Source: Nisaea sp.
Lineage (GTDB): Bacteria > Pseudomonadota > Alphaproteobacteria > Thalassobaculales > Thalassobaculaceae
Reading direction: 5' to 3'
DNA length: 64,000 bases
Assembly (NCBI RefSeq): GCF_017640745.1
Contig: NZ_JAEPQA010000002.1
Location: 62,001 to 126,000 of the forward strand
In this document: positions 1 to 64,000 of the stretch, one piece after another
Position numbering within the stretch: the stretch's first letter is position 1
How the letters are laid out: every line of letters starts with the position of its first letter
Notes under the pieces: model-generated
Told to the model about the DNA's origin: nothing
Seen by the model: the letters and a program-made list of their open reading frames with translations, nothing else
The model's database searches: none
Program-made: the position numbers and the translations under genes

Positions 1-1246
1 GATCGCGCTCGCGCTCTGCGCCAACCCGGAAGTGGTGATCGCGGACGAACCGACCACGGCGCTCGACGTCTCGATCCAGGCGCAGATCCTCGAGCTGATG
101 CGCGAGCTCTGCCGGGAGCGCTCCGTCGGCATGATCCTGATCACCCATGACATGGGGGTGATCGCGGACGTGACCGACCGGGTCGCGGTGATGTACCGCT
201 CCCGCCTCGTCGAGGAGGGGCCGACGGAAAAGATCCTCGGTAATCCGGACCATCCCTATACCAAGAGCCTGATCAGCGCCGTGCCGCGCCCGGACGTGCG
301 GCTCGCGCGCTTCCCGGTGGTGGAATATATCGAGAGCGCGGGCGACCGGCGGGACAGCATCGACATCGCCACCCACTGGCTCGGCGCCGGAAGGGGCGAG
401 AAAGCCCCTGACGGCACCATGCTCCGGATCGAGGACCTCCAGGTCCGCTTCCTCACCCGCTTCAGCTTCTTCAAGAAGCATCGGCTCTATGTCGACGCGG
501 TGGACCATGTTTCCTTCGACATCCGCCAGGGCGAGGTCTTCGGCCTGGTCGGTGAGAGCGGCAGCGGCAAGTCGACCATCGCGCGGGCCATTGCCGGGCT
601 CTACAAGCCGAAGGGCGGGCACATCCATTTCGCCGGCGCGGATCTCACCGCGGTGAAGAGCGAGGCGGAGATGGACCGCTATCGCCGGCAGCTGCAGATG
701 ATCTTCCAGGATCCCTATTCCTCGCTGAACCCGCGCATGAAGGTGATGGACATCGTCGCCGAGCCGATCCGCTTCCACGGCCTCGCCGCGGGCGGCGCCG
801 AGACGCGGCGGATCGTGCTGGATCTGCTCGAACATGTCGGGCTCGGGGCCGAGGCCGCGCGGAAATATCCGCACGAGTTTTCCGGCGGCCAGCGCCAGCG
901 CATCTCCATCGCCCGCGCGCTCGCCACCCGGCCGCGCTTCCTGATCTGCGACGAGCCGACTTCGGCGCTCGATGTCTCGATCCAGGCGCAGATCCTGAAC
1001 CTGCTGAAGGACCTGCAGGCCGAGCTGGGGCTCACCATGCTGTTCATCAGCCACGATCTGCCGGTGATCCGGCAGATGTGCGACCGGGTCGGCGTGATGC
1101 GGCACGGCAAGCTGGTGGAAGTGGCGGAGACCGAGACGCTGTTCCAGTCGCCGCAGCATCCCTATACGCGCCATCTGCTGGACCTGATGCCGAAACTCGA
1201 GGTGCTCTCGCACGAGGCCATCGCCGGACTTGAGGTGGCGGACTGA
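1..1246 (+). CDS. Peptide ABC transporter, fused double ATPase (5' truncated)
   Basis: C-terminal part of a cytoplasmic ATPase that drives uptake of di/oligopeptides or related substrates. The frame is open from base 2, so the start lies outside the window. The first nucleotide-binding domain is seen only from its Walker B (IADEPTTALD, from about nt 38). The second is complete: Walker A GESGSGKST at nt 551-577, signature SGGQRQR at nt 881-900, Walker B LICDEPTSALD near nt 940. Both halves end in the proline-rich tail typical of DppD/DppF (HPYTKSL, HPYTRHL), so this is a DppD-DppF fusion like the one at 18821-20485. Its permease and binding-protein genes should lie upstream. Confidence 0.93.
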   Translation, partial: IALALCANPEVVIADEPTTALDVSIQAQILELMRELCRERSVGMILITHDMGVIADVTDRVAVMYRSRLVEEGPTEKILGNPDHPYTKSLISAVPRPDVRLARFPVVEYIESAGDRRDSIDIATHWLGAGRGEKAPDGTMLRIEDLQVRFLTRFSFFKKHRLYVDAVDHVSFDIRQGEVFGLVGESGSGKSTIARAIAGLYKPKGGHIHFAGADLTAVKSEAEMDRYRRQLQMIFQDPYSSLNPRMKVMDIVAEPIRFHGLAAGGAETRRIVLDLLEHVGLGAEAARKYPHEFSGGQRQRISIARALATRPRFLICDEPTSALDVSIQAQILNLLKDLQAELGLTMLFISHDLPVIRQMCDRVGVMRHGKLVEVAETETLFQSPQHPYTRHLLDLMPKLEVLSHEAIAGLEVAD

Positions 1247-1362
1247 GCGCGATGGCGTATAGCAATCGGCTTGCCCTTTGGCGCCCGCTCGTCCTTGGCA
1301 TCAATCAAGAGGCATCTGATCGGTTTGCGGGAAATCTACCTCAATATACACGGTAAATTTGT

Positions 1363-1392
1363 TTGACCTCTTTCTCCGTCGGGCTCTAGTAG
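1363..1392 (+). promoter_or_regulatory. Candidate sigma70 promoter for the 106-aa gene
   Basis: TTGACC at 1363-1368 is followed after 18 bases by TAGTAG (1387-1392), with TAGAAT overlapping at 1390-1395. It lies just upstream of a GGGGAAA ribosome-binding site and the ATG at 1422. The -35 match is good and the -10 is weak. Confidence 0.35.
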
Positions 1393-1421
1393 AATCAGCT
1401 CAATAACGTTGGGGAAATGAG

Positions 1422-1742
1422 ATGGCTGTTAAATTTCACGAGACCGCCAAAGGCGACGGTGTCGAGGTCGGGTCTCCCGACCGGCCGGGAAACATCATCG
1501 TGCTTCCGGAAGCCGGGGACGCGACGGACTGGCACAAATATGGCGCCGGTGAGACCTATTCCATCAGAGCAATGACGCCGTTCAAGTTCCGGCGCGAGGT
1601 TCGCCGCGAAGACGGCAGCACTGACGTGGAAGAGTATGATCTTCAGCCGGAATCGATCATAACCCGGTCGGGGCCGTTCGAGCACCGGGTGATCAACCTG
1701 TCCGAGCGCGGCGCCGTTTTCTGCAAGAGAAAACATCAGTAA
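1422..1742 (+). CDS. Conserved-looking small protein of unknown function, 106 aa
   Basis: I do not recognise the family. The product is soluble, hydrophilic and charged, with no signal peptide, membrane segment or obvious metal motif. Its spacing of short strands and glycines (PGNIIVLPEAG, HKYGAGETYSIRAM, PFEHRVINLSERG) would suit a small beta-rich or cupin-like fold, but that is a guess. The ATG is preceded by GGGGAAATGA. It appears to be a single-gene unit, with a candidate promoter upstream and a stem-loop downstream, between a transporter ATPase and a histidine kinase. Confidence 0.7.
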   Translation: MAVKFHETAKGDGVEVGSPDRPGNIIVLPEAGDATDWHKYGAGETYSIRAMTPFKFRREVRREDGSTDVEEYDLQPESIITRSGPFEHRVINLSERGAVFCKRKHQ

Positions 1743-1761
1743 TCCTAACTGATTATGCAGT

Positions 1762-1789
1762 GAGTCGGGCCTTGCTTTAGGTCCGACTT
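1762..1789 (+). terminator. Stem-loop after the 106-aa gene, possible terminator
   Basis: AGTCGGGCCT (1763-1772) and AGGTCCGACT (1779-1788) form a 10-bp stem with one G-U pair and a six-base loop. No strong T-run follows, so it could instead be a 3'-end stabilising hairpin. Confidence 0.4.
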
Positions 1790-1881
1790 CCTGCTCTCAT
1801 ATCAACTTACGACTCATTTGAGAGCGCGCGCGATCTCTAGGGTTTCCTACGGTCTACTGCCTGGATTCGAGAGTTTTTCGA

Positions 1882-4383
1882 ATGACAGAACCGAACTCCA
1901 GGCCATCGTCCGGCGGTTCCGGACGGCAATTCAGCCTCCTTGCGGATCTCTCGAATGATCTGGTGGCGTCGACGAACCTCTCGGAGGTTCGAGACCTCAT
2001 CGCCTCGCGGTTACCCGAGATCCTGGATTGCGATCGCGCCCTGCTCGTGGTCAGGGGCGACGACGGTCGGGCGCAGGTTGTCGAGCCGAAGCGGCCGGAG
2101 GAGGTCGCGGACCTTTCCTCTCTCAGCGCGTTTGTGGACGCCTGCTTTCAGACCCGCGATGCGATAGCGAAGCCCCGGCTCCCGGCGGAAGACCCTGACC
2201 GTCTGTCGGCGATCGCGGCGCCGCTCATCGTCGCAGGAGAAATCCTGGGCGCGGTCGTCGCCATATCCGAAAACGCGGATGCGTTCTCCGGCACCGACCG
2301 GGACATCGTTCGCTCCGTCGCCGCACCGACGGCGGCAATGCTGTTTGCGTTCCGGAACGGAGCCGGCGATCTCGCCGCGGAACGGGATCGTTCGCGTCAG
2401 TTGCATGAAGATCTGGAAGCCGCGCTCCAGGCCATTCCGCACCCCATCGTGATCTACGACAAGGACTTCAATTTCCGCGCCTGGAACGACGCTTTCGTCG
2501 AGATTCAGGGATACACGAACGAGCTCATGAGGAAGATGGGGGGCATGGCCGGCCTGTTGCGGTACGAGCTCGAGACGAAAAAGACGGTCCCGAACATGAC
2601 ATTCGACGAGGTCTGGGAGCAGTACCAGCGGTACTACAAGACGCCGGATCTCGATTATTCGTACCAGTATTGGCCGAAGCGCGGAAAACACATCGAACGC
2701 AGAACGCGACAGACGGCATCCGGAGGCTGGGTTTCCGTTCTGGTCGACGTTACCGACTGGATGAACGATCAGGAGGAGATCCAGAGAGCGAAAGAGGATG
2801 CCGAAGCCGCCGCGCGCGCGAAGGCGACCTTCCTCGCGAATATGAGCCACGAGATCCGCACGCCGCTGAACGCGATCATCGGGTTCACGCAACTGGTGCT
2901 GCGGGGAGATCTCAGCGACAAGCATCGCGACCAGCTCACTCAGGTCGAGGGCTCCAGTCAGCTGCTGTTGAGGATTATCGACGACATTCTCGATTTTTCC
3001 CGGATCGATGCGGGGATGCTCGAACTGGAGCAGGTTTGCTTCGGCCGCGACGAGATCCTCAACAACGTCCTCACGCTGGCAGGCAACCAGATACGGTCTC
3101 CCGAGGTCGACCTGTACCTGTCTGTCGGCGACGGTGTGCCGGAAAGCTTTGTCGGCGATCCGCTCCGGCTTGCGCAGGTTCTTCTCAATCTCACCAGCAA
3201 TGCCGTCAAGTTCACCCGCCGCGGTGCGATCACGCTGAGCCTTTCCCTTGTCGAACGGGAAGCAGAAGCTGCCACCGTGCGCTTCGATGTTATCGACTCA
3301 GGCATCGGAATGACGCCGGATCAGGTCGCGAAGCTGTTCAAGGCCTTCAGTCAGGCCGATTCATCCACGACGCGGCAATATGGCGGAACAGGTCTCGGGC
3401 TGGCGATCTCGCGCGCGCTCGTGGAACTGATGGGAGGGGAGATCGGCGTCGAAAGCGAGATCGATCGGGGCAGCACCTTTCATGTCACATTGAAGCTCGC
3501 GGTGGCGGAGGAATTGGAAGCCTCCCTCGCCAGCCATCGGGATGAGGGGGCCGAATGGCTGCGGGCCCTGGTTGTGGACGGGACCGAGATAGGGCGGGGC
3601 CTGATCTCTGCCGCTTTTGCGCGCGCCGGTGTCATCGTCGACGCCGTCGCGGACTGCGACGAAGCCGCAAGAGCGATTGGAGCGGCGACGCCGCCGTTCG
3701 ATCTGGTCGTGCTCGACCGGACGTTGGCCAGCCCGGAGAATGCCGCGCGGCTGCGGTCCGCTCTCGATGAAAGACCCGCCGCCGAGGGATCCCGGACCGG
3801 CCGCAGGCTCCTGGTCGCCGCGAGCGGTCTCCAGGCTGACGAGGACAGTTTGCTGGAGGGCATGGACGGTCTGATGGCAAAGGCCGTTCCACCGGCGCAG
3901 TTGCGCGACCTGTTGCTCAAACAGTTCGGGCTGCAGCCGTCCGCCATCGGTCCCGACTCGGATCTCGAACAACGGCTCTCCGCCGACTTGAGCGGGATTT
4001 CCGTGCTCGTCGTCGAGGACAATGCGGTGAATCAGAAGGTCGCCCGGGAGATGCTGGAACGGATCGGAATCCATGTGACAGTCGCGGCGAACGGGCGCGA
4101 GGCGGTCGAGAAAGTCCTGTCGCAGCCGGCGTCCGCGTTCTCGGCCATTCTGATGGACCTTCAACTGCCGGAGATGGACGGCATCACCGCCGCACGCAAG
4201 ATACTCGGCGACCCGGCCTATCGGTCGGTTCCGATCATTGCCATGACCGCAAATGCCTTTGGCGAGGACCGGATTCGGACGCGCGAGGCCGGCATGGTCG
4301 ATCACATCGCGAAACCGATCGACCCGGTCAGGCTCTACGAAACGCTTGGCCGGCATAGAACCCGGGCCCCGGTTTCCTGCTGA
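1882..4383 (+). CDS. Soluble hybrid sensor histidine kinase (GAF-PAS-HisKA-HATPase-REC-REC)
   Basis: Predicted cytoplasmic phosphorelay sensor, 833 aa, without transmembrane segments. Domains in order: GAF-like (about 20-155), PAS-like (about 180-295), HisKA with the phospho-accepting His323 in NMSHEIRTPLN, and HATPase with N box NLTSNAVKF, G1 DSGIGM and G2 GGTGLGLAIS. A degenerate receiver follows (about 560-680: Asp612 present, the acidic pocket reduced to one Asp, and the usual Lys-Pro replaced by LysAla). A complete receiver ends the protein (about 705-825: VVEDN, Asp759 in LMDLQLPEMDG, KPID). No HPt domain or partner regulator is nearby, so output needs a separate phosphotransfer protein. 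The ligand is unknown. Confidence 0.93.
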   Translation: MTEPNSRPSSGGSGRQFSLLADLSNDLVASTNLSEVRDLIASRLPEILDCDRALLVVRGDDGRAQVVEPKRPEEVADLSSLSAFVDACFQTRDAIAKPRLPAEDPDRLSAIAAPLIVAGEILGAVVAISENADAFSGTDRDIVRSVAAPTAAMLFAFRNGAGDLAAERDRSRQLHEDLEAALQAIPHPIVIYDKDFNFRAWNDAFVEIQGYTNELMRKMGGMAGLLRYELETKKTVPNMTFDEVWEQYQRYYKTPDLDYSYQYWPKRGKHIERRTRQTASGGWVSVLVDVTDWMNDQEEIQRAKEDAEAAARAKATFLANMSHEIRTPLNAIIGFTQLVLRGDLSDKHRDQLTQVEGSSQLLLRIIDDILDFSRIDAGMLELEQVCFGRDEILNNVLTLAGNQIRSPEVDLYLSVGDGVPESFVGDPLRLAQVLLNLTSNAVKFTRRGAITLSLSLVEREAEAATVRFDVIDSGIGMTPDQVAKLFKAFSQADSSTTRQYGGTGLGLAISRALVELMGGEIGVESEIDRGSTFHVTLKLAVAEELEASLASHRDEGAEWLRALVVDGTEIGRGLISAAFARAGVIVDAVADCDEAARAIGAATPPFDLVVLDRTLASPENAARLRSALDERPAAEGSRTGRRLLVAASGLQADEDSLLEGMDGLMAKAVPPAQLRDLLLKQFGLQPSAIGPDSDLEQRLSADLSGISVLVVEDNAVNQKVAREMLERIGIHVTVAANGREAVEKVLSQPASAFSAILMDLQLPEMDGITAARKILGDPAYRSVPIIAMTANAFGEDRIRTREAGMVDHIAKPIDPVRLYETLGRHRTRAPVSC

Positions 4384-4499
4384 TCCGGGACGTTCTGCCA
4401 GAAGACCGTTGAAGTTCGCCCGGCGAATGGCAAGTTAGGGACGTAATGCGCGCCTCGATGCCGGGGTGCTGTCGCCCGCCATCCAGCCTCGGATGAAAG

Positions 4500-5390
4500 A
4501 TGCCTGACTACATCGATCTCGTATCCCGCGCCGTCCTCTCCGTCTCCGGCCCGGATGCGCGCAAGTTCCTCCAGGGCCTTGTCTCCAACGACGTGGAGAA
4601 GGTGGCGCCGGAACGGGCGATCCATGCCGCCTTCCTGACGGCGCAGGGCAAGTATCTCTTCGATTTCTTCATTGCCGAGGTCGCGGGAGTGCTGCTGCTC
4701 GACTGCGAGGCCGACAGGCTGGCCGATTTCCAGAAGCGCCTCCGGCTCTACAAGCTGCGTTCCAAGGTCGAGATCGCGGATGCGTCCGACCGCTATGCCG
4801 TGCTCGCGGTGACCGGCGAGGACGCGGCGGACACGCTCGGGCTTGAAGGCGAGGCGGGCGCGGCGAAGGAGATCGAGGGCGGCGCGGTCTTCGTCGATCC
4901 GCGCCACGCCGGTCTCGGCGCGCGGGTGATCGTGGAGAAGGGCAGGCGGGACGCGTTCCTCGCCGGGGCCGGGCTTTCAGAAGGCACCTCTGAAGCCTAC
5001 GACCGCACGCGCATCCGTCTCGGCGTGCCGGACGGCACCCGCGACATGCAGGTCGAGAAGACCGTGCTGCTCGAGGCCGGGTTCGACGAGCTGAACGGCG
5101 TCGACTGGCAGAAGGGCTGCTACATGGGCCAGGAACTGACCGCCCGCACCAAGTATCGCGGCCTGGTGAAGCGCCGCCTGATGCCGGTGAAGATCCTCGA
5201 CGGCGAGATGCCCGCCCCCGGCACCCCGATCCTGCGCGACGAGCGCGAGGTCGGCGAGATCCGCTCCGGCAGCGGCGACATGGCGCTGGCGATGCTGCGC
5301 CTCAACGCGCTGGAGGATCTGGAGCATGCGGTGCTCAGTGCAGGCGGCAGTACAGTGCTGCCGGTGAAGCCGGACTGGGCGCGCTTCTAG
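4500..5390 (+). CDS. ygfZ: Folate-dependent Fe-S cluster protein YgfZ
   Basis: Tetrahydrofolate-binding protein of the GcvT/COG0354 (YgfZ/CAF17) family, which supports assembly or repair of 4Fe-4S enzymes such as MiaB and radical SAM proteins. The 296-aa product carries the family signature KGCYMGQE at residues 205-212, including conserved Cys207, followed by LTARTKYRGLVKRRL. N-terminal segments match the family, including the KFLQGLVSND region near residue 22. It is cytoplasmic and not obviously co-transcribed with the kinase upstream or the transporter downstream. Confidence 0.93.
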   Translation: MPDYIDLVSRAVLSVSGPDARKFLQGLVSNDVEKVAPERAIHAAFLTAQGKYLFDFFIAEVAGVLLLDCEADRLADFQKRLRLYKLRSKVEIADASDRYAVLAVTGEDAADTLGLEGEAGAAKEIEGGAVFVDPRHAGLGARVIVEKGRRDAFLAGAGLSEGTSEAYDRTRIRLGVPDGTRDMQVEKTVLLEAGFDELNGVDWQKGCYMGQELTARTKYRGLVKRRLMPVKILDGEMPAPGTPILRDEREVGEIRSGSGDMALAMLRLNALEDLEHAVLSAGGSTVLPVKPDWARF

Positions 5391-5440
5391 GCTTCGGATT
5401 CACGGCCTTCCGGCACCATTGATATGCCGGCTCTTCGCTT

Positions 5441-6394
5441 GTGCGAAATGATGGCGGCCCATACCCTGCCATTGTGTCCTATATCCATTCGTTGAAGCTC
5501 TATTCCGCCCGTCTGCCGGCCCCGGTCCGCGGCGTGCTGCTCATGGCCCTTGCCGCGGCCATGTTCGTCTGCATGCACGCCATCATCCGCGACCTCGGCA
5601 AGAACGAGGGGCTGCATCCGTTCGAGATCGCCTTCTTCCGCAGCTTCCTCGGCCTGTTCGTTCTGGCCCCGCTGCTGATCCGCCAGCGCTTCCGGCCGCT
5701 CCACACCAATAATCTGAAGCTGCTCTTTCTGCGCGGCGCGGTGAATTCGGCGGCGATGCTGATGTTTTTCTACGGCCTTTCCATCACCCCGCTGGCGGAG
5801 GCGACGGCGCTCGGCTTCACCGCGCCGCTCTTCGCCACGTTGCTTGCGATGCTGTTCCTCGGCGAGGTGGTGCGGCTCCGGCGCTGGGTCGCCATCCTGA
5901 TCGGTTTCGCCGGAACGCTGGTGATCATCCGGCCGGGGATGGTGGATGTCGGGCTCGGGCCGCTGCTCATCCTCGCCGCGACGGTGGTCTGGTCCTTCGC
6001 GCTCATCATCATCAAGTTCCTGACCCGGACGGAATCCAGCGTCACCATCACCGTCTATGCCTCGATCTTCCTCTCGCCCTTCACGCTCGCCGCCGCCGCC
6101 TTCTTCTGGCGCTGGCCCACGCCGGAGGAGGCGGGCTGGCTCTGCCTGATCGCGCTGCTCGGCACCGTCGCGCAGACCGCGATGAACCAGTCGCTGAAGC
6201 TGGCCGACGCCTCGGTCGTGCTGCCGGTCGATTTCAGCAAGCTGATCTGGGCCGCCTTTATCGGCTTCGTGATCTTCGAGGAACTGCCGGACATCTACAC
6301 CTGGATCGGCGGGGCGATGATCTTCGTCTCCACCACCTATATCGCGGTGCGTGAATCCCGCCTGAAGAAGCAGGCGGCGAAAGCTGCGGCATAA
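5441..6394 (+). CDS. EamA/DMT-family transporter
   Basis: Inner-membrane carrier of the drug/metabolite transporter superfamily, with two EamA repeats and about ten hydrophobic helices across 317 aa. Family hallmarks include ATALGFTAPLFATLLAML in repeat one and LPVDFSKLIWAAFIGF in repeat two. The substrate cannot be read from sequence; relatives export amino acids or other metabolites. The frame opens with GTG at 5441; a second GTG at 5474, or an ATG further in, could be the true start. It is about 50 bp downstream of ygfZ on the same strand. Confidence 0.88.
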   Translation: MRNDGGPYPAIVSYIHSLKLYSARLPAPVRGVLLMALAAAMFVCMHAIIRDLGKNEGLHPFEIAFFRSFLGLFVLAPLLIRQRFRPLHTNNLKLLFLRGAVNSAAMLMFFYGLSITPLAEATALGFTAPLFATLLAMLFLGEVVRLRRWVAILIGFAGTLVIIRPGMVDVGLGPLLILAATVVWSFALIIIKFLTRTESSVTITVYASIFLSPFTLAAAAFFWRWPTPEEAGWLCLIALLGTVAQTAMNQSLKLADASVVLPVDFSKLIWAAFIGFVIFEELPDIYTWIGGAMIFVSTTYIAVRESRLKKQAAKAAA

Positions 6395-6480
6395 AGCGCG
6401 GCCCGGTTGACCCGGAGCCGCTTCCCGCGCATAAGCAGGCCCGGTTTCCGCAACTCCATTTTCAGAACGGGTCCTGACCA

Positions 6481-8067
<1,587 letters not shown>

Positions 8068-8080
8068 GCCGGAAGAACGA

Positions 8081-9133
8081 TCAGGTGTGGCGGAGAACGT
8101 GCTTCGCGATCTTCGCCATGACCGACGGTAGCCCCACTTCTCCGACCTTCTCGACCGGATGCCAGAAACAGTCCGCCGGCTTCGAGCCTGTCGCGCGGCC
8201 GCGATAGACCTCCAGCTCGAGATGGAAATGCGTGAAGGTGTGGCGCACCAGTCCCGGCAGCTTCACCCATTCCGTCCGGACCGGGGCCTCGGCGAGGGCG
8301 CGGTTCAGCGGCTGCTCCTCCTCCCGCCACTCGCTTGACGGGATCTCGACCATTCCCCCCAGAAGCCCGCTCGGCGGTCGGCGGCGGAGCAGGATCTCGC
8401 CGCGGCCGTTGGCGATCCAGAAGGCGACGCCCTTGCGGGTCGGTTTCGGAGCCTTCTTTTTCTTCTTCGGCAGCTCCTCCGCGATGCCCGCGATCCGTCC
8501 GGCGCAAGGGGCGCTCCAGGGGCAGGTGAGGCATTTCGGCTTGCGCGGGGTGCAGATCGTGGCGCCGAGATCCATCACCGCCTGGGCGTAGTCACCGGGC
8601 CGATGCTCGGGCGTGAGCGCGGCGGCGAGCTGCTTCAGTTCCGGCTTGGCGTCGGGCAGCGGGGTCTCGACCGCGTGCATCCGCGCCATCACCCGCTCGA
8701 AATTGCCGTCGACCGGGGTCGCGGGAATGTCGAAGGCGATGGCGGCAATGGCGGCGGCGGTATAGGGGCCGATTCCCGGCAGGGTCAGCAGGCCCTCCTC
8801 GGTCTCGGGAAAGCGGCCCTTGTGTTCGTCGCGCACGACGCCAGCGCATTTGTGCAGGTTGCGGGCGCGGGCGTAATAGCCGAGCCCCGCCCATTCGGCG
8901 AGCACGTCCTCGACCGGCGCGTCGGCGAGCGCGGTGACGTTCGGCCAGCGGGCGAGGAAGCGGGTGAAATAGGGGCCGACGGCGGCGACCGTGGTCTGCT
9001 GCAGCATGATCTCGCTGAGCCACACATGGTAGGGATCCGCCGTTCCGCCGGGGGCGCTGCGCCAGGGCAGGCGGCGGTGGTGGCGGTCGTACCAGTCGAG
9101 CAGCAGGGCGGGCAGGGACGCGGGCGCGGGCAC
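8081..9133 (-). CDS. mutY: A/G-specific adenine DNA glycosylase MutY
   Basis: Removes adenine mispaired with 8-oxoguanine. The 350-aa protein has Glu41 in SEIMLQQT, a helix-hairpin-helix LPGIGPYTAAAI (about 118-129) and the catalytic Asp142 in VDGNFERV. The 4Fe-4S ligands Cys194, Cys201, Cys204 and Cys210 have the standard C-X6-C-X2-C-X5-C spacing. A C-terminal NUDIX-like 8-oxoG recognition domain follows a lysine-rich linker (KKKKKAPKP). It is divergent from the DUF721 gene, an arrangement common in alphaproteobacteria together with dsbA and smc. Confidence 0.97.
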   Translation of the reverse strand: MPAPASLPALLLDWYDRHHRRLPWRSAPGGTADPYHVWLSEIMLQQTTVAAVGPYFTRFLARWPNVTALADAPVEDVLAEWAGLGYYARARNLHKCAGVVRDEHKGRFPETEEGLLTLPGIGPYTAAAIAAIAFDIPATPVDGNFERVMARMHAVETPLPDAKPELKQLAAALTPEHRPGDYAQAVMDLGATICTPRKPKCLTCPWSAPCAGRIAGIAEELPKKKKKAPKPTRKGVAFWIANGRGEILLRRRPPSGLLGGMVEIPSSEWREEEQPLNRALAEAPVRTEWVKLPGLVRHTFTHFHLELEVYRGRATGSKPADCFWHPVEKVGEVGLPSVMAKIAKHVLRHT

Positions 9134-9198
9134 TTCAGCGAATTTCCATTGGGTCTCGGGCCGGAGCCCTTACATTAGGGCAGGAGGAGTGGGCGGCA

Positions 9199-9753
9199 AT
9201 GGCTGACGACGGTACCAAGGAGCAAACGGCGCGCGCAAAGCGGCATTACAGCGGCCTGACGCGGGTCGCCGCCGTCGCGCCGGGGCTCGGCGACAAGGCG
9301 ATGCGGCAGCGCGGTTTCACCGAATCGCGCATCGTCAGCGACTGGCCCGCCATCGTCGGAGAGGTGCTGGCGCTCGACACGGCGCCGGAAAAGCTGGTCT
9401 TCGCCCGCGGCTCGACCGGCGGGGGCACCCTGCATCTGAGGGTCGCCGGGGCCGCGGCGCTCGAGGTGCAGCATCAGATTCCCCAGATCATCGAACGTAT
9501 CAACACCGTCTTCGGCTACGGCGCCATCGGACGAATCGCGCTGAAGCAGGGCCCGCTGCCGAAACGGCGGGAGAGCACGCGGCCGAAGCTGCGTCCGCTC
9601 GCGCCGCAGGAGGAAAGCCGGATCCACGAGAGTGTCTCCGGCGTCGGGCGCAGTGACCTCCGGCAGGCGCTGGAGGATCTCGGCAAGGCCGTCACCGCCC
9701 GCTCGAAGGCAAAGGGCGCTGACGGCACCGTGAAAAAACGGACCAATTCCTGA
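9199..9753 (+). CDS. DUF721 (DciA-like) protein
   Basis: 184-aa soluble protein with a DUF721 domain in its first 115 residues: GFTESRIVSDWPAIVG, then the LHLRVAGAAALEVQHQIPQIIERIN core. In other bacteria DUF721/DciA proteins act as replicative helicase loaders or operators. The tail is basic and proline-rich, as is usual. The position between mutY and a DsbA-like gene ahead of smc is a recurrent alphaproteobacterial arrangement. The helicase role here is inferred from the family only. Confidence 0.85.
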   Translation: MADDGTKEQTARAKRHYSGLTRVAAVAPGLGDKAMRQRGFTESRIVSDWPAIVGEVLALDTAPEKLVFARGSTGGGTLHLRVAGAAALEVQHQIPQIIERINTVFGYGAIGRIALKQGPLPKRRESTRPKLRPLAPQEESRIHESVSGVGRSDLRQALEDLGKAVTARSKAKGADGTVKKRTNS

Positions 9754-9866
9754 CATGATTGCGGGGCAGTCTGTCCGGTGTCGCGGTCCGAGGCCGTGTT
9801 TTCAGACGGTTGCGGGCGGGAAAAAGCCGCACTAGAATTTCAACATCTTGTAACAGGAGGCAATAA

Positions 9867-10484
9867 GTGCGCCGTAGAACACTAAATCTTGTGTTGGGTC
9901 TTGGTCTGATCGCGCCCGTGGCGGGGATGCTGCCGCTGCCGGCTCTGGCCGAAGGCGTGGATATGGAGGTCGCGACCGCACCCCGGATTCTCGGCAATCC
10001 GGACGCGAAGCTGCTGATCACGGAATATTTCTCCATGACCTGCCCGCACTGCGCACGCTTCCACAACGAGGTCCTGCCGAAGCTGAAGGAAGCCTATATC
10101 GATACCGGCAAGATCCGCTTTGAATTCAAGGACTTCCCGCTCGACCAGTGGGCGCTTCGCGCCTCCGCCATGGCGCGCTGCCTCGACGGCAAGCGCTACT
10201 TCGCGATGGTCGAGATCCTGATGAAGAAGCAGGAAGCCTGGTCGCGGGCGAACGATCCCTATGGCGCGCTGGTCAAGCTCGGCAAGCTCGCGGGGCTGTC
10301 GGAAGCCCAGATCGACGCCTGCATGAACGACGAGAAGCTGATCGACTACATCCTGAACGAGCGCCTGACGGCGAGCCGGGATCTCGGCATCACCGCGACG
10401 CCCTCCTTCATGATGAATGGACGCAAGCTCGACGGTGTGTTCACCTTCGAGTCCTTCGAGGAGGCGATCTCGGCCGCGCTCTGA
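9867..10484 (+). CDS. Periplasmic DsbA-family thiol oxidoreductase
   Basis: 205-aa exported thioredoxin-fold protein. An N-terminal signal (about 1-29, ending ALA-EG) leads into a DsbA/Com1-type domain with the CPHC active site at residues 59-62 (SMTCPHCARFH) and the cis-Pro region TATPSFMMNGRKLDG near the C terminus. It probably oxidises or isomerises disulfides in secreted proteins. The GTG start is set by a full AGGAGG at 9855-9860, six bases upstream. smc begins 38 bp downstream, so the two are likely co-transcribed. Confidence 0.92.
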   Translation: MRRRTLNLVLGLGLIAPVAGMLPLPALAEGVDMEVATAPRILGNPDAKLLITEYFSMTCPHCARFHNEVLPKLKEAYIDTGKIRFEFKDFPLDQWALRASAMARCLDGKRYFAMVEILMKKQEAWSRANDPYGALVKLGKLAGLSEAQIDACMNDEKLIDYILNERLTASRDLGITATPSFMMNGRKLDGVFTFESFEEAISAAL

Positions 10485-10522
10485 GGCGCGGCGCGGGGCC
10501 GGCATTGAGGAGCGTCTAACGG

Positions 10523-13500
10523 GTGCATCTCTCCAAACTCCGTCTTTCGGGCTTCAAGTCCTTCGTCGATCCGACCGAGCTCGTGATCGAGGAGGGCATG
10601 ACCGGGGTTGTCGGGCCGAACGGCTGCGGCAAGTCGAATCTGGTCGAGGCCCTCAGATGGGTGATGGGAGAGACCTCCGCCAAGCAGATGCGCGGCGGGG
10701 AGATGGACGACGTTATCTTTGGCGGTACCTCCAACCGGCCGGCCCGCAACCTCGCCGAGGTCGCCCTCCTGGTGAACAACGAGGACCGGACGGCCCCGGC
10801 GGCGCTGAACGATTCGCCCGAACTTGAGGTGACCCGGCGGATCGAGCGCAGCAAGGGCTCTGCCTACCGGGTGAACGGCCGCGAGGTCCGGGCCCGCGAT
10901 GTGCAACTGCTCTTCGCCGATGCCGGGACCGGCGCCCGTTCCGCCGGGCTCGTCAGCCAGGGCCGGATCGGCGCCATCATCAACGCGAAACCGTCCGAGC
11001 GCCGCATCCTGCTGGAAGAGGCCGCCAATATCCGCGGCCTCTACACGCGGCGGCGCGAGGCGGAGATCCGGCTCCGGGCGGCGGAAACCAATCTCGAACG
11101 GCTGGAAGACGTGCTGAAGGCGCTCGAAGGCCAGCTCCACGGTCTCCGCCAGCAGGCCAAGCAGGCGCAGCGCTACCGCACCGTCGCCGAGCAGATCCGC
11201 TCCGCCGAATCGGTGCTGCTGCACCGGCGCTGGGGAGCCACCAAGGAGGAGCGGGCCGCCGCCGGCAAGGTGCTGGCCGAGGCCTCGGACGCGGTCGCGG
11301 CGGCGACTCAGAAGGCCGCCGAGGCGAGTACTGTGCAGACCGAGACCGCAGCGACGCTGCCGTCGCTCCGCGAGGCCGAGGCGGCGGCTGCGGCGGAACT
11401 GCAGCGCCTGACCCTGGCGCGGGCCGAACTGGACAACGAGGAACGCCGGATCGTCACGGCGAAGAGCGAGGCAGAAACCCGTCTCCGCCAGATCGCCGCC
11501 GACCTCGAGCGCGAGCTATCGCTGTCGGTGGACGCGGCCGAGGCGCTGGAGCGGCTGCAGGCGGAGCATGCCGCGATCGCCGCCGCCCGCGAGGGCGAGG
11601 CCGAGGCGCAGGCGGAGGCGAGCGCGGCGCTAGCCGAGATCAACCGGGCGGCCGACGCGCTGGAGACCCGGCTCTCCGAGATGACCGAGCATATCGCCAC
11701 CACCGAGGCACGGCGGGCCAGCCTGCAGCGTCAGGCGCGAATGGCGCGCGAGCAGGTCGAGCGGCTGACGCGGCAGATCGAGAAGCTGGAGGAGGATCGC
11801 CAGCGGCTCAAGGACTCGGCGGCGGGACCGGGCGAGGTCGAAGCGGCGGAAAAGGCGGTGACCGATTCGGAAGCGGCGCTGGAAGCCGCCCGCGAGGCCT
11901 CCGAGACGTCCGAGACCGCACGCAACGAGGCCTCCGAGGCCGAAAGCGCGGCCCGCACGGCCCTGCAGGAGGTCGAATCGGGGCTGGCGCGGCTGACCGC
12001 CGAGGCTTCGGCGCTGGAACAGATCCTCGCCGGCGACGGAGAGGAGGGCGATGCCGCCCCGATCCTGGATGCTCTCTCGGCGGAACCGGGATACGAAACC
12101 GCGCTCGGCGCGGCGCTCGGCGACGACCTGACCGCGCCGCTGGTCGAGGGCGAGGCGGCGCAGAAACGTTACTGGAGCGGGGCGTCCGGCACGCCCTCCG
12201 GCGCCGCGCTGCCCGACAGTGTCGAGCCGCTTTCCGCACGCGTGAAAGCCCCGGCCGCCCTCGCGCGCCGTCTGGCGGCGACCGGCGTGGTCGAGGATTT
12301 CGAGACCGCGCGGAAACTGCAGCCGGCCCTGAAGGACGGCCAGCGTCTGGTCAGCCGCGACGGGGGGCTCTGCCGCTGGGACGGGTTCGTCACCGCGCCG
12401 GGCGCTCCGAGCAGCGCCGCCGTCCGCCTGCAGCAGCGCAACCGTCTGGCGGCGCTGAAGGGCGAGATTGCCAGTGTCGAGACGACCCGCGCGGCGGCGG
12501 CGGAGAAACTGGAGGCGGCGCGGGTCTCCCAGCGCGAGGCCGTCGAAGCCGAGAAGGCCGCGCGCGAGGCGATGCGGACCGCGCTGCAGGAGAACGAGAC
12601 CGCCCGCACCCGGCGCGCGAAGCTGGCGGCGCTGCTCGCCGAGATCGAGTCCAAGCTCTCCGCACTCGACGACACGAAAGTGCGGTACGAGGGGGAAATC
12701 GAGGAGGCGGAGCGTCAGCGCACGCAGGCGGAAGCCGCCGAGGTCGAACTCGACGACGTCGCCAAGCTCAGGGCGGAGAGCGCCGGCTACCGTCAGGAGC
12801 TCGCCGACAAGCGCAACGCGCTGGCCGAGGCCCGCAGCGCCCACGACCGGCTGATGCGCGAGGCGGAGGCGCGGCGCACCCGCCTCTCCGCCATCGAGGG
12901 CGAGATCAAGAGCTGGTCGGACCGTAACGAGCGGGCGGCAGCGCGTAAGGAGGAGCTGACCCAGCGCCAGGTCTCCGAGACGGCTGAGATCGAACGGCTG
13001 GACGCGCGCCCGGCGGAGATCGAGAAGCAGCGCACTGCCCTGATCTCTTCCATTTCGGCGTCCGAGGCGAAGCGCAAGGAGGCTGCCGACGTGCTGGCGG
13101 AGGCCGAAGCGCGGCAGCGCGCGGCGGACGAGACGGCTCGGCAGGCGGACCGCGAACTGGCCGAGGCCCGCGAGGCGCATATCCGCGCCGAAGGCGTGCT
13201 GGAGCAGATCAACCAGGCCATCGCCGCCCTGCGCGAGCGCATCCTTGAACGGCTCGAATGCCGCCCGGATGAGATCCTCGAGAAGGCCGGGATCGATCCG
13301 GCAGCGCCGCTGCCCGATGCCGAGGAAGTCAGCCGCCGGCTGGAACGCCTGACCCAGGAGCGCGAGCGCATCGGCGCCGTCAACCTGCGCGCCGAGCAGG
13401 AGGTCTCCGAGCTGGAGGAGAGAATCGCCGGCATGGAGAGCGAGCGCGACGACCTGATCCAGGCGATCGCCCGGCTGCGCGGCGCGATTCAGACCCTGAA

Positions 13501-13996
13501 CCGCGAGGGCCGCCAGCGCCTGCTCGATTCCTTCGACAAGGTGAACGCGCACTTCCAGGATCTCTTCACCCGGCTCTTCGGCGGCGGGCAGGCGCATCTG
13601 AAGATGGTCGAGGACGACGATCCGCTGGATGCCGGGCTCGAGATCATGGCCAGCCCCCCGGGCAAGAAGATGCAGGTCATGTCGCTGCTCTCCGGCGGCG
13701 AGCAGGCGCTGACCGCGGTGGCGCTGGTCTTCGCCGCCTTCCTGACGAACCCCTCGCCGATCTGCGTGCTCGACGAGGTCGACGCGCCGCTCGACGACAC
13801 CAACGTCGACCGTTTCTGCACCCTGCTGCAGGAGATCAGCAAGCAGACGGGGACCCGTTTTCTCGTTATCACTCACCACCGGCTGACCATGGCCCGCATG
13901 GACCGGCTGTTCGGCGTGACCATGGCAGAACGCGGCGTCAGCCAGCTCGTTTCCGTCGATTTGGCGGGCGCCGTCGAGCTCCGCGACGCGAGTTAG
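10523..13996 (+). CDS. smc: Chromosome segregation ATPase SMC
   Basis: Condensin core subunit (1157 aa) that compacts and segregates chromosomes with ScpA/ScpB. Head motifs: Walker A GPNGCGKS at 31-38 and, at the C-terminal end, signature LSGGEQ at 1056-1061 and Walker B CVLDEVD at 1081-1087. Between them lie two long Ala/Glu-rich coiled coils flanking a hinge at about 505-640. The GTG start (V/MHLSKLRLSGFKSF) matches the usual SMC N terminus. The coiled-coil composition produces long open frames on the opposite strand that are not genes. Confidence 0.97.
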   Translation: MHLSKLRLSGFKSFVDPTELVIEEGMTGVVGPNGCGKSNLVEALRWVMGETSAKQMRGGEMDDVIFGGTSNRPARNLAEVALLVNNEDRTAPAALNDSPELEVTRRIERSKGSAYRVNGREVRARDVQLLFADAGTGARSAGLVSQGRIGAIINAKPSERRILLEEAANIRGLYTRRREAEIRLRAAETNLERLEDVLKALEGQLHGLRQQAKQAQRYRTVAEQIRSAESVLLHRRWGATKEERAAAGKVLAEASDAVAAATQKAAEASTVQTETAATLPSLREAEAAAAAELQRLTLARAELDNEERRIVTAKSEAETRLRQIAADLERELSLSVDAAEALERLQAEHAAIAAAREGEAEAQAEASAALAEINRAADALETRLSEMTEHIATTEARRASLQRQARMAREQVERLTRQIEKLEEDRQRLKDSAAGPGEVEAAEKAVTDSEAALEAAREASETSETARNEASEAESAARTALQEVESGLARLTAEASALEQILAGDGEEGDAAPILDALSAEPGYETALGAALGDDLTAPLVEGEAAQKRYWSGASGTPSGAALPDSVEPLSARVKAPAALARRLAATGVVEDFETARKLQPALKDGQRLVSRDGGLCRWDGFVTAPGAPSSAAVRLQQRNRLAALKGEIASVETTRAAAAEKLEAARVSQREAVEAEKAAREAMRTALQENETARTRRAKLAALLAEIESKLSALDDTKVRYEGEIEEAERQRTQAEAAEVELDDVAKLRAESAGYRQELADKRNALAEARSAHDRLMREAEARRTRLSAIEGEIKSWSDRNERAAARKEELTQRQVSETAEIERLDARPAEIEKQRTALISSISASEAKRKEAADVLAEAEARQRAADETARQADRELAEAREAHIRAEGVLEQINQAIAALRERILERLECRPDEILEKAGIDPAAPLPDAEEVSRRLERLTQERERIGAVNLRAEQEVSELEERIAGMESERDDLIQAIARLRGAIQTLNREGRQRLLDSFDKVNAHFQDLFTRLFGGGQAHLKMVEDDDPLDAGLEIMASPPGKKMQVMSLLSGGEQALTAVALVFAAFLTNPSPICVLDEVDAPLDDTNVDRFCTLLQEISKQTGTRFLVITHHRLTMARMDRLFGVTMAERGVSQLVSVDLAGAVELRDAS

Positions 13997-14076
13997 TCGG
14001 CGGCGGTCTTCTGCGTCTTCTTTAAACCTATTCAAAATCAATAAGTTACGAGCTTTTTCGCGCTGCGGCTTCCGCC

Positions 14077-14105
14077 TTGACAGGGGAGGGGTGCCTCCGT
14101 ATGTT
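14077..14105 (+). promoter_or_regulatory. Sigma70 promoter of the F0 ATP synthase operon
   Basis: A consensus TTGACA at 14077-14082, a 17-base spacer and TATGTT at 14100-14105 lie about 70 bp before atpI, in the 180-bp gap after smc. This is the best promoter match I saw in the window. Confidence 0.6.
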
Positions 14106-14176
14106 TGCGGCGCTTTTGCGGGTCAGGCCTGCGGAAGCGGGGTACTTCACCGGCTTCGGCCGTTCGGGATCGCTCC

Positions 14177-14548
14177 ATGTCAGGTGAAAAACCTAGCGAT
14201 CCTCCCTCGCTGGACGATCTGGATGCCAGATTGCGCCGGGCCCGGGGAGAGGATCAGGGAGAGAGCGGACCGAAGGGGACGCGTGGTTCGGTTGCCGCCG
14301 AGGGTTTCGGAATGGCGATGCGGATCGGCGTGGAGCTGGTCGCCGGCGTCGGCGTCGGGGCCGGTATCGGGTACCTCCTGGACAGTTGGCTTGGGACCGC
14401 ACCCTGGCTGCTCATACTGTTCTTCTTCCTGGGCGCTGCCGGCGGCATGATGAATGTCTACCGCGCCGCGACGGGAGAAGGGTTGCAGGTGGGATACAAG
14501 CGGTCCTCGACGAACAAACGGTCTGACGGACAGACCGGGGACGAGTAA
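14177..14548 (+). CDS. atpI: ATP synthase assembly protein AtpI
   Basis: Small membrane protein (123 aa) that aids c-ring assembly and possibly Mg2+ handling. After a charged 45-residue N-terminal region there are two hydrophobic helices, with GMAMRIGVELVAGVGVGAGI and the GYLLDSWLGTAPWLLILFF segment typical of the AtpI/AtpQ family. ATG 14177 was chosen because the upstream in-frame extension lacks family similarity and overlaps the leader. It is the first gene of atpI-B-E-F'-F. Confidence 0.88.
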   Translation: MSGEKPSDPPSLDDLDARLRRARGEDQGESGPKGTRGSVAAEGFGMAMRIGVELVAGVGVGAGIGYLLDSWLGTAPWLLILFFFLGAAGGMMNVYRAATGEGLQVGYKRSSTNKRSDGQTGDE

Positions 14549-14560
14549 GGGGAACGAGGC

Positions 14561-15283
14561 GTGGCATCACCGGTCGCACAGTTTGAGCTGAAAACGCTGA
14601 TCCCGATCGAGGTCGGCGGTGTCGATCTCTCCTTCACCAATTCCGCCGCCTGGATGGTTCTGGCGATCGCCGGCGTGACCGCGTTCCTGACGCTGTCCAT
14701 GAGCGGCCGCCGCCTGGTTCCGGGCCGCTGGCAGCTGATGGCCGAGCTCTCCTACGAGTTCATCGCCAACATGGTGAAGGACAATGTCGGCAGCGAGGGC
14801 CGCAAGTACTTCCCGTTCGTGTTCTCCCTCTTCATGTTCATCCTGGCCTGCAACCTCTTCGGCATGCTGCCCTACAGCTACACGCCGACGAGCCAGATCA
14901 TCGTCACCTTCGCCATGGCCTTCGTGGTCTTCATCGGCGTGACGATCATCGCGCTTGCACGGCACGGCCTGCACTTCTTCACCTTCTTCTTCCCGTCCGG
15001 CGCGCCGGTCTACATGGCGCCGCTGTTGATCCCGATCGAGGTGATTTCCTACTTCGTGCGTCCGGTCAGCCTCTCGGTTCGTCTCTTCGCGAACATGATG
15101 GCCGGCCACACCATGCTGAAGGTGTTCGGCGGCTTCGTCATCGCCCTCGGCGTCTTTGGGGTTGCACCCCTTGCCCTGATTGTGGCACTGACCGCCTTCG
15201 AAATCCTGGTGGCGGTGCTTCAGGCATACGTTTTCACCATTCTCACCTGCCTCTACCTGCACGATGCGATCCATCTGCACTGA
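14561..15283 (+). CDS. atpB: ATP synthase F0 subunit a
   Basis: Membrane stator subunit (240 aa) forming the proton half-channels. Five to six helices are visible. The essential arginine is Arg174 in SLSVRLFANMMAGH, and the last helix carries the conserved EILVAVLQAYVFTIL. It starts with GTG 12 bp after the atpI stop, preceded by AAGGGGAACGAGG. A terminator-like hairpin follows before atpE. Confidence 0.97.
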   Translation: MASPVAQFELKTLIPIEVGGVDLSFTNSAAWMVLAIAGVTAFLTLSMSGRRLVPGRWQLMAELSYEFIANMVKDNVGSEGRKYFPFVFSLFMFILACNLFGMLPYSYTPTSQIIVTFAMAFVVFIGVTIIALARHGLHFFTFFFPSGAPVYMAPLLIPIEVISYFVRPVSLSVRLFANMMAGHTMLKVFGGFVIALGVFGVAPLALIVALTAFEILVAVLQAYVFTILTCLYLHDAIHLH

Positions 15284-15303
15284 GGCCTGAGACGAACTGA
15301 ACG

Positions 15304-15327
15304 CGGGCCGGGTCACCGGCCCGTTTT
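15304..15327 (+). terminator. Terminator-like hairpin between atpB and atpE
   Basis: CGGGCCGG (15304-15311) and CCGGCCCG (15316-15323) form a perfect 8-bp GC stem on a GTCA tetraloop, followed by TTTTG. It sits inside the operon, about 35 bases upstream of atpE. It may act as a partial terminator or a processing/stability site. Confidence 0.55.
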
Positions 15328-15360
15328 GTGAACTACGTGATCCAAAGGAAGGATTAGATC

Positions 15361-15585
15361 ATGGACGTTGAAGCCGCGAAGATGATTGGCGCCGGTATCG
15401 CTGTTATCGCCCTCATGGGTGTTGGCGTTGGTATCGGAAACATCTTTTCCACGCTCGTTGCCTCCATCGCCCGCAACCCGGCGGCCCGCGGTGAAGTCTT
15501 CGGCATCGGCATCCTGGGCTTCGCCCTGACGGAAGCCGTCGCGCTGTTCGCGCTGCTGATCGCGTTCCTCATCCTGTTCTCCTAA
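15361..15585 (+). CDS. atpE: ATP synthase F0 subunit c
   Basis: 74-aa double-helix hairpin that oligomerises into the rotor ring. The polar loop ARNP lies near residues 37-40, and the proton-binding carboxylate is Glu58 in [10 protein letters not shown]. Glycine-rich helix one (GVGVGIG) is typical. Glu rather than Asp at this site is normal for this group. The strong ribosome-binding site AAAGGAAGG and hairpins on both sides fit the need for many copies per complex. Confidence 0.98.
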
Positions 15586-15600
15586 GACCGGTTTTCCGGG

Positions 15601-15618
15601 AGCCGGCTCCGGCCGGCT
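15601..15618 (+). repeat. Intercistronic stem-loop after atpE
   Basis: AGCCGGC (15601-15607) and GCCGGCT (15612-15618) pair around TCCG just after the atpE stop, with no T-run. It could protect the atpE part of the transcript from 3' decay. Confidence 0.4.
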
Positions 15619-15631
15619 TCCGCGGTTTCAA

Positions 15632-16249
15632 GTGAGTACTGGAACGGAATTGGACGGCGGCATGACACGCTATCTCAAGAATTCGGCTGCGTTCGGCATC
15701 ACCGGAGCGATTGCTCTGGCGGCCGAAGGTGCGCTGGCTGCCAGCGACGGCGGCGGGACCCTGCCGCAGCTCGATATCGGTACGTTCCCGACCCAGGTCT
15801 TCTGGCTCTTCGTCACGTTCATCGTGCTCTATATCGCGATGACGAAGATCGCGATCCCGCGCATCGAGTTCGTGCTTGAAGAACGGCACAGCAAGCTCGC
15901 GGAAGATCTCGACAAGGCCGGCAAGCTGAAGGCGGACGCCGAAGAGGTTCAGGCCAACTACGAGAAGGCGCTGGCGGATGCCCGCGGCTCGGCCCATGAA
16001 CTGGTCGGCGCGGCCAAGGACGAAGCTTCCAAGGCGAACGCCAAGGCCGAGGCCGAAGCGGATGCCGCTGCTGTGAAGAAGGTCAAGGAAGCCGAGGCCA
16101 GCATCGAGGCCGCGCGCACCGAAGCCCTCTCCAACGTCAAGGACGTGGTGAGCGAGGTTGCCGGTGAAGCGGTCCAGAAGCTGATCGGCGTCAAGGTCAC
16201 CAAGACCGAGCTCAACAAGGCCGTGGCCGCAGCGATGGAGGCAAAATAA
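15632..16249 (+). CDS. atpF': ATP synthase F0 subunit b'
   Basis: Peripheral-stalk subunit b' (205 aa), found beside b in alphaproteobacteria, cyanobacteria and plastids. After a short Ala-rich hydrophobic N terminus, the membrane helix is FPTQVFWLFVTFIVLYIAM. A long charged Ala/Lys/Glu coiled coil reaches to the C terminus and dimerises with b. The start may be GTG 15632 or ATG 15662; the second gives MTRYLKNSAAFG. The stop overlaps the atpF ATG by one base. Confidence 0.92.
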   Translation: MSTGTELDGGMTRYLKNSAAFGITGAIALAAEGALAASDGGGTLPQLDIGTFPTQVFWLFVTFIVLYIAMTKIAIPRIEFVLEERHSKLAEDLDKAGKLKADAEEVQANYEKALADARGSAHELVGAAKDEASKANAKAEAEADAAAVKKVKEAEASIEAARTEALSNVKDVVSEVAGEAVQKLIGVKVTKTELNKAVAAAMEAK

Positions 16250-16731
16250 TGCTCCAGGATCCGACTTTCTGGGTCGCGATTGCCTTCGTCATCTTCGTCG
16301 TCCTGGCGATCAAGCCGGTGGTCTCGAAGGTTGGCGGCATGCTGGACGAGAAGTCCGCTGCGATCGCGGCTCAACTGCAGGAAGCAGAGTCCCTGCGCGA
16401 AGACGCTCAGGCGGCGCTCGCCAATTACCAGCGCCTGCAGCGCGACGCTCTCAAGGAAGCCGAAGAGATCGTTTCGCATGCAAAGGAAGAGGCCGCCCGC
16501 ATCCGCAAGGAAGCGAAAGAGCACCTCGCCGAGACCCTGAAGCGCCGGGAAGAGCAGGCGGCCGAGAAAATCGCCCGCGCCGAGGCCCAGGCCCTGCAGG
16601 ACGTGCGCAATCAGGCAGTCGAACTTGCCATGGCCGCGACCGGCAAGCTGCTGGCGGACAAGGTGACCCCCGAGGTCAATGCCAAGATCCTGAAAAGCGC
16701 GGTAGACGAGCTTCCGAACCGTCTCCAGTAA
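16249..16731 (+). CDS. atpF: ATP synthase F0 subunit b
   Basis: Peripheral-stalk subunit b (160 aa), linking subunit a to F1 through the delta subunit. It has one N-terminal membrane helix (FWVAIAFVIFVVLAIKPV) followed by a coiled coil (EAESLREDAQAALANYQRLQ onward). It is the last gene of the F0 operon and is followed by a strong terminator. The F1 genes are not in the window, as expected for the split arrangement of this group. Confidence 0.95.
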   Translation: MLQDPTFWVAIAFVIFVVLAIKPVVSKVGGMLDEKSAAIAAQLQEAESLREDAQAALANYQRLQRDALKEAEEIVSHAKEEAARIRKEAKEHLAETLKRREEQAAEKIARAEAQALQDVRNQAVELAMAATGKLLADKVTPEVNAKILKSAVDELPNRLQ

Positions 16732-16754
16732 ATTGCTTAGACGAGCACTGAAAG

Positions 16755-16779
16755 AGCCCCGCTTCGGCGGGGCTTTTTT
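16755..16779 (+). terminator. Rho-independent terminator of the atp operon
   Basis: AGCCCCGC (16755-16762), loop TTCG and GCGGGGCT (16767-16774) form a perfect 8-bp stem running into TTTTTT. It lies between atpF and the convergent hydrolase gene. Confidence 0.9.
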
Positions 16780-16788
16780 GTATTGCGG

Positions 16789-18804
16789 TCAGAGGAAATT
16801 GCGGGGAATGGCTTCCTCGAAATCCTTCTCGAAGATAAGCGCGCCGCTCTCGTAGGCCTCGATCCGCCCTGTGACGTGGAAATGCGTCGCATCGCCGGTG
16901 AGCGTGCAATAGGTCTCCGTGCTCACCTGCCAGTCCTCGCGCGAGAGGTCCTGGCTCCAGTGCGTCTCCATGCGGGCGCTGAGCGGATCACCGGGCCGGA
17001 TCGTGTAGCTCTCGCGGGCGATATGTCCGGTCGTCAGGTCCAGTTCGACGATCCTGTCGCGGCCGAAATCGTCGAAGATCTCGATCCGCTGCAGGCCGCT
17101 TTCCACGTCGGTGATCACCGTCCGTGTGTTCGTCGCGGGGCGCAGGATCTCCTTCTCCAGCGGCGGCGCGGCTTCGGCCTCTTCGAAGGGTTCATAAGGC
17201 TTGGCCAGGTGCTCGGCGCGCCGTTCGGGCAGGTTGAGCGTGCTCGTGCCCGTCGAGAGAGTGAGCGTGACCGGTTCGGGCGCCGGCCAGATCATCGGCC
17301 AGTAGTTGGTCGAAAGCGCGAGGCGGATTCGGTGTCCCTCCGGCACCGCGTAGGCGACGTCGTCGAGCTTGAGGCTGATGCGGTACGCCTGACCCGGCTT
17401 GAGCGCTTCGGGCGTCTCGTGGCTGTTCCTGTGTGTCAGGTTCAGCACGCCGTAGGTGATCCGGGTGGAGGTCCCGTCCGGCGCGATGTCGTTCAGTCGT
17501 GCGATAAGGTGCGCGACCGGTCTGTCGCTCGAGAGTTCGAGGTCGAGTTCCGCCGCGCCGAGGATTTCGAAGTCGGTCTCCAGCGGAGCCGTGTCGAAGC
17601 AGAGCGAGCCCGCATCGTCGACCCGCTGGTCGGTCGGACCCTCGGGGCCGAGCCAGATCATGCAGTACTCCCCGCCCGCCTGACCGACGGTTTCGGGCGA
17701 GCGGATGATCGCTTTCCCGGTCGTGCCCGGGGTCTCCGACAGAGTCCCGTCCGTCAGGTGATAGCGTTTCGGTGTCACGTTCGGCGAGGGCCAGGCGGGT
17801 TCGGCGCACCAGCGGCCGTCGCGAACCCTGTAGGCGGCCTTCGGCGGGGCCGAGGCCTGCATATAGACCCGGAGCATCGGGTCGGCCTCGACGCTCCGGT
17901 CGAGGCCCTTCAGCCACTGGTCCCACCAGCGCAACGCTTCCTGCAGGAAGCCGATGGCGGGACCGGGCACGGCAAAATGCGGATATTTGTGCAGCCAGGG
18001 TCCAATGATGCCGCGGCGGAAGCCGGGAAGCTTCTCCAGCATCCGCGGGACGGCGTTGCTGTAGGCATCCGACCAGCCGCCGACCGCGAGCACCGGAATA
18101 TCGACCTTGCTGTAATCCTCGCAGATCGAGCCGTGCTTCCAGAACGCGTCCCGGGTCTGGTGTTTCAGCCAGTTGGCGATCAGCAGCGGTTCCGCCTCCA
18201 GCCGTTTCAGCCAGGTCTCACGCCAGCTCTCGCCGACGAGGGCGGGATCCGGCGGGCGGGACGAGTAGGAGAGCATGGTCGAGGACCAGCCCATATTCTC
18301 GTTCAGCATCGCCCCGCCCTTGTAGTGGATGTCGTCCGCGTAGCGATCGTCGGTCGAGCAGAGCGTGATGACGGCCTTCAGGGCGTCCGGTTGGCGGAAG
18401 GCAACCTGCAATCCGTTGAAGCCGCCCCAGGAGATGCCGATGATGCCGACCGCGCCGGAGCACCAGGGCTGCGCGACCAGCCAGTCGATCACCTCCAGGC
18501 AGTCGTCCTGTTCCTGGGCGAGGTACTCGTCCTCCATGATCCCCTCGGACTCGCCGTTGCCGCGCATGTCGACGCGGATCGCGGCATAGCCGTGACCGGC
18601 GAAATAGGGATGGGTCAGGGCGTCGCGCACCGAGGTGCCGTCGCGCTTGCGGTAGGGGAGATATTCGAGGATCGCCGGAACCGGCGCCTTCTCCGCGCCC
18701 TCAGGCAGCCAAATCCGGGCGGCGACGCGGCAGCCGTCGGAAAGTGTGATCCACGTGTTCTCGATTTCCCGCACCTGGTGCGGAAACTGGCCGACAATCT
18801 TCAT
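16789..18804 (-). CDS. CocE/NonD-family alpha/beta hydrolase
   Basis: 671-aa predicted serine hydrolase of the X-Pro dipeptidyl-peptidase/cocaine esterase group. The nucleophile is Ser125 in GISWGGFNG, preceded by DMRGNGESEG. A C-terminal jelly-roll (PepX_C-like, about residues 370-640) carries GHRIRLALSTNYWPMIW. No signal peptide is seen, so it is probably cytoplasmic. It is the last gene of the peptide-ABC operon, 16 bp after the ATPase, so it may cleave amides, esters or X-Pro peptides imported by that transporter. The substrate is unknown. Confidence 0.9.
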   Translation of the reverse strand: MKIVGQFPHQVREIENTWITLSDGCRVAARIWLPEGAEKAPVPAILEYLPYRKRDGTSVRDALTHPYFAGHGYAAIRVDMRGNGESEGIMEDEYLAQEQDDCLEVIDWLVAQPWCSGAVGIIGISWGGFNGLQVAFRQPDALKAVITLCSTDDRYADDIHYKGGAMLNENMGWSSTMLSYSSRPPDPALVGESWRETWLKRLEAEPLLIANWLKHQTRDAFWKHGSICEDYSKVDIPVLAVGGWSDAYSNAVPRMLEKLPGFRRGIIGPWLHKYPHFAVPGPAIGFLQEALRWWDQWLKGLDRSVEADPMLRVYMQASAPPKAAYRVRDGRWCAEPAWPSPNVTPKRYHLTDGTLSETPGTTGKAIIRSPETVGQAGGEYCMIWLGPEGPTDQRVDDAGSLCFDTAPLETDFEILGAAELDLELSSDRPVAHLIARLNDIAPDGTSTRITYGVLNLTHRNSHETPEALKPGQAYRISLKLDDVAYAVPEGHRIRLALSTNYWPMIWPAPEPVTLTLSTGTSTLNLPERRAEHLAKPYEPFEEAEAAPPLEKEILRPATNTRTVITDVESGLQRIEIFDDFGRDRIVELDLTTGHIARESYTIRPGDPLSARMETHWSQDLSREDWQVSTETYCTLTGDATHFHVTGRIEAYESGALIFEKDFEEAIPRNFL

Positions 18805-18820
18805 CGGGACGTCCTCGGTC

Positions 18821-20485
18821 TTAGTGGTCGGCGGCTTTCAGCACCCGGCCCTGCTTTGCCTGTTCGGCCCGGTCTGCCAGCAGCTTGTCGAGCCAGTCCG
18901 GATCCATTTCCGGCACGGAGGAGAGCAGCAGGTCGGTGTAGTCGTGGTGCGGCGGCTTGAACATTTCCGTCTTCGGCCCGTGCTCGACAACCTTGCCCTG
19001 ATACATGACCACCACCTCGTCGGCGATCGCCCGCACCGTGGCGAGGTCGTGGGTGATGAACATGTAGGAGAGGCCGAGATCGTCCTGCAGGCGCTGCAGC
19101 AGCTTCAGGATGTCTTCCGCGACCAACTGGTCGAGCGCGGAGGTCACCTCGTCGCAGATGATGAGCTGCGGCTCGGCGGCGAGCGCCCGGGCGATGCAGA
19201 TGCGCTGCTTCTGCCCGCCCGAGAGTTCCGTCGTCAAACGGTCGATATAGTCATCGGGATCGAGCTCGATCATGGTCAGAAGTTCGCGCACCCGGTCCTC
19301 GAGCTGTTTGCCCGTGAGGCCGAGATAGAAACTGACCGGGCGGCCGATCACGTCGCGGATGCGCTGGCGCGGGTTCAGTGCCGTGTCGGGCATCTGGTAG
19401 ATCATCTGCATGCGGCGGAGCTGGTCCTTGCCGCGCTGCTTGTAGCTGAGCGGCATCTCCTCGCCGTCGTAGCTCACGGCCCCGCTCTTCGCGGGCAGCA
19501 GTCCGGTGATGACCCGGGCGAGCGTGCTCTTGCCCGAGCCGGACTCGCCGACGATCGCAACGGTGCGCTTGCGATGGATATCGACCGAGACACCATGCAA
19601 CACCGGCACGTCGCCATAGGCGGCGGTCACGTTGTCGACCTTGAGCAGCGGGGCCTCCCCGGCCGGTATGGGATGTTCCGGGCGCCGGAAGCTGCGCACC
19701 GAGAGCAGGTCGCGCGTGTAGTCTTCCTTGGGCGCCGCCAGCATGGCGCGGGTCTCGCCTTCCTCGACCAGGTTGCCGTGGCGCAGAACCATGATCCGGT
19801 CGGCCATCTGGGCCACCACGGCAAGGTCGTGGGTAATATAGATCGCCGCCGTGTCGAAGGCCTCGACCGCGTCGCGGATCGCCGCCAGAACCTCGATCTG
19901 GGTGGTGACGTCGAGCGCCGTGGTCGGCTCGTCGAAGATGATCAGGTCCGGCTTGCAGGACATCGCCATCGCGGTCATTGCGCGTTGCAGCTGACCGCCG
20001 GAAACCTGGTGCGGGTAGCGCAGGCCGATGCCGTCCGGATCCGGGAGCTGCAGGCGGGCGAAGAGGGCCTTCGCCTCCTCCTCGGACTGCGCCCTGCTGC
20101 TGAGCCCGTGCTGGACCGGCGCTTCGGTGAACTGGTCGATCAGCCGGTGCGCCGGGTTGAAGGCCGCCGCCGCGCTCTGCGCCACATAGGCGATGCGAGC
20201 GCCCCAGATCTTGCGCTTCTCGTCCTCTCCGGCTTTGGCGAGATCGGTGCCGTCGAACAGGATCTCTCCACCGGTGATGCGGCAGCCGTCGCGGGCGAAG
20301 CCCATGGCAGCGAGGCCGATGGTGGATTTGCCGGCCCCGGACTCGCCGATCAGGCCGAGCACCTCTCCCTTGTGGAGGTCGAGATCGACGCCGTGCACGA
20401 TCTCGGTCCAGTGGTCGCCGCTCTGGCCCTCGATGCGCAGCCCGCGGATGCGGACGAGGATGTCCTTGTCGTTGTGCTCGCTCAT
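18821..20485 (-). CDS. Peptide ABC transporter, fused double ATPase
   Basis: 554-aa cytoplasmic ATPase with two complete nucleotide-binding domains (DppD-DppF fusion). Domain one: Walker A GESGAGKST at 47-55, signature VSGGQLQRAM, Walker B LIIFDEPTTALDV. Domain two: Walker A GESGSGKST, signature LSGGQKQRI, Walker B LIICDEVTSALD. The second Walker B continues EVTSALD where EPTSALD is usual. Its start overlaps the upstream permease stop by 4 bp, showing translational coupling. It powers the DppBC-like permeases at 20482-22279. Confidence 0.95.
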   Translation of the reverse strand: MSEHNDKDILVRIRGLRIEGQSGDHWTEIVHGVDLDLHKGEVLGLIGESGAGKSTIGLAAMGFARDGCRITGGEILFDGTDLAKAGEDEKRKIWGARIAYVAQSAAAAFNPAHRLIDQFTEAPVQHGLSSRAQSEEEAKALFARLQLPDPDGIGLRYPHQVSGGQLQRAMTAMAMSCKPDLIIFDEPTTALDVTTQIEVLAAIRDAVEAFDTAAIYITHDLAVVAQMADRIMVLRHGNLVEEGETRAMLAAPKEDYTRDLLSVRSFRRPEHPIPAGEAPLLKVDNVTAAYGDVPVLHGVSVDIHRKRTVAIVGESGSGKSTLARVITGLLPAKSGAVSYDGEEMPLSYKQRGKDQLRRMQMIYQMPDTALNPRQRIRDVIGRPVSFYLGLTGKQLEDRVRELLTMIELDPDDYIDRLTTELSGGQKQRICIARALAAEPQLIICDEVTSALDQLVAEDILKLLQRLQDDLGLSYMFITHDLATVRAIADEVVVMYQGKVVEHGPKTEMFKPPHHDYTDLLLSSVPEMDPDWLDKLLADRAEQAKQGRVLKAADH

Positions 20486-21309
20486 TCCTTCAATCCGCTT
20501 GCCTTGTGGAGGAACCAGTCGACGACGAAATTGACCGCGACCGTCAGCAGCGCGATGGCGGCTGCCGGCATCAGCGGCGTGATGTCTCCGAAGGTGATCA
20601 GGGTCGCGTTGTCACGGACCATGGAGCCCCAGTCGGCGGTCGGCGGCTGGATGCCGAGGCCGAGGAAGCTGAGGGCGCTGATGAAGAGGAAGACGAAGCA
20701 GAAGCGCAGGCCGAATTCCGCCACAAGCGGCGGCAGGGCGTTCGGCAGCACCTCGCGCGTCATGATCCACCAGAGGCCCTCGCCGCGGAGGCGCGCGGCC
20801 TCGACATAATCCATCACCACGATCCCCATGGCGACGGCGCGGGCGAGCCGGAAGACCCGGGTCGATTCCAGCACCGCGATGACCAGCACCATGTTGGTGA
20901 TCGAGGTGCCGACGATGGTCAGGACCAGAAGGCCGAAGATCAGCGCCGGGATCGCCATCAGAACGTCGACGATGCGGGAGAGCAACTGGTCGACCCAGCC
21001 CGAGATCGTCGCCGCGAGGAAGCCGGTGACGGAGCCGAGAAGGAAGGCGAGCGCGGTCGTGAGGAACGCGATGCCGATCGTGTTCCGCGCGCCGTAAATC
21101 AGCCGGGTGAGCATGTCCCGGCCGAGGCTGTCCGTGCCGAGCACGAAGCCTTCGCCCCAAGGTTCGAACTCCGCCCCGACGATTTCGGTTTCGCCGTACG
21201 GCGTGAGGACCGGGGCGAAGATCGCGATGAAGCTGTAGGCGAAGATGATAAAGAGCCCGAACAGCGCCGTCGGCGGCGCGCTCCGAAGCAGTCTGAGAGT
21301 GGCGTCCAT
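20482..21309 (-). CDS. Peptide ABC transporter permease, DppC type
   Basis: 275-aa inner-membrane permease with about six helices, including an N-terminal helix and the short periplasmic segment typical of OppC/DppC (FVLGTDSLGRDMLTRLIYGA). The cytoplasmic EAA loop is EAARLRGEGLWWIMTREVLP. The C-terminal signature LSFLGLGIQPPTADWGSM is diagnostic of DppC. It forms a heterodimer with the DppB-type permease 13 bp upstream. Confidence 0.94.
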   Translation of the reverse strand: MDATLRLLRSAPPTALFGLFIIFAYSFIAIFAPVLTPYGETEIVGAEFEPWGEGFVLGTDSLGRDMLTRLIYGARNTIGIAFLTTALAFLLGSVTGFLAATISGWVDQLLSRIVDVLMAIPALIFGLLVLTIVGTSITNMVLVIAVLESTRVFRLARAVAMGIVVMDYVEAARLRGEGLWWIMTREVLPNALPPLVAEFGLRFCFVFLFISALSFLGLGIQPPTADWGSMVRDNATLITFGDITPLMPAAAIALLTVAVNFVVDWFLHKASGLKE

Positions 21310-21322
21310 GGTCTCCCCTCCC

Positions 21323-22279
21323 TCAGCGCGGATGCAGCAGACGCGGGTTTGTCAGGATCGACAGGATATCCGCGAGCAGGTTGAGAAGGACGTAGGTCCC
21401 GGCGAAGATCATGGCCGAGGCCTGCACCACGGGAAGATCCCGCTTCGAGACGCTGTCGACCATGAGCTGGCCGAGCCCCGGATAGACGAACACCACCTCG
21501 ACGACGACCACACCGACGATCAGGTAGGCGAGGTTGATCACCACCACGTTGATGATCGGCGCCAGCGCATTCGGCAAGGCGTGCTTCACGATGATCCGGG
21601 CGCGCGAGAGGCCTTTCAGGTTGGCCATCTCGATATAGGGGCTGGCCAGCAGGTTGATGATCGCGGCGCGTGTCATCCGCATCATGTGCGCGACCACGAC
21701 GAGGGTCAGCGTCAGCGCGGGCAGCAGCACCTTGTAGACCTTGTCCCAGAACGGCGTCGCGTCGCTGATATTGGCGATCGACGGGAATACGGGATAGGTC
21801 ACCGCGAGGAAGAAGATCAGGATGTAGGCGACGAAGAACTCGGGAAAGGAGATCGAGCTCAGGGTCACCACGTTCACCGCGCGATCGTAGAAGGAATAGC
21901 GGTAGAGCGCCGCGAGCACCCCGAGCGTCAGCGCCAGCGGCACCGAGATCGCGGCGGCGGTCACGGCGAGGAACAGCGTGTTGCCGAAGCGCAGGCCGAT
22001 CAGCTCGGAAATCTCGCGCTTGTTGGCGAGCGAGCGGCCCATGTCGCCCTGGAGCATGTTCCAGAGCCATTCGACATAGCGGATGTGCGCCGGCACATCG
22101 AGGCCGAGCTCGCGCCGGAAGGCGGCCACGGTTTCGGGAGTCGCGCCCTGGCCGAGGATTTCCTCGGCGATGTCGCCCGGCAGCAATTCGATGCCGAGGA
22201 AGATGATGAGCGAGACGACGAACAGCGTCAGGAAGCCCAGCGCAAAGCGCTGGGCGACCATTTTCATGATTTGTGCCAT
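21323..22279 (-). CDS. Peptide ABC transporter permease, DppB type
   Basis: 318-aa inner-membrane permease. The N terminus (RFALGFLTLFVVSLIIFLGIELLPGD) is the usual OppB/DppB helix, followed by a long periplasmic loop (VPAHIRYVEWLWNMLQGDMGRS) and an EAA loop near MANLKGLSRARIIVKHALPNA. The C terminus has VEVVFVYPGLGQLMVDSV. ATG 22279 is used; in-frame ATGs 12 and 18 bases downstream are alternatives. Confidence 0.94.
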   Translation of the reverse strand: MAQIMKMVAQRFALGFLTLFVVSLIIFLGIELLPGDIAEEILGQGATPETVAAFRRELGLDVPAHIRYVEWLWNMLQGDMGRSLANKREISELIGLRFGNTLFLAVTAAAISVPLALTLGVLAALYRYSFYDRAVNVVTLSSISFPEFFVAYILIFFLAVTYPVFPSIANISDATPFWDKVYKVLLPALTLTLVVVAHMMRMTRAAIINLLASPYIEMANLKGLSRARIIVKHALPNALAPIINVVVINLAYLIVGVVVVEVVFVYPGLGQLMVDSVSKRDLPVVQASAMIFAGTYVLLNLLADILSILTNPRLLHPR

Positions 22280-22306
22280 GGAACTCTGTTCCGGAACGTC
22301 GCGGGT

Positions 22307-23890
22307 TTACGCGAAGGACCAGCGTTCCGCGAACTTGGCGCCGTCGAGCTCCCAGTTCCCCGCCATCTGCTCCGACGGCAGGATCTTGTCCGAGGCCGCG
22401 AACACGTAGTTCGCGAACATCGGGACGACGACACCGCCCTCGTTGCTGACGATTTCCTGCATCTCGTAATACATCGTCCGGCGCTTGTCGCTGTCGAGCT
22501 CGGCGCGGGCCGCGAGAAGCAGCTCGTTAAACCGGTCGTGCTTCCAGAACGTGTCGTTCCAGTCCGCACCGGCGGCATAGGCGGTCGTGAACATCCAGTC
22601 CTCGGTCGGACGGCCGCCCCAATAGCAGGCGCCCCAGCCCTTCTTCATCCAGACGTTCGACCAATAGCCGTCGTTCGGCTCGCGCACGACCTCGATATTG
22701 ATACCGGCCTTGGCCGCGTGTTCCTTGTAGAGCACCGCCGCGTCGACCGCGCCCGGGAAGGCCGCGTCGGCAGCCGAGAGCTGGATCACGGTGCCGTCCA
22801 TGCCGGCCTTCTTGAAGTGGAACTTCGCCTTGTCCGGATCGTAGCTGCGCTGCGCCAGACCGTCGGCATGATACTGGTTGGTCGGGCTGATCGGATGGTC
22901 GTTGCCGACCACACCGTGGCCGCGCAGGATCTTCTTCACCAGCTCGTCACGGTCGAGCGCGTATTTCAGCGCGAGACGCAGCTCGTTGTTGTCGAACGGC
23001 GCCGTGTCCGTGCGCATCGGGAAGGTGTAGTGCTTGTAGCCCACCGTCTCCATGACGTTGATGCCGGGCTTGCGCTTCAGCAGATGCACGGTCTTCAGGT
23101 CTGCACGGTCCATCATGTCGATCTCGCCGGTGGTCAGCGCGTTCTGGCGCGCCGCAAGGTCGATGATGGTGATCATTTCGACCTGATCGAAATGGCCCCG
23201 GTCGGACTTGAAGTAGTTCTTGTTCTTGTTCGCCATGAAGCGGACGCCCGGCTCGTAGTTCTCAAGCACGTAGCCGCCGGTGCCGATGCCTTCGGTCGGA
23301 TCGATCTTGCCGTCCTTCGAGGGCTTGATGGCGATGTGGTAGTCGCTGATGACATACGGGAAATCGGCATTGCCGGATTCCAGCTCGATCACGACCTCAT
23401 GCTTGCCGTCGGCCTTGATGGAGGTCACCTGCTTCAGCAGGGACTTGGCCGGCGATTTCGTGTCTTCGCCCATGTGGTACTGGATGGAGGCGATGACGTC
23501 TTCCGCCTCGAGGCTCTTGCCGTTGTGGAACTCGACGCCCTTGCGCAGCTTGAAGCTCCAGGTCTTGGCGTCCGGGGAGGCTTCCCAGCTCTCGGCCAGT
23601 TCAGGCTTCACGCCGCCCGTGTGGTCGACTTCGCCGAGATGGTTGAAAAGCGTGTAGTCCATCGAGAGGGAAAAGCCGTTCTCCCAGGTCGCGGGGTCGA
23701 GGGAGTCGGTGGTCGAACCGTGGCCGATGCCGGCGCGCAGGTGACCGCCCTTCTTGGCGGCGTAGGCTTTCCGGCCCATCAGGGCAGACGTGGACGCAGC
23801 CGTGATGCCGAGCGCGGCCGTGCCGCCGAGAAAACCACGGCGGGAAACGTCGCCGGACAGCGGCGCTGTCAGCTTTTTGTTGGATGTCAT
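22307..23890 (-). CDS. Peptide/nickel-type ABC transporter substrate-binding protein
   Basis: Periplasmic SBP_bac_5 (family 5) receptor that captures the substrate for the operon's ABC transporter. ATG 23890 is preceded by AGGAGGCT and gives a 527-aa product with a twin-arginine signal (SRRGFLGGTAALGITAA), so it is likely exported folded by Tat. The family signature near the N terminus reads DSLDPATWENG, and WSFKLRKGVEFHNGKSLEAEDV is characteristic. It is the first gene of a five-gene operon (binding protein, two permeases, fused ATPase, hydrolase). The specificity is not readable. Confidence 0.94.
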   Translation of the reverse strand: MTSNKKLTAPLSGDVSRRGFLGGTAALGITAASTSALMGRKAYAAKKGGHLRAGIGHGSTTDSLDPATWENGFSLSMDYTLFNHLGEVDHTGGVKPELAESWEASPDAKTWSFKLRKGVEFHNGKSLEAEDVIASIQYHMGEDTKSPAKSLLKQVTSIKADGKHEVVIELESGNADFPYVISDYHIAIKPSKDGKIDPTEGIGTGGYVLENYEPGVRFMANKNKNYFKSDRGHFDQVEMITIIDLAARQNALTTGEIDMMDRADLKTVHLLKRKPGINVMETVGYKHYTFPMRTDTAPFDNNELRLALKYALDRDELVKKILRGHGVVGNDHPISPTNQYHADGLAQRSYDPDKAKFHFKKAGMDGTVIQLSAADAAFPGAVDAAVLYKEHAAKAGINIEVVREPNDGYWSNVWMKKGWGACYWGGRPTEDWMFTTAYAAGADWNDTFWKHDRFNELLLAARAELDSDKRRTMYYEMQEIVSNEGGVVVPMFANYVFAASDKILPSEQMAGNWELDGAKFAERWSFA

Positions 23891-23918
23891 GAGAGCCTCC
23901 TGTTTGCTCACTTTTTGA

Positions 23919-23953
23919 GGCGCCATGCATTTTTGATTGCTTTGTTTGGCGCC
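23919..23953 (-). repeat. Inverted repeat in the leader of the binding-protein gene
   Basis: GGCGCCA (23919-23925) and TGGCGCC (23947-23953) are 7-bp arms around a 21-base T-rich spacer, 29-63 bp upstream of the binding-protein ATG. It lies in the 242-bp gap between divergent genes. It could be an operator or a leader hairpin. Confidence 0.3.
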
Positions 23954-24132
23954 GATTGGGTCGCGAACCGACCGCATATTCGACGGCTCAATAGTACGGG
24001 AAGTCGGATTTAAATCAACAATGTCGCTTGTGGTTTCGCGCGTGGCGCGAGAAAGGCCGGAAGTTCAATTCGATGGCGGCCCGGCCCCGGCCTGTTGTAA
24101 GGAAGGGCCCGGAATCGCTCGGAAGGGATCGC

Positions 24133-25950
24133 ATGTCGCGCAAATCGGACCGCACGAAAGTCAGCCTGACGGACGAGGCCTCGCTCTCGCTTATGAAGCG
24201 AGTGGTGCGGGAGCTGGTCCGGCCTTATATGGGCCGGCTATTCCTCGCGCTGATCTGCATGGTCCTCGTCGCCGGGGCGACCGCGGCCTCCGCCTGGCTG
24301 ATGGATCCGATGGTGAACAAGATCTTCATCGAGAAGGATCTGTCGGTGCTGTGGCTGGTCGCCGGGGCGGTGATCGCCACCTTCTTCGTGAAGAGCGTGG
24401 CGACCTATGCCCAGGAAGTGCTGGTCGGCTATGTCGGCCAGCGGGTCGTTGCCGATACCCAGGCGCGTCTCTACCGGCACCTGATCAATCTCGATCTCGG
24501 GCTCTTCCAGGACCGGCACAGCGGTACGCTGATCTCGCACTTCACCTTTGATATCAACACCATGCGCAACGCCGTGGCGAACGCGCTGGTCGGCCTCGGG
24601 CGGGACAGTCTCTCGGTGATCTTCTTGGTCGGGGTGATGTTCTATCAGGAGTGGCTGCTTGCCTGCATAACCTTCGTCGTGGCGCCGCTCTCGGCCTATC
24701 CGATCCGCCAGCTCGGCAAGCGCATGCGCCGGGTCTCGGCGGAGACGCAGGAGGAGATGGGTTCGATGACCACCCTGCTGACGCAGGGTTTCCAGGGCAT
24801 CCGGATGATCAAGTCCTACGGTCTCGAGACCCATCAGGCCGGCCGGATCCAGCAGCTCGTCGAGCGCCTCTTCAAGCTGAACTACCGGGGTATACGGGTG
24901 AAGGCGGCGCCGCAGCCGATCATCGACTTTCTCGGTGGCGTCGCGGTCGCCGCGGTCATTCTCTATGGCGGCGCGCGGGTGATCGAGGGACACACCTCAC
25001 CGGGCGCATTCTTCTCCTTCATCGCCGCGACGCTGATGGCCTATCAGCCGCTGCGCGCCCTCGGCAAGATCAACACCAACCTGCAGGAAGGCCTCGCGGC
25101 GGCACAGCGCGTCTTTGCGCTGCTCGACCGTGAGTCCTCGATCCGCAACGCGCCGGACGCGAAGCCGTTGCCGCGCATGGCGGGTTCGGTCGTGTTCGAC
25201 GATGTCCGGTTTTCCTATGAGGTCGGCGTGGATGCGGAGCGGGACATTGCGCTGAGGGGCGTAAGCTTCGAGGCGCCGTCGGGCAAGGTCACCGCTTTGG
25301 TCGGGCCGTCCGGCGCCGGCAAGAGCACGGTGTTCTCGATGATCCCGCGGTTCTACGATCCGGCGGGCGGAACGGTGCGCGTGAACGGCGAGGATATTCG
25401 GACCGTCACCCTGGAGAGCCTCCGGGAGTCGCTGGCGATCGTCAGCCAGGACGTGGTCCTCTTCGACGACAGCGTGATCAATAACATCCGGTTCGGCCGG
25501 CTCGACGCCAGCGACGAGGAAGTCCGTGCGGCCGCACGGGCGGCGGCGGCGGATGAGTTCATCTCGGCGATGCCGAACGGCTACGAGACGGTGATCGGCG
25601 AGCAGGGCACGAAGCTCTCCGGCGGTCAGCGCCAGCGCCTCGCGATCGCCCGGGCGATCCTTAAGGACGCGCCGATCCTGCTGCTCGACGAGGCGACCAG
25701 CGCGCTCGACACAGAGTCCGAGCGGCAGATCCAGACGGCGCTGAACGAGCTGATGAAGGGCCGTACGACGCTGGTCATCGCGCACCGTCTCTCGACGATC
25801 CAGCATGCCGACGTCATTCACGTCTTTGACGCTGGCAAGGTGGTCGAAAGCGGCGACCATGCGGCCCTGCTCGCCAGGGGCGGGCTCTATGCCCATCTGC
25901 ACGGTTTGCAGTTCGGCCCGGCGGACCAGGCGGCAAGGGCCGGGGAATAG
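24133..25950 (+). CDS. MsbA-like ABC exporter (fused membrane and ATPase domains)
   Basis: 605-aa half-transporter with about six helices (residues 30-330) followed by an ATPase domain: Walker A GPSGAGKST, signature LSGGQRQRLAIARA, Walker B ILLLDEATSALD, switch His in VIAHRLSTI. ATG 24133 is chosen because GGAAGGGA lies just upstream and the longer frame starts in the divergent promoter region. Its convergent neighbour is a lipid A acyltransferase, which favours lipid A/core flippase (MsbA) activity, but multidrug export is possible. Confidence 0.9.
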   Translation: MSRKSDRTKVSLTDEASLSLMKRVVRELVRPYMGRLFLALICMVLVAGATAASAWLMDPMVNKIFIEKDLSVLWLVAGAVIATFFVKSVATYAQEVLVGYVGQRVVADTQARLYRHLINLDLGLFQDRHSGTLISHFTFDINTMRNAVANALVGLGRDSLSVIFLVGVMFYQEWLLACITFVVAPLSAYPIRQLGKRMRRVSAETQEEMGSMTTLLTQGFQGIRMIKSYGLETHQAGRIQQLVERLFKLNYRGIRVKAAPQPIIDFLGGVAVAAVILYGGARVIEGHTSPGAFFSFIAATLMAYQPLRALGKINTNLQEGLAAAQRVFALLDRESSIRNAPDAKPLPRMAGSVVFDDVRFSYEVGVDAERDIALRGVSFEAPSGKVTALVGPSGAGKSTVFSMIPRFYDPAGGTVRVNGEDIRTVTLESLRESLAIVSQDVVLFDDSVINNIRFGRLDASDEEVRAAARAAAADEFISAMPNGYETVIGEQGTKLSGGQRQRLAIARAILKDAPILLLDEATSALDTESERQIQTALNELMKGRTTLVIAHRLSTIQHADVIHVFDAGKVVESGDHAALLARGGLYAHLHGLQFGPADQAARAGE

Positions 25951-25960
25951 AAGGAACGTG

Positions 25961-26845
25961 TCAGTCCGGCCAGCGCTTGTGGACCCAGAACCATTCCGAC
26001 GGACGTTCGCGCACCCAGTCCTCGATCAGTGACGTCGCGGCCTGCGTCAGGCTCCTGACGTCTTCCGCATGGTCTCCGCTGTCGGGTTTCTCCATCGGCG
26101 GCAGCACGGTCAGCCGGAAATGCGCGCCGCCGAGCCGTTCGATCCGGGTCGGGACGACGTCGCAGCCGAGCTTGAGGGCGAATTCGGCGAAAGCGCTGGG
26201 TGTCATCGCCTCGCGGCCGAAAAAAGAAACAGGGATCCCCTCGCGCAGTTTCTGGTCGATCAGCATTGCGACCGGCCGGTCCTGTCTCAGAACCCGAAGC
26301 AGCTCGCGTCCGGCGGAAGGCCCCTTGGCGATCAGGCTCATTTGCGGATGCGTCAGCCGGTCCTCGAACACGGAAGCGAGATAGGGATTGTTCGGGCGGC
26401 GATAGACGGAACTCAGATAGACGCCATGAAGGGCGCCGACGATCGGCATGATTTCCCAATTGGCGAGATGCGCGGAGACGAAGATCGCCGGCCGCGGTTT
26501 GGCGGCAAGTGCCTCGATGAAGCCGGTGCCGAGCAGTTCGACGCGCCGGCCGGCCTCGCGCCCGATCCTTTCGTGATGAGGATATTCGCCGGCCGTCCGT
26601 CCGAGATTGTCCCACATGCCCGAGAGGATCCGGCCGATCCCGGCGCTGTCTTTCTCCGGGAAGGCAAGTTCGAGATTGCGGCGCGCAACCTTGTGTGCGG
26701 GCAGCATGGGGCCGACACAGCGCATGACGGCGCCTCCGAGCCAGGACGAAAAGTCGAGAGGCAGTTGGCGCAGCAGGACGAGCAGGCCGCGAACGAGCCA
26801 GGCTTCGAGCCGGAACCTCAGTTTTTTCAAAGGATGAACGGTCAC
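25961..26845 (-). CDS. Lipid A acyltransferase (LpxL/HtrB family)
   Basis: 294-aa inner-membrane-associated lysophospholipid acyltransferase that adds a secondary acyl chain to lipid A. The catalytic motif is His126 and Glu131 in HLANWE, preceded by IFVSA. The family pattern RPNNPYLASVFEDR and the C-terminal SEWFWVHKRWPD are typical. A hydrophobic N-terminal helix (WLVRGLLVLLRQLPLDF) anchors it. It ends 10 bp from the convergent MsbA-like gene. Acyl specificity (laurate or other) cannot be inferred. Confidence 0.92.
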   Translation of the reverse strand: MTVHPLKKLRFRLEAWLVRGLLVLLRQLPLDFSSWLGGAVMRCVGPMLPAHKVARRNLELAFPEKDSAGIGRILSGMWDNLGRTAGEYPHHERIGREAGRRVELLGTGFIEALAAKPRPAIFVSAHLANWEIMPIVGALHGVYLSSVYRRPNNPYLASVFEDRLTHPQMSLIAKGPSAGRELLRVLRQDRPVAMLIDQKLREGIPVSFFGREAMTPSAFAEFALKLGCDVVPTRIERLGGAHFRLTVLPPMEKPDSGDHAEDVRSLTQAATSLIEDWVRERPSEWFWVHKRWPD

Positions 26846-26945
26846 GCAGCCCTAGTAGCGCATGGCCGGGCGCCGTGCCAGTGGATTTGACCACGTTCCC
26901 TGCCGGAACCGGAGGCCGCCGGGCAGCCTCCGGTCGAGGCGGAGG

Positions 26946-27512
26946 TTATTCGGCGGCTTCGGCCGGAATGTCGACGATCTCGCCGCGGCCCGGGTAGTCC
27001 TTCGCGATCACGAAATCGAGGGCTTTCAGGATCGCGCCGAAATCCGGCCGTGCGAACGGCATGGTCTGCACCGTGGCGAAATAGAGCTCGCCATTCGGCC
27101 GGACCAGGAACAGGCCGGGTTCGACGAACAGGCTCGGTTCCTCGATGCCGACCGAGGTCTTGCCGCGGCCGGAGGAGATATAGAGCCCCCATTCGCGCGC
27201 CTTCCGGAGCGTCAGGCCGTAGCCCATGGTCAGGTTTTCGAGCTTCCAGTCTTCCCTGGCCTGCTTGGCGCGCGCCTCGTCGTCGCTCGAGAGAACGATC
27301 ACCTCGACGCCGCGTTCCCTGAAGTCGGCGAGCTTGCGGTCGAGATCCTTCAGGTAATTGCCGCAGATCGGGCAATGCAGGCCGCGATAGACGACGACCA
27401 TGGTGAAATTCTCAGGCTTGGAATCGGAGAGGCTCCAGGTCCCGCCGTCGAGTGTCGGGATCGACAATGCGGGAACCAGCTTGCGGGGAAAGAGGGGGGT
27501 GAGCTGCGACAT
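26946..27512 (-). CDS. Peroxiredoxin-like (AhpC/TSA) protein
   Basis: 188-aa thioredoxin-fold protein of the AhpC/TSA group, probably reducing peroxides. The active-site region VVYRGLHCPICGNYL holds Cys47 and Cys50, a CxxC pair instead of a lone peroxidatic Cys, as in the AhpC/TSA subgroup related to Prx-like2. VIVLSSDDEARAKQAREDW follows. It has no signal peptide. Its promoter carries a palindrome within the spacer, and the TetR gene lies upstream on the same strand, suggesting TetR control. Confidence 0.85.
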   Translation of the reverse strand: MSQLTPLFPRKLVPALSIPTLDGGTWSLSDSKPENFTMVVVYRGLHCPICGNYLKDLDRKLADFRERGVEVIVLSSDDEARAKQAREDWKLENLTMGYGLTLRKAREWGLYISSGRGKTSVGIEEPSLFVEPGLFLVRPNGELYFATVQTMPFARPDFGAILKALDFVIAKDYPGRGEIVDIPAEAAE

Positions 27513-27544
27513 GGGATGTTCCTTGGGGATGGGGCGTTCGGATA

Positions 27545-27572
27545 ATTATGGAACATTCATTCCAAAACACAA
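27545..27572 (-). promoter_or_regulatory. Promoter of the peroxiredoxin gene with embedded operator
   Basis: On the minus strand, -35 TTGTGT (27572-27567), a 16-base spacer and -10 CATAAT (27550-27545) lie 33-60 bases before the ATG. The palindrome TGGAA-N6-TTCCA at 27549-27564 occupies the spacer and touches the -10, where a TetR-type repressor would block polymerase. Confidence 0.5.
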
Positions 27573-27648
27573 CAAGGAGATAGCTGCGAAATCGGAACGG
27601 GTCTCGTCGGCGCGAAGGAGGTGAGGGGCTGGGCGTTCGAGGGAAGGC

Positions 27649-28263
27649 TTATTCGGCCGCTGCCGGCAGGTCCGGTTTGCGGTCTTCGAGCACGGACATG
27701 GCGCTGTCCACCACGTCGCGCAGAGTCGCGACATCGGCATCCGCGCGGGCGAGCACGCGCAATCCGTTCGTCGTCGCCGTCAGGAAGCGGGCGAGCGCCC
27801 GGATGTCCTGACCGCGGGCGATGTCGCCGGCCTGCTGCGCCCTCAGGAGGGCGCGGTAGAAGGTATCCTCGACCCGGGCGAAGCTCTTGCGCAGGGTCTC
27901 GCCGATGACGGCATCGTGCGGCGCGAGTTCGACCACGGAATTCGTGATCAGGCATCCGAGTTCGCGTCCGTCGCCGACGGAAAACTCGACCAGTCCTTCG
28001 AAATAGTCCCTGATCCCGGTCACCGGGTGCTCGGCTTCGCTGACTTTCCTCAGCCGTTCTGTGCTGACGCTGGAAATGTAGTGCTGAACGGCGGCCTGAA
28101 AGAGGCCGCGCTTGTCGCCGAAGGTGTCGTACATCGAGCCCCGGTTGATCCCGGTCGCCTCGACCAGATCCTGCACGGACGTCGCCTCGTATCCGCGGCG
28201 CCAGAATGCCCGCATCGCGTTTTCCAGGACTTCTGCCCGGTCGAACTCTTTCTGTCTTGCCAT
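27649..28263 (-). CDS. TetR/AcrR-family transcriptional regulator
   Basis: 204-aa repressor. The N-terminal helix-turn-helix lies at about 27-48 (TSVQDLVEATGINRGSMYDTF), preceded by AMRAFWRRGYEAT, and the C-terminal helical ligand domain is TetR_C-like. It is transcribed towards the peroxiredoxin gene 136 bp away. A GGAA-N6-TTCC palindrome in the peroxiredoxin promoter, with a weaker copy upstream of this gene, suggests it represses both itself and the peroxiredoxin. The inducer is unknown; an electrophile or oxidant would fit. Confidence 0.92.
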   Translation of the reverse strand: MARQKEFDRAEVLENAMRAFWRRGYEATSVQDLVEATGINRGSMYDTFGDKRGLFQAAVQHYISSVSTERLRKVSEAEHPVTGIRDYFEGLVEFSVGDGRELGCLITNSVVELAPHDAVIGETLRKSFARVEDTFYRALLRAQQAGDIARGQDIRALARFLTATTNGLRVLARADADVATLRDVVDSAMSVLEDRKPDLPAAAE

Positions 28264-28304
28264 GAGGTTAGGATGATCTCTGAGCGGGGATTGTCAAGAA
28301 TGGG

Positions 28305-28320
28305 CGGAACACACGTTCTT
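28305..28320 (-). promoter_or_regulatory. Operator-like palindrome upstream of the TetR gene
   Basis: GGAA (28306-28309), six bases, TTCT (28316-28319). The inner GAAC/GTTC pair perfectly. It has the same GGAA-N6-TTC(C/T) layout as the peroxiredoxin promoter palindrome, 42-58 bp before the TetR ATG, consistent with autoregulation. It is the weaker of the two matches. Confidence 0.35.
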
Positions 28321-28345
28321 TCATGCGTCAGGTGTCACTAAAAAC

Positions 28346-28441
28346 TCATTAATAGTCCAAACAATATCGCGTGAGACGGCCGTGGCGCCCGACGGGATCG
28401 AGTATAGCCCATGGCTGGGCAATGATTATGCCTATCGCTGA
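28346..28441 (+). other. Short open frame, possible coding remnant
   Basis: In the 216-bp gap between the TetR gene and trmL, a frame ending at TGA 28439-28441 reads VAPDGIEYSPWLGNDYAYR from a GTG at 28382. The composition is protein-like, but there is no ribosome-binding site and only 19 codons follow the GTG. It could be a decayed gene end or chance. Confidence 0.2.
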
Positions 28442-28479
28442 AAGAGGTCTGGTGCGGATGTGTCACCGCTCGCGGAAAT

Positions 28480-28941
28480 CTAGCCCTCGTCTGTTTGGCA
28501 CAGCCCGGTCTGCCGAAGCGCTTCCCAGAGCGCGATCGAGGCGCTGACCGCGATGTTGAGGGAGCGCAGGCCGCGCCGCATGGGAATCAGCACCCGCGCG
28601 TCGGCGGCGGCGTGAACCTCGTCCGGAACGCCGGCCGATTCCCGTCCGAAGAGCAGAGTATCGCTTTCGGAAAAACTGAATTCCTGCAACGGGACCGACG
28701 CCTTGGTGGTCAGCAGCACGAGGCGCCCCGGCCCCGTTTTCTCCCGGAAACGCTCCCAGGAAACATGCCGGTTCCAGTCGACGTGATCGACGTAATCCAT
28801 ACCGGCTCTGCGCATCCGTGCATCGCTCAGGGCGAAGCCGCAGGGCTCTATGATATCGACCCCGACGCCGAAGCAGGCCGCGAGGCGGAGGATGGTTCCG
28901 GTATTCTGTGGGATATCCGGTTGATAGAGCGCAATTCGCAC
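28480..28941 (-). CDS. trmL: tRNA (cytidine(34)-2'-O)-methyltransferase TrmL
   Basis: 153-aa SPOUT-class methyltransferase that 2'-O-methylates the wobble base of tRNA-Leu isoacceptors. The N terminus RIALYQPDIPQNTGTILRLA is the family signature. The knotted SAM site is formed by LLFGRESAGVPDEV, LIPMRRGLRSLNIAVSASI and the following helix. The length equals E. coli TrmL. It is monocistronic and divergent from the bc1 operon. Confidence 0.95.
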   Translation of the reverse strand: MRIALYQPDIPQNTGTILRLAACFGVGVDIIEPCGFALSDARMRRAGMDYVDHVDWNRHVSWERFREKTGPGRLVLLTTKASVPLQEFSFSESDTLLFGRESAGVPDEVHAAADARVLIPMRRGLRSLNIAVSASIALWEALRQTGLCQTDEG

Positions 28942-29138
28942 GGTTTGACGCCTATTGCTCGCGAGAGGTTAGGGAGACTTTGCAATTGGGTTCAGGGGGT
29001 AGTATAGGACGGAGCAATGACGTCGGAGCAGGCTAGAATTCCTGCCGGTCGCGCGCGACCTTGTGTCGCACTCACCGCGGTGGGGGACGGGATAAGTTCC
29101 CTGTCGAATTAAAAGTGGGCGAGAGGTGCTGAATTACA

Positions 29139-29669
29139 ATGGCTGAGATGGAAGAAGGCGCGACACGGCGCGACTTTATCAACGTCGCCAGCGGTGCCGT
29201 CGGTGCAGTTGGCGCCGCGGCCGCAGTATGGCCGTTCATCAATCAGATGAACCCTGCTGCCGATACGCTGGCCCTCGCGAGCACGGAGGTTGATCTCTCC
29301 GCGATCGAAGTGGGCATGTCGATCACCGTGGTCTGGCGCGGCAAACCGGTTTTCATCCGTCACCGCACGGAAGAGGAAATCAAGGAAGCGGAAGCGGTCG
29401 ATCTCGGCGATCTGCCCGATCCGACCCCGGATGCGCAGCGGGTCGAGAAGCCGGAATGGCTGATCCTCGTCGGCATCTGCACCCACCTCGGCTGCGTGCC
29501 GCTCGGCCAGAAGACGACCGAGCCGCGCGGCGATTACGGCGGGTGGTTCTGCCCCTGTCACGGCTCTCACTACGACACCTCCGGTCGTATCCGTAAAGGC
29601 CCGGCGCCGGCCAACCTTCCCGTGCCGCCCTATGCCTTTACCGGCGACGCCGCGATTAGAATCGGTTGA
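29139..29669 (+). CDS. petA: Cytochrome bc1 Rieske iron-sulfur subunit
   Basis: 176-aa subunit carrying the 2Fe-2S cluster that accepts electrons from quinol. A Tat-type N terminus ([20 protein letters not shown]) also serves as the membrane anchor. Box I CTHLGC gives ligands Cys114 and His116; box II CPCHGS gives Cys138 and His141. Cys119 and Cys140 form the usual disulfide. First gene of petABC, 12 bp before petB. Confidence 0.98.
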
Positions 29670-29681
29670 GGAGGCTGATCG

Positions 29682-30938
29682 ATGAGCACTGCTAACTTCT
29701 CCAATCCGGTTGTCCGGTGGATCGACCACCGCCTGCCGATCTTCAGCTTCCTGCATCACGAAGCGCACGAATACCCGACCCCGAAGAACCTCAGCTACTG
29801 GTGGAACTTCGGCTCGCTCGCCGGGATCATGCTCGTCATCATGCTGGTGACCGGCATCACGCTCGCGATGCACTACACGCCGCATGTGGACTACGCCTTC
29901 GACTCCGTCGAGCGCATCATGCGCGACGTCAATTCGGGCTGGCTGATCCGCTACATCCACATGAACGGCGCCAGCTTCTTCTTCATCGCCGTCTACATCC
30001 ACATCTTCCGCGGCCTCTATTACGGCTCCTACAAGGCGCCGCGCGAGCTGCTCTGGATGCTGGGCGTCGTGATCATGCTGCTGATGATGGCCACCGCCTT
30101 CATGGGCTACGTGCTTCCCTGGGGCCAGATGAGCTTCTGGGGCGCCACCGTCATCACCAACCTGTTCTCCGCGATCCCGGTCGTCGGCGACAGCATCGTG
30201 ACCTGGCTGTGGGGCGGTTTCTCGGTCGACAACCCGACCCTCAACCGGTTCTTCGCCCTGCATTACCTGCTGCCGTTCGTGATCTTCGCGGTCGTCGTGC
30301 TGCATATCGTGGCGCTGCACCGTTTCGGCTCGAACAACCCGCTCGGGATCGACGTGAAGGGCCCGCAGGACACCATTCCGTTCCACCCGTACTACACGAT
30401 CAAGGACATGTTCGGCCTCGCCGTCTTCCTGATCCCGTTCTGCGGTTTCGTGTTCTTCGCGCCGAACTTCCTCGGGCATCCGGACAACTACATTCCGGCC
30501 AACCCGCTGGTGACCCCGGCGTACATCGTTCCGGAGTGGTACTTCCTGCCGTTCTACGCGATCCTGCGCGCCGTTCCGGACAAGCTGCTCGGCGTTCTGG
30601 CCATGTTCGGCGCCATCGCGGTGCTGTTCATCCTGCCGTGGCTCGACCGTTCGCCGGTCCGCAGCGGCAAGTTCCGCCCGGTCTTCAAGATCTTCTTCTG
30701 GCTGCTGTTCCTCGACTGCATCCTGCTGACCTGGCTCGGCGGCAAGCCGGCGGAAGGCGTCTATGTCATCGCGGCCCGCTTCGCGACCGCATACTACTTC
30801 TTCTACTTCCTGATCGCGCTGCCGCTGCTCTCGATCTTCGAGACACCGAAGCCGCTCCCCAAGAGCATCAGTGAGTCCGTTCTCGGCGGTGCCGGAGGAC
30901 CAGCCGCAGCACCGGCTGCCGCGAAGGAGAAAGCATAA
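29682..30938 (+). CDS. petB: Cytochrome bc1 cytochrome b subunit
   Basis: 418-aa multi-helix subunit binding haems bL and bH and forming the Qo and Qi sites. Helix B ([23 protein letters not shown]) carries the Qo region, and [13 protein letters not shown] holds the PEWY motif. Conserved histidines lie in helices B and D ([30 protein letters not shown]). The C-terminal tail is Ala/Pro-rich. Its TAA stop overlaps the petC ATG by one base. Confidence 0.98.
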
Positions 30939-31711
30939 TGGGTATCAAGTCTCTGATCGCGGCCACCGCTACCGTCGCCGTTCTCGCCCTGGGCGGCACC
31001 CAGCCGGCGAATGCCGCCGGTGAAGCCGTTGCCCTGCCGAAGCAGGACTGGTCGTTCAATGGCATCTTCGGCACGGTCGACCGGGCAGCGGCCCAGCGCG
31101 GTCTGCAGGTCTACCGGGAAGTCTGCGCGACCTGCCACTCGCTCGACTATATCGCCTTCCGCAACCTGACCGATCTCGGGTATTCGGAAGACGAGGTGAA
31201 GGCGATCGCGGCCGAGTACGAGGTCCAGGACGGCCCGAATGACGAAGGTGAGATGTTCACCCGTCCGGGCACGCCCGCCGACCGTTTCCCGGCACCGTTC
31301 CCGAACGAGAAGGCGGCGCGTGCCTCCAATGGCGGCGCCTATCCGCCGGACCTCTCGCTCATCGTAGATGCGCGGGCCGGTTTCGAGGATTACGTCTACG
31401 GCGTGCTGATCGGCTACGAGGAAGCGCCGGCCGGTGTCACGATGATGGCCGGGATGAACTACAACAAGTACTTCCCGGGTCACCAGATCGCCATGGCGCA
31501 GCCGCTCTATGAAGACGGCGTGACCTATGCGGACGGTACCAAGGCCTCCATCGACCAGATGGCGAAGGATGTGACCACCTTCCTCGCCTGGGCGGCCGAG
31601 CCGAACATGGAAACCCGCAAGCGGACCGGCATCGCGGTGATCCTGTTCCTGATCGTGCTCTCCGGCCTGTTCTATGCTTCCAAGCGGAAGATCTGGGCCG
31701 ACGTGCACTGA
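30938..31711 (+). CDS. petC: Cytochrome bc1 cytochrome c1 subunit
   Basis: 257-aa periplasmic haem protein with a C-terminal anchor helix (IAVILFLIVLSGLFYAS). The signal peptide ends near residue 27 (PANAAGEA). The haem c attachment site is Cys63-Ala-Thr-Cys66-His67, and the axial Met lies in the MAGMNYNKYFPGHQIAMAQPL region. Haem attachment depends on the ccm operon at 40.2-47.6 kb. Last gene of the operon, followed by a terminator. Confidence 0.97.
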   Translation: MGIKSLIAATATVAVLALGGTQPANAAGEAVALPKQDWSFNGIFGTVDRAAAQRGLQVYREVCATCHSLDYIAFRNLTDLGYSEDEVKAIAAEYEVQDGPNDEGEMFTRPGTPADRFPAPFPNEKAARASNGGAYPPDLSLIVDARAGFEDYVYGVLIGYEEAPAGVTMMAGMNYNKYFPGHQIAMAQPLYEDGVTYADGTKASIDQMAKDVTTFLAWAAEPNMETRKRTGIAVILFLIVLSGLFYASKRKIWADVH

Positions 31712-31736
31712 TCCAGCCGACATCTCTTAGAAAGTA

Positions 31737-31767
31737 GGCCGCGTCCCCGGACGCGGCCTTTTCTTTT
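31737..31767 (+). terminator. Terminator of the petABC operon
   Basis: GGCCGCGTCC (31737-31746) and GGACGCGGCC (31749-31758) pair into a long GC stem followed by TTTTCTTTT. Confidence 0.88.
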
Positions 31768-31820
31768 GCGATTGGCAAGTCTGTGTCCTTCGGCTACCCA
31801 GAAACCGGACAGCAATCTGG

Positions 31821-32720
31821 ATGGGCGATATCATGACGGACCTGACACGCGACGCGGTGCTCGGCTTTATCGGCGGCAGTGGGATCTACGAGATTGACGG
31901 GCTGGCCAACACGCGCTGGGAGACGGTCACGTCGCCATTCGGCACGCCGTCCGACCAGCTCCTGTTCGGTGAGCTCGACGGCCAGAAGCTGGTCTTCCTG
32001 CCGCGCCACGGCCGGGGCCACAAGCTGAACCCGTCCGGGATCAACTACCGCGCCAATATTGACGCGATGAAGCGGGCCGGCGTCACGGACATCGTCTCTC
32101 TCAGTGCCGTCGGCTCCCTCAAGGAAGAATACGCGCCGGGCCATTTCGTGCTGATCGACCAGTTCATCGACCGCACCTTCGCGCGCGAGAAGACCTTCTT
32201 CACCAACGGCTGCGCAGCGCATGTCTCCTTCAGCCATCCGGTCTCGGCGCGGATCCAGGCGGCGCTGGCGGCGGCCTGCGAGCAGCTCGGCCTGCCCTAT
32301 AGCGTGAACGGGACCTATATCTGCATGGAAGGTCCGCAATTCTCCACCTATGCCGAAAGCACGCTCTACCGTTCCTGGGGCTGCGACGTGATCGGGATGA
32401 CCAACATGCCGGAGGCCAAGCTGGCCCGCGAGGCGGAGATTCCCTACGCCACCGTCGCCATGATCACGGATTACGACTGCTGGCATCCGGACCACGACAG
32501 CGTGACGGTCGAGCAGGTCATCAAGGTGCTGACCGGGAATGCGCAAAAGGCACGGGATCTGGTGCGCACCGTCGCCCCCATGCTGGCGAAGCGCCCGGAG
32601 GTGGACGAGCAGGGCGGCGACAACGCGCTGCAATTCGCCCTGATCACCCATCCGGACGCGCGCGATCCGGAAGTCGTCGCCAAGCTGGATGCGGTTGCGG
32701 GACGGGTTCTGAAAGGCTGA
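31821..32720 (+). CDS. mtnP: S-methyl-5'-thioadenosine phosphorylase
   Basis: 299-aa cytosolic enzyme that splits methylthioadenosine to adenine and methylthioribose-1-phosphate, in methionine salvage. N-terminal phosphate-binding motif GFIGGSGIYEI; FLPRHGRGHKLNPSGINYRAN; purine-site motif GMTNMPEAKLAREAEI. TDYDCWHPDHD carries the Asp pair that selects adenine rather than hypoxanthine nucleosides. The start is ATG 31821 or ATG 31833 (MTDLTRDAV). Confidence 0.95.
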   Translation: MGDIMTDLTRDAVLGFIGGSGIYEIDGLANTRWETVTSPFGTPSDQLLFGELDGQKLVFLPRHGRGHKLNPSGINYRANIDAMKRAGVTDIVSLSAVGSLKEEYAPGHFVLIDQFIDRTFAREKTFFTNGCAAHVSFSHPVSARIQAALAAACEQLGLPYSVNGTYICMEGPQFSTYAESTLYRSWGCDVIGMTNMPEAKLAREAEIPYATVAMITDYDCWHPDHDSVTVEQVIKVLTGNAQKARDLVRTVAPMLAKRPEVDEQGGDNALQFALITHPDARDPEVVAKLDAVAGRVLKG

Positions 32721-32782
32721 TTGCGGACCGGCATGCAGGGCGGGTGGTGCTCCCGTCGATCGCGGGCTAAGATACCCGCGTC

Positions 32783-33241
32783 ATGGCACGGACCTCACAT
32801 CCATCCCCGTCGCGCCTCGGCGGGGTGGTGAATATCGGCACGGCACGGCTGGAGAACCTCTACCGCAAGGTCACGAAGGGGCAGCCGGAGAGCCCGCGTT
32901 CGCTCCATGTCAAAAGCATCCTCGCCATGCAGAATGGCCGTCATGCCGAAGCGGCGCAGCTGATCGGCATGGCCGCGGTACTCGACCCGTCGGATGCGGA
33001 TCATCAGCGCCAGCTCGGCACGACCTGCTTCGAGGCCGGATGGCTGGAGCCCGCCGCGACCGCGCTCAACCGCTCGATCTATCTGAAACCGGACGATCCG
33101 GAGCCCTGGTTCACCCTCGGCCAGGTGTTCGACGCCGCCGGCAACCGCGACCATGCCCGCACCTGCTACGAGCAGTGCCTCGCCCTCAATCCGCGCTTCC
33201 ACGATGCCCGCATCGCGATGGCAGAGCAGGATCTGGGGTAG
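32783..33241 (+). CDS. Tetratricopeptide-repeat protein, 152 aa
   Basis: Soluble protein made largely of TPR units (about residues 40-150): HAEAAQLIGMAAVLDPSDADH, LEPAATALNRSIYLKPDDPEP and RDHARTCYEQCLALNPRF end in the typical Asp/Asn-Pro. It probably scaffolds a protein interaction. No catalytic domain is seen. It sits 62 bp downstream of mtnP and ends just before a REP-like hairpin. Confidence 0.8.
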   Translation: MARTSHPSPSRLGGVVNIGTARLENLYRKVTKGQPESPRSLHVKSILAMQNGRHAEAAQLIGMAAVLDPSDADHQRQLGTTCFEAGWLEPAATALNRSIYLKPDDPEPWFTLGQVFDAAGNRDHARTCYEQCLALNPRFHDARIAMAEQDLG

Positions 33242-33269
33242 GGGTTTTTCGCTCCGATACAATTCAGTC

Positions 33270-33295
33270 GTCACCCCGGCGCAGGCCGGGATGAC
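33270..33295. repeat. REP-like palindromic repeat, copy 1
   Basis: GTCACCCCGGC (33270-33280) pairs with GCCGGGATGAC (33285-33295) with minor mismatch. It separates the convergent TPR and HAD genes and may terminate both. A related copy lies at 34120-34149. Confidence 0.6.
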
Positions 33296-33306
33296 GGTCG
33301 AGGATA

Positions 33307-33969
33307 TTACCCCAACCGTTCCCGGATCTCGTCGTGGTGGGAAAAGATCTCGCTGGCGCCGGCGTCACGGAGCATTTCCGGCAGGTCCGCGTCGCCGCCG
33401 CTTTCCCCGACATAGCCCCAGGAGGTCATGCCGGCCTTGGTGGCCGCTGTGATGCCCGTGGTGCTGTCCTCGATGACCAGGCATTCGGAGGGTGCGGCGC
33501 CAAGACGTTCTGCGGCCAGGAGGAACATGTCCGGCGCCGGTTTGCCGCGCGCGACATGGTCGAGGGAGACCAGATGCGGGTCGAAATGCCTCAGCAGGCC
33601 GGTGTGGCGCAGCTTGCGTTCCAGCGAGGCAGCGCCGCTGTTTGATGCGACGGCCTTGGGCAGCGTCAGGGTGGAGAGCAGAGCGGCAATGCCCTCTGTC
33701 GGGGTCAGAGCGCGTTTGTATTCGGCCCAGGTCTCGTCCTTGATTCTGTCGAAGCAGCCGTCCGGCAGCGGCTTGCCGAACTTTTCCCGGTGCTCCTCTT
33801 CGACCAGCGCCAGGAACTGCGGCCAGGCTGCGCCCTTGAAGCGCTTGCTGTAGGCGTCCGGTTCGTAATTCAGGCCGAGCTCTCCGAGACGCCGGATATA
33901 GAACGCGCGGAGGATCGACTCGGAATTGATGAGGACGCCGTCGCAGTCGAAGATGATGGCCGAGAACAT
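33307..33969 (-). CDS. HAD-family phosphatase (beta-phosphoglucomutase/phosphoglycolate phosphatase-like)
   Basis: 220-aa haloacid dehalogenase-type hydrolase with an alpha-helical cap. Motif I FDCDGVLINSE gives Asp8 and Asp10; motif II is AVASNSGAAS; motif III Lys precedes PAPDMFLLAAERL; motif IV is CLVIEDSTTGITAA. ATG 33969 places motif I at the usual position; an upstream in-frame start would add only six residues. The substrate is probably a sugar or small organic phosphate. The gene is bracketed by REP-like repeats. Confidence 0.92.
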   Translation of the reverse strand: MFSAIIFDCDGVLINSESILRAFYIRRLGELGLNYEPDAYSKRFKGAAWPQFLALVEEEHREKFGKPLPDGCFDRIKDETWAEYKRALTPTEGIAALLSTLTLPKAVASNSGAASLERKLRHTGLLRHFDPHLVSLDHVARGKPAPDMFLLAAERLGAAPSECLVIEDSTTGITAATKAGMTSWGYVGESGGDADLPEMLRDAGASEIFSHHDEIRERLG

Positions 33970-34062
33970 GACAGTCCGGTGCAGCAAGAGGCGGGAGACA
34001 TGATTTAGGAGGTTAATCCGGAAATGTCACCGGTGCTGGCACGTTTTCACGAAACGACAACA

Positions 34063-34149
34063 ACCGTCACCCCTGGCTGAGGCCGGGCCCAGAGGATTAC
34101 AGAGACCGCTCTATGATCCCTGGATCCCGGCCTGCGACGGGATGACGGT
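34063..34149. repeat. REP-like composite repeat, copy 2
   Basis: An 87-bp element bounded by ACCGTCAC (34063-34070) and its near complement ATGACGGT (34142-34149). Its right half (CCCGGCCTGCGACGGGATGAC) matches the reverse complement of copy 1 almost base for base. It lies between the HAD and amidase genes. Confidence 0.6.
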
Positions 34150-34160
34150 GTATCGATGGC

Positions 34161-35591
34161 TCACATCGTGACTGGTTTTACGTTCTCCCGCACCCAGGCG
34201 GCGAGGCCGGTGAGGTCCTGGTCCCGGTGCAGCTGGCCGACGATCTGAACGCCGACCGGCATGCCCGAGATGCCCATCAGCGGCAGGGTGATCGCGGGCG
34301 CGCCGAGGGCCGAGGTCGCCGCGTTGAAGGCGGGCAGACCGGTCTGGTGCGTGATCCCCGGCTCGCCGGTGCTGCCCGTGCCGTCGAACGGCGGGGCGAT
34401 TCCGACAGAGGAGAGGGTGATGCAGCCGTCCGCGAAGGGTGCCAGCGCCTTGAAGCGGGTACGCATCCGCTCGCGCTGGTCGAGCGCGGCCCGATAGTCC
34501 GCGAGGCTCATGTCCTCGGCGAGCGCGAGGCGCTGCTGCAGGCTCTCGCTCATCAGGCTGCGGTCCTTCTCGGCGAGATTGCGCAGGGACCAGCGCAGTT
34601 CCCAGCAGCAGATGTCGCGGGCGAGCTTCAGGCTTTCCGCCATCGCCACCTCGCAGGCGTCGATCGTCGGGCTGTCGGCCCGGGTGAGGATCTGGATATC
34701 CTGCCTGCGGAGCTGGTCCAGGATCTTTTCGAAGGCGGCGCGGGTGGTGCCGTCAAGCATCTCCCAGCCCTCGGTCTGCAGCAGGATAAGATGGGTCGGC
34801 TTCTTCGGTCCCGCCGGCGCTTCCTCGCCGTAGAGGCCGGGATAGCCCGCATCGCCGCCTGCCGTGGCCGCGATCTGGTAGGCGACCGCCCACATGTCCT
34901 CGAGCGAGCCCGCATGGACGCCGATATGGCTCTGGCTGAGCGTGCCGGCCCGCTCGCCCCGGTTCAGCGCGCCGAGCGTCGGCTTGATCGCGTAATTGCC
35001 GCAGAAGCTCGCCGGACGGATCACCGAGCCGACGACCTGCGAGCCGATGGTGGCGGGCACCATGCCGGCACCGATCGCCGCGGCCGAGCCGCTGGAGGAG
35101 CCGCCGGGCGTGCGGTCCGGATCGAACGGGTTGCGGGTCGGGCCGGGATGCGAGAATCCTAGCTCCGTCGTCACCGTCTTGCCGAGGATCACCGCGCCGG
35201 ACATCCTCAGACCGTAGACGAGAGCGCTGTCGGCATGGGTCTCGTTGCCCTTGAAGAGCGGACTGCCCATTTCGGTCGGCATGTCCTTCGTCATGAAGAG
35301 GTCCTTGATGCCGACCGGCATGCCGTCGATGGGGGAAAGCTGTTTGCCGGCCTTGTAACGGGCACTCGCCTCGTCGGCCGCCTTGCGGGCGCCGTCGCGA
35401 TTGATCGTGACCCAGGCCTGCACCTCCGGCTCGCGCGCCTCGATCACCTCGAGACAGCGCTCCAGATAGGCGCGCGGACTGTCGCTTCCGTCACGGAAGG
35501 CGGGAACCGCATCGTGGAAGGTGAGCAGTTTCTGGCTGGCCGGATCGTAGCTGCCGCTGGTCGCGGTCTGCTGGCGGTTGGCAACACTCAT
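34161..35591 (-). CDS. Amidase (amidase-signature family)
   Basis: 476-aa Ser-cisSer-Lys hydrolase that cleaves amide bonds of small molecules. The catalytic Lys96 is in PVGIKDLF, Ser165 in GGSSSGSAAA and the nucleophile Ser189 in QVVGSVIRP; the 24-residue gap between the serines is the standard one. It lacks GatB/GatC neighbours and aminoacyl-tRNA context, so it is probably catabolic rather than GatA. No signal peptide. The physiological amide is unknown. Confidence 0.93.
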   Translation of the reverse strand: MSVANRQQTATSGSYDPASQKLLTFHDAVPAFRDGSDSPRAYLERCLEVIEAREPEVQAWVTINRDGARKAADEASARYKAGKQLSPIDGMPVGIKDLFMTKDMPTEMGSPLFKGNETHADSALVYGLRMSGAVILGKTVTTELGFSHPGPTRNPFDPDRTPGGSSSGSAAAIGAGMVPATIGSQVVGSVIRPASFCGNYAIKPTLGALNRGERAGTLSQSHIGVHAGSLEDMWAVAYQIAATAGGDAGYPGLYGEEAPAGPKKPTHLILLQTEGWEMLDGTTRAAFEKILDQLRRQDIQILTRADSPTIDACEVAMAESLKLARDICCWELRWSLRNLAEKDRSLMSESLQQRLALAEDMSLADYRAALDQRERMRTRFKALAPFADGCITLSSVGIAPPFDGTGSTGEPGITHQTGLPAFNAATSALGAPAITLPLMGISGMPVGVQIVGQLHRDQDLTGLAAWVRENVKPVTM

Positions 35592-35650
35592 GCTTATGTT
35601 TCCCCCTGTCGTTTTTTATCGTTGGGTTCTTCTGAATCACTTAGGTGCGC

Positions 35651-35866
35651 ATGGACCTCCTGACCACTTTGATCGCGCTTGCCGCCGCAATCCTGATCTT
35701 CGCGTTCGCGCGTCTTCAGGACCGCAAGGAACGGCTTCCAGGGAATGTTACCCTGATCCCCTATACGATGATCCAGATTTTTGCCGTCGTCACCTGCCTC
35801 GTGCTCGCGGCGCATCTGGTGACGCTGCTCTCGGGGGTGCCGTTCAAGGGGCGGTTCGCGGGGTAA
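35651..35866 (+). CDS. Small membrane protein, 71 aa, unknown function
   Basis: It has two hydrophobic helices: an N-terminal one (LTTLIALAAAILIFAFARL) followed by basic DRKER, and a second (IQIFAVVTCLVLAAHLVTLL). GC content and codon use match the chromosome, unlike the island directly downstream. ATG 35651 is preferred to a GTG six bases upstream. Function not recognised. Confidence 0.6.
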   Translation: MDLLTTLIALAAAILIFAFARLQDRKERLPGNVTLIPYTMIQIFAVVTCLVLAAHLVTLLSGVPFKGRFAG

Positions 35867-35933
35867 TGCGCCGCAATAAGTTCATGGTAATATTCTGAAA
35901 GACTATTGCTCTCTAAAACTTGGGTAATTGCGA

Positions 35934-36467
35934 ATGGACAGCACAAAAGATTCTATGAGTATAAAGACTTTTTTCTTTTATCGAGGGTGGCTTTTTGGTT
36001 ATGAGTCGCCAAAAATGGAAAATGGATTTGGATTGTTTTCTGGATTGATGGTATTTTTCTTTGTAATGCATTTGATAAATTTTTCATATTATCAAAAAAT
36101 TGGTGAGAATTTTGGAGTTTTAATTTTTTTAATTCTAATTTTTTATTTTATATTGCATTTTCATTATTTTAAAATTTTGAGTTCGGGTTCGAAAATTGGT
36201 GAGTTTTTTGTTTTGTCGGAAAGGTACTGTCGCATATTAAATGACTCTTTGATTTCATTTGCCATCACAATTGTTATGGTTTGGGTAGGTTTGTCGATTT
36301 GTTTCTTGTTTATTGATCCGATCTGCAAAAATTTTACTCTTTTCAAGAGTGAATTGGGGGGGTGTGCGCCGATTTTGACCGCGGCGACATTCCTGCGCAG
36401 CTTATGTACCATGGTGACGTGCTGCTCTTGTCAGGAATTCTCTACGCGTTTTCTGCCGTGGTGGTGA
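35934..36467 (+). CDS. AT-rich membrane protein, N-terminal part (frameshifted)
   Basis: 177-aa frame in strikingly AT-rich DNA. Three or four membrane helices are visible: GLFSGLMVFFFVMHLINF, VLIFLILIFYFILHFHYF and SLISFAITIVMVWVGLSICF. After a G7 run at 36356-36362 (residues 141-143) the hydrophobic pattern stops and about 35 unrelated residues follow. The next frame continues as a membrane protein, so this is probably the 5' part of one interrupted gene of about 288 codons. ATG 35934 is used; there is no clear ribosome-binding site. The family is not recognised and the composition suggests recent acquisition. Confidence 0.55.
   Translation: MDSTKDSMSIKTFFFYRGWLFGYESPKMENGFGLFSGLMVFFFVMHLINFSYYQKIGENFGVLIFLILIFYFILHFHYFKILSSGSKIGEFFVLSERYCRILNDSLISFAITIVMVWVGLSICFLFIDPICKNFTLFKSELGGCAPILTAATFLRSLCTMVTCCSCQEFSTRFLPWW
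36356..36362 (+). repeat. G7 homopolymer at the frameshift
   Basis: Seven G in a row inside otherwise AT-rich coding sequence. Reading through keeps frame with the upstream part; a one-base backward slip, or an eighth G, joins it to the downstream membrane-protein frame. Candidates are slipped-strand switching, programmed -1 frameshifting, mutation or sequencing error. Confidence 0.7.
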
Positions 36468-36802
36468 GTGTTTTGGCAGTCGTTTCTGTGATTAGAAATA
36501 GAAAATTTATTAATTATAATTATTTTGATCTTCTGTCTAATTTGCGGTGTGTTGGATTTTGCGGATTTTATTTTTTGTATGTTTTGAGTTTCGTTTTGAT
36601 TCCAGAGTTTGTGGGTATCAAGCATGGTAATTTTAATTATCCATTTGTATCGCAAGTGAAGCGGGAATTATTTTTGAATATATTTTTACTTATTCCAACC
36701 GGAATCATTTTATTTGTTTTCTTTTTAACGAGTATCTCGGTAGCAGTTTTGATTTCGATAAAGTTCCTTGATGAAAGGCCGTCAAATGCCGACTCCGCCT
36801 AG
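36362..36802 (+). CDS. AT-rich membrane protein, C-terminal part (frameshifted)
   Basis: Continuation of the preceding gene in the -1 frame, 146 codons from a nominal GTG within the G7 tract. It carries three or four helices (LLLSGILYAFSAVVVSVLAV, VGFCGFYFLYVLSFVLIP, LFLNIFLLIPTGIILFVFFL) and a short polar C terminus. There is no separate ribosome-binding site, so independent initiation is unlikely. Fused to the upstream part it would give a six-to-eight-helix membrane protein. Function not recognised. Confidence 0.5.
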   Translation: MCADFDRGDIPAQLMYHGDVLLLSGILYAFSAVVVSVLAVVSVIRNRKFINYNYFDLLSNLRCVGFCGFYFLYVLSFVLIPEFVGIKHGNFNYPFVSQVKRELFLNIFLLIPTGIILFVFFLTSISVAVLISIKFLDERPSNADSA

Positions 36803-36865
36803 TGTGACGCCGGTGAGTTCGTCTTGAAAGGATAGTCGTGCGGACGGAAAATTGCGGTCGACGGC

Positions 36866-37723
36866 CTACTGATACCCGAGTTCCGACAGCATCGGTTCCG
36901 CCGCTTCGATCGCCGCCGCCTGTTCTTTTTCCGTGAGCTCCGCGCGCCAGCCACCGACGACGCCCTGGCGGTAATGCGAGCTGGCATCCGTCTCGCCGCG
37001 CTTGCGGCCGCCGGAGAGGCTCTCGAAGCTGGCTTTCTGGACCGCGGCCGCGACCAATTTCGGATCGTCCGGTGCGCCGAGGAAGCGGAACAGCTTTGCC
37101 GCCGTATTCTCAGCGTCCGCATGCAGGTCCTCGTACCGCACCTCCAAGAAGGCATGGCCCGCTGCGAGCTTGCGCGCCTCCAGAATCCGGTTGCGCCACT
37201 GTTCGCAATAGGAGGGGATGTAGTCCTCGCGCGAAATGTGCCCGACCAGTTTCGAATTGAAGCGGATATAGCCCGAGACCGCGCCGTCGCGCGGATCGCG
37301 GATGACATGGATGACGCGCGCTTCCGGATAGATCTGCCAGATGCGGCGGAGACTGGTTATGTTGTCCGGCGTCTTCTCGCCGACCGTGACCAGATCGGCG
37401 ACATCCTTGTCCCCGAGATTGGCGCCGGCGAGGGAGGCGAAGGAGGCCTTGAAGATCGGTCCCATATGGACGCCCCGGAGCCCGTTGACGCCCGGCCCCC
37501 AAGTGTCGACCAGGTCGTGACGGCGCCGGCTGTAGCTCTTAAGCATCTCATAGAGATTCGGGATCATGTCCTCGAAGAAGCGCGACTCGCCCATGCAGAG
37601 CACGTTCGGATGAGCGTTCAGCAATTGCTGCATCCAGGTCGTCCCGGACCGCGGCATGCCGCCGACAAAGAAGACCGGGAGTTCCAGCAGACGGGCATGG
37701 ACCGCGTCGAACGGATCGGGCAT
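36866..37723 (-). CDS. PAPS-dependent sulfotransferase family protein
   Basis: 285-aa predicted cytosolic sulfotransferase. The 5'-phosphosulfate loop is PRSGTTWMQQLLNAHP at 24-39 and the 3'-phosphate site is HVIRDPRDGAVSGYIRF. The central helix and C-terminal LEVRYEDLHADAENTAAKLFRFLG are typical of the Sulfotransfer family. The acceptor could be a glycan, lipid or small molecule. It follows the crotonase gene at 86 bp on the same strand and borders the AT-rich island. Confidence 0.9.
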   Translation of the reverse strand: MPDPFDAVHARLLELPVFFVGGMPRSGTTWMQQLLNAHPNVLCMGESRFFEDMIPNLYEMLKSYSRRRHDLVDTWGPGVNGLRGVHMGPIFKASFASLAGANLGDKDVADLVTVGEKTPDNITSLRRIWQIYPEARVIHVIRDPRDGAVSGYIRFNSKLVGHISREDYIPSYCEQWRNRILEARKLAAGHAFLEVRYEDLHADAENTAAKLFRFLGAPDDPKLVAAAVQKASFESLSGGRKRGETDASSHYRQGVVGGWRAELTEKEQAAAIEAAEPMLSELGYQ

Positions 37724-37809
37724 TCAGTCGTCCTCGAAGGAGTCGGATCCGAAGCCTTCCGGACCCGGTCCCGCTCATATGTGTTTCGCGGGCCGCAATC
37801 TAGACCAGG

Positions 37810-38607
37810 TCAGCGTCCCCGGAAAACCGGCTTTCGCTTTTCCATGAAGGCAGTCCGTCCCTCGACATAGTCCTCGCTCTCCATGCATTTCAGGACCAGC
37901 GCGTCGCAGGCTGCCGCGTCCTGATCCTCTTCCGGTTTCTCCAGCTCGATCAGCGCCCGTTTCGCGGTGTGAATGGCGAGCGGTGCGTTCTCGGAGATGC
38001 GGGACAGCAGGTCCTCGACATGGGCGTCGAGTTCGGCTTCTGGCAGGACCCGGTTGACCAGCCCCATCATCACCGCCTCGTCGGCGGTGAACTGCCGGGC
38101 GGTGTAGAAAATCTCGGCGGCGAAGGCGGGGCCGACGAGCGTGCGCAGGCGCCGGATGCCGTCCATCGCATAGCCGATGCCGAGCTTGGCCGCCGGCACC
38201 GAAAAGCGCGATTTCTCCGAGCAGACCCGGATGTCGCACTCGATCGCGACGGCGAGGCCGCCGCCGATGCAGAAGCCGTTGATCCGCGCGATGGTCGGTT
38301 TCTCCAGTGCCCGCATCACCTGCTGGAAGCGGGCGACGGCGCGGTCGTAGGTCTCCACCGCCTCCCGACTTGCCCGCTCGTCCCCGAACTTGGAGATGTC
38401 CGCGCCGGCGACGAACGCCTCGCTGCCCGCGCCGGTCAAGAGGATGGCGCGGACATTCTCGTCCCGCCCGAACGCCTCCAGCAGCTCGGCGCCGTGGGTC
38501 CACATTTCCAGCGACATGGCGTTGTGGCGGGCCGGATTGTTGAAGATCAGGCGGGCGATGCCGTTCTTGAACTCGGTCAGGATCGGCTGCGGGGCACTAG
38601 CGGGCAT
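37810..38607 (-). CDS. Crotonase-superfamily protein (enoyl-CoA hydratase/isomerase-like)
   Basis: 265-aa CoA-binding protein with the crotonase fold. Oxyanion-hole segments are FVAGADISKF (about 65-74) and NGFCIGGGLAVAIECDI (110-126). By eye alignment, both glutamates of classical enoyl-CoA hydratase are replaced: Ala119 where GGGCEL has Glu, and Ala139 in VPAAKLG where PE is usual. Simple hydration is therefore doubtful, and isomerase, hydrolase or other crotonase chemistry is possible. It lies 22 bp after a family III CoA-transferase, so the two probably act in one CoA-thioester pathway. Confidence 0.88.
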   Translation of the reverse strand: MPASAPQPILTEFKNGIARLIFNNPARHNAMSLEMWTHGAELLEAFGRDENVRAILLTGAGSEAFVAGADISKFGDERASREAVETYDRAVARFQQVMRALEKPTIARINGFCIGGGLAVAIECDIRVCSEKSRFSVPAAKLGIGYAMDGIRRLRTLVGPAFAAEIFYTARQFTADEAVMMGLVNRVLPEAELDAHVEDLLSRISENAPLAIHTAKRALIELEKPEEDQDAAACDALVLKCMESEDYVEGRTAFMEKRKPVFRGR

Positions 38608-38629
38608 TGGGTCTGCTTTCTGCTTCGGC

Positions 38630-39823
38630 TTAGATGACCTGCTTGTCGCGCAGGGCCTTGATCTCCTCGGCGCTCATGCCGAGTTCGCCCAGGATCTCGT
38701 CGGTATGCTCGCCGTAAGACGGGGGCGCGGCGACGAATTTGCTCGGCGTGCGGGAGAGAGTGATCGGCTGGGCAACGAGATCGATATCGCCGAGCTCCTC
38801 GGAGTGCACGGTCTGCTGCATGCCGAGATGCTTCACCTGCGGGTCGGCAAAGGTCTGGTCGATATTGTAGATCGGCCCGGCCGGCACGCCCTCCTTGTTG
38901 AAGAGATCGACCCAGTGCTTGGTGGTCTCGGTCAGAATCACGTCCTGGATGATGGCATTCAGCGTGTCGCGGTTCTCGGAACGCTTCGGCGCGGTGTCGT
39001 AGTCCTCGTTCTTCGGCAGGTCCGGACGGCCGATGGCTTCGCAGAACCGGGTCCAGATCTTCTCGCCCGAGACCGCGATGTTCATGTAGCCGTCGCTGGT
39101 CTTGAAGACGCCGGTCGGGATGCTGGTCGGGTGGTTGTTGCCCGCCTGCTTCGCGACCTCGCCGCTCATGGTCCAGCGCGAGGCCTGGAAGTCGAGCATG
39201 AAGATCTGCGCCTGCAGCAGCGACGTGTGGACCCACTGGCCCTTGCCGGACTGCTCGCGCTCGAGCAGCGCCAGCATGATACCCTGGGAGGCGAAGATGC
39301 CCGCGGTCAGGTCGGCGATCGGGATGCCGACCCGCATCGGGCCTTCGCCGGGCGCGCCGGTGATCGACATCAGACCGCCCATGCCCTGCGCGATCTGATC
39401 GAAGCCGGGCCGCTTGGCATAGGGACCGTCCTGGCCGAAGCCGGAGATCGAGGCATAGACCAGGCCCGGATTGTCCTTGGCCAGGGTCTCGTAATCGATC
39501 CCGAGGCGCTGTTTCACGTCGGGACGGAAGTTTTCGACGATGACGTCGGCGGTCTTCGCCATCTTCTTCAGGATGGCGAGGCCTTCGGGATCCTTCAGGT
39601 TCAGCGTCATCGCCCGCTTGTTGCGGTGCAGGTTCTGGAAGTCCGAACCTTCGCGCGCGCCGCCGAGCTGGTTGCCGGCCTCCATCGCCTCGGGGAGCTC
39701 GATCTTGATCACGTTGGCGCCCCAGTCGGCGAGCTGGCGCACGCAGGTCGGACCGGAACGGACCCGCGTCAGGTCCAGGACCGTGAAGCGGGAGAGGGCG
39801 GCGGAAGCGTGGATCGCGGGCAA
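38630..39823 (-). CDS. Family III CoA-transferase (CaiB/BaiF)
   Basis: 397-aa enzyme that moves CoA between carboxylic acids through an aspartyl-CoA intermediate. The catalytic Asp171 lies in GIPIADLTAG, and FQNLHRNKRAMTLNL and GFGQDGPYAKRPGFD are family hallmarks. The frame is open upstream, but a TTG start at 39823 with GGGAGA eight bases before it gives the expected N terminus (PAIHASAALSRFTVLDL). The substrate pair is unknown; the linked crotonase suggests an acyl-CoA catabolic route. Confidence 0.92.
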   Translation of the reverse strand: MPAIHASAALSRFTVLDLTRVRSGPTCVRQLADWGANVIKIELPEAMEAGNQLGGAREGSDFQNLHRNKRAMTLNLKDPEGLAILKKMAKTADVIVENFRPDVKQRLGIDYETLAKDNPGLVYASISGFGQDGPYAKRPGFDQIAQGMGGLMSITGAPGEGPMRVGIPIADLTAGIFASQGIMLALLEREQSGKGQWVHTSLLQAQIFMLDFQASRWTMSGEVAKQAGNNHPTSIPTGVFKTSDGYMNIAVSGEKIWTRFCEAIGRPDLPKNEDYDTAPKRSENRDTLNAIIQDVILTETTKHWVDLFNKEGVPAGPIYNIDQTFADPQVKHLGMQQTVHSEELGDIDLVAQPITLSRTPSKFVAAPPSYGEHTDEILGELGMSAEEIKALRDKQVI

Positions 39824-40218
39824 TTCATTTCTCCCTTGAAGCTGATTTTTTATATCTGAACCATGCGCCGGCGAAAGGAAACGCCCATTGGCGACGGTGT
39901 TTCGTGATTGGCCGGAAAAAATACACCGACAGATCTCGAAATCGCCATATTGGATTCCTATATTTTTCATATACCGGCAGTCCCCGGTAAACCGGCTTGG
40001 CGGAGGTTCCGTCAAGAACTGGTCCCCTTCTCCGACTCTTTGAAGGGTCGGAAACTTGAAAAAGCGGCGCCGCATTCCCCCCTCCCCCAGACCGGCGCCG
40101 CTTTCTTTGCGTGTAATCCGGAAATCGATCGCGGCGCCCTGACGCGTTGAGGCGCGGCGCGACCTCCCCTATTGTGAGCCCGCCCCACCGGCGGGGCAGG
40201 GATGAGGGCACTGCTTCA
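39824..40218. other. 395-bp intergenic region between CoA-transferase and ccmA
   Basis: This divergent promoter region holds no convincing gene. The left part (39900-39975) is AT-rich and probably contains the CoA-transferase promoter. The right part holds a strong inverted repeat (40061-40104) about 115 bp before ccmA. Confidence 0.7.
40061..40104 (+). repeat. 12-bp inverted repeat upstream of ccmA
   Basis: AAAGCGGCGCCG (40061-40072) and CGGCGCCGCTTT (40093-40104) are perfect complements around a 20-base, C-rich loop, followed by CTTTG. It may terminate incoming transcription or form a leader structure of the ccm transcript. Confidence 0.5.
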
Positions 40219-40905
40219 ATGCATGATTTCGGCGACCACCGCTTCGAGGGTAAGGCCGTGCGCTGCCGCAGGGGCGGACGCCTCGTCTTCGATCGGCTCG
40301 ATTTCGAACTGGCCTCGGGCGGTGTGCTTATACTCCGCGGACCGAACGGGAGCGGCAAGTCGAGCCTGCTCCGCGTTATGGCCTCGCTCGTGCGCCCGGA
40401 AGCGGGAAACATGCTCTGGGACGGCGCGCCGGTCCGCGACGATCCGGCGGCACACGCCGCGCGGCTGCACTATGTCGGGCACTCCGACGCCGCCAAGCCC
40501 GCCATGACAGCCGAGGAACTCCTCACCTTCTGGCGCGGGATGCGCGGCGGTACGGGCTGTCCCGTCGGCGAGGCGCTGGAGCGGTTCGGGATCGCGCACC
40601 GGGCCGACTTTCCGGCACGTTATCTCTCCTCCGGACAGAAACGCCGCCTGGCGCTTGCCCGCCTGCTGGTCAGCGAGGCGCCGCTCTGGATCCTCGACGA
40701 ACCGACGGTCGGGCTTGACGCTGACGGTGTCGGGTCGCTCGAGCAGGCGATCGCGGCGCACCGCGCGCGGGGCGGCATGATCGTCGCCGCCACGCATATC
40801 CGCTTCGAAACCGGCGACGCGGTCGCCGAACTCGACCTCTCCGCATTCGCGCCCGGGCCAGCGGATCTGGACGCGGCCGGCGACCTGTTCGCCGCCGCGG
40901 TCTGA
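40219..40905 (+). CDS. ccmA: Cytochrome c maturation ATPase CcmA
   Basis: 228-aa ATPase of the CcmABCD complex, which releases holo-CcmE after haem loading. Walker A GPNGSGKSS at 41-49, signature YLSSGQKRRLALARL, Walker B LWILDEPTVGLD. ATG 40219 is preferred over a longer frame beginning in the leader. First gene of a complete nine-gene ccm operon; ccmB follows after 7 bp. Confidence 0.95.
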   Translation: MHDFGDHRFEGKAVRCRRGGRLVFDRLDFELASGGVLILRGPNGSGKSSLLRVMASLVRPEAGNMLWDGAPVRDDPAAHAARLHYVGHSDAAKPAMTAEELLTFWRGMRGGTGCPVGEALERFGIAHRADFPARYLSSGQKRRLALARLLVSEAPLWILDEPTVGLDADGVGSLEQAIAAHRARGGMIVAATHIRFETGDAVAELDLSAFAPGPADLDAAGDLFAAAV

Positions 40906-40912
40906 AGCTGTC

Positions 40913-41578
40913 ATGAACGCTTTCCTCGCAATCGTCCGCCGCGATCTCTCGCTCGCCCTCCGCCAGGGCAGCGACGCCACCATGGCGCTGATGTTCTTCG
41001 TCATTGTCGTCACTCTGTTCCCGCTCGGCGTCGGCCCCGAACCCGGCGTGCTGGAGCGGATCTCTGCCGGCATCGTCTGGGTGGCGGCGCTGCTGGCCGC
41101 CATGCTCTCGCTCGACCGGATGTTCCAGTCCGACTACGACGACGGCACGCTGGAGCTGATGCTGCTGGCGCCGGCACCGCTGGAATTGCTGGTGCTCGGC
41201 AAGTGTCTCGCGCACTGGCTGACCACGGGGCTGCCGATGCTGCTGATCGCGCCGCTGCTCGGGCTGTTCATGAACATGCAGGCGGACGCCTTCCCGGTGC
41301 TGCTCGCCACCATGGCGCTTGGCACGCCGGTCCTGAGCCTGCTGGGCGGCATCGGCGCGGCCCTCGTGCTTGGCGCGCGAAGGGCAGGGGCGCTGGTCGC
41401 GCTGCTGGTGCTTCCGCTCACCATCCCGCTGCTCATCTTTGGCGTTTCAGCGATCGAGGCGGCGGTGACCGGGCAGTCGTCGAAGGCGCAATTGCTGATC
41501 ATCGGTGCCATGCTGCTCGCCACCCTGCCGCTCGCGCCCTGGGCGACCGCGGCGGCCTTGCGACAGGCTGTCAGTTGA
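40913..41578 (+). CDS. ccmB: Haem exporter permease CcmB
   Basis: 221-aa inner-membrane partner of CcmA with about six helices. Characteristic segments are FVIVVTLFPLGVGPEPGVL and FQSDYDDGTLELMLLAPAPL, the latter a cytoplasmic loop contacting the ATPase. It works with CcmC and CcmD to release CcmE-haem. Confidence 0.94.
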   Translation: MNAFLAIVRRDLSLALRQGSDATMALMFFVIVVTLFPLGVGPEPGVLERISAGIVWVAALLAAMLSLDRMFQSDYDDGTLELMLLAPAPLELLVLGKCLAHWLTTGLPMLLIAPLLGLFMNMQADAFPVLLATMALGTPVLSLLGGIGAALVLGARRAGALVALLVLPLTIPLLIFGVSAIEAAVTGQSSKAQLLIIGAMLLATLPLAPWATAAALRQAVS

Positions 41579-41648
41579 AGTTTCGCGCCCTTTGGTGTTC
41601 AACGGACGAAACGGTCGGACAAGACCGGCAACGGGAGATCATGCGCGG

Positions 41649-42374
41649 ATGAACTGGTTCCACTGGTTTGCCAACCCGGCGCGCTTCATGCGGCTCGCGG
41701 CGCGCCTGCAGCCCTGGATCATGGTGCTCGGCCTCGCGACCGGGGCCGCCGGGCTATACTACGGCCTTTTCGACTCGCCGCCCGACTACCAGCAGGGCGA
41801 GACGGTGCGGATCATGTATGTCCATGTCCCGTCGGCCTGGATGGCGATGTTCGTCTACACGATGATGGCGGTGGCGGCGGCCAGCTTCCTGATCTGGAAA
41901 CACCCGCTGGCCGACGTCGCGGCGCAGGCTGCAGCGCCGATCGGTGCCGGATTCACGCTGATGGCGCTGGTCACCGGCTCGCTCTGGGGCCAGCCGATGT
42001 GGGGCACCTGGTGGGTCTGGGACGCGCGCCTGACCTCGGTGCTGATCCTGTTCTTCCTCTATCTCGGCTACATCGCGCTGGTGAACGCGTTCGACGATCC
42101 GGAGCGCGGCTCGAAGGCCGGGGCGATCCTGTTGCTGGTCGGTGCGGTGAATATTCCGATCATAAAATTTTCCGTCGACTGGTGGAACACGCTGCACCAG
42201 CCGGCGAGCGTGGCGCGCATGGATGGACCGGCGATCGATCCCTCGATGCTGCTGCCGCTCATGCTGATGGCGGCCGCCTTCAAGCTCTATTTCCTCTATC
42301 TGCTGATCGTGCGGATGCGGGGCGAGCTGACGGCGCGCCGGATCCGGCTGCTGCGGCTCTCGGATGCGGCTTGA
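41649..42374 (+). CDS. ccmC: Haem-handling protein CcmC
   Basis: 241-aa six-helix protein that transfers haem to CcmE. The periplasmic tryptophan-rich WWD motif reads WGQPMWGTWWVWDARLTSVL, flanked by conserved His in MYVHVPSAW and TLHQPASV. The N terminus MNWFHWFANPARF sets the start at 41649, 70 bp after ccmB. Confidence 0.96.
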   Translation: MNWFHWFANPARFMRLAARLQPWIMVLGLATGAAGLYYGLFDSPPDYQQGETVRIMYVHVPSAWMAMFVYTMMAVAAASFLIWKHPLADVAAQAAAPIGAGFTLMALVTGSLWGQPMWGTWWVWDARLTSVLILFFLYLGYIALVNAFDDPERGSKAGAILLLVGAVNIPIIKFSVDWWNTLHQPASVARMDGPAIDPSMLLPLMLMAAAFKLYFLYLLIVRMRGELTARRIRLLRLSDAA

Positions 42375-42450
42375 GGCGCGACGCAAAGTCGCCTTGAACC
42401 GGCGGCGTTCAGACTAAATGATCTATGTCAGCGAATGAGTGCGGAGCGGG

Positions 42451-42663
42451 ATGCTGAGGGACTTTCTCGAAATGGGCGGATACGCGACCTATGTCTGGTC
42501 GTCCTATGCCGTCGTTCTTGTCGTACTCGCCGGCATGCTGATCGCTTCGTTGAATGCACTACGGGCGCGAGACAGCGAACTGAAGGCGCTCGAGGAACGG
42601 GTCGGCGGACGCCGGCAGCGCCGGAACCAGGGGCGCGTGGAGGAAATGGCCAATGACGCCTAA
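42451..42663 (+). CDS. ccmD: Haem exporter small subunit CcmD
   Basis: 70-aa single-helix protein: FLEMGGYATYVWSSYAVVLVVL followed by a charged cytoplasmic tail, as in other CcmD proteins. It is needed to release CcmE from CcmC. The frame may also begin at GTG 42439. It overlaps ccmE by 11 bp. Confidence 0.88.
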   Translation: MLRDFLEMGGYATYVWSSYAVVLVVLAGMLIASLNALRARDSELKALEERVGGRRQRRNQGRVEEMANDA

Positions 42664-43099
42664 GAGACGCCGTCTCTCGATCGTCCTGATCGGACTGACC
42701 ATGCTGGGTGCCGCCGCGGCGCTGGTGCTGACAGCGTTCGAGGAAAATCTCGTCTTCTTCTTCAGCCCGACCGAGCTGCAGGCGAAGGAGATCGCTCCGG
42801 ATCGGCGTATCCGGGTCGGCGGCCTCGTTCAGGAGAACAGCGTCGCCAGCTTCGAGAACGGTCTGCGCACAGAGTTTACCGTCACCGATCTCGAGCATTC
42901 GGTGAAAGTGGTCTATCGCGGCCAGTTGCCGGATCTGTTCCGCGAGGGGCAGGGCGTGGTCGCCGAGGGCAAGTTCGAGGGCGGGGTCTTCAATGCGAGC
43001 GAAGTGCTCGCCAAGCACGATGAGAACTACATGCCGCGCGAGGTCGCGGATGCGCTTAAAAAATCCGGTCGCTGGCAGCACGCAACGGAAAAACAATGA
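42653..43099 (+). CDS. ccmE: Haem chaperone CcmE
   Basis: 148-aa membrane-anchored periplasmic beta-barrel that carries haem covalently. The N-terminal anchor is RLSIVLIGLTMLGAAAALVL. The haem-binding His122 and axial Tyr126 lie in KHDENYMP, the classical His-type motif. Its stop overlaps the ccmF start by 4 bp. Confidence 0.97.
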   Translation: MTPKRRRLSIVLIGLTMLGAAAALVLTAFEENLVFFFSPTELQAKEIAPDRRIRVGGLVQENSVASFENGLRTEFTVTDLEHSVKVVYRGQLPDLFREGQGVVAEGKFEGGVFNASEVLAKHDENYMPREVADALKKSGRWQHATEKQ

Positions 43100-45090
43100 T
43101 CGCTGAAATCGGGCATTACGCCCTGACGCTCGCCTTTTTCGTCGCGCTCGCCCAGACCGCGGTGCCGCTCTATGGCGCGGCGCGGCGGGACCGGGCCCTG
43201 ATGGCCTTCGCCGGACCGGCCGCGTCAGCGCAGTTCCTTCTGATCGCGATCTCCTTCGGGGCGCTGACCCACGCCTATCTCACCTCCGATTTCTCCGTCG
43301 CCAACGTGGCCGAGAACTCCCACAGCCTGAAGCCGCTGCTCTACAAGATCTCCGGTGTCTGGGGGAACCACGAGGGCTCCATGCTGTTCTGGGTCCTCAT
43401 TCTCGCCCTGTTCGGCTTCGCCGTCGCCGCCTTCGGGAGCCAGCTTCCCGACAGCCTGAAGGCGCGGGTGATCTCCATCCAGGGGATGATCGGCCTCGCC
43501 TTCCTCGCCTTCATCCTGCTGACCTCGAACCCGTTCGAGCGGCTCGATCCTGCGCCGCTCGACGGCCGCGACCTCAATCCTCTGCTGCAGGACCCGGGGC
43601 TCGCCTTCCATCCGCCCATGCTCTATGTCGGCTATGTCGGCTTCTCGCTCGCCTTCTCCTTCGCCATGGCGGCGCTGATCGAAGGCAAGGTCGACCCGGC
43701 CTGGGCGCGCTGGGTCCGGCCCTGGACGCTGGGCGCCTGGACCTTCCTGACCGCCGGCATCACGCTCGGCAGCTGGTGGGCCTATTACGAGCTCGGCTGG
43801 GGCGGCTGGTGGTTCTGGGATCCGGTCGAGAACGCGAGCTTCATGCCCTGGCTCGCCGGCACCGCCTTGCTGCACTCCGCCATCGTGGTGGAGAAGCGTG
43901 ACGCGCTGAAGGCCTGGACCATCCTGCTCGCCATTGTGACCTTCTCGCTCAGCCTGATGGGCACCTTCCTGGTTCGCTCCGGGATCCTGACCTCGGTCCA
44001 TGCCTTCGCCGTCGATCCGGAGCGAGGGCTCTTCATTCTCGGCATCCTGATCGTCGCGGTCGGAGGCTCTCTGACCCTGTTCGCGGTGCGTGCTCCGGCG
44101 CTGAAGGCGAGCGGCCTGTTCGCGCCCGTCAGCCGCGAGGGTGGGCTGGTGCTGAACAACCTGATCCTCAGCGTGGCGACGGCGACGGTCTTCATCGGCA
44201 CGCTCTATCCGCTTTTCCTGGACGCCATGACCGGCGACAAGGTTTCGGTCGGCGCGCCGTTCTTCAATGCCACCTTCGTGCCGGTCATGATCCCGCTGCT
44301 GGTCCTGCTGGCACTCGGCCCGCTGCTTCCGTGGAAGCGGGGCAACCTGCGGGTCGCGGTCGAGAAGCTCTGGGTCAGCGCGCTCTTCACCGTCGTGGTG
44401 GCGGGCGGCATTCTGGTGCTCTCCGACGAGGCGCCGCTGGCGCCGGTTCTCGGCTTCGGTTTCGCCGCCTGGGTCGCGGGCGGTGTGGTCACCGAATTGG
44501 CCGAGCGCATCCGCCTGTTCCGCATCCCCGTCGGCGAGAGCCTGCGCCGGCTGGTGAAGCTTCCGGGCGCGGCCTACGGCATGAGCCTCGCCCATATCGG
44601 CATCGCGATCTTCATCTGCGGCGCTACCGGCGAGACCAACTGGACCCGCGAACTGGTTGTGGTCGCCAAGCCGGGCGACAGCATGACTCTCGGCCAGTAC
44701 GAGCTGGTGCTGGACGATCTGAGCCGCATTCAGGGCCCGAACTATTACAGCGACACCGCGACGCTGAGCGTGACAAAGAACGGCGAACCGTTCGCCGTGC
44801 TGGATCCCGAGCGGCGGCTCTATCCGGTGCAGCAGATGCCGACGACCGAGGCCGCCATTCGCTCCGGTATCGCGGGCGACCTCTATGTCGCGATCGGGGA
44901 GGGCAATGCGGCCGACGGCATCATCGTCCGGGTCTGGGTGAAGCCGCTGGTGCCCTGGATCTGGGCCGGAGCAATGATCATGGTGCTCGGCGGCCTGTTC
45001 TCGCTCTCCGACCGCCGCCTTCGGGTCGGTGCGCCGAAGCGATCGGCGAAAAGGCCGGGCGGCCCGGCCGTTGCGGAAGGTGCGGACTGA
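43096..45090 (+). CDS. ccmF: Haem lyase subunit CcmF
   Basis: 664-aa polytopic protein that ligates haem to apocytochrome c with CcmH and CcmI. The WWD motif reads WGGWWFWDPVENASFMPWL. Conserved periplasmic His residues lie in GNHEGSMLFW and DPGLAFHPPMLY. About 14-15 helices; normal length. The C-terminal periplasmic domain ends with one helix (LVPWIWAGAMIMVLGGL). Confidence 0.97.
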   Translation: MIAEIGHYALTLAFFVALAQTAVPLYGAARRDRALMAFAGPAASAQFLLIAISFGALTHAYLTSDFSVANVAENSHSLKPLLYKISGVWGNHEGSMLFWVLILALFGFAVAAFGSQLPDSLKARVISIQGMIGLAFLAFILLTSNPFERLDPAPLDGRDLNPLLQDPGLAFHPPMLYVGYVGFSLAFSFAMAALIEGKVDPAWARWVRPWTLGAWTFLTAGITLGSWWAYYELGWGGWWFWDPVENASFMPWLAGTALLHSAIVVEKRDALKAWTILLAIVTFSLSLMGTFLVRSGILTSVHAFAVDPERGLFILGILIVAVGGSLTLFAVRAPALKASGLFAPVSREGGLVLNNLILSVATATVFIGTLYPLFLDAMTGDKVSVGAPFFNATFVPVMIPLLVLLALGPLLPWKRGNLRVAVEKLWVSALFTVVVAGGILVLSDEAPLAPVLGFGFAAWVAGGVVTELAERIRLFRIPVGESLRRLVKLPGAAYGMSLAHIGIAIFICGATGETNWTRELVVVAKPGDSMTLGQYELVLDDLSRIQGPNYYSDTATLSVTKNGEPFAVLDPERRLYPVQQMPTTEAAIRSGIAGDLYVAIGEGNAADGIIVRVWVKPLVPWIWAGAMIMVLGGLFSLSDRRLRVGAPKRSAKRPGGPAVAEGAD

Positions 45091-45091
45091 G

Positions 45092-45637
45092 ATGTCGCGC
45101 GTGCTCTATCTGCTGCCGCTGCTGATCTTCGCGGTCATTGCGGGCTATTTCACCATTCCGATCCTGACCAAGAAGGATCCGCGCCTGTTGCCGTCGGTGC
45201 TGATCGACAAGCCGGCGCCGGGGCATGACCTGCCGGCCCTGCTGCAGGACAAGCCCGGTCTCGGGCCCGAGGATCTGAAAGGCGAGGTCAAGCTGGTCAA
45301 CTTCTTCGCCTCCTGGTGCGGCCCTTGTAGGGCGGAACATCCGATCCTGATGCGGCTCGCCGCCGAGGGAGCGGTGCCGCTGGTCGGGATCAACTACAAG
45401 GACCGTCCGGAAGCCGCCATCGGCTGGCTCCGGGAACTCGGAGACCCGTTCGGGCGCATAGGCGTCGATGCCGACGGCCGCGCGGCCATCGACTGGGGTG
45501 TCTATGGCGTCCCGGAGACCTATCTGGTGGATGCCGCGGGGCATATCCGCCACCGCCATGTCGGGCCGCTGACGGGTAAGGCCCTGAACGACACGATCCT
45601 TCCGATGGTCGAACAGCTCCGGGCGGGCAAAGGATGA
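45092..45637 (+). CDS. ccmG: Cytochrome c maturation thioredoxin CcmG (DsbE)
   Basis: 181-aa periplasmic reductant that keeps the CXXCH cysteines of apocytochrome reduced. One N-terminal anchor helix (YLLPLLIFAVIAGYF), then a thioredoxin fold with the active site Cys76-Gly-Pro-Cys79 in FASWCGPCRAEHP and the cis-Pro in YGVPETYLVD. ATG 45092 follows the ccmF stop by one base. Confidence 0.96.
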   Translation: MSRVLYLLPLLIFAVIAGYFTIPILTKKDPRLLPSVLIDKPAPGHDLPALLQDKPGLGPEDLKGEVKLVNFFASWCGPCRAEHPILMRLAAEGAVPLVGINYKDRPEAAIGWLRELGDPFGRIGVDADGRAAIDWGVYGVPETYLVDAAGHIRHRHVGPLTGKALNDTILPMVEQLRAGKG

Positions 45638-46116
45638 TCCGACACTCGATTCTTGGCCTCGTGCTGATTTGCCTCACGCTGCCCGTCCTCGCGGTGGAGC
45701 CGGCGGAAATGCTGAAGGATCCGGCCCTCGAGGCCCGGGCGCGGGAACTCAGCAAGGAGGTTCGTTGTCTGGTCTGCCAGAACCAGTCGATCGACGACAG
45801 CAATGCGGGGCTCGCCAAGGATCTCCGTGTGCTGTTGCGCGAACGGCTGGTCGCCGGTGACAGCGATGCGGAAATCAAGGAATTCCTGGTCGAGCGCTAC
45901 GGCGATTTCGTGCTGCTTAAACCTCCGGTAAAGGCCTCGACCTATGTGCTCTGGTACGGGCCGCTCGCGGTCGGTGTGCTCGGCGCCATCGGCGTCGCGG
46001 TCTTCCTGCTCCGCAGACGCGGCGGCAAGGCCGAAGATGTGGCGCCGGCCCCCTTGAGCGATGAGGAACAGCGCCGTATCGCGGCGCTTCTGGACGAGCA
46101 GGATCGGAAAGCCTGA
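45634..46116 (+). CDS. ccmH: Cytochrome c maturation protein CcmH (Ccl2)
   Basis: 160-aa thiol protein of the haem-ligation complex. After a signal peptide (ending about residue 20), the LRCXXC-type motif is Arg-Cys45-Leu-Val-Cys48-Gln-Asn. A C-terminal membrane helix (LAVGVLGAIGVAVFLLRR) ends the domain. It overlaps ccmG by 4 bp and ccmI by one base. Confidence 0.96.
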   Translation: MIRHSILGLVLICLTLPVLAVEPAEMLKDPALEARARELSKEVRCLVCQNQSIDDSNAGLAKDLRVLLRERLVAGDSDAEIKEFLVERYGDFVLLKPPVKASTYVLWYGPLAVGVLGAIGVAVFLLRRRGGKAEDVAPAPLSDEEQRRIAALLDEQDRKA

Positions 46117-47600
46117 TGGTGTTTTGGGTCGTCGCCGGGGTTCTGACCTTCGGAACAATTCTCCTGCTGCTCTGGCCAGTGCTGTCCGCCGGGGGCGAGG
46201 ACGCCGCGGAGCGCGAAGCAGGCGACGAGGCGCTGGCGGTCTATCGCGACCAGCTGAGCGAGCTCGAGCGGGATCTGGAAGCCGGACGGCTCGGTGAAGA
46301 GGAATTCGAGGCGGCGAGGGTCGAGGTGCAGCGCCGGATGCTGGCGGCTTCGGCGGAACAGGGCCGCGGAGACGGTGCGTCTCCCGCCACGATCCGCAAG
46401 CGCCGTCTCGCGGCGGCCGTGCTGGTGATCTTCCTTCTGCCCGCCGGTGCCCTGCTGACTTACGTCGGCGTCGGGCGTCCCGGTTTGCCGGATTTGCCAC
46501 TCGCCAAGAGGACGGACGGCGCCGGCACGACCCGCATGGCGCAACAGTCACAACCCTCCGCTCAGCCTCAGCAGCCCGCTGGCGCCGCAGCGCAGCCGGG
46601 TGTCGCCGAGATGGTTGCCGGTCTCGAAGAGAAACTGAAGGCCAATCCGGAGGATGCGGACGGCTGGGCTCTGCTTGCCCGCTCCTACATGGTGACCGAG
46701 CGATACCGGGAAGCCGTCACGGCCTATGGGCGGGCTCTGGCTATGGTGCCGGACAATATCCAGCTCGTTGCGGCGCGCGGCGAGGCGCTGGTGCTGGCTG
46801 CGGACGGCATGGTCCCGCCGGCAGCGGTGGAGGACTTCCGCAAGGTCAACATGGCACAGCCGCAGGAGCCGCGCTCGCGCTACTATCTCGGGCTCGCGCG
46901 CAGCCAGGCGGCGGATCCGGTCGGGGCGCTGAAATGGTGGATTGCGCTGGAAGCTGATTCGCCTGCGGATGCGCCGTGGCGGGCCCTCGTCACCCAGCGG
47001 ATCGAAGAGGTTGGCGCCGAAGCTGGCATCGACGTCGCGGCGCTGCGGGCGGCGGAGCGTGCAAACCGTCCGGCATCTGCTGCGCCGCAAATCTCCCGCG
47101 CGCCCGTGCCGGGACCGACCGAGGAAGACGTCAAGGCTGCCGGCGAAATGAGCGCTGAGGACCGCTCGGCGATGATCCAGTCCATGGTCGACCGGCTCGC
47201 CACCCGGCTCGAGCAGGAGCCTGACGATCTCGACGGTTGGGTTCGGCTCGCGAGGGCCTACGGCGTGCTTGGCCGGACGGGTGAAGCGCTGAAGGCGCAT
47301 GCCAACGCGGCCAGGCTGGCGCCTGACGATCTCCAGATCCAGCTCGACTATGCGCGCGCCCTGTTCCCGCCAGGTACGCCGGAGAGCGGGATCACTGACG
47401 AGTTCGCGGCGCTGGTGGACCATATCCGCCAGATCGCGCCGGACAGTCCGGACGGTCTCTTTTATGGCGGACTCGTCGCCGCGACCCGGGGCGATGCCGC
47501 AACCGCGAAAGAGCTCTGGGGCGCGTTGCTCGAGAGGATGGGGCCGAACGCTCCCGCTCGCGGCATGCTCGAACGCCGTATCGAGGCTCTCGGGGGTTAG
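46116..47600 (+). CDS. ccmI: Cytochrome c maturation TPR protein CcmI
   Basis: 494-aa apocytochrome-binding chaperone. Two N-terminal helices (WVVAGVLTFGTILLLLWPVL and LAAAVLVIFLLPAGALL) flank a leucine-zipper-like loop (VYRDQLSELERDLEAGRL). A Gln/Pro-rich linker and periplasmic TPRs (about 150-270 and 345-490) recognise apocytochrome C termini. Last gene of the ccm operon. Confidence 0.94.
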   Translation: MVFWVVAGVLTFGTILLLLWPVLSAGGEDAAEREAGDEALAVYRDQLSELERDLEAGRLGEEEFEAARVEVQRRMLAASAEQGRGDGASPATIRKRRLAAAVLVIFLLPAGALLTYVGVGRPGLPDLPLAKRTDGAGTTRMAQQSQPSAQPQQPAGAAAQPGVAEMVAGLEEKLKANPEDADGWALLARSYMVTERYREAVTAYGRALAMVPDNIQLVAARGEALVLAADGMVPPAAVEDFRKVNMAQPQEPRSRYYLGLARSQAADPVGALKWWIALEADSPADAPWRALVTQRIEEVGAEAGIDVAALRAAERANRPASAAPQISRAPVPGPTEEDVKAAGEMSAEDRSAMIQSMVDRLATRLEQEPDDLDGWVRLARAYGVLGRTGEALKAHANAARLAPDDLQIQLDYARALFPPGTPESGITDEFAALVDHIRQIAPDSPDGLFYGGLVAATRGDAATAKELWGALLERMGPNAPARGMLERRIEALGG

Positions 47601-47653
47601 GCGAAAGAGCGTCCGGCCGGCGCTATTTTCATGTCGATTCCGTGACATAAATC

Positions 47654-47681
47654 TTGCCGGTTCTGGAATGGCCATTATGCT
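47654..47681 (+). promoter_or_regulatory. Candidate promoter of the amino acid ABC operon
   Basis: TTGCCG (47654-47659), a 16-base spacer and TATGCT (47676-47681) lie about 33 bp before the ATPase ATG. The match is modest. Confidence 0.3.
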
Positions 47682-47714
47682 GCGCCTGACTGTCACCGTT
47701 GGGATAGCGATAAC

Positions 47715-48506
47715 ATGGCTTTAGCGCACGCGCCGGACTCAGCATCGGCTGCGTTGGTCGTCAAGGACCTGCACAAGAGCTTCGCCGGCCTCGAAGTGCT
47801 CAAGGGTGTTTCCCTTGAGGCCCGCCAGGGCGACGTCATCTCCATGATCGGTTCCTCCGGCAGCGGCAAGAGTACCTTTTTGCGCTGCATCAACCTGCTC
47901 GAGATCCCCGACCGCGGCGTCGTCTCGGTGAACGGCGAGACCATCGCCATGAAGCCGGGGCCGAACGGCACCCAGCAACCGGCCGACATGCGCCAGGTCG
48001 ACCGCATCCGCTCGCGGCTCGCCATGGTGTTCCAGAATTTCAATCTCTGGACCCACATGACGGTTCTGGAGAACGTCATCGAGGCGCCGGTCCACGTGCT
48101 TGGCGTGCCGCGCGAAGAGGCCATTGCCCGTGCCGAGGCCCTGCTGGACAAGGTTGGCATCCGCGACAAGCGGGACCAGTATCCGAGCCATCTTTCCGGC
48201 GGCCAGCAGCAGCGCTGCGCGATCGCGCGCGCGCTCGCGATGGAGCCGCAGGTCATGCTGTTCGACGAACCGACCTCCGCGCTCGATCCGGAACTCGTCG
48301 GCGAGGTGCTTCTGGTGATGCGCCAGCTGGCCGATGAGGGGCGCACCATGATCATCGTCACCCACGAAATCGATTTCGCTCGCGACGTCTCGAGCGAGGT
48401 TGTCTTCCTGCACGAGGGGCGTGTGGAAGAACAGGGGCCGCCCGAACAGGTGTTCGACGACCCACGATCGGAACGCTGCCGCCAGTTCGTCAAACGCAAG
48501 AACTGA
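47715..48506 (+). CDS. Polar amino acid ABC transporter ATPase (HisP-like)
   Basis: 263-aa cytoplasmic ATPase for uptake of basic or polar amino acids. Walker A GSSGSGKST at 46-54, Q-loop VFQNFNLWTHMTVLENV, signature LSGGQQQRCAIARAL, Walker B VMLFDEPTSALDPEL. The histidine/arginine subgroup insertion after domain one is present (GPNGTQQPADMRQVDRI). First gene of an ATPase - binding protein - permease - permease operon. Confidence 0.95.
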   Translation: MALAHAPDSASAALVVKDLHKSFAGLEVLKGVSLEARQGDVISMIGSSGSGKSTFLRCINLLEIPDRGVVSVNGETIAMKPGPNGTQQPADMRQVDRIRSRLAMVFQNFNLWTHMTVLENVIEAPVHVLGVPREEAIARAEALLDKVGIRDKRDQYPSHLSGGQQQRCAIARALAMEPQVMLFDEPTSALDPELVGEVLLVMRQLADEGRTMIIVTHEIDFARDVSSEVVFLHEGRVEEQGPPEQVFDDPRSERCRQFVKRKN

Positions 48507-48552
48507 CGGCCGCGCCGATTACCGACAGGGAAAAAAAACGGGAGCTTACAAA

Positions 48553-49404
48553 ATGAAGCGTTTTCTGACTGCAGTGGCGCTCGCGTCCATCGCCTTCAGC
48601 GGTGCCGCCTACGCCAAGGATTTCAAGGAAGGCAGCACGGTCCGCATCGCGACCGAAGGCGCCTACGCACCGTGGAACTTCACCAACAGCTCCGGCAAGC
48701 TGGAAGGCTTCGAAGTCGATCTCTATGCCGATCTCTGCGAGCGCATGAAGGTTCAGTGCGAACTGATGCAGACCGCCTGGGAAGGCATCATTCCGGCGCT
48801 GCAGGCCGGCAAGTTCGACGCGATCATGGCCGGCATGTCGATCACCGACAAGCGCAAGGAAGTCATCACCTTCTCGCGCAACTACATGGGCTCCCCGGCC
48901 TCCTTCGTGGTGCTGAAATCCAGCCCGCTGAGCGATCTGGGCGTCAAGCTCGAGACCGTCTCGCTGGCCGATATCGATGCGGGTGAGAAGGCCGCCATCG
49001 ACACCATGAAGGCTGCGCTCAAGGGCAAGACCGTCGGCGTTCAGATCTCCACCACCCACGAGAATTTTCTGAACGAGTTCATGGGCGACACGGTCACCGT
49101 GAAGACCTACGACACCCAGGAGAACCTCGACCTCGATCTCGCGGCCGGCCGCATCGACGCGGCGCTGGCCTCGCTTTCCTACTGGGTGCCTTTGCTCGAA
49201 GGCGACAAGGGCAAGCAAATGACCATGACCGGTCCGAAGATGGACGGTGGTCCGTTCGGCAACGGCGTCGGCGCGGGCATCCGCAAGGACGATCAGGAAC
49301 TGGCCGACATGTTCACCAAGGCCATCGACGCGGCGATCGCCGACGGCACAATCTCGAAGCTCTCCACCAAGTGGTTCGGCTTCGACGGCACGCCGAAGGA
49401 CTGA
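48553..49404 (+). CDS. Polar amino acid ABC transporter binding protein
   Basis: 283-aa periplasmic SBP_bac_3 receptor with a cleavable signal (LTAVALASIAFSGAAYA, cut near AYA-KD). Ligand-site motifs are EGAYAPWNFTNSSGKLEGFEVDL, shortened here to its core YAPWNF and GFEVDL, then AWEGIIPALQAGKFDAIMAG and MSITDKRKEVITFS. It is closest in pattern to lysine/arginine/ornithine and histidine receptors. A stem-loop follows the gene, in keeping with the usual excess of receptor over permease. Confidence 0.93.
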   Translation: MKRFLTAVALASIAFSGAAYAKDFKEGSTVRIATEGAYAPWNFTNSSGKLEGFEVDLYADLCERMKVQCELMQTAWEGIIPALQAGKFDAIMAGMSITDKRKEVITFSRNYMGSPASFVVLKSSPLSDLGVKLETVSLADIDAGEKAAIDTMKAALKGKTVGVQISTTHENFLNEFMGDTVTVKTYDTQENLDLDLAAGRIDAALASLSYWVPLLEGDKGKQMTMTGPKMDGGPFGNGVGAGIRKDDQELADMFTKAIDAAIADGTISKLSTKWFGFDGTPKD

Positions 49405-49427
49405 TCGTCCGAGTGACCTGAAAGACG

Positions 49428-49453
49428 CACGGCCGCCTCTCGGGGCGGCCGTG
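49428..49453 (+). repeat. Intercistronic stem-loop after the binding-protein gene
   Basis: CACGGCCGCC (49428-49437) and GGCGGCCGTG (49444-49453) form a perfect 10-bp stem on a six-base loop without a T-run. It probably stabilises the receptor mRNA or reduces read-through to the permeases. Confidence 0.6.
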
Positions 49454-49485
49454 TGCATGAGAAACGAGGCGAAGAGGCGCGATGC

Positions 49486-50199
49486 ATGCCTGACTGGATG
49501 CTGCTGCTGCAATGGGGCGACGACGGCTGGGGCGACGAGATGGTCCGCGGCATGCTGATGACGCTTGCCGTCGCCTGTGCCGCCTTTCTGCTCGGCATCG
49601 TGATCGGCATGTTCGGTGCCGCGCTCAAGCTCTCCCGCTATCTCGTTCTCCGCTTCGTCGGGGAGGCCTACACCACTTTGATCCGGGGCGTTCCGGACCT
49701 GCTGATCATCTACCTGCTGTTCTTCGGCGGCAGCATGGCGGTAATGGCGGTCGCCCGAGTGTTCGGCTACGGCGAATACATCGAGCTAGACGCCTTCGCC
49801 ATTGGCACCATCGCGCTCGGCACCATTTCGGGCGCCTATGCGACCGAGGTGATCCGCGGTGCCGTGCTCTCCGTCCCGAAGGGGCAGATCGAGGCGGCCA
49901 AGGCCTGCGGCATGAGCCGCTTCCTGCTGTTCCGCCGGATCATGATCCCGCAGGTCGCCCGCTACGCCTTGCCGGGGCTCGGCAATGTCTGGCAGCTCAC
50001 CCTGAAGGACACCTCGCTGATTTCCGTCGTCGGCCTTGTCGAGATCATGCGGCAGGCATCCGTCGCCAGCGGCTCGACGCAGAAGCCTTTTACCTTCTAC
50101 CTGACCGCCGGCGTGCTCTATCTCGTGCTGACCGCCTTTTCGAACAAGGGCTTCGGGCTTGCCGAGCTCTGGGCCAACCGCGGCGTGCGGAGGGCCTGA
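49486..50199 (+). CDS. Polar amino acid ABC transporter permease (HisQ-like)
   Basis: 237-aa inner-membrane permease with about five helices. The HisQ/GlnP signature is visible in YTTLIRGVPDLLIIYLLFFGG. The EAA loop is EAAKACGMSRFLLFRRIMIPQVARYALPGLGN, seen here through its core EAAKACGMSRF. ATG 49486 is preferred to an ATG 33 bases upstream that lies in the stem-loop region. It pairs with the next permease. Confidence 0.93.
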   Translation: MPDWMLLLQWGDDGWGDEMVRGMLMTLAVACAAFLLGIVIGMFGAALKLSRYLVLRFVGEAYTTLIRGVPDLLIIYLLFFGGSMAVMAVARVFGYGEYIELDAFAIGTIALGTISGAYATEVIRGAVLSVPKGQIEAAKACGMSRFLLFRRIMIPQVARYALPGLGNVWQLTLKDTSLISVVGLVEIMRQASVASGSTQKPFTFYLTAGVLYLVLTAFSNKGFGLAELWANRGVRRA

Positions 50200-50202
50200 G
50201 CG

Positions 50203-50949
50203 ATGGATTTCGATCTCATGGCGGAAGCCCTGCCGAAGATCCTCGACGGATTGCCGGTCACCATGGCCCTCGCGGCGACTTCGCTGTTCGCCGGCTTCTT
50301 CCTCGCCGTTGGCATCGCGCTGATGCGGCTGTCCTCCTTCAGGCCGGTCTCGGCCTTCGCCTATGGCTTCGTCTATGTCTTCCGCGGCACGCCGCTGCTG
50401 GTGCAGATCTTCCTGATCTATTACGGCACCGGGCAGTTCGAGGTCGTGCGGGAAAGCTTTCTCTGGCCGGTGCTGCGCGAGGCCTGGTGGTGCGCGATCC
50501 TGGCGCTGACGCTGAATACCGGTGCCTATACCAGCGAGATCATCCGCGGCGGCATCCTCTCGGTGCCGTTCGGCCAGGTCGAGGCGGCCAAGGCTTGCGG
50601 CATGAACGCGCTGATGCGTTTCCGCCGCATCGTGTTCCCGCAGGCGATCCGTCAGGCCCTGCCGGCCTACGGCAACGAAATCATCCTGATGATCAAGTCG
50701 ACCTCGCTCGCCAGCACCATCACCTTGCTGGAAATGACCGGGATCGCGCGGAAGATGATCTCGCAGACCTACAAGCCGCTCGAGATCTTCCTCGTTGCCG
50801 CGGTCTTCTACCTGACGCTGGTCTTCGTCGTGACCCGGCTCGTCGCCTTTATCGAGCACAGGCTCAATCCGGATCGCCGCGATGCGGTCCGCAGTGCCAA
50901 GGGCAAGGACATGACCACCGTGGCAGCGGTCGGTTCCGATGTCCGCTGA
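50203..50949 (+). CDS. Polar amino acid ABC transporter permease (HisM-like)
   Basis: 248-aa permease, paralogous to the preceding one, beginning 3 bp after it. FRGTPLLVQIFLIYYG is the HisM/ArtM signature, and EAAKACGMNALMRFRRIVFP is the ATPase-contact loop. The C terminus overlaps the following acetyltransferase gene by 11 bp. Confidence 0.94.
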   Translation: MDFDLMAEALPKILDGLPVTMALAATSLFAGFFLAVGIALMRLSSFRPVSAFAYGFVYVFRGTPLLVQIFLIYYGTGQFEVVRESFLWPVLREAWWCAILALTLNTGAYTSEIIRGGILSVPFGQVEAAKACGMNALMRFRRIVFPQAIRQALPAYGNEIILMIKSTSLASTITLLEMTGIARKMISQTYKPLEIFLVAAVFYLTLVFVVTRLVAFIEHRLNPDRRDAVRSAKGKDMTTVAAVGSDVR

Positions 50950-51460
50950 GACCGCCGAGATCGTTCTCCGCCGGGCCGGACCAGCCGATGAGGGCACCAT
51001 CCGCCGCTGGCTCGTCGCGCCGCATGTCGCCCGCCGGACCTATAGGCTGTTCTCGGATATCGTCGAGACCCTGGAAGATGTTCTGAGGGACCCGCTGGCG
51101 GGCCTCTTTATCGCCGAACTGGATGACCGCCCGATCGGTCTCGTTCATGTCTACAAGGCCCAAGGCGATCAGCGCTGGGCCGGGGTTGCCGACGTGACCG
51201 AGCGGACGCGCGCGATCGACTTTCTGATCGGCGCGACTGACATGGTCAACAAGAAGCTCGGCCGCCGCATGCTGAATGCGCTGGCGGCTCAGGTGTTCCG
51301 CGATCCCGGGATCGACCGCATCGTCGTCTGCCCGCATGCCGACAACTGGCCGGCGATCATTGCTCTCAAGCGCGCCGGCTTCCGGGAAAAGGGACGGCAT
51401 CCGGATGCCGCCCTCAACGCGATGTACCTGACGGTGACCCCAGCCACGCTGAAGAAATAG
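50939..51460 (+). CDS. GNAT-family N-acetyltransferase (AAC(6')-like)
   Basis: 173-aa acetyl-CoA-dependent acyltransferase. The layout (LRRAGPADEGTIRRWL, FIAELDDRPIGLVHVYKA, DFLIGATDMVNKKLGRRML, then DRIVVCPHADNWPAIIALKRAGF) resembles the Acetyltransf_8 / aminoglycoside 6'-N-acetyltransferase-like group and siderophore-type acyltransferases. The 11-bp overlap with the amino acid permease gene shows translational coupling, so the natural substrate may be an amino-acid derivative. Antibiotic resistance should not be inferred. Confidence 0.85.
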   Translation: MSAETAEIVLRRAGPADEGTIRRWLVAPHVARRTYRLFSDIVETLEDVLRDPLAGLFIAELDDRPIGLVHVYKAQGDQRWAGVADVTERTRAIDFLIGATDMVNKKLGRRMLNALAAQVFRDPGIDRIVVCPHADNWPAIIALKRAGFREKGRHPDAALNAMYLTVTPATLKK

Positions 51461-51543
51461 CGGGTAACTCGTGCCTCTTCGGCGCGCACTGTGCTGACGC
51501 ATTGGAATTTGCCCGGGAAACCGCGCGCGCCTAGGCTTCCAGC

Positions 51544-52479
51544 ATGACATCAGACCACGCTGCGGCGGCACCTGCGCCGCTCGCCAAGCCTTTCACCGCC
51601 GCCGTTCTCTTCATGCTCGCCGCGATCACCGTGCTGCCCTGCATGAACGTGCTCGTGCGCTATCTCTCGACGGACTATTCGACCACGCAGATCGTCTGGG
51701 CCCGCTATGCCGGGCACCTGCTCTTCGCCCTCGTGATCTTCCTGCCGAGCCACGGTCTCGGGCTGCTGAGGGCGCAGAAGCCGGGCGTGCATATCATCCG
51801 CTCGGTACTGATGTTCGTCTGCACCTGCCTGTTTTTCCTCGCCGTGCGCTATATCGAGGTGCCGGTCGCGAGCGCGATCAACTTCACCTCGCCGATCATC
51901 GTGACAGCCCTCGCGGTTCCCTTTCTCGGCGAGAAGGTCGGCTGGCGCCGCTGGGTCGCTGTGCTGGTCGGCTTCGGTGGCGCGCTGATTATCATCCGTC
52001 CGGGCGGCGCCGAGAGCCACTGGGCGATGCTCTGCGTGCTCGGGACGGCCTTCTTCTATGCCGTCTATCAGGTTCTCACGCGAAAATATGCGAGCAGCGA
52101 CTCCGCCGAGACCTCGATCACATATATCGCGCTGATCGGCGCGTTGATCCCGAGTTTTATCCTTCCCTTCGACTACAAACTGCCGGACAACGCGCTCGAT
52201 TACGGTCTATTCGCGCTGGTCGGTTTCCTCGGCGGGCTCGGGCATTTCTTCGTCATCAAGGCCTTCCGACTCGGCGAGGCCTCGCTGCTCTCGCCCTTCA
52301 ACTACGGTCAACTCCTGATGGCGACGCTGCTGACCTACCTGCTGTTCGGAACCCTGCCGGACGCGATGACCTGGCTCGGCGCCGGGATCATCGTCGTCAG
52401 CGGGCTCTATATCACCTACCGGGAAGCCAAGCGTACGCGCACGCCAGGCGTGGCGACAGAGGCGGCGGCGGCGCGTTGA
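51544..52479 (+). CDS. EamA/DMT-family transporter
   Basis: 311-aa inner-membrane carrier with ten predicted helices in two EamA repeats. INFTSPIIVTALAVPFLGEKVGWRRW ends repeat one (core FTSPIIVTALAVPFLGEKVG), and LLSPFNYGQLLMATLLTYLLFG lies in repeat two. It is similar in organisation to the transporter at 5441-6394, but not a close copy. The substrate is unknown. Confidence 0.9.
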   Translation: MTSDHAAAAPAPLAKPFTAAVLFMLAAITVLPCMNVLVRYLSTDYSTTQIVWARYAGHLLFALVIFLPSHGLGLLRAQKPGVHIIRSVLMFVCTCLFFLAVRYIEVPVASAINFTSPIIVTALAVPFLGEKVGWRRWVAVLVGFGGALIIIRPGGAESHWAMLCVLGTAFFYAVYQVLTRKYASSDSAETSITYIALIGALIPSFILPFDYKLPDNALDYGLFALVGFLGGLGHFFVIKAFRLGEASLLSPFNYGQLLMATLLTYLLFGTLPDAMTWLGAGIIVVSGLYITYREAKRTRTPGVATEAAAAR

Positions 52480-52480
52480 A

Positions 52481-54211
52481 TCAGAGGCCCAGCTTCGTTT
52501 TCAGCCGGCCGGCGACCCGGTCCATCAGAGGCTTCCAGTCGAGGCCTTCTTCGGCGGTTCGCCGGTGGATGTGGATGCTTGGCCAGAACGGTACCTGATC
52601 GGTTCCGAGGAACGTCCAGTTCGCCGCATGAACCATGGCTTCGGCGGGTTTGCCGAGTGCTCCCGCGAGGCTCATCAGCAAATTGTTCGGAACGACGACT
52701 GCATCGAGTGCAGCCATCAGCGCGACGGTGTCGTCGATGTCATTCGTCAGATCGAGACCGTCCGGTCGGATGATTTCGACCGCGTTCGCTTTCTCCATAC
52801 CGGCGACTTCGTCTTCGGAATGATCATATTGCAGCGTGACGAAACGCACGCCGGCAAGCCGGAGGACGGCTGCAAGGTTCTCCGGTCCGGGATAATAGAC
52901 CGTACTCAAGTTGCGGCCGGCGCGGGACCGCCAGGAAAGGCCGAGATAGGGCGGTGGACCGAATTTTTCGAGTTCCATGCGCCAGTGAGTGACACGCTCC
53001 GGATCGGGCTTGAGAAAGCCGGCGCCGGCGGGGAAGTTCTCGAGCGATTTGCGGAACAGGCCAGGCAGGCTCCCCGCCATCACGAAACAGTCGGCTCCGG
53101 AGGCGGCCGTGATCTGACTGTAGTCGGCCGGAGACAGGCGATTTTCCGGTTTCCGCAGGCGGTCGAAAAAGCGGAAGTCCGGGAAGGACCGTTCGAACAG
53201 GGTGCGCAGCCGGTCCGTGCATTCTACGGTTATGCTGTCGAGATGGCCGGCGTCGAGCTCGGCCGCGAGATCGGCGAAGCAGCTGGCGAAGAGAACCTCG
53301 TCTCCGAGGCCCTGCTCAGCCGGCACGATTAGATTGCGGCCCGATTCCGGAGCGCCGCTCACCCAAATACGGGGAGGCAGGCCACGCCGCAATCTCGCGG
53401 TGGGGACAAGCCGCGCGTCATAGAGCCGCCAGCCATGCTCGAGTTTGCCGTCTGTGAGCAGATAAAGTCCGAGATTGAAGGCGATGACCGGATTGTCCGG
53501 CGCATGCCGGAAGGCCTGTCCCGCTTCCGCGGCCGCCTCGCTGTAACGGCCCGCGCGGTAGAGCGCCTGCGCATGGTTGGCGCGGCCGTCGGCATTTCTC
53601 GGATCCGACGTGACGGCGCGTCTGCCGCATAGCAGGGCGACGCCGGTTTGGTCGATCTCGAAAAAGACGGCGGAACGCGCGGCCCAGAGATTGGCCGCAT
53701 CCGGGCTCAGAACCAGACCGGTGCGGGTCGCCCTATCTGCTTCGTCGTGCTTCGCCACGCGGCGGAGCAGGGTGGCGCGCTGCTCCCATTTGTACGGGTC
53801 GAGCGGCGTAAGCCGGGTGGCCTGCCGGTGCGCGGCCATGGCCTCGGCGTTGCGGCCGAGGCGGATGGCGGTGTTCGCCCGCTGCATCCAGACCTCGGCA
53901 TTTGCGGCCGCGGCCGCCGTTGCCCGCCGGAAGCCGATGAGCGCCAGGGGGTCCTGGGTGCACCGGACGTGAAATGCGGCAAGGTTGAAGAGGGTGGAGG
54001 CGTTCGCGGGATCGAGAACCAGGGCTTTGCGGAAGGACAGGGTCGCTTCTGTCGCTTTGTCTTCCCGGGAGGCGCTGGCGACCGCAAAATATTCCCAGAT
54101 TGCGGCATCGTCCGGCGTTTCCTCGAGCAGTGCGCGGTAGGCCGCAGCTGCGCCGGTGAGGTCGCCTTGTCTGTGAAGGGCCAGCGCCCGGTCGAGAGCG
54201 GGTCGCCGCAT
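52481..54211 (-). CDS. TPR - glycosyltransferase-like fusion protein, divergent paralogue (3 of 3)
   Basis: 576-aa soluble protein. The first 250 residues are TPR-like (LALHRQGDLTGAAAAYRALL, EATLSFRKALVLDPANA, AAAEAGQAFRHAPDNP). The C-terminal half follows the same plan as the two upstream paralogues (LPPRIWVSGAPESGRNLIVP, EQGLGDEVLFASCFADL, LGLSWRSRAGRN, LTNDIDDTVALMAALDAVVVP) but is clearly more diverged. The modular layout resembles Caulobacter FlmG, a flagellin glycosyltransferase. Its ATG overlaps the stop of the preceding paralogue by 4 bp, so the two are translated together. Confidence 0.8.
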   Translation of the reverse strand: MRRPALDRALALHRQGDLTGAAAAYRALLEETPDDAAIWEYFAVASASREDKATEATLSFRKALVLDPANASTLFNLAAFHVRCTQDPLALIGFRRATAAAAANAEVWMQRANTAIRLGRNAEAMAAHRQATRLTPLDPYKWEQRATLLRRVAKHDEADRATRTGLVLSPDAANLWAARSAVFFEIDQTGVALLCGRRAVTSDPRNADGRANHAQALYRAGRYSEAAAEAGQAFRHAPDNPVIAFNLGLYLLTDGKLEHGWRLYDARLVPTARLRRGLPPRIWVSGAPESGRNLIVPAEQGLGDEVLFASCFADLAAELDAGHLDSITVECTDRLRTLFERSFPDFRFFDRLRKPENRLSPADYSQITAASGADCFVMAGSLPGLFRKSLENFPAGAGFLKPDPERVTHWRMELEKFGPPPYLGLSWRSRAGRNLSTVYYPGPENLAAVLRLAGVRFVTLQYDHSEDEVAGMEKANAVEIIRPDGLDLTNDIDDTVALMAALDAVVVPNNLLMSLAGALGKPAEAMVHAANWTFLGTDQVPFWPSIHIHRRTAEEGLDWKPLMDRVAGRLKTKLGL

Positions 54212-56028
54212 CAGCGCGCTCTCAGATAGCCAAGGGCGACGCGAACCGCGTCAATAGTCCTCTGCCAGGATGCGTCAACGGCTTTCGGAAAGCTGCGGAT
54301 GCTTGGGAACCCCGGGAAGTGATCGGTGCCGTACTGCACGAAAAGCGGGACCGGATGAAACAGCCAGGTCGGCTTGCCAAGCGCGCCGCCGACCCAGCCG
54401 AGCGTGCTGCTTGGGCAGATCAGGATATCGGCGGCGGAGACGAGGGCGAGAATGTCGTCGAAATCGTCGGTCAGATCCAGGTCTGGCAGGATATGCGGGC
54501 CAAAACCCGTTTCCTTCGACAGGGCCTCGATCTCCTCTTCCCAGTCGTCGCCATACTGGATCGAGAAGACGTCGATGCCTGGTTCCCGCAGGACCGGCAG
54601 CCAGTCTGACAGCGCCGTGTAATGAATGTCGCGGAAGGCGGTGCGGTTGCGAGAGCGCCAGGCGAGCGCGACCTTGAGCCCGTCGCCCTTTCTCCCCATC
54701 GTCTCGCGGACCGTCCGGACGCGCTCCGGGTCGGCCTTCAGGTAGGGCTCGCCCGCAAAATCCCCGAGCGTCCGGCGGAAATGCAGCGCCAGGCTCCCGG
54801 CGTCGATGGCGTAGTCGACGGGGTGGTCCTTCGGCAGCCAATCGTATTTCTGTACCGGGCGGAAACCGTCACCCGCGCGCGCATAGGGATGCACCAGCGC
54901 TTCGGGGAAAGCGCGCCGGAGGACCGGGAGCAGACGCGCGTCGCATTCGACGACCAGCTCGGCGCCGGCAGCCATAACGTCGTGATAGATCGAGGCGTAG
55001 AGGATCTCGTCTCCTACTCCTTCCTCGGCGCAGATCAGCAGACGTTTGCCCGCCAGCGGTTCCCCCTGCCAGCTCGGCGGCAGACCAAGTCTGCGCACAC
55101 GGTCGGGTGCCTTGTGCCGCCATTCCCGTTCCCGCCAGCCTTCCTCGAGGCGTCCGGCGGCGAGCAGGCGGATCGCATGCCGCAGATGGATCTGCGGCTC
55201 ATCAGGTGCGAGACGCAATGCGGCTTCGGAATGTTTCAGCGATGTCTCGATGTCGCCGGAAAAATAAGCGAGTTCCGCCAGACCCGTCTCCGGGGCGGCG
55301 TAGCCGGGGGCGAGAAGAATGGCGCGGTTGAACCAACGCCGTGCCGCGTCGTAGTCGAGCCGGTTGAATTGAAGGAAGCCGGTGCTGTTTGCCGCCTCGG
55401 CCAGTGCCGGCGCGAGGAGCAGTGCACGCTTCAGAGCCTTGTCGGCCTCGTCAAGCGCGCCCCGGTCCATCAGCGTGGTTGCGAGATTGGCGTGGGTTTC
55501 CGGGCTGAGCGGCGCGAGCCGGACTGCGGTCCGGTGCGCGGCCTCCGCCTCCTCGACCAACCCGTCCTGACGAAGGGCGTTGCCGAGATTCATATGTCCG
55601 TTCGCGTGTTGCGGAGCCTTTTCGATGGCGCTCCGGAGCAGGCCTATGGCTTCCGCGACGGCGCCGCGTTCCTGGAGCAGGGCGCCGAGATTTGCCAGCG
55701 CATCGACGAATCCCGGCTCCTTCGCCAGCGCTTTGCGATATGCGGTCTCGGCGTCTTCCGGTTTGCCGAGAGCTTTCAGAATTTGGCCGAGATTGCTGAG
55801 GAACTCCGGGCGGCCGGGCGCGATCTCGATTGCGGCCTCCACCAGTCGGCGTCCCGCCTCGTGCTGCCCCCCCTGATGCATCAGGACACCGAAGAGATGG
55901 AGCGCGTCCGGCTCTTTCGGGTTCTGTTGCAGGATCTTCTGATAGAGCGCGGCCGCTTCCGCAAGGTGGCCCTGCTGGTGATGCGCAAGCGCCGCTTGCA
56001 TCAGGCTTTGGGTTTGCGGAAAAGACAT
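54211..56028 (-). CDS. TPR - glycosyltransferase-like fusion protein (2 of 3)
   Basis: 605-aa soluble protein with about eight TPR units over residues 10-300 (HHQQGHLAEAAALYQKILQQ, EDAETAYRKALAKEPGF and others). A GT-B-like C-terminal domain follows: LPPSWQGEPLAGKRLLICAEEG, VGDEILYASIYHDV, YDWLPKDHPVDYAIDAGSLAL, VALAWRSRNRTAFRD, DLTDDFDDILALVSAADILIC, SSTLGWVGGALGKP. TPRs would bind the acceptor protein and the C-terminal domain would transfer a sugar. With a nonulosonate synthase upstream, pseudaminic-type O-glycosylation of flagellin or another surface protein is the best inference. Confidence 0.85.
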   Translation of the reverse strand: MSFPQTQSLMQAALAHHQQGHLAEAAALYQKILQQNPKEPDALHLFGVLMHQGGQHEAGRRLVEAAIEIAPGRPEFLSNLGQILKALGKPEDAETAYRKALAKEPGFVDALANLGALLQERGAVAEAIGLLRSAIEKAPQHANGHMNLGNALRQDGLVEEAEAAHRTAVRLAPLSPETHANLATTLMDRGALDEADKALKRALLLAPALAEAANSTGFLQFNRLDYDAARRWFNRAILLAPGYAAPETGLAELAYFSGDIETSLKHSEAALRLAPDEPQIHLRHAIRLLAAGRLEEGWREREWRHKAPDRVRRLGLPPSWQGEPLAGKRLLICAEEGVGDEILYASIYHDVMAAGAELVVECDARLLPVLRRAFPEALVHPYARAGDGFRPVQKYDWLPKDHPVDYAIDAGSLALHFRRTLGDFAGEPYLKADPERVRTVRETMGRKGDGLKVALAWRSRNRTAFRDIHYTALSDWLPVLREPGIDVFSIQYGDDWEEEIEALSKETGFGPHILPDLDLTDDFDDILALVSAADILICPSSTLGWVGGALGKPTWLFHPVPLFVQYGTDHFPGFPSIRSFPKAVDASWQRTIDAVRVALGYLRAR

Positions 56029-56129
56029 GCTTCGATCGAGATCCGTCCTGTTTTGCGAGCAGGTTCAGGCCGTTACCGGCGCTTGGACAATGCCAATATA
56101 GCGGAAACGGGACGTGGCCCGATACGGTC

Positions 56130-57839
56130 TCACAGCGTTCTCACGGCGTCGGTAATGGCGCCCGTTACGGCTTCCCAGGATTGCGCAAGAGATCTGGTGA
56201 AGACACGGACGGTCGGAAAACCCGGATGCTTGCCGGTCCCCATCAATTCGAAATGCGGCTCGACGCCGAACTCCATGACCGGTCTGCCGAGCCCGGCGCC
56301 GACCCAGACAAGCGTTGTGCTCGGGCAGACGATAGCGTCGACGGCGACGCCGAGCGCGAGGATGTCCTCGAAATCGTCGGTCATGTCGACCCCCTCGAGC
56401 ACGTGTAGCCGGGCGCCGAAGGCCTTCTGCGCGGCCGCGATTTCCTCCCGCCAGCCTCTTCCGTACTGCATCGAGACGACCTGAATAGCGGGATCGGTCA
56501 GAAGGGAGCGCCAGTCCGAGAGGCCGGTGTAGTAGAGATTACGGAACGGGGCGACCTCCTTGGAGCGCCAGCAGAAGCCGAGCTTCGGGCCGGGCGGTAG
56601 GGCGGCCAGGCGGTCCCGCATTTGCGCGACCCGTTCTGCATCGGCGGTGAGGTAGGGACGCTGATGCGCGTAGGACGCGACGTCGGGACGCAGGATCGAG
56701 GGAAGGCTGCCAGCGTCGATCGCATAGTCGACCGGGGGATCTTTCGGCAGCCAGTCGTAGCGGTGGACCGGGCGGAACCGGTCTCCCTCCCGCTTGTAGG
56801 CATGAACCGCACAGCCCGGGAACGATCGCCTGAAGACGGACAGCAGGCGCGGCGCGCACTCGATCACCACGGAGGCTCCGGCTGCGATGAGATCCGGGAT
56901 CATGGAAGCATAAAGCAGCTCGTCGCCGACACCCTCTTCCGCGCATACCAGAATGCGTTTTCCGGCGAGAGGCTCGCCCTGCCAGCGCGGCGGCAATCCT
57001 TCCCGCCGGATACGGTCGGCGCGCTTCAGGCGCCACTCGAACTCCTGCCAGCCCTCGCGGACATGCCCTGCGGCCAGCAGGCGAAAGCCGTGCCGGACAT
57101 GGATCTGCGGGTCGTCCGGCGTGAGCTCCAGGGCACGTTCCGAATGGCGAAGGCAGGCCTCAAGATCGTTCTCGAAGAAACAGACTTCGGCGAGCCCGGA
57201 ATGCGGCGCTGCATAGAGCGGCTGGGCCGCGAGTGTGCGGCGGAACCAGTCCCGTGCGAGGTCGAGGTCGCGGATCGTGATCTGCAGGAAGGCGAAGCTG
57301 TTGGCGGCTTCGATCAGCGCAGGGGCAAGCAGCAGGCATTTTCTGAGCAGCGCGCTTGCCGCGTCGTGACGGCCGAGATCGATCAGGTTGCCGGAGTGGG
57401 CCAGCAGAGTGGCCGGATCAGCCGGTGTGAGACAGAGAAGGCGGGCATGGAGCTTTGCCGCTGCGACGACCTGGCCGCTGTCGCGCCGGGTGATTGCGAG
57501 ATCCCGAAGCGCGTCCGGATTTGCAGGGGTGGCGATCAGTGCTGCGCGGAAGGCCTTGTCCGCCTCGGCCTCACGTCCGAGATGGAGCAGGATCCGCGCC
57601 TGGTTGCCGCGAAAATCGGTATGCAGCGGTGCGGTCGCCACAGCCGCGTTGACCAGTTTCAGTCCCTCGGCGGATTGCCCGGCCTGATGCAGGAGGAAGC
57701 CGAGCAGATGCAGCGCGTCGGGATGGCGCGGCGAGAGTTTCAGGACCTGTTGATAGAGCGGCGCCGCACCGACGAGATCGCCCGCCCGGTGTTTCTGCAG
57801 CGCCTCATGCAACAGGGTCTGCGGCATCGCCTCGGCCAT
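56130..57839 (-). CDS. TPR - glycosyltransferase-like fusion protein (1 of 3)
   Basis: 569-aa product from ATG 57839, which follows the pseI stop by one base. TPRs cover about residues 5-270 (LQKHRAGDLVGAAPLYQQVL, KAFRAALIATPANPDALRDL). The C-terminal domain from about 285 is closely similar to the second paralogue: LPPRWQGEPLAGKRILVCAE, EGVGDELLYASMIPDL, YDWLPKDPPVDYAIDAGSL, LGFCWRSKEVAPFRN, DMTDDFEDILALGVAVDAIVC, STTLVWVGAGLGRP. Its tight coupling to pseI is the strongest local link between these proteins and nonulosonic acid synthesis. Confidence 0.87.
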   Translation of the reverse strand: MAEAMPQTLLHEALQKHRAGDLVGAAPLYQQVLKLSPRHPDALHLLGFLLHQAGQSAEGLKLVNAAVATAPLHTDFRGNQARILLHLGREAEADKAFRAALIATPANPDALRDLAITRRDSGQVVAAAKLHARLLCLTPADPATLLAHSGNLIDLGRHDAASALLRKCLLLAPALIEAANSFAFLQITIRDLDLARDWFRRTLAAQPLYAAPHSGLAEVCFFENDLEACLRHSERALELTPDDPQIHVRHGFRLLAAGHVREGWQEFEWRLKRADRIRREGLPPRWQGEPLAGKRILVCAEEGVGDELLYASMIPDLIAAGASVVIECAPRLLSVFRRSFPGCAVHAYKREGDRFRPVHRYDWLPKDPPVDYAIDAGSLPSILRPDVASYAHQRPYLTADAERVAQMRDRLAALPPGPKLGFCWRSKEVAPFRNLYYTGLSDWRSLLTDPAIQVVSMQYGRGWREEIAAAQKAFGARLHVLEGVDMTDDFEDILALGVAVDAIVCPSTTLVWVGAGLGRPVMEFGVEPHFELMGTGKHPGFPTVRVFTRSLAQSWEAVTGAITDAVRTL

Positions 57840-57840
57840 G

Positions 57841-58902
57841 TCAGTCCGCGAAACCCTCGACCATCTCGCCTGCAAGCGGCTCGCCGCGCTTCAGGGCGCG
57901 GGTGGCGCGCTTGCCGAGCACCTGGCCGAGATATTTTGGCGGCAGGCCGTTCGCCGGGCGGATTGAGCGGACATTTGCTTCCGTCAGAACCTCGCCCGCG
58001 GCGACGTCGGCAACGACGTAGAGGCTGCGGCGCATTGCCAGCATTTCCTTCTCGGCGTCGGTCGGCCGGTAATTCGGTTTGCCCCTCGCGTCGAAGACGG
58101 CACGCAGGTTGCGGACCAGCACCGCCAGTTCCTCCGGCTCGAGCGAGAAGGCGGAATCGACCCCGCCGTCGGCCCGGCGCAGGGTGAAATGTTTTTCCAC
58201 CAGCACGGCGCCCATCGCGACCGCCGCCTCGGCGACGACCGTGTCCATCGTGTGGTCCGAGAGGCCGATGGCGACGTCGAGGCGGCCGGCGAGATCGGGG
58301 ATGGTGGCGAGGTTGGCCTGGTCGACCGGCGTCGGGTAGCCGCTGATGCAATGCAGGACGAGGATTTCCTCCGCTCCGGCGCCGCGGGCGGCGGCGACGG
58401 CCTCCTCGATTTCCTCGAAGCTTGCCATGCCGGTGGAGATGATCAGCGGTTTGCCGGTGCGTGCGCAGCGTTCGATCAGGTCGATATCGACGATCTCGGG
58501 CGAGGCGATCTTGTAGGCCGGGCAGTCGAGGCTCTTCAGCAGGTCGATGGCGGTCGGGTCGAATGGGGCTGAGAAGAGGGTGATGCCGATCTTGCGCGCG
58601 TGCGCGAAGAGCTCCTCGTGCCATTCCCAGGGGGTATGTGCCTCCTCGTAAAGCTCGAACAGCCGCCGTCCGGCCCAGAGCCCCTTCTCGATGACGAATT
58701 CCGGGCCGTCATGGTCGATGGTGATGGTGTCGGCGCGGTAGGTCTGGATCTTCACCGCATCCGCTCCGGCCGTCTTGGCGGCGTCGATCAGGGCGAGGGC
58801 GCGGCCGATCTCTCCATTGTGGTTACCGGACATCTCGGCGACCACGTAGGGCGGATGGTCCGGTCCGACCGGACGGCCGTCGATCTTGAAATCTTTCGCC
58901 AT
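57841..58902 (-). CDS. pseI: Pseudaminic acid synthase (NeuB family)
   Basis: 353-aa cytosolic enzyme that condenses phosphoenolpyruvate with a 6-deoxy-hexosamine to give a nine-carbon nonulosonic acid. NeuB TIM barrel: VAEMSGNHNG, ADAVKIQTYRADTI, TLFSAPFDPTAIDLL, YKIASPEIVDIDLI, ISTGMAS, GLSDHTMD, EKHFTLRRADGGVDSAFSL. A C-terminal SAF/antifreeze-like domain (about 290-350) ends the protein. ATG 58902 gives MAKDFKIDGRPVG; the open frame continues upstream into the divergent gene but that part is not coding. PseI rather than sialic acid synthase is favoured by the adjacent PseG. Confidence 0.92.
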   Translation of the reverse strand: MAKDFKIDGRPVGPDHPPYVVAEMSGNHNGEIGRALALIDAAKTAGADAVKIQTYRADTITIDHDGPEFVIEKGLWAGRRLFELYEEAHTPWEWHEELFAHARKIGITLFSAPFDPTAIDLLKSLDCPAYKIASPEIVDIDLIERCARTGKPLIISTGMASFEEIEEAVAAARGAGAEEILVLHCISGYPTPVDQANLATIPDLAGRLDVAIGLSDHTMDTVVAEAAVAMGAVLVEKHFTLRRADGGVDSAFSLEPEELAVLVRNLRAVFDARGKPNYRPTDAEKEMLAMRRSLYVVADVAAGEVLTEANVRSIRPANGLPPKYLGQVLGKRATRALKRGEPLAGEMVEGFAD

Positions 58903-58976
58903 GGTTTCCGTGACAGCGGCTAGGGTTGCAGCCAGAATAGCTTTTTTTACCGGGGGATAGAAGGGATGGCCGCAGC

Positions 58977-60017
58977 GTGAGTCCGGGGATGCTTGCAATC
59001 CGCGCAGACGCCAATGCGCGGATCGGACTCGGCCATGCGATGCGCTGCTTCGCCCTCGCCGAGGGCTGGCGCGCGCGCGGCGGGGAGGCGGTGTTTTTCT
59101 CCGGCGACGTCTTGCCGGAGCAGCTTGCTGCGCGCCTCGAACAGGCGGGCATCGGGTTCCGCATTCTCGAAGACGCGGAGGCGGGACAGACCGTCGCTGC
59201 AGCGGTGCGGGATTGCGATGCGGTGTGGCTGGTGGCGGATGGACCATTTGCCGATGCCGGCTTCGTAGCGGCGGCGCGCGCCGCCGCACCCGTGTTGCTG
59301 ATCGACGACGCGGCCGACAGGGACACCTATCCGGCGGACCTGCTGCTGAACCAGAACGTACAGGCCAACGATGCGAGTTACGCGGGACGCACCGCGGCCA
59401 GGGTTCTCGCCGGGCCGCGCTACGCGCTGATCCGGTCCGATCTGCGCCAGGATCTGGTGGAGCGCGAGATCTCGGAGGCCCCGAAGCGGATTCTCGCGCT
59501 CGTCGGCGGCGCGGACCCGAACGGCTATCTCGCCACCCTCGTCGAGGCAGGCGCCGCGGCGCTCGTCGAGGCGGGGATCGCGGGTGGTCAGGTCGATGCG
59601 GTCATCGGTCCGGCCAATGCCTGGCGGCCCGAGGCGCTGATTTCCGGCTCCGTTGTCTACCGTGTCGGCGTGCGGGATCTCGGCGCGCTGATCGCCACGG
59701 CGGATATCGTGCTCTCCTCTGCCGGCTCGACGGTCTGGGAACTCGCCCTGCACGGCACGCCGATGATCCTCGGTGCGAGCGTGCCGGTGGAAGAACCGGT
59801 CGGGGCCGGCATGGCGGCGGAGGGCGCGGCGCTGTATCTCGGCCGTCTCGCAGAATGTCCGCCCGAGCGGATCACCGCCGAGACGGTCCGTCTCCTGCAG
59901 GATGCCGAGGAGCGGAAAAAGCTTTCCCGGGCCGCGGCGGCACTGGTCGACGGCGAGGGCGTGGAGCGGGTTATAGATGCCATGCTGGAGATCGGCGGGG
60001 GAGGCGGCGCCACGTGA
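58977..60017 (+). CDS. pseG: UDP-2,4-diacetamido-2,4,6-trideoxy-beta-L-altropyranose hydrolase PseG
   Basis: 346-aa GT-B-fold hydrolase that removes UDP from the sugar before PseI condensation. The N-terminal motif IRADANARIGLGHAMRCFALA, cored on GLGHAMRC, contains the catalytic His. Later motifs are LLIDDAADRDTYPADLLLNQN and VLSSAGSTVWELALHGTPMIL. The start may be GTG 58977 or ATG 58989. It is divergent from pseI across about 75 bp, so one small region probably controls both arms of the locus. Confidence 0.9.
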   Translation: MSPGMLAIRADANARIGLGHAMRCFALAEGWRARGGEAVFFSGDVLPEQLAARLEQAGIGFRILEDAEAGQTVAAAVRDCDAVWLVADGPFADAGFVAAARAAAPVLLIDDAADRDTYPADLLLNQNVQANDASYAGRTAARVLAGPRYALIRSDLRQDLVEREISEAPKRILALVGGADPNGYLATLVEAGAAALVEAGIAGGQVDAVIGPANAWRPEALISGSVVYRVGVRDLGALIATADIVLSSAGSTVWELALHGTPMILGASVPVEEPVGAGMAAEGAALYLGRLAECPPERITAETVRLLQDAEERKKLSRAAAALVDGEGVERVIDAMLEIGGGGGAT

Positions 60018-60784
60018 AGATCGTTGCCATCATACAGGCGCGGATGACCTCGACGCGGCTTCCCGGAAAGGTCCTGCGCGAGGTCTTGGGCAAGCCGTTG
60101 CTGGGCTATCAGGTCGAGCGGCTCAGGCGCTGCTGTACAATCGACGAGATCGTCCTGGCGACGACCGTGAACGCGACCGACGATCCGGTGGCAGCCTTTG
60201 CCGAAGCCGAAGGGCTGCGCTTCTGGCGTGGCTCGGAGGAGGACGTGCTCGCCCGCTTCGCCGGCGCGGCGGAAATGGCCGGGGCCGATATCGTCGTGCG
60301 GCTGACGGCGGATTGCCCGCTGGTCGATCCGGGTCTGGTCGACGAGGTGGTCCGGACCCTGACGGAAAGCGACCCGCCACTCGACTATGTCTCAAACGCC
60401 GGGAGCGGAACCCTGCCGGCCGGCCTCGATGCCGAGGTGATGCGGGCGGCAGCGCTTTTCGCCGCGCATGCGGAGGCGGTCGAGCGACAGGAGCGGGAAC
60501 ACGTGACGCCATTCATCTACAATCACCGGGAACGCTTCGCCTGCCGGATGTTGCGGCACGAGCCGCCGATCGAGGGACAGCGCTGGACCGTCGACCAGCC
60601 GGAGGATTTCGAACTGGTGCGCCGCATTCTCGAGGCGCTCTATCCGCAGAACCCGGCTTTCACCTACCGGGACGTGCTGGCGCTGCTCGCCGCGCATCCG
60701 GACTGGATCGAGATCAACCGCACGGTTTCCGCCAAGCCGAAACCGGTTAAGAATGAGGACGGCGCCTACCCGGACGAGGCATAA
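60014..60784 (+). CDS. SpsF-type cytidylyltransferase (PseF position)
   Basis: 256-aa nucleotidyltransferase starting at a GTG that overlaps the pseG stop by 4 bp. The nucleotide-binding motif is IIQARMTSTRLPGKVL, followed by RLTADCPLVDPGLVDEVV and the C-terminal RWTVDQPEDFELVRRILEAL. This is the SpsF/CTP_transf_3 type rather than the ARGGSKR type of classic PseF/NeuA. Its place suggests it makes the CMP-activated nonulosonic acid. That role is inferred from context. Confidence 0.85.
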   Translation: MKIVAIIQARMTSTRLPGKVLREVLGKPLLGYQVERLRRCCTIDEIVLATTVNATDDPVAAFAEAEGLRFWRGSEEDVLARFAGAAEMAGADIVVRLTADCPLVDPGLVDEVVRTLTESDPPLDYVSNAGSGTLPAGLDAEVMRAAALFAAHAEAVERQEREHVTPFIYNHRERFACRMLRHEPPIEGQRWTVDQPEDFELVRRILEALYPQNPAFTYRDVLALLAAHPDWIEINRTVSAKPKPVKNEDGAYPDEA

Positions 60785-60813
60785 GGGCCGGACGAGAGAT
60801 CAGGAGAGACCCG

Positions 60814-61440
60814 ATGACCGACAGTTACCGCACCGAACAGGAAGCCTTCTGGGCCGGTGCGTTCGGCAATGCCTATATCGACCGCAACCGCGACGCGGCG
60901 ATCCTCGCCTCGCGCACGGCGATGTTTACGCGCATCCTATCGCGGGCGGGCAGGGTCGGCTCCGTGGTCGAGTTCGGGGCCAATATCGGGCTCAACATGC
61001 TGGCGCTCCGCACGTTGCTGCCGGAGGCGAAACTCTCGGCCATCGAGATCAATCCTGAAGCGGTCAAGGCGCTGCAGACGCAGCCGGATCTGAACGTTCA
61101 TCACGGCTCGATCCTTGACCCGCAGGTGAAGGAGCCTCACGACCTCTCCTTTACCTCCGGCGTGCTCATTCACATCAACCCGGACGAACTGCCGCGGGTC
61201 TACGACAACCTCTACGCGGCGAGCGGGCGCTACATCGCGGTCTCGGAATATTACAACCCGGCCCCGGTCGCGATTCCCTACCGGGGGCATGAGGACCGGC
61301 TCTTCAAGCGCGACTTCGCGGGAGATCTGATTGAGCGTTTCCCGGATCTGGCCTTGGTCGATTACGGCTTCATGTACCACCGGGACCCGAACTTCCCGGC
61401 GGACGACATGACATGGTTCCTGCTGGAGAAGCGGGGATAG
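60814..61440 (+). CDS. Pseudaminic acid biosynthesis-associated methylase
   Basis: 208-aa class I SAM-dependent methyltransferase. The SAM motif is VVEFGANIGLNMLAL at about 51-65, with acidic loop AIEINPEAVKAL. The N terminus (YRTEQEAFWAGAFGNAYIDRN) and the motifs SGVLIHINPDELPRVYDNLY and YYNPAPVAIPYRGHEDRLF match the methylase family that accompanies pseudaminic acid genes. It may O- or N-methylate the nonulosonate or a precursor. It follows the cytidylyltransferase after 29 bp. Confidence 0.87.
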   Translation: MTDSYRTEQEAFWAGAFGNAYIDRNRDAAILASRTAMFTRILSRAGRVGSVVEFGANIGLNMLALRTLLPEAKLSAIEINPEAVKALQTQPDLNVHHGSILDPQVKEPHDLSFTSGVLIHINPDELPRVYDNLYAASGRYIAVSEYYNPAPVAIPYRGHEDRLFKRDFAGDLIERFPDLALVDYGFMYHRDPNFPADDMTWFLLEKRG

Positions 61441-61450
61441 GCTTTGATTG

Positions 61451-61477
61451 AAATGTGGTGCAAATTGCATTACATTT
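61451..61477 (+). promoter_or_regulatory. Palindromic operator of the toxin-antitoxin operon
   Basis: AAATGTGGTGCAA (61451-61463), a central A, and TTGCATTACATTT (61465-61477) are complementary at 11 of 13 positions. It lies 19 bp before the antitoxin ATG, where a DNA-binding DUF1778 antitoxin would autoregulate. Confidence 0.65.
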
Positions 61478-61495
61478 TGTTCGGAAGGAGCCGCC

Positions 61496-61804
61496 ATGCT
61501 CGACTTTGAAAACGGTGACCCCGACAGCGAGAAGCAGACTCGGACGACGCAGATCCGGCACGGCGACAAGCTAGGCGACCTGATCGCGCGCGCGGCCGCC
61601 GCGTTGGCCGTCGACAAGTCGGTATTCCTGCGCGCGGCGATCGCCAAAGAGGCGGCGCGGGTGCTCGAAGCCGGGTCGCGCCACGCCCTTACCCCGAAGG
61701 ATGCCGAGCTTTTCGCGGCCGCTCTCGACACGCCGCCGCCACCGACCCCGCGGGCGCTGGCCGCCGCAAAGGCTTACCGCACTCGCGTCGTGCATGCCGA
61801 CTGA
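61496..61804 (+). CDS. DUF1778-family antitoxin (TacA-like)
   Basis: 102-aa protein with an N-terminal ribbon-helix-helix-like DNA-binding region (TRTTQIRHGDKLGDLIARAA, ALAVDKSVFLRAAIAKEA) and a C-terminal toxin-wrapping tail (LTPKDAELFAAAL onward). ATG 61496 is set by GGAAGGAG. It overlaps the GNAT toxin by 11 bp, the usual order for TacA-TacT modules. The N-terminal domain should bind the palindrome just upstream together with the toxin. Confidence 0.85.
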   Translation: MLDFENGDPDSEKQTRTTQIRHGDKLGDLIARAAAALAVDKSVFLRAAIAKEAARVLEAGSRHALTPKDAELFAAALDTPPPPTPRALAAAKAYRTRVVHAD

Positions 61805-62333
61805 GGGCGGCGCACTCCGTATCGAGCTGTTCGACCCGGCGCGGCACGACCGCGCCGGTTTTTCATGCGGGGTGCAGCGTCTCGACAATTTCCTGAAGCT
61901 GACGGCGAAGAAGCAGCAGAAGGAGGACATGACGCGGGTCTATGTCGCGGTCGAGGATGGTCAGACGCGGATCCTCGGCTATCACGCGATCAATCTCGGG
62001 ATGATGAACGCGGATGCGCTGAAAAAGCGGCCGCGCAGCGCGCCGGAGCATGGCGAGCTGCCGGTGCTGTTCCTTGGACAGGTCGCCGTGAGCGAGGTCG
62101 CTCAGGGGCAGGGGATCGGCTCGATCCTGATGCATCATGTTTTCGCGAAGGCCTGCGCCATCGCGGATCATGCAGGGTGTTTCGCCATTGTACTCGACGT
62201 CATGTCGGACGGTGGTGGAGAGGCCTTCGAACGGCGCAGAGGCTGGTACGCCGAATTCGGATTCCAACCCTTCGCGAGCAATCCCGCACGCATGTTCATG
62301 ACGATGAAGCAGGTGCGGACATTGGTTGACTGA
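61794..62333 (+). CDS. GNAT toxin (TacT-like)
   Basis: 179-aa acetyltransferase of the type II toxin group that acetylates aminoacyl-tRNA and halts translation. FSCGVQRLDNFLKLTAKKQQ is the characteristic N terminus. The acetyl-CoA site is VSEVAQGQGIGSILM (Gln104-Gly109), and the catalytic-type Tyr152 is in WYAEFGFQPF. It overlaps the antitoxin and ends at a bidirectional terminator. All key motifs are intact, so the toxin is probably functional. Confidence 0.88.
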   Translation: MPTEGGALRIELFDPARHDRAGFSCGVQRLDNFLKLTAKKQQKEDMTRVYVAVEDGQTRILGYHAINLGMMNADALKKRPRSAPEHGELPVLFLGQVAVSEVAQGQGIGSILMHHVFAKACAIADHAGCFAIVLDVMSDGGGEAFERRRGWYAEFGFQPFASNPARMFMTMKQVRTLVD

Positions 62334-62337
62334 AACA

Positions 62338-62365
62338 GAAACGGCCCCTCGAAAGGGGCCGTTTC
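62338..62365. terminator. Bidirectional terminator between toxin and clpB
   Basis: GAAACGGCCCC (62338-62348) and GGGGCCGTTTC (62355-62365) form a perfect 11-bp stem on TCGAAA. The A/T-rich stem base gives a T-run in either direction, suitable for the convergent genes. Confidence 0.85.
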
Positions 62366-62384
62366 TCGCTCAGGTTTGATCTGT

Positions 62385-64000
<1,616 letters not shown>

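Follow-up and report, generated by a model that had tools for sequence, protein, structure and literature searches.

Consecutive TPR-glycosyltransferase fusions behind a pseudaminic acid synthase gene in Nisaea are candidate FlmG-like flagellin modifiers

In the 64,000-nucleotide stretch of a Nisaea sp. contig analysed here (the window), a pseudaminic acid synthase gene is followed by three genes whose products join N-terminal tetratricopeptide repeats (TPRs) to a common C-terminal glycosyltransferase (GT) domain. We think that these TPR-GTs are probably FlmG-like cytoplasmic O-glycosyltransferases that move pseudaminic acid to flagellins, proteins 1 and 2 being duplicates and protein 3 an older enzyme. 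Transfer of this kind is favoured by the linkage to pseI, by the adjacency of the family to flagellin genes and by the way in which NeuB tracks flagellin. Caulobacter FlmG couples a flagellin-binding TPR half to a GT-B half and depends on pseudaminic acid (PMC7591256).

A first-pass annotation had described three consecutive TPR proteins of 569-605 aa after pseI, the first separated from it by a 1-bp gap, and the open reading frames, all on the minus strand, and N-terminal TPR matches of all three bore this out (Table 1). It had also placed a 4-bp overlap between the second and third genes; the junction in fact reads TGATG, the gene for protein 3 overlapping the stop of protein 2 by a single base. 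Simple scans found no promoter- or terminator-like site in the gap that separates the genes of proteins 1 and 2, and the sequence of this gap shows little conservation between the G000/G004 pair and the G002/G003 pair of genomes. When we compared the three proteins pairwise, we found identities of 47, 29 and 32%. The motifs GKRxLICAEEGVGDE and YDWLPKDxPVDYAID, which had been read as shared by all three, do fit proteins 1 and 2, but protein 3 differs, having GRNLIVPAEQGLGDE and LTNDIDDT and nothing resembling YDWLPKD.

Table 1. Features of the pse locus, in positions of the window.
Feature	Position	Strand	Remarks
Protein 1 (P0001, 569 aa from ATG)	56130..57839	-	TPR N-terminal half and predicted C-terminal GT half; of the three, the gene next to pseI
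Protein 2 (P0002, 605 aa)	54211..56028	-	Predicted superhelix of nine TPRs (residues 4-306), then a predicted GT-B domain (about 310-605)
Protein 3 (P0003, 576 aa)	52481..54211	-	Predicted half of eight TPRs followed by a predicted GT-B half; from an older lineage
pseI, pseudaminic acid synthase (353 aa)	57841..58902	-	TIGR03586, E 3e-144; PF03102 and SAF
pseG-like gene (start could be 58989)	58977..60017	+	Divergent from pseI; TIGR03590, E 2e-35; position conserved in the order
Cytidylyltransferase, candidate pseF	60014..60784	+	Sub-cut-off matches only (KdsB, PseF, other models); position conserved in the order
Pseudaminic-acid-associated methylase	60814..61440	+	TIGR03587, E 3e-83, 278.8 bits, over cut-off
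Gap between proteins 1 and 2	56029..56129	-	101 bp

With 480.2 bits against a TIGR03586 cut-off of 340.25 (NCBIfam), the synthase belongs to PseI, and its NeuB_NnaB match in NCBIfam falls under the cut-off of that model. The pseG-like gene reached 122.6 bits, below the TIGR03590 cut-off of 153.55, and neither it nor the candidate pseF reached any NCBIfam model over its cut-off.

The AlphaFold model of protein 2 (pLDDT 92.9, pTM 0.86) and the model of protein 3 (pLDDT 91.1, pTM 0.85) both gave a GT-B glycosyltransferase fold in the C-terminal half, in agreement with the FlmG-like design of N-terminal TPRs and C-terminal GT-B domain in about 600 aa that had been proposed; for protein 1 the design follows by homology. 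The C-terminal halves are accordingly described here as predicted GT-B glycosyltransferases. Full-length Foldseek matches were SPINDLY and OGT, and in fold comparisons protein 2 aligned with XcOGT (2vsy) at Z 19.0 across residues 106-605 and protein 3 with 3tov_B (GT9) at Z 19.2 (rmsd 3.2, 269 aligned, residues 286-576), the absence of a family from such match lists not excluding that family. In Pfam and NCBIfam, P0001-P0003 had no GT family match. At E 0.01 they matched neither Pfam GT41, to which the likeness is in fold only, nor PF01075 (GT9), and therefore fall outside the GT9 profile. However, of the 26 proteins in alignment A3, 17 do match PF01075 (P0002 is not among the 17), which, together with the close 3tov fold match, makes it likely that the three window proteins are distantly akin to GT9. 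The GT41 enzymes (OGT, SPINDLY and the bacterial XcOGT), which modify Ser/Thr of proteins, resemble them in the fusion of a TPR superhelix with a GT-B domain and give the best full-length fold matches, whereas the GT domain of the window proteins is nearer to GT9 by sequence and, for protein 3, by fold. To the GT9 heptosyltransferases, which act on LPS and are not known to carry TPRs, the likeness consists of that fold match and a weak profile match of the GT domain to 1psw (E 0.0015). GxGD and other columns were invariant in 24 of 24 GT domains, all three window proteins included; the idea that the GT domain of protein 3 had lost the invariant columns of the family was thus rejected. A Maf identity was also rejected, since PF01973 had no match in the genome or on the three proteins.

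The TPR-GTs that follow pseI form one clade holding proteins 1 and 2 in two trees (26 rows, 100/99; 18 rows, 100/99) and, judging by these trees, proteins 1 and 2 arose by duplication of the TPR-GT that stands alone behind pseI in most genomes of the order. Protein 3 belongs to a separate, older lineage in both, and was for that reason rejected as a third copy of the duplication. The first-pass suggestion of parallel transferases with different acceptors is not supported for the three as one set; for the pair of proteins 1 and 2, the repeat difference and the rates given below speak for it to some degree. The triplet was kept in the same order in four of the five Nisaea genomes searched (G000, G002, G003 and G004), which argues against chance, and a culturable type strain, N. 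denitrificans DSM 18348 (L074), carries the triplet; G001 has two genes, and its single copy of the protein 1/2 type may reflect copy loss, recombination or a split before the duplication.

Protein 1 is 569 aa long in all four triplet genomes and is without one 34-aa TPR present in protein 2, so that we infer eight TPRs for it as against nine. The two proteins share 43-47% identity in the TPR half and 51-53% in the GT half. In rate tests (24 TPR and 24 GT comparisons, which reuse sequences and are not independent), the TPR half of protein 1 was faster relative to the two nearest outgroups, while the GT halves had no rate difference. For the TPR half, p < 0.05 was reached in all four genomes only with the G001 and G016 genes as outgroup and in two genomes only with the G014 gene; the G007, G013 and G024 genes gave no p < 0.05. 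Significance is thus confined to two or three of the six outgroups, and in two comparisons with the G024 gene the difference was reversed (25/32 for G002, 26/29 for G003). The smallest p values, obtained with G001, are the least safe, since the G001 gene might lie inside the duplicated group rather than outside it: two trees join it to protein 1 (100/92 and 98/82), and a third (the 26-row-clade tree) leaves it unresolved. Taken together, the lost repeat and the faster TPR half of protein 1 hint, at the level of sequence, at acceptor specialisation. If proteins 1 and 2 were interchangeable copies that served dosage only, one would point to their common cassette, their evenly evolving GT halves and the single copy of G001; yet both are kept at the above identities in four of four triplet genomes, and the shorter, faster TPR half of protein 1 also argues against redundancy, which we consider very unlikely. 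The pair would rather represent a small natural experiment in target choice, in which the catalytic halves evolve alike, one repeat and, relative to near outgroups, the rate set the TPR superhelices apart, with the single gene of G001 and the mostly single-copy order as contrast.

The proposed coupling to a nonulosonate synthase held well beyond Nisaea. When we read the neighbouring genes with a custom gene finder and phmmer, a TPR-GT stood behind pseI at 21 of the 24 loci examined across the order, a survey that took in the 29 genomes with NeuB over the cut-off except five (G008, G011, G012, G015 and G035). Of the 19 pseI loci fetched from outside Nisaea, 16 had the TPR-GT directly behind pseI and in its orientation, and so did 5/5 Nisaea genomes. 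In two genomes with flagellin matches, G020 and G021, no TPR-GT stands behind pseI. One pse-linked copy suffices in most of the inspected genomes.

The window holds no flagellin gene, as had been noted, and PF00669 (Flagellin_N) has no match anywhere on its contig, C22. The genome as a whole has eight such matches (on C66, C55 (4), C1, C33 and C48). We sampled 36 genomes of the order, 20 of them with completeness of 90% or more and contamination of 5% or less. Among the 29 flagellin-positive ones (G008 and G032 on weak matches only; PF00669 additionally matches a gene that may be FlgL), at least 21 had a GT domain no more than 1 kb away from a flagellin match, a lower bound from two match lists compared by hand, against 1.1 expected. 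TPR-GTs are interleaved with flagellins in the flagellar loci of many of these genomes. NeuB was over its cut-off in 28 of the 29 flagellin-positive genomes vs one of the seven flagellin-negative ones (Fisher p 2e-5), G025 being scored as without NeuB because its only match was under the cut-off. That genome has six flagellin matches and, among the matches listed, 11 TPR-GT matches, and some family members therefore probably use other donors.

The annotation had also hinted at acceptors other than flagellin, a hint weakened by the eight Flagellin_N matches and by the family members between flagellin genes. According to this alternative, the pse-linked enzymes would act on a different surface or exported protein (hook, pilin or S-layer) while the TPR-GTs of the flagellar loci serve flagellin. 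Indeed, the pseI-linked genes of Nisaea do not adjoin flagellins, the class-level TPR-GTs split in the tree into flagellin-adjacent and pse-gene-adjacent clades, and five flagellin-negative genomes (G005, G006, G009, G017 and G019) keep 1-5 TPR-GT matches among those listed, so that some family members may act elsewhere. However, NeuB tracks flagellin over the 36 genomes, and in the flagellin-negative G017 (87% complete) pseI is followed by no more than a TPR-GT remnant that lacks most of the GT domain. We regard non-flagellar acceptors for the pse-linked enzymes as distinctly unlikely.

The main Nisaea flagellin locus contains three TPR-GT groups, all of which fall outside the clade of proteins 1 and 2. 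At the class level (16 of the 25 genomes with matches were taken on to the comparison), nine flagellin-adjacent TPR-GTs beside Caulobacter-like flagellins, used as FlmG stand-ins, fell with proteins 1 and 2 into a group of 39 rows (92/80, not starred) that is unresolved inside and includes pse-adjacent and further class-level TPR-GTs as well; within it the pseI-linked clade is nearer to neither kind of class-level clade. Gene-context labels changed three times among the 68 labelled of 78 rows, vs a minimum of 15 and a mean of 21.7 in 200 shuffles; as close relatives share labels, the changes do not represent independent events. Set aside in advance were the rows of 15 loci of the 26-row-clade tree set, of L169 and L075, of the class-level loci L297 and L306-L312 and of the four flagellar stretches L316, L324, L326 and L328, along with short ORFs; the class-level 'pse' label stands for phmmer hits of 40-101 bits.

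We infer the donor, acceptor, linkage and order of action as follows. The TPR superhelix would grip the acceptor, most likely flagellin, and the GT-B domain would move a nonulosonic acid onto Ser/Thr before export, the donor most likely being CMP-pseudaminic acid from the adjoining pse genes. Proteins 1 and 2 would probably share one donor and differ in acceptors or sites, the grip of protein 1 having possibly changed through the loss of one TPR, while protein 3 may be an older, second pse-linked transferase. As a different division of labour, the first enzyme could add pseudaminic acid to flagellin and the other two lengthen or decorate the glycan, their TPRs docking the same protein. The distinct lineage of protein 3 with its intact invariant columns, the methylase within the cluster and the further TPR-GTs in flagellar loci, which exceed the need for one sugar, are all consistent with such stepwise extension. 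Yet a change in the GT half would be more natural for a second step than what is seen in the duplicates, whose GT halves have no rate difference, and most inspected genomes manage with a single pse-linked copy; we therefore judge it unlikely. A broader and tentative extension of FlmG-like transfer, which we put forward as doubtful, is a flagellar glycan code in Nisaea and its order, in which dedicated TPR transferases, encoded at the pse locus and interleaved with flagellin genes, would each read a different flagellin or site, vs one promiscuous FlmG. As the protein 1/2 pair might illustrate, new specificity would then come from TPRs being gained, lost or rapidly altered, with the catalytic half and the donor fixed.

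FlmG of Brevundimonas is reportedly the subject of published work. The likeness to Caulobacter FlmG extends to the N-terminal TPRs, the C-terminal GT-B domain, a similar length, a NeuB/PseI pathway and several flagellins in the genome. Caulobacter crescentus has one FlmG (CCNA_01524, 596 aa) for six flagellins (PMC7591256), whereas each Nisaea genome has 11-17 GT-domain matches (the 17 of G002 including one fragment with stops). By locus number, flmG adjoins flmH (CCNA_01523) and not neuB (CCNA_02961), whereas the three Nisaea copies follow pseI. Maf proteins also move nonulosonic acids to flagellin in the cytoplasm, and paralogues with different target sites have been reported or proposed (PMC13317340); the TPR of Maf-1, however, is C-terminal (PMC13317340), as opposed to N-terminal in the window proteins. 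How cytoplasmic O-glycosylation systems choose their substrates is poorly understood, as section 10 of PMC7591256 puts it; for FlmG, co-expression in laboratory E. coli has been carried out (PMC7591256).

The interest thus lies in the multi-transferase system rather than in three genes in a row, and in the likely role that it would give to a very large class of proteins often recorded only as 'tetratricopeptide repeat protein'. Because the family is large, a run of three is less striking than at first sight, and we rejected the view that it is exceptional: up to 22 TPR-GT matches per genome occur in the order among the matches listed, pairs are found in Nitrospirillum (L076, L078 and L079), and four are consecutive in the Rhodospirillaceae MAG L083.

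Pairwise identity is 47% between proteins 1 and 2 of the array that follows pseI and 29-32% between protein 3 and either of them. Pfam gave TPR-type repeats as the only named matches in the three proteins, with no glycosyltransferase (GT) family.

Genes of the pseI array and its divergent neighbours in the window
Feature	Coordinates	Strand	Remarks
pseI	57841-58902	minus	heads the array
protein 1 gene	56130-57839	minus	569 aa; 1 bp after pseI
protein 2 gene	54211-56028	minus	605 aa; 101 bp after protein 1 gene
protein 3 gene	52481-54211	minus	576 aa; 1-base overlap with protein 2 gene
pseG-like gene, cytidylyltransferase, pseudaminic-acid-associated methylase		plus	divergent from pseI

Judged by its sequence, the source genome (G000; 4.5 Mb in 83 contigs) is from Nisaea or a near relative; its protein 2 is 76% identical to a N. 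denitrificans protein and 75% to a N. nitritireducens protein, and for the Nisaea comparison we set it beside four genomes assigned to the same genus. It encodes 14 proteins bearing this GT domain, two NeuB-family synthases and eight Flagellin_N matches, one of them much weaker and perhaps FlgL, while Maf, the other flagellin glycosyltransferase family (PF01973), had zero matches across the genome. An AAC(6')-like GNAT acetyltransferase at window positions 50939-51460 (best match 50.8 bits, cut-off 415) fell far under every AAC(6') model cut-off and is no resistance gene by these models.

AlphaFold gave confident models of protein 2 (pLDDT 92.9, pTM 0.86), with nine TPRs forming 18 helices at residues 4-306 and a C-terminal half that alternates alpha/beta, and of protein 3 (pLDDT 91.1, pTM 0.85), with eight TPRs. 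When the full-length models were searched with Foldseek, SPINDLY and OGT were matched, TM-scores being low (mostly 0.3-0.4) and rmsd values high; these are TPR-GT-B protein O-glycosyltransferases, and the modelled window proteins appear to share their overall make-up. With VIA-align, protein 2 matched XcOGT 2vsy (Z 19.0, 385 residues, rmsd 8.2) and protein 3 the GT9 enzyme 3tov (Z 19.2, 269 residues within 286-576, rmsd 3.2), the remaining top rows being TPR proteins for the most part. A profile built from 14 GT domains found heptosyltransferase II (E 0.0015), and PF01075 was matched by 17 of the 26 members of the family alignment. Given these fold and profile matches, the C-terminal halves are predicted to be GT-B domains, with GT9 probably the nearest family, which bears out the first-pass annotation of these halves as glycosyltransferases. 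Ten columns, including a GxGD motif, are invariant over 24 GT domains, those of proteins 1-3 among them. In the heptosyltransferase WaaC, the Asp of this motif serves as the catalytic base.

NeuB scored above cut-off in 29 of the 36 genomes of the order, and we inspected 24 pseI loci (five Nisaea and 19 others). In 21 of them (5/5 Nisaea, 16/19 others) the gene directly after pseI, on the same strand, is a TPR-GT, so the pseI and TPR-GT cassette is conserved in the order. Two exceptions, G020 and G021, have no TPR-GT behind pseI, and the third, G017, has a remnant matching protein 2 residues ~135-381; the remainder of its GT domain was not found. Most loci carry one copy, 602-627 aa long (longest ORF). 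Two consecutive TPR-GTs occur in G013, where the second reaches the contig end, and in G016, and an extra one lies between pseF and pseG in G029. Relatives of pseG, pseF and the methylase all adjoin the cassette in 14 of the 16 non-Nisaea cases; in G007, pseG and pseF are separated by a luciferase-like monooxygenase (PF00296; L234:9399-10457).

In the GT-domain tree (59 rows), proteins 1 and 2 and the first pseI partners form a single clade of 26 rows (100/99). Protein 3 falls outside it and joins the second TPR-GTs of the G013 and G016 pairs (95/75; 98/87 in the second tree), in a group nearer the flagellar-locus TPR-GTs (95/94 and 87/66, respectively). The array therefore has two components: proteins 1 and 2 are a duplication, within Nisaea, of the order-wide pseI partner, and protein 3 is an older, second pse-linked transferase. 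One Nisaea genome, G001, has one gene of the protein 1/2 kind and one protein 3 gene. Since most groups in the 68-row tree of Nisaea TPR-GTs span at least three of the five genomes, the repertoire appears fairly stable rather than the product of a recent burst.

Protein 1 is 569 aa long in 4/4 genomes, whereas protein 2 and the G001 gene have 605 aa (606 in G002 and G003), and in the G000 alignment protein 1 is short of exactly one 34-aa TPR relative to protein 2. Identity to the G001 gene is 42-43% for the TPR half of protein 1 and 52-57% for that of protein 2, and the GT halves are similar at 58-61% and 58-60% (G000 and G002 proteins). With the G016 gene, which we graded a safe outgroup, the TPR half showed 45-49 changes in protein 1 against 21-24 in protein 2 (p 0.003-0.015, 4/4 genomes). 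The doubtful G001 outgroup gave a bigger gap (60 against 20 in G000, p 9e-6), and G014 the same direction in two genomes; with G007, G013 and G024 the TPR-half difference was non-significant, and two comparisons ran in the opposite direction. The GT half showed significant asymmetry in 0 of 24 comparisons. A TPR half altered beside a GT half free of significant asymmetry would fit, short of proof, a protein 1 whose acceptor changed and whose donor was kept.

In the flagellar loci fetched from the order, picked because both gene kinds appeared in match lists, flagellin genes are interleaved with TPR-GTs. Comparing the GT-domain and flagellin match lists of all genomes by hand, we counted at least 21 of the 29 flagellin-positive genomes in which a GT domain and a flagellin match lie no more than 1 kb apart, against 1.1 under random placement. 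NeuB was above cut-off in 28/29 flagellin-positive but 1/7 flagellin-negative genomes (p 2e-5); in the subset of 20 genomes with completeness of 90% or more and contamination of 5% or less, the figures were 15/16 and 0/4. TPR-GT and flagellin numbers correlate (Spearman 0.69), which genome size and reduction may partly explain. Among 16 genomes with Caulobacter-like flagellins, taken from 25 that matched at class level, 14 had TPR-GT matches (1-4 apiece), nine of the 16 had one within 4 kb of a flagellin, and other TPR-GTs adjoin PseF- or PseG-like genes. The second tree places the pseI-linked clade in one unresolved group with flagellin-adjacent and pse-gene-adjacent class-level TPR-GTs (92/80). 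Near the flagellin genes of G002, at a spot where the gene is intact in other Nisaea, lies a TPR-GT fragment with three stops (C1:380159-380569); C2:446058 has a related copy with an open frame.

The simplest account of proteins 1-3 would be a chemistry like that of FlmG, the Caulobacter flagellin glycosyltransferase, in which the TPR half would hold flagellin and the GT half would transfer pseudaminic acid in the cytoplasm. G025, which has flagellin matches and 11 TPR-GT matches with no NeuB above cut-off, and the flagellin-less genomes that still keep 1-5 TPR-GT matches speak against a picture with a single donor, so the range of the whole family extends beyond pseudaminic acid and flagellin. 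FlmG is described as a single enzyme serving all six flagellins in Caulobacter (PMC7591256), and multiple Maf paralogues with different sites have been reported or proposed (PMC13317340). Among the literature matches listed, mostly at abstract level, with few subscription journals and including the accessible parts of PMC12645811 and PMC12826043, none described FlmG-like enzymes as tandem or multi-copy sets, and none of the literature searched dealt with Nisaea and flagellin.

A second nonulosonate synthase, above the NeuB/NnaB cut-off, lies on contig C18 of G000 (L035, L036, L049), accompanied by a WbuX-type amidotransferase and HisH above cut-off and a WbuZ relative below; it is possibly a second, amidino-type nonulosonate region. 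It is located ~33-52 kb from five TPR-GTs, with like spacing in G001, G002 and G004. At L155:5272-9544, a Nisaea TPR-GT of the C77 group adjoins two methyltransferases and a WbqC-like protein, with no flagellin by phmmer within the 11 kb fetched. Azospirillum replicons of the plasmid collection hold up to 35 protein 2-like places each, which may include TPR-only matches. L085 holds a single 1769-aa ORF with GT-profile matches scattered along its whole length, and a Rhodospirillaceae MAG has four TPR-GTs in succession (L083:7738-15593).
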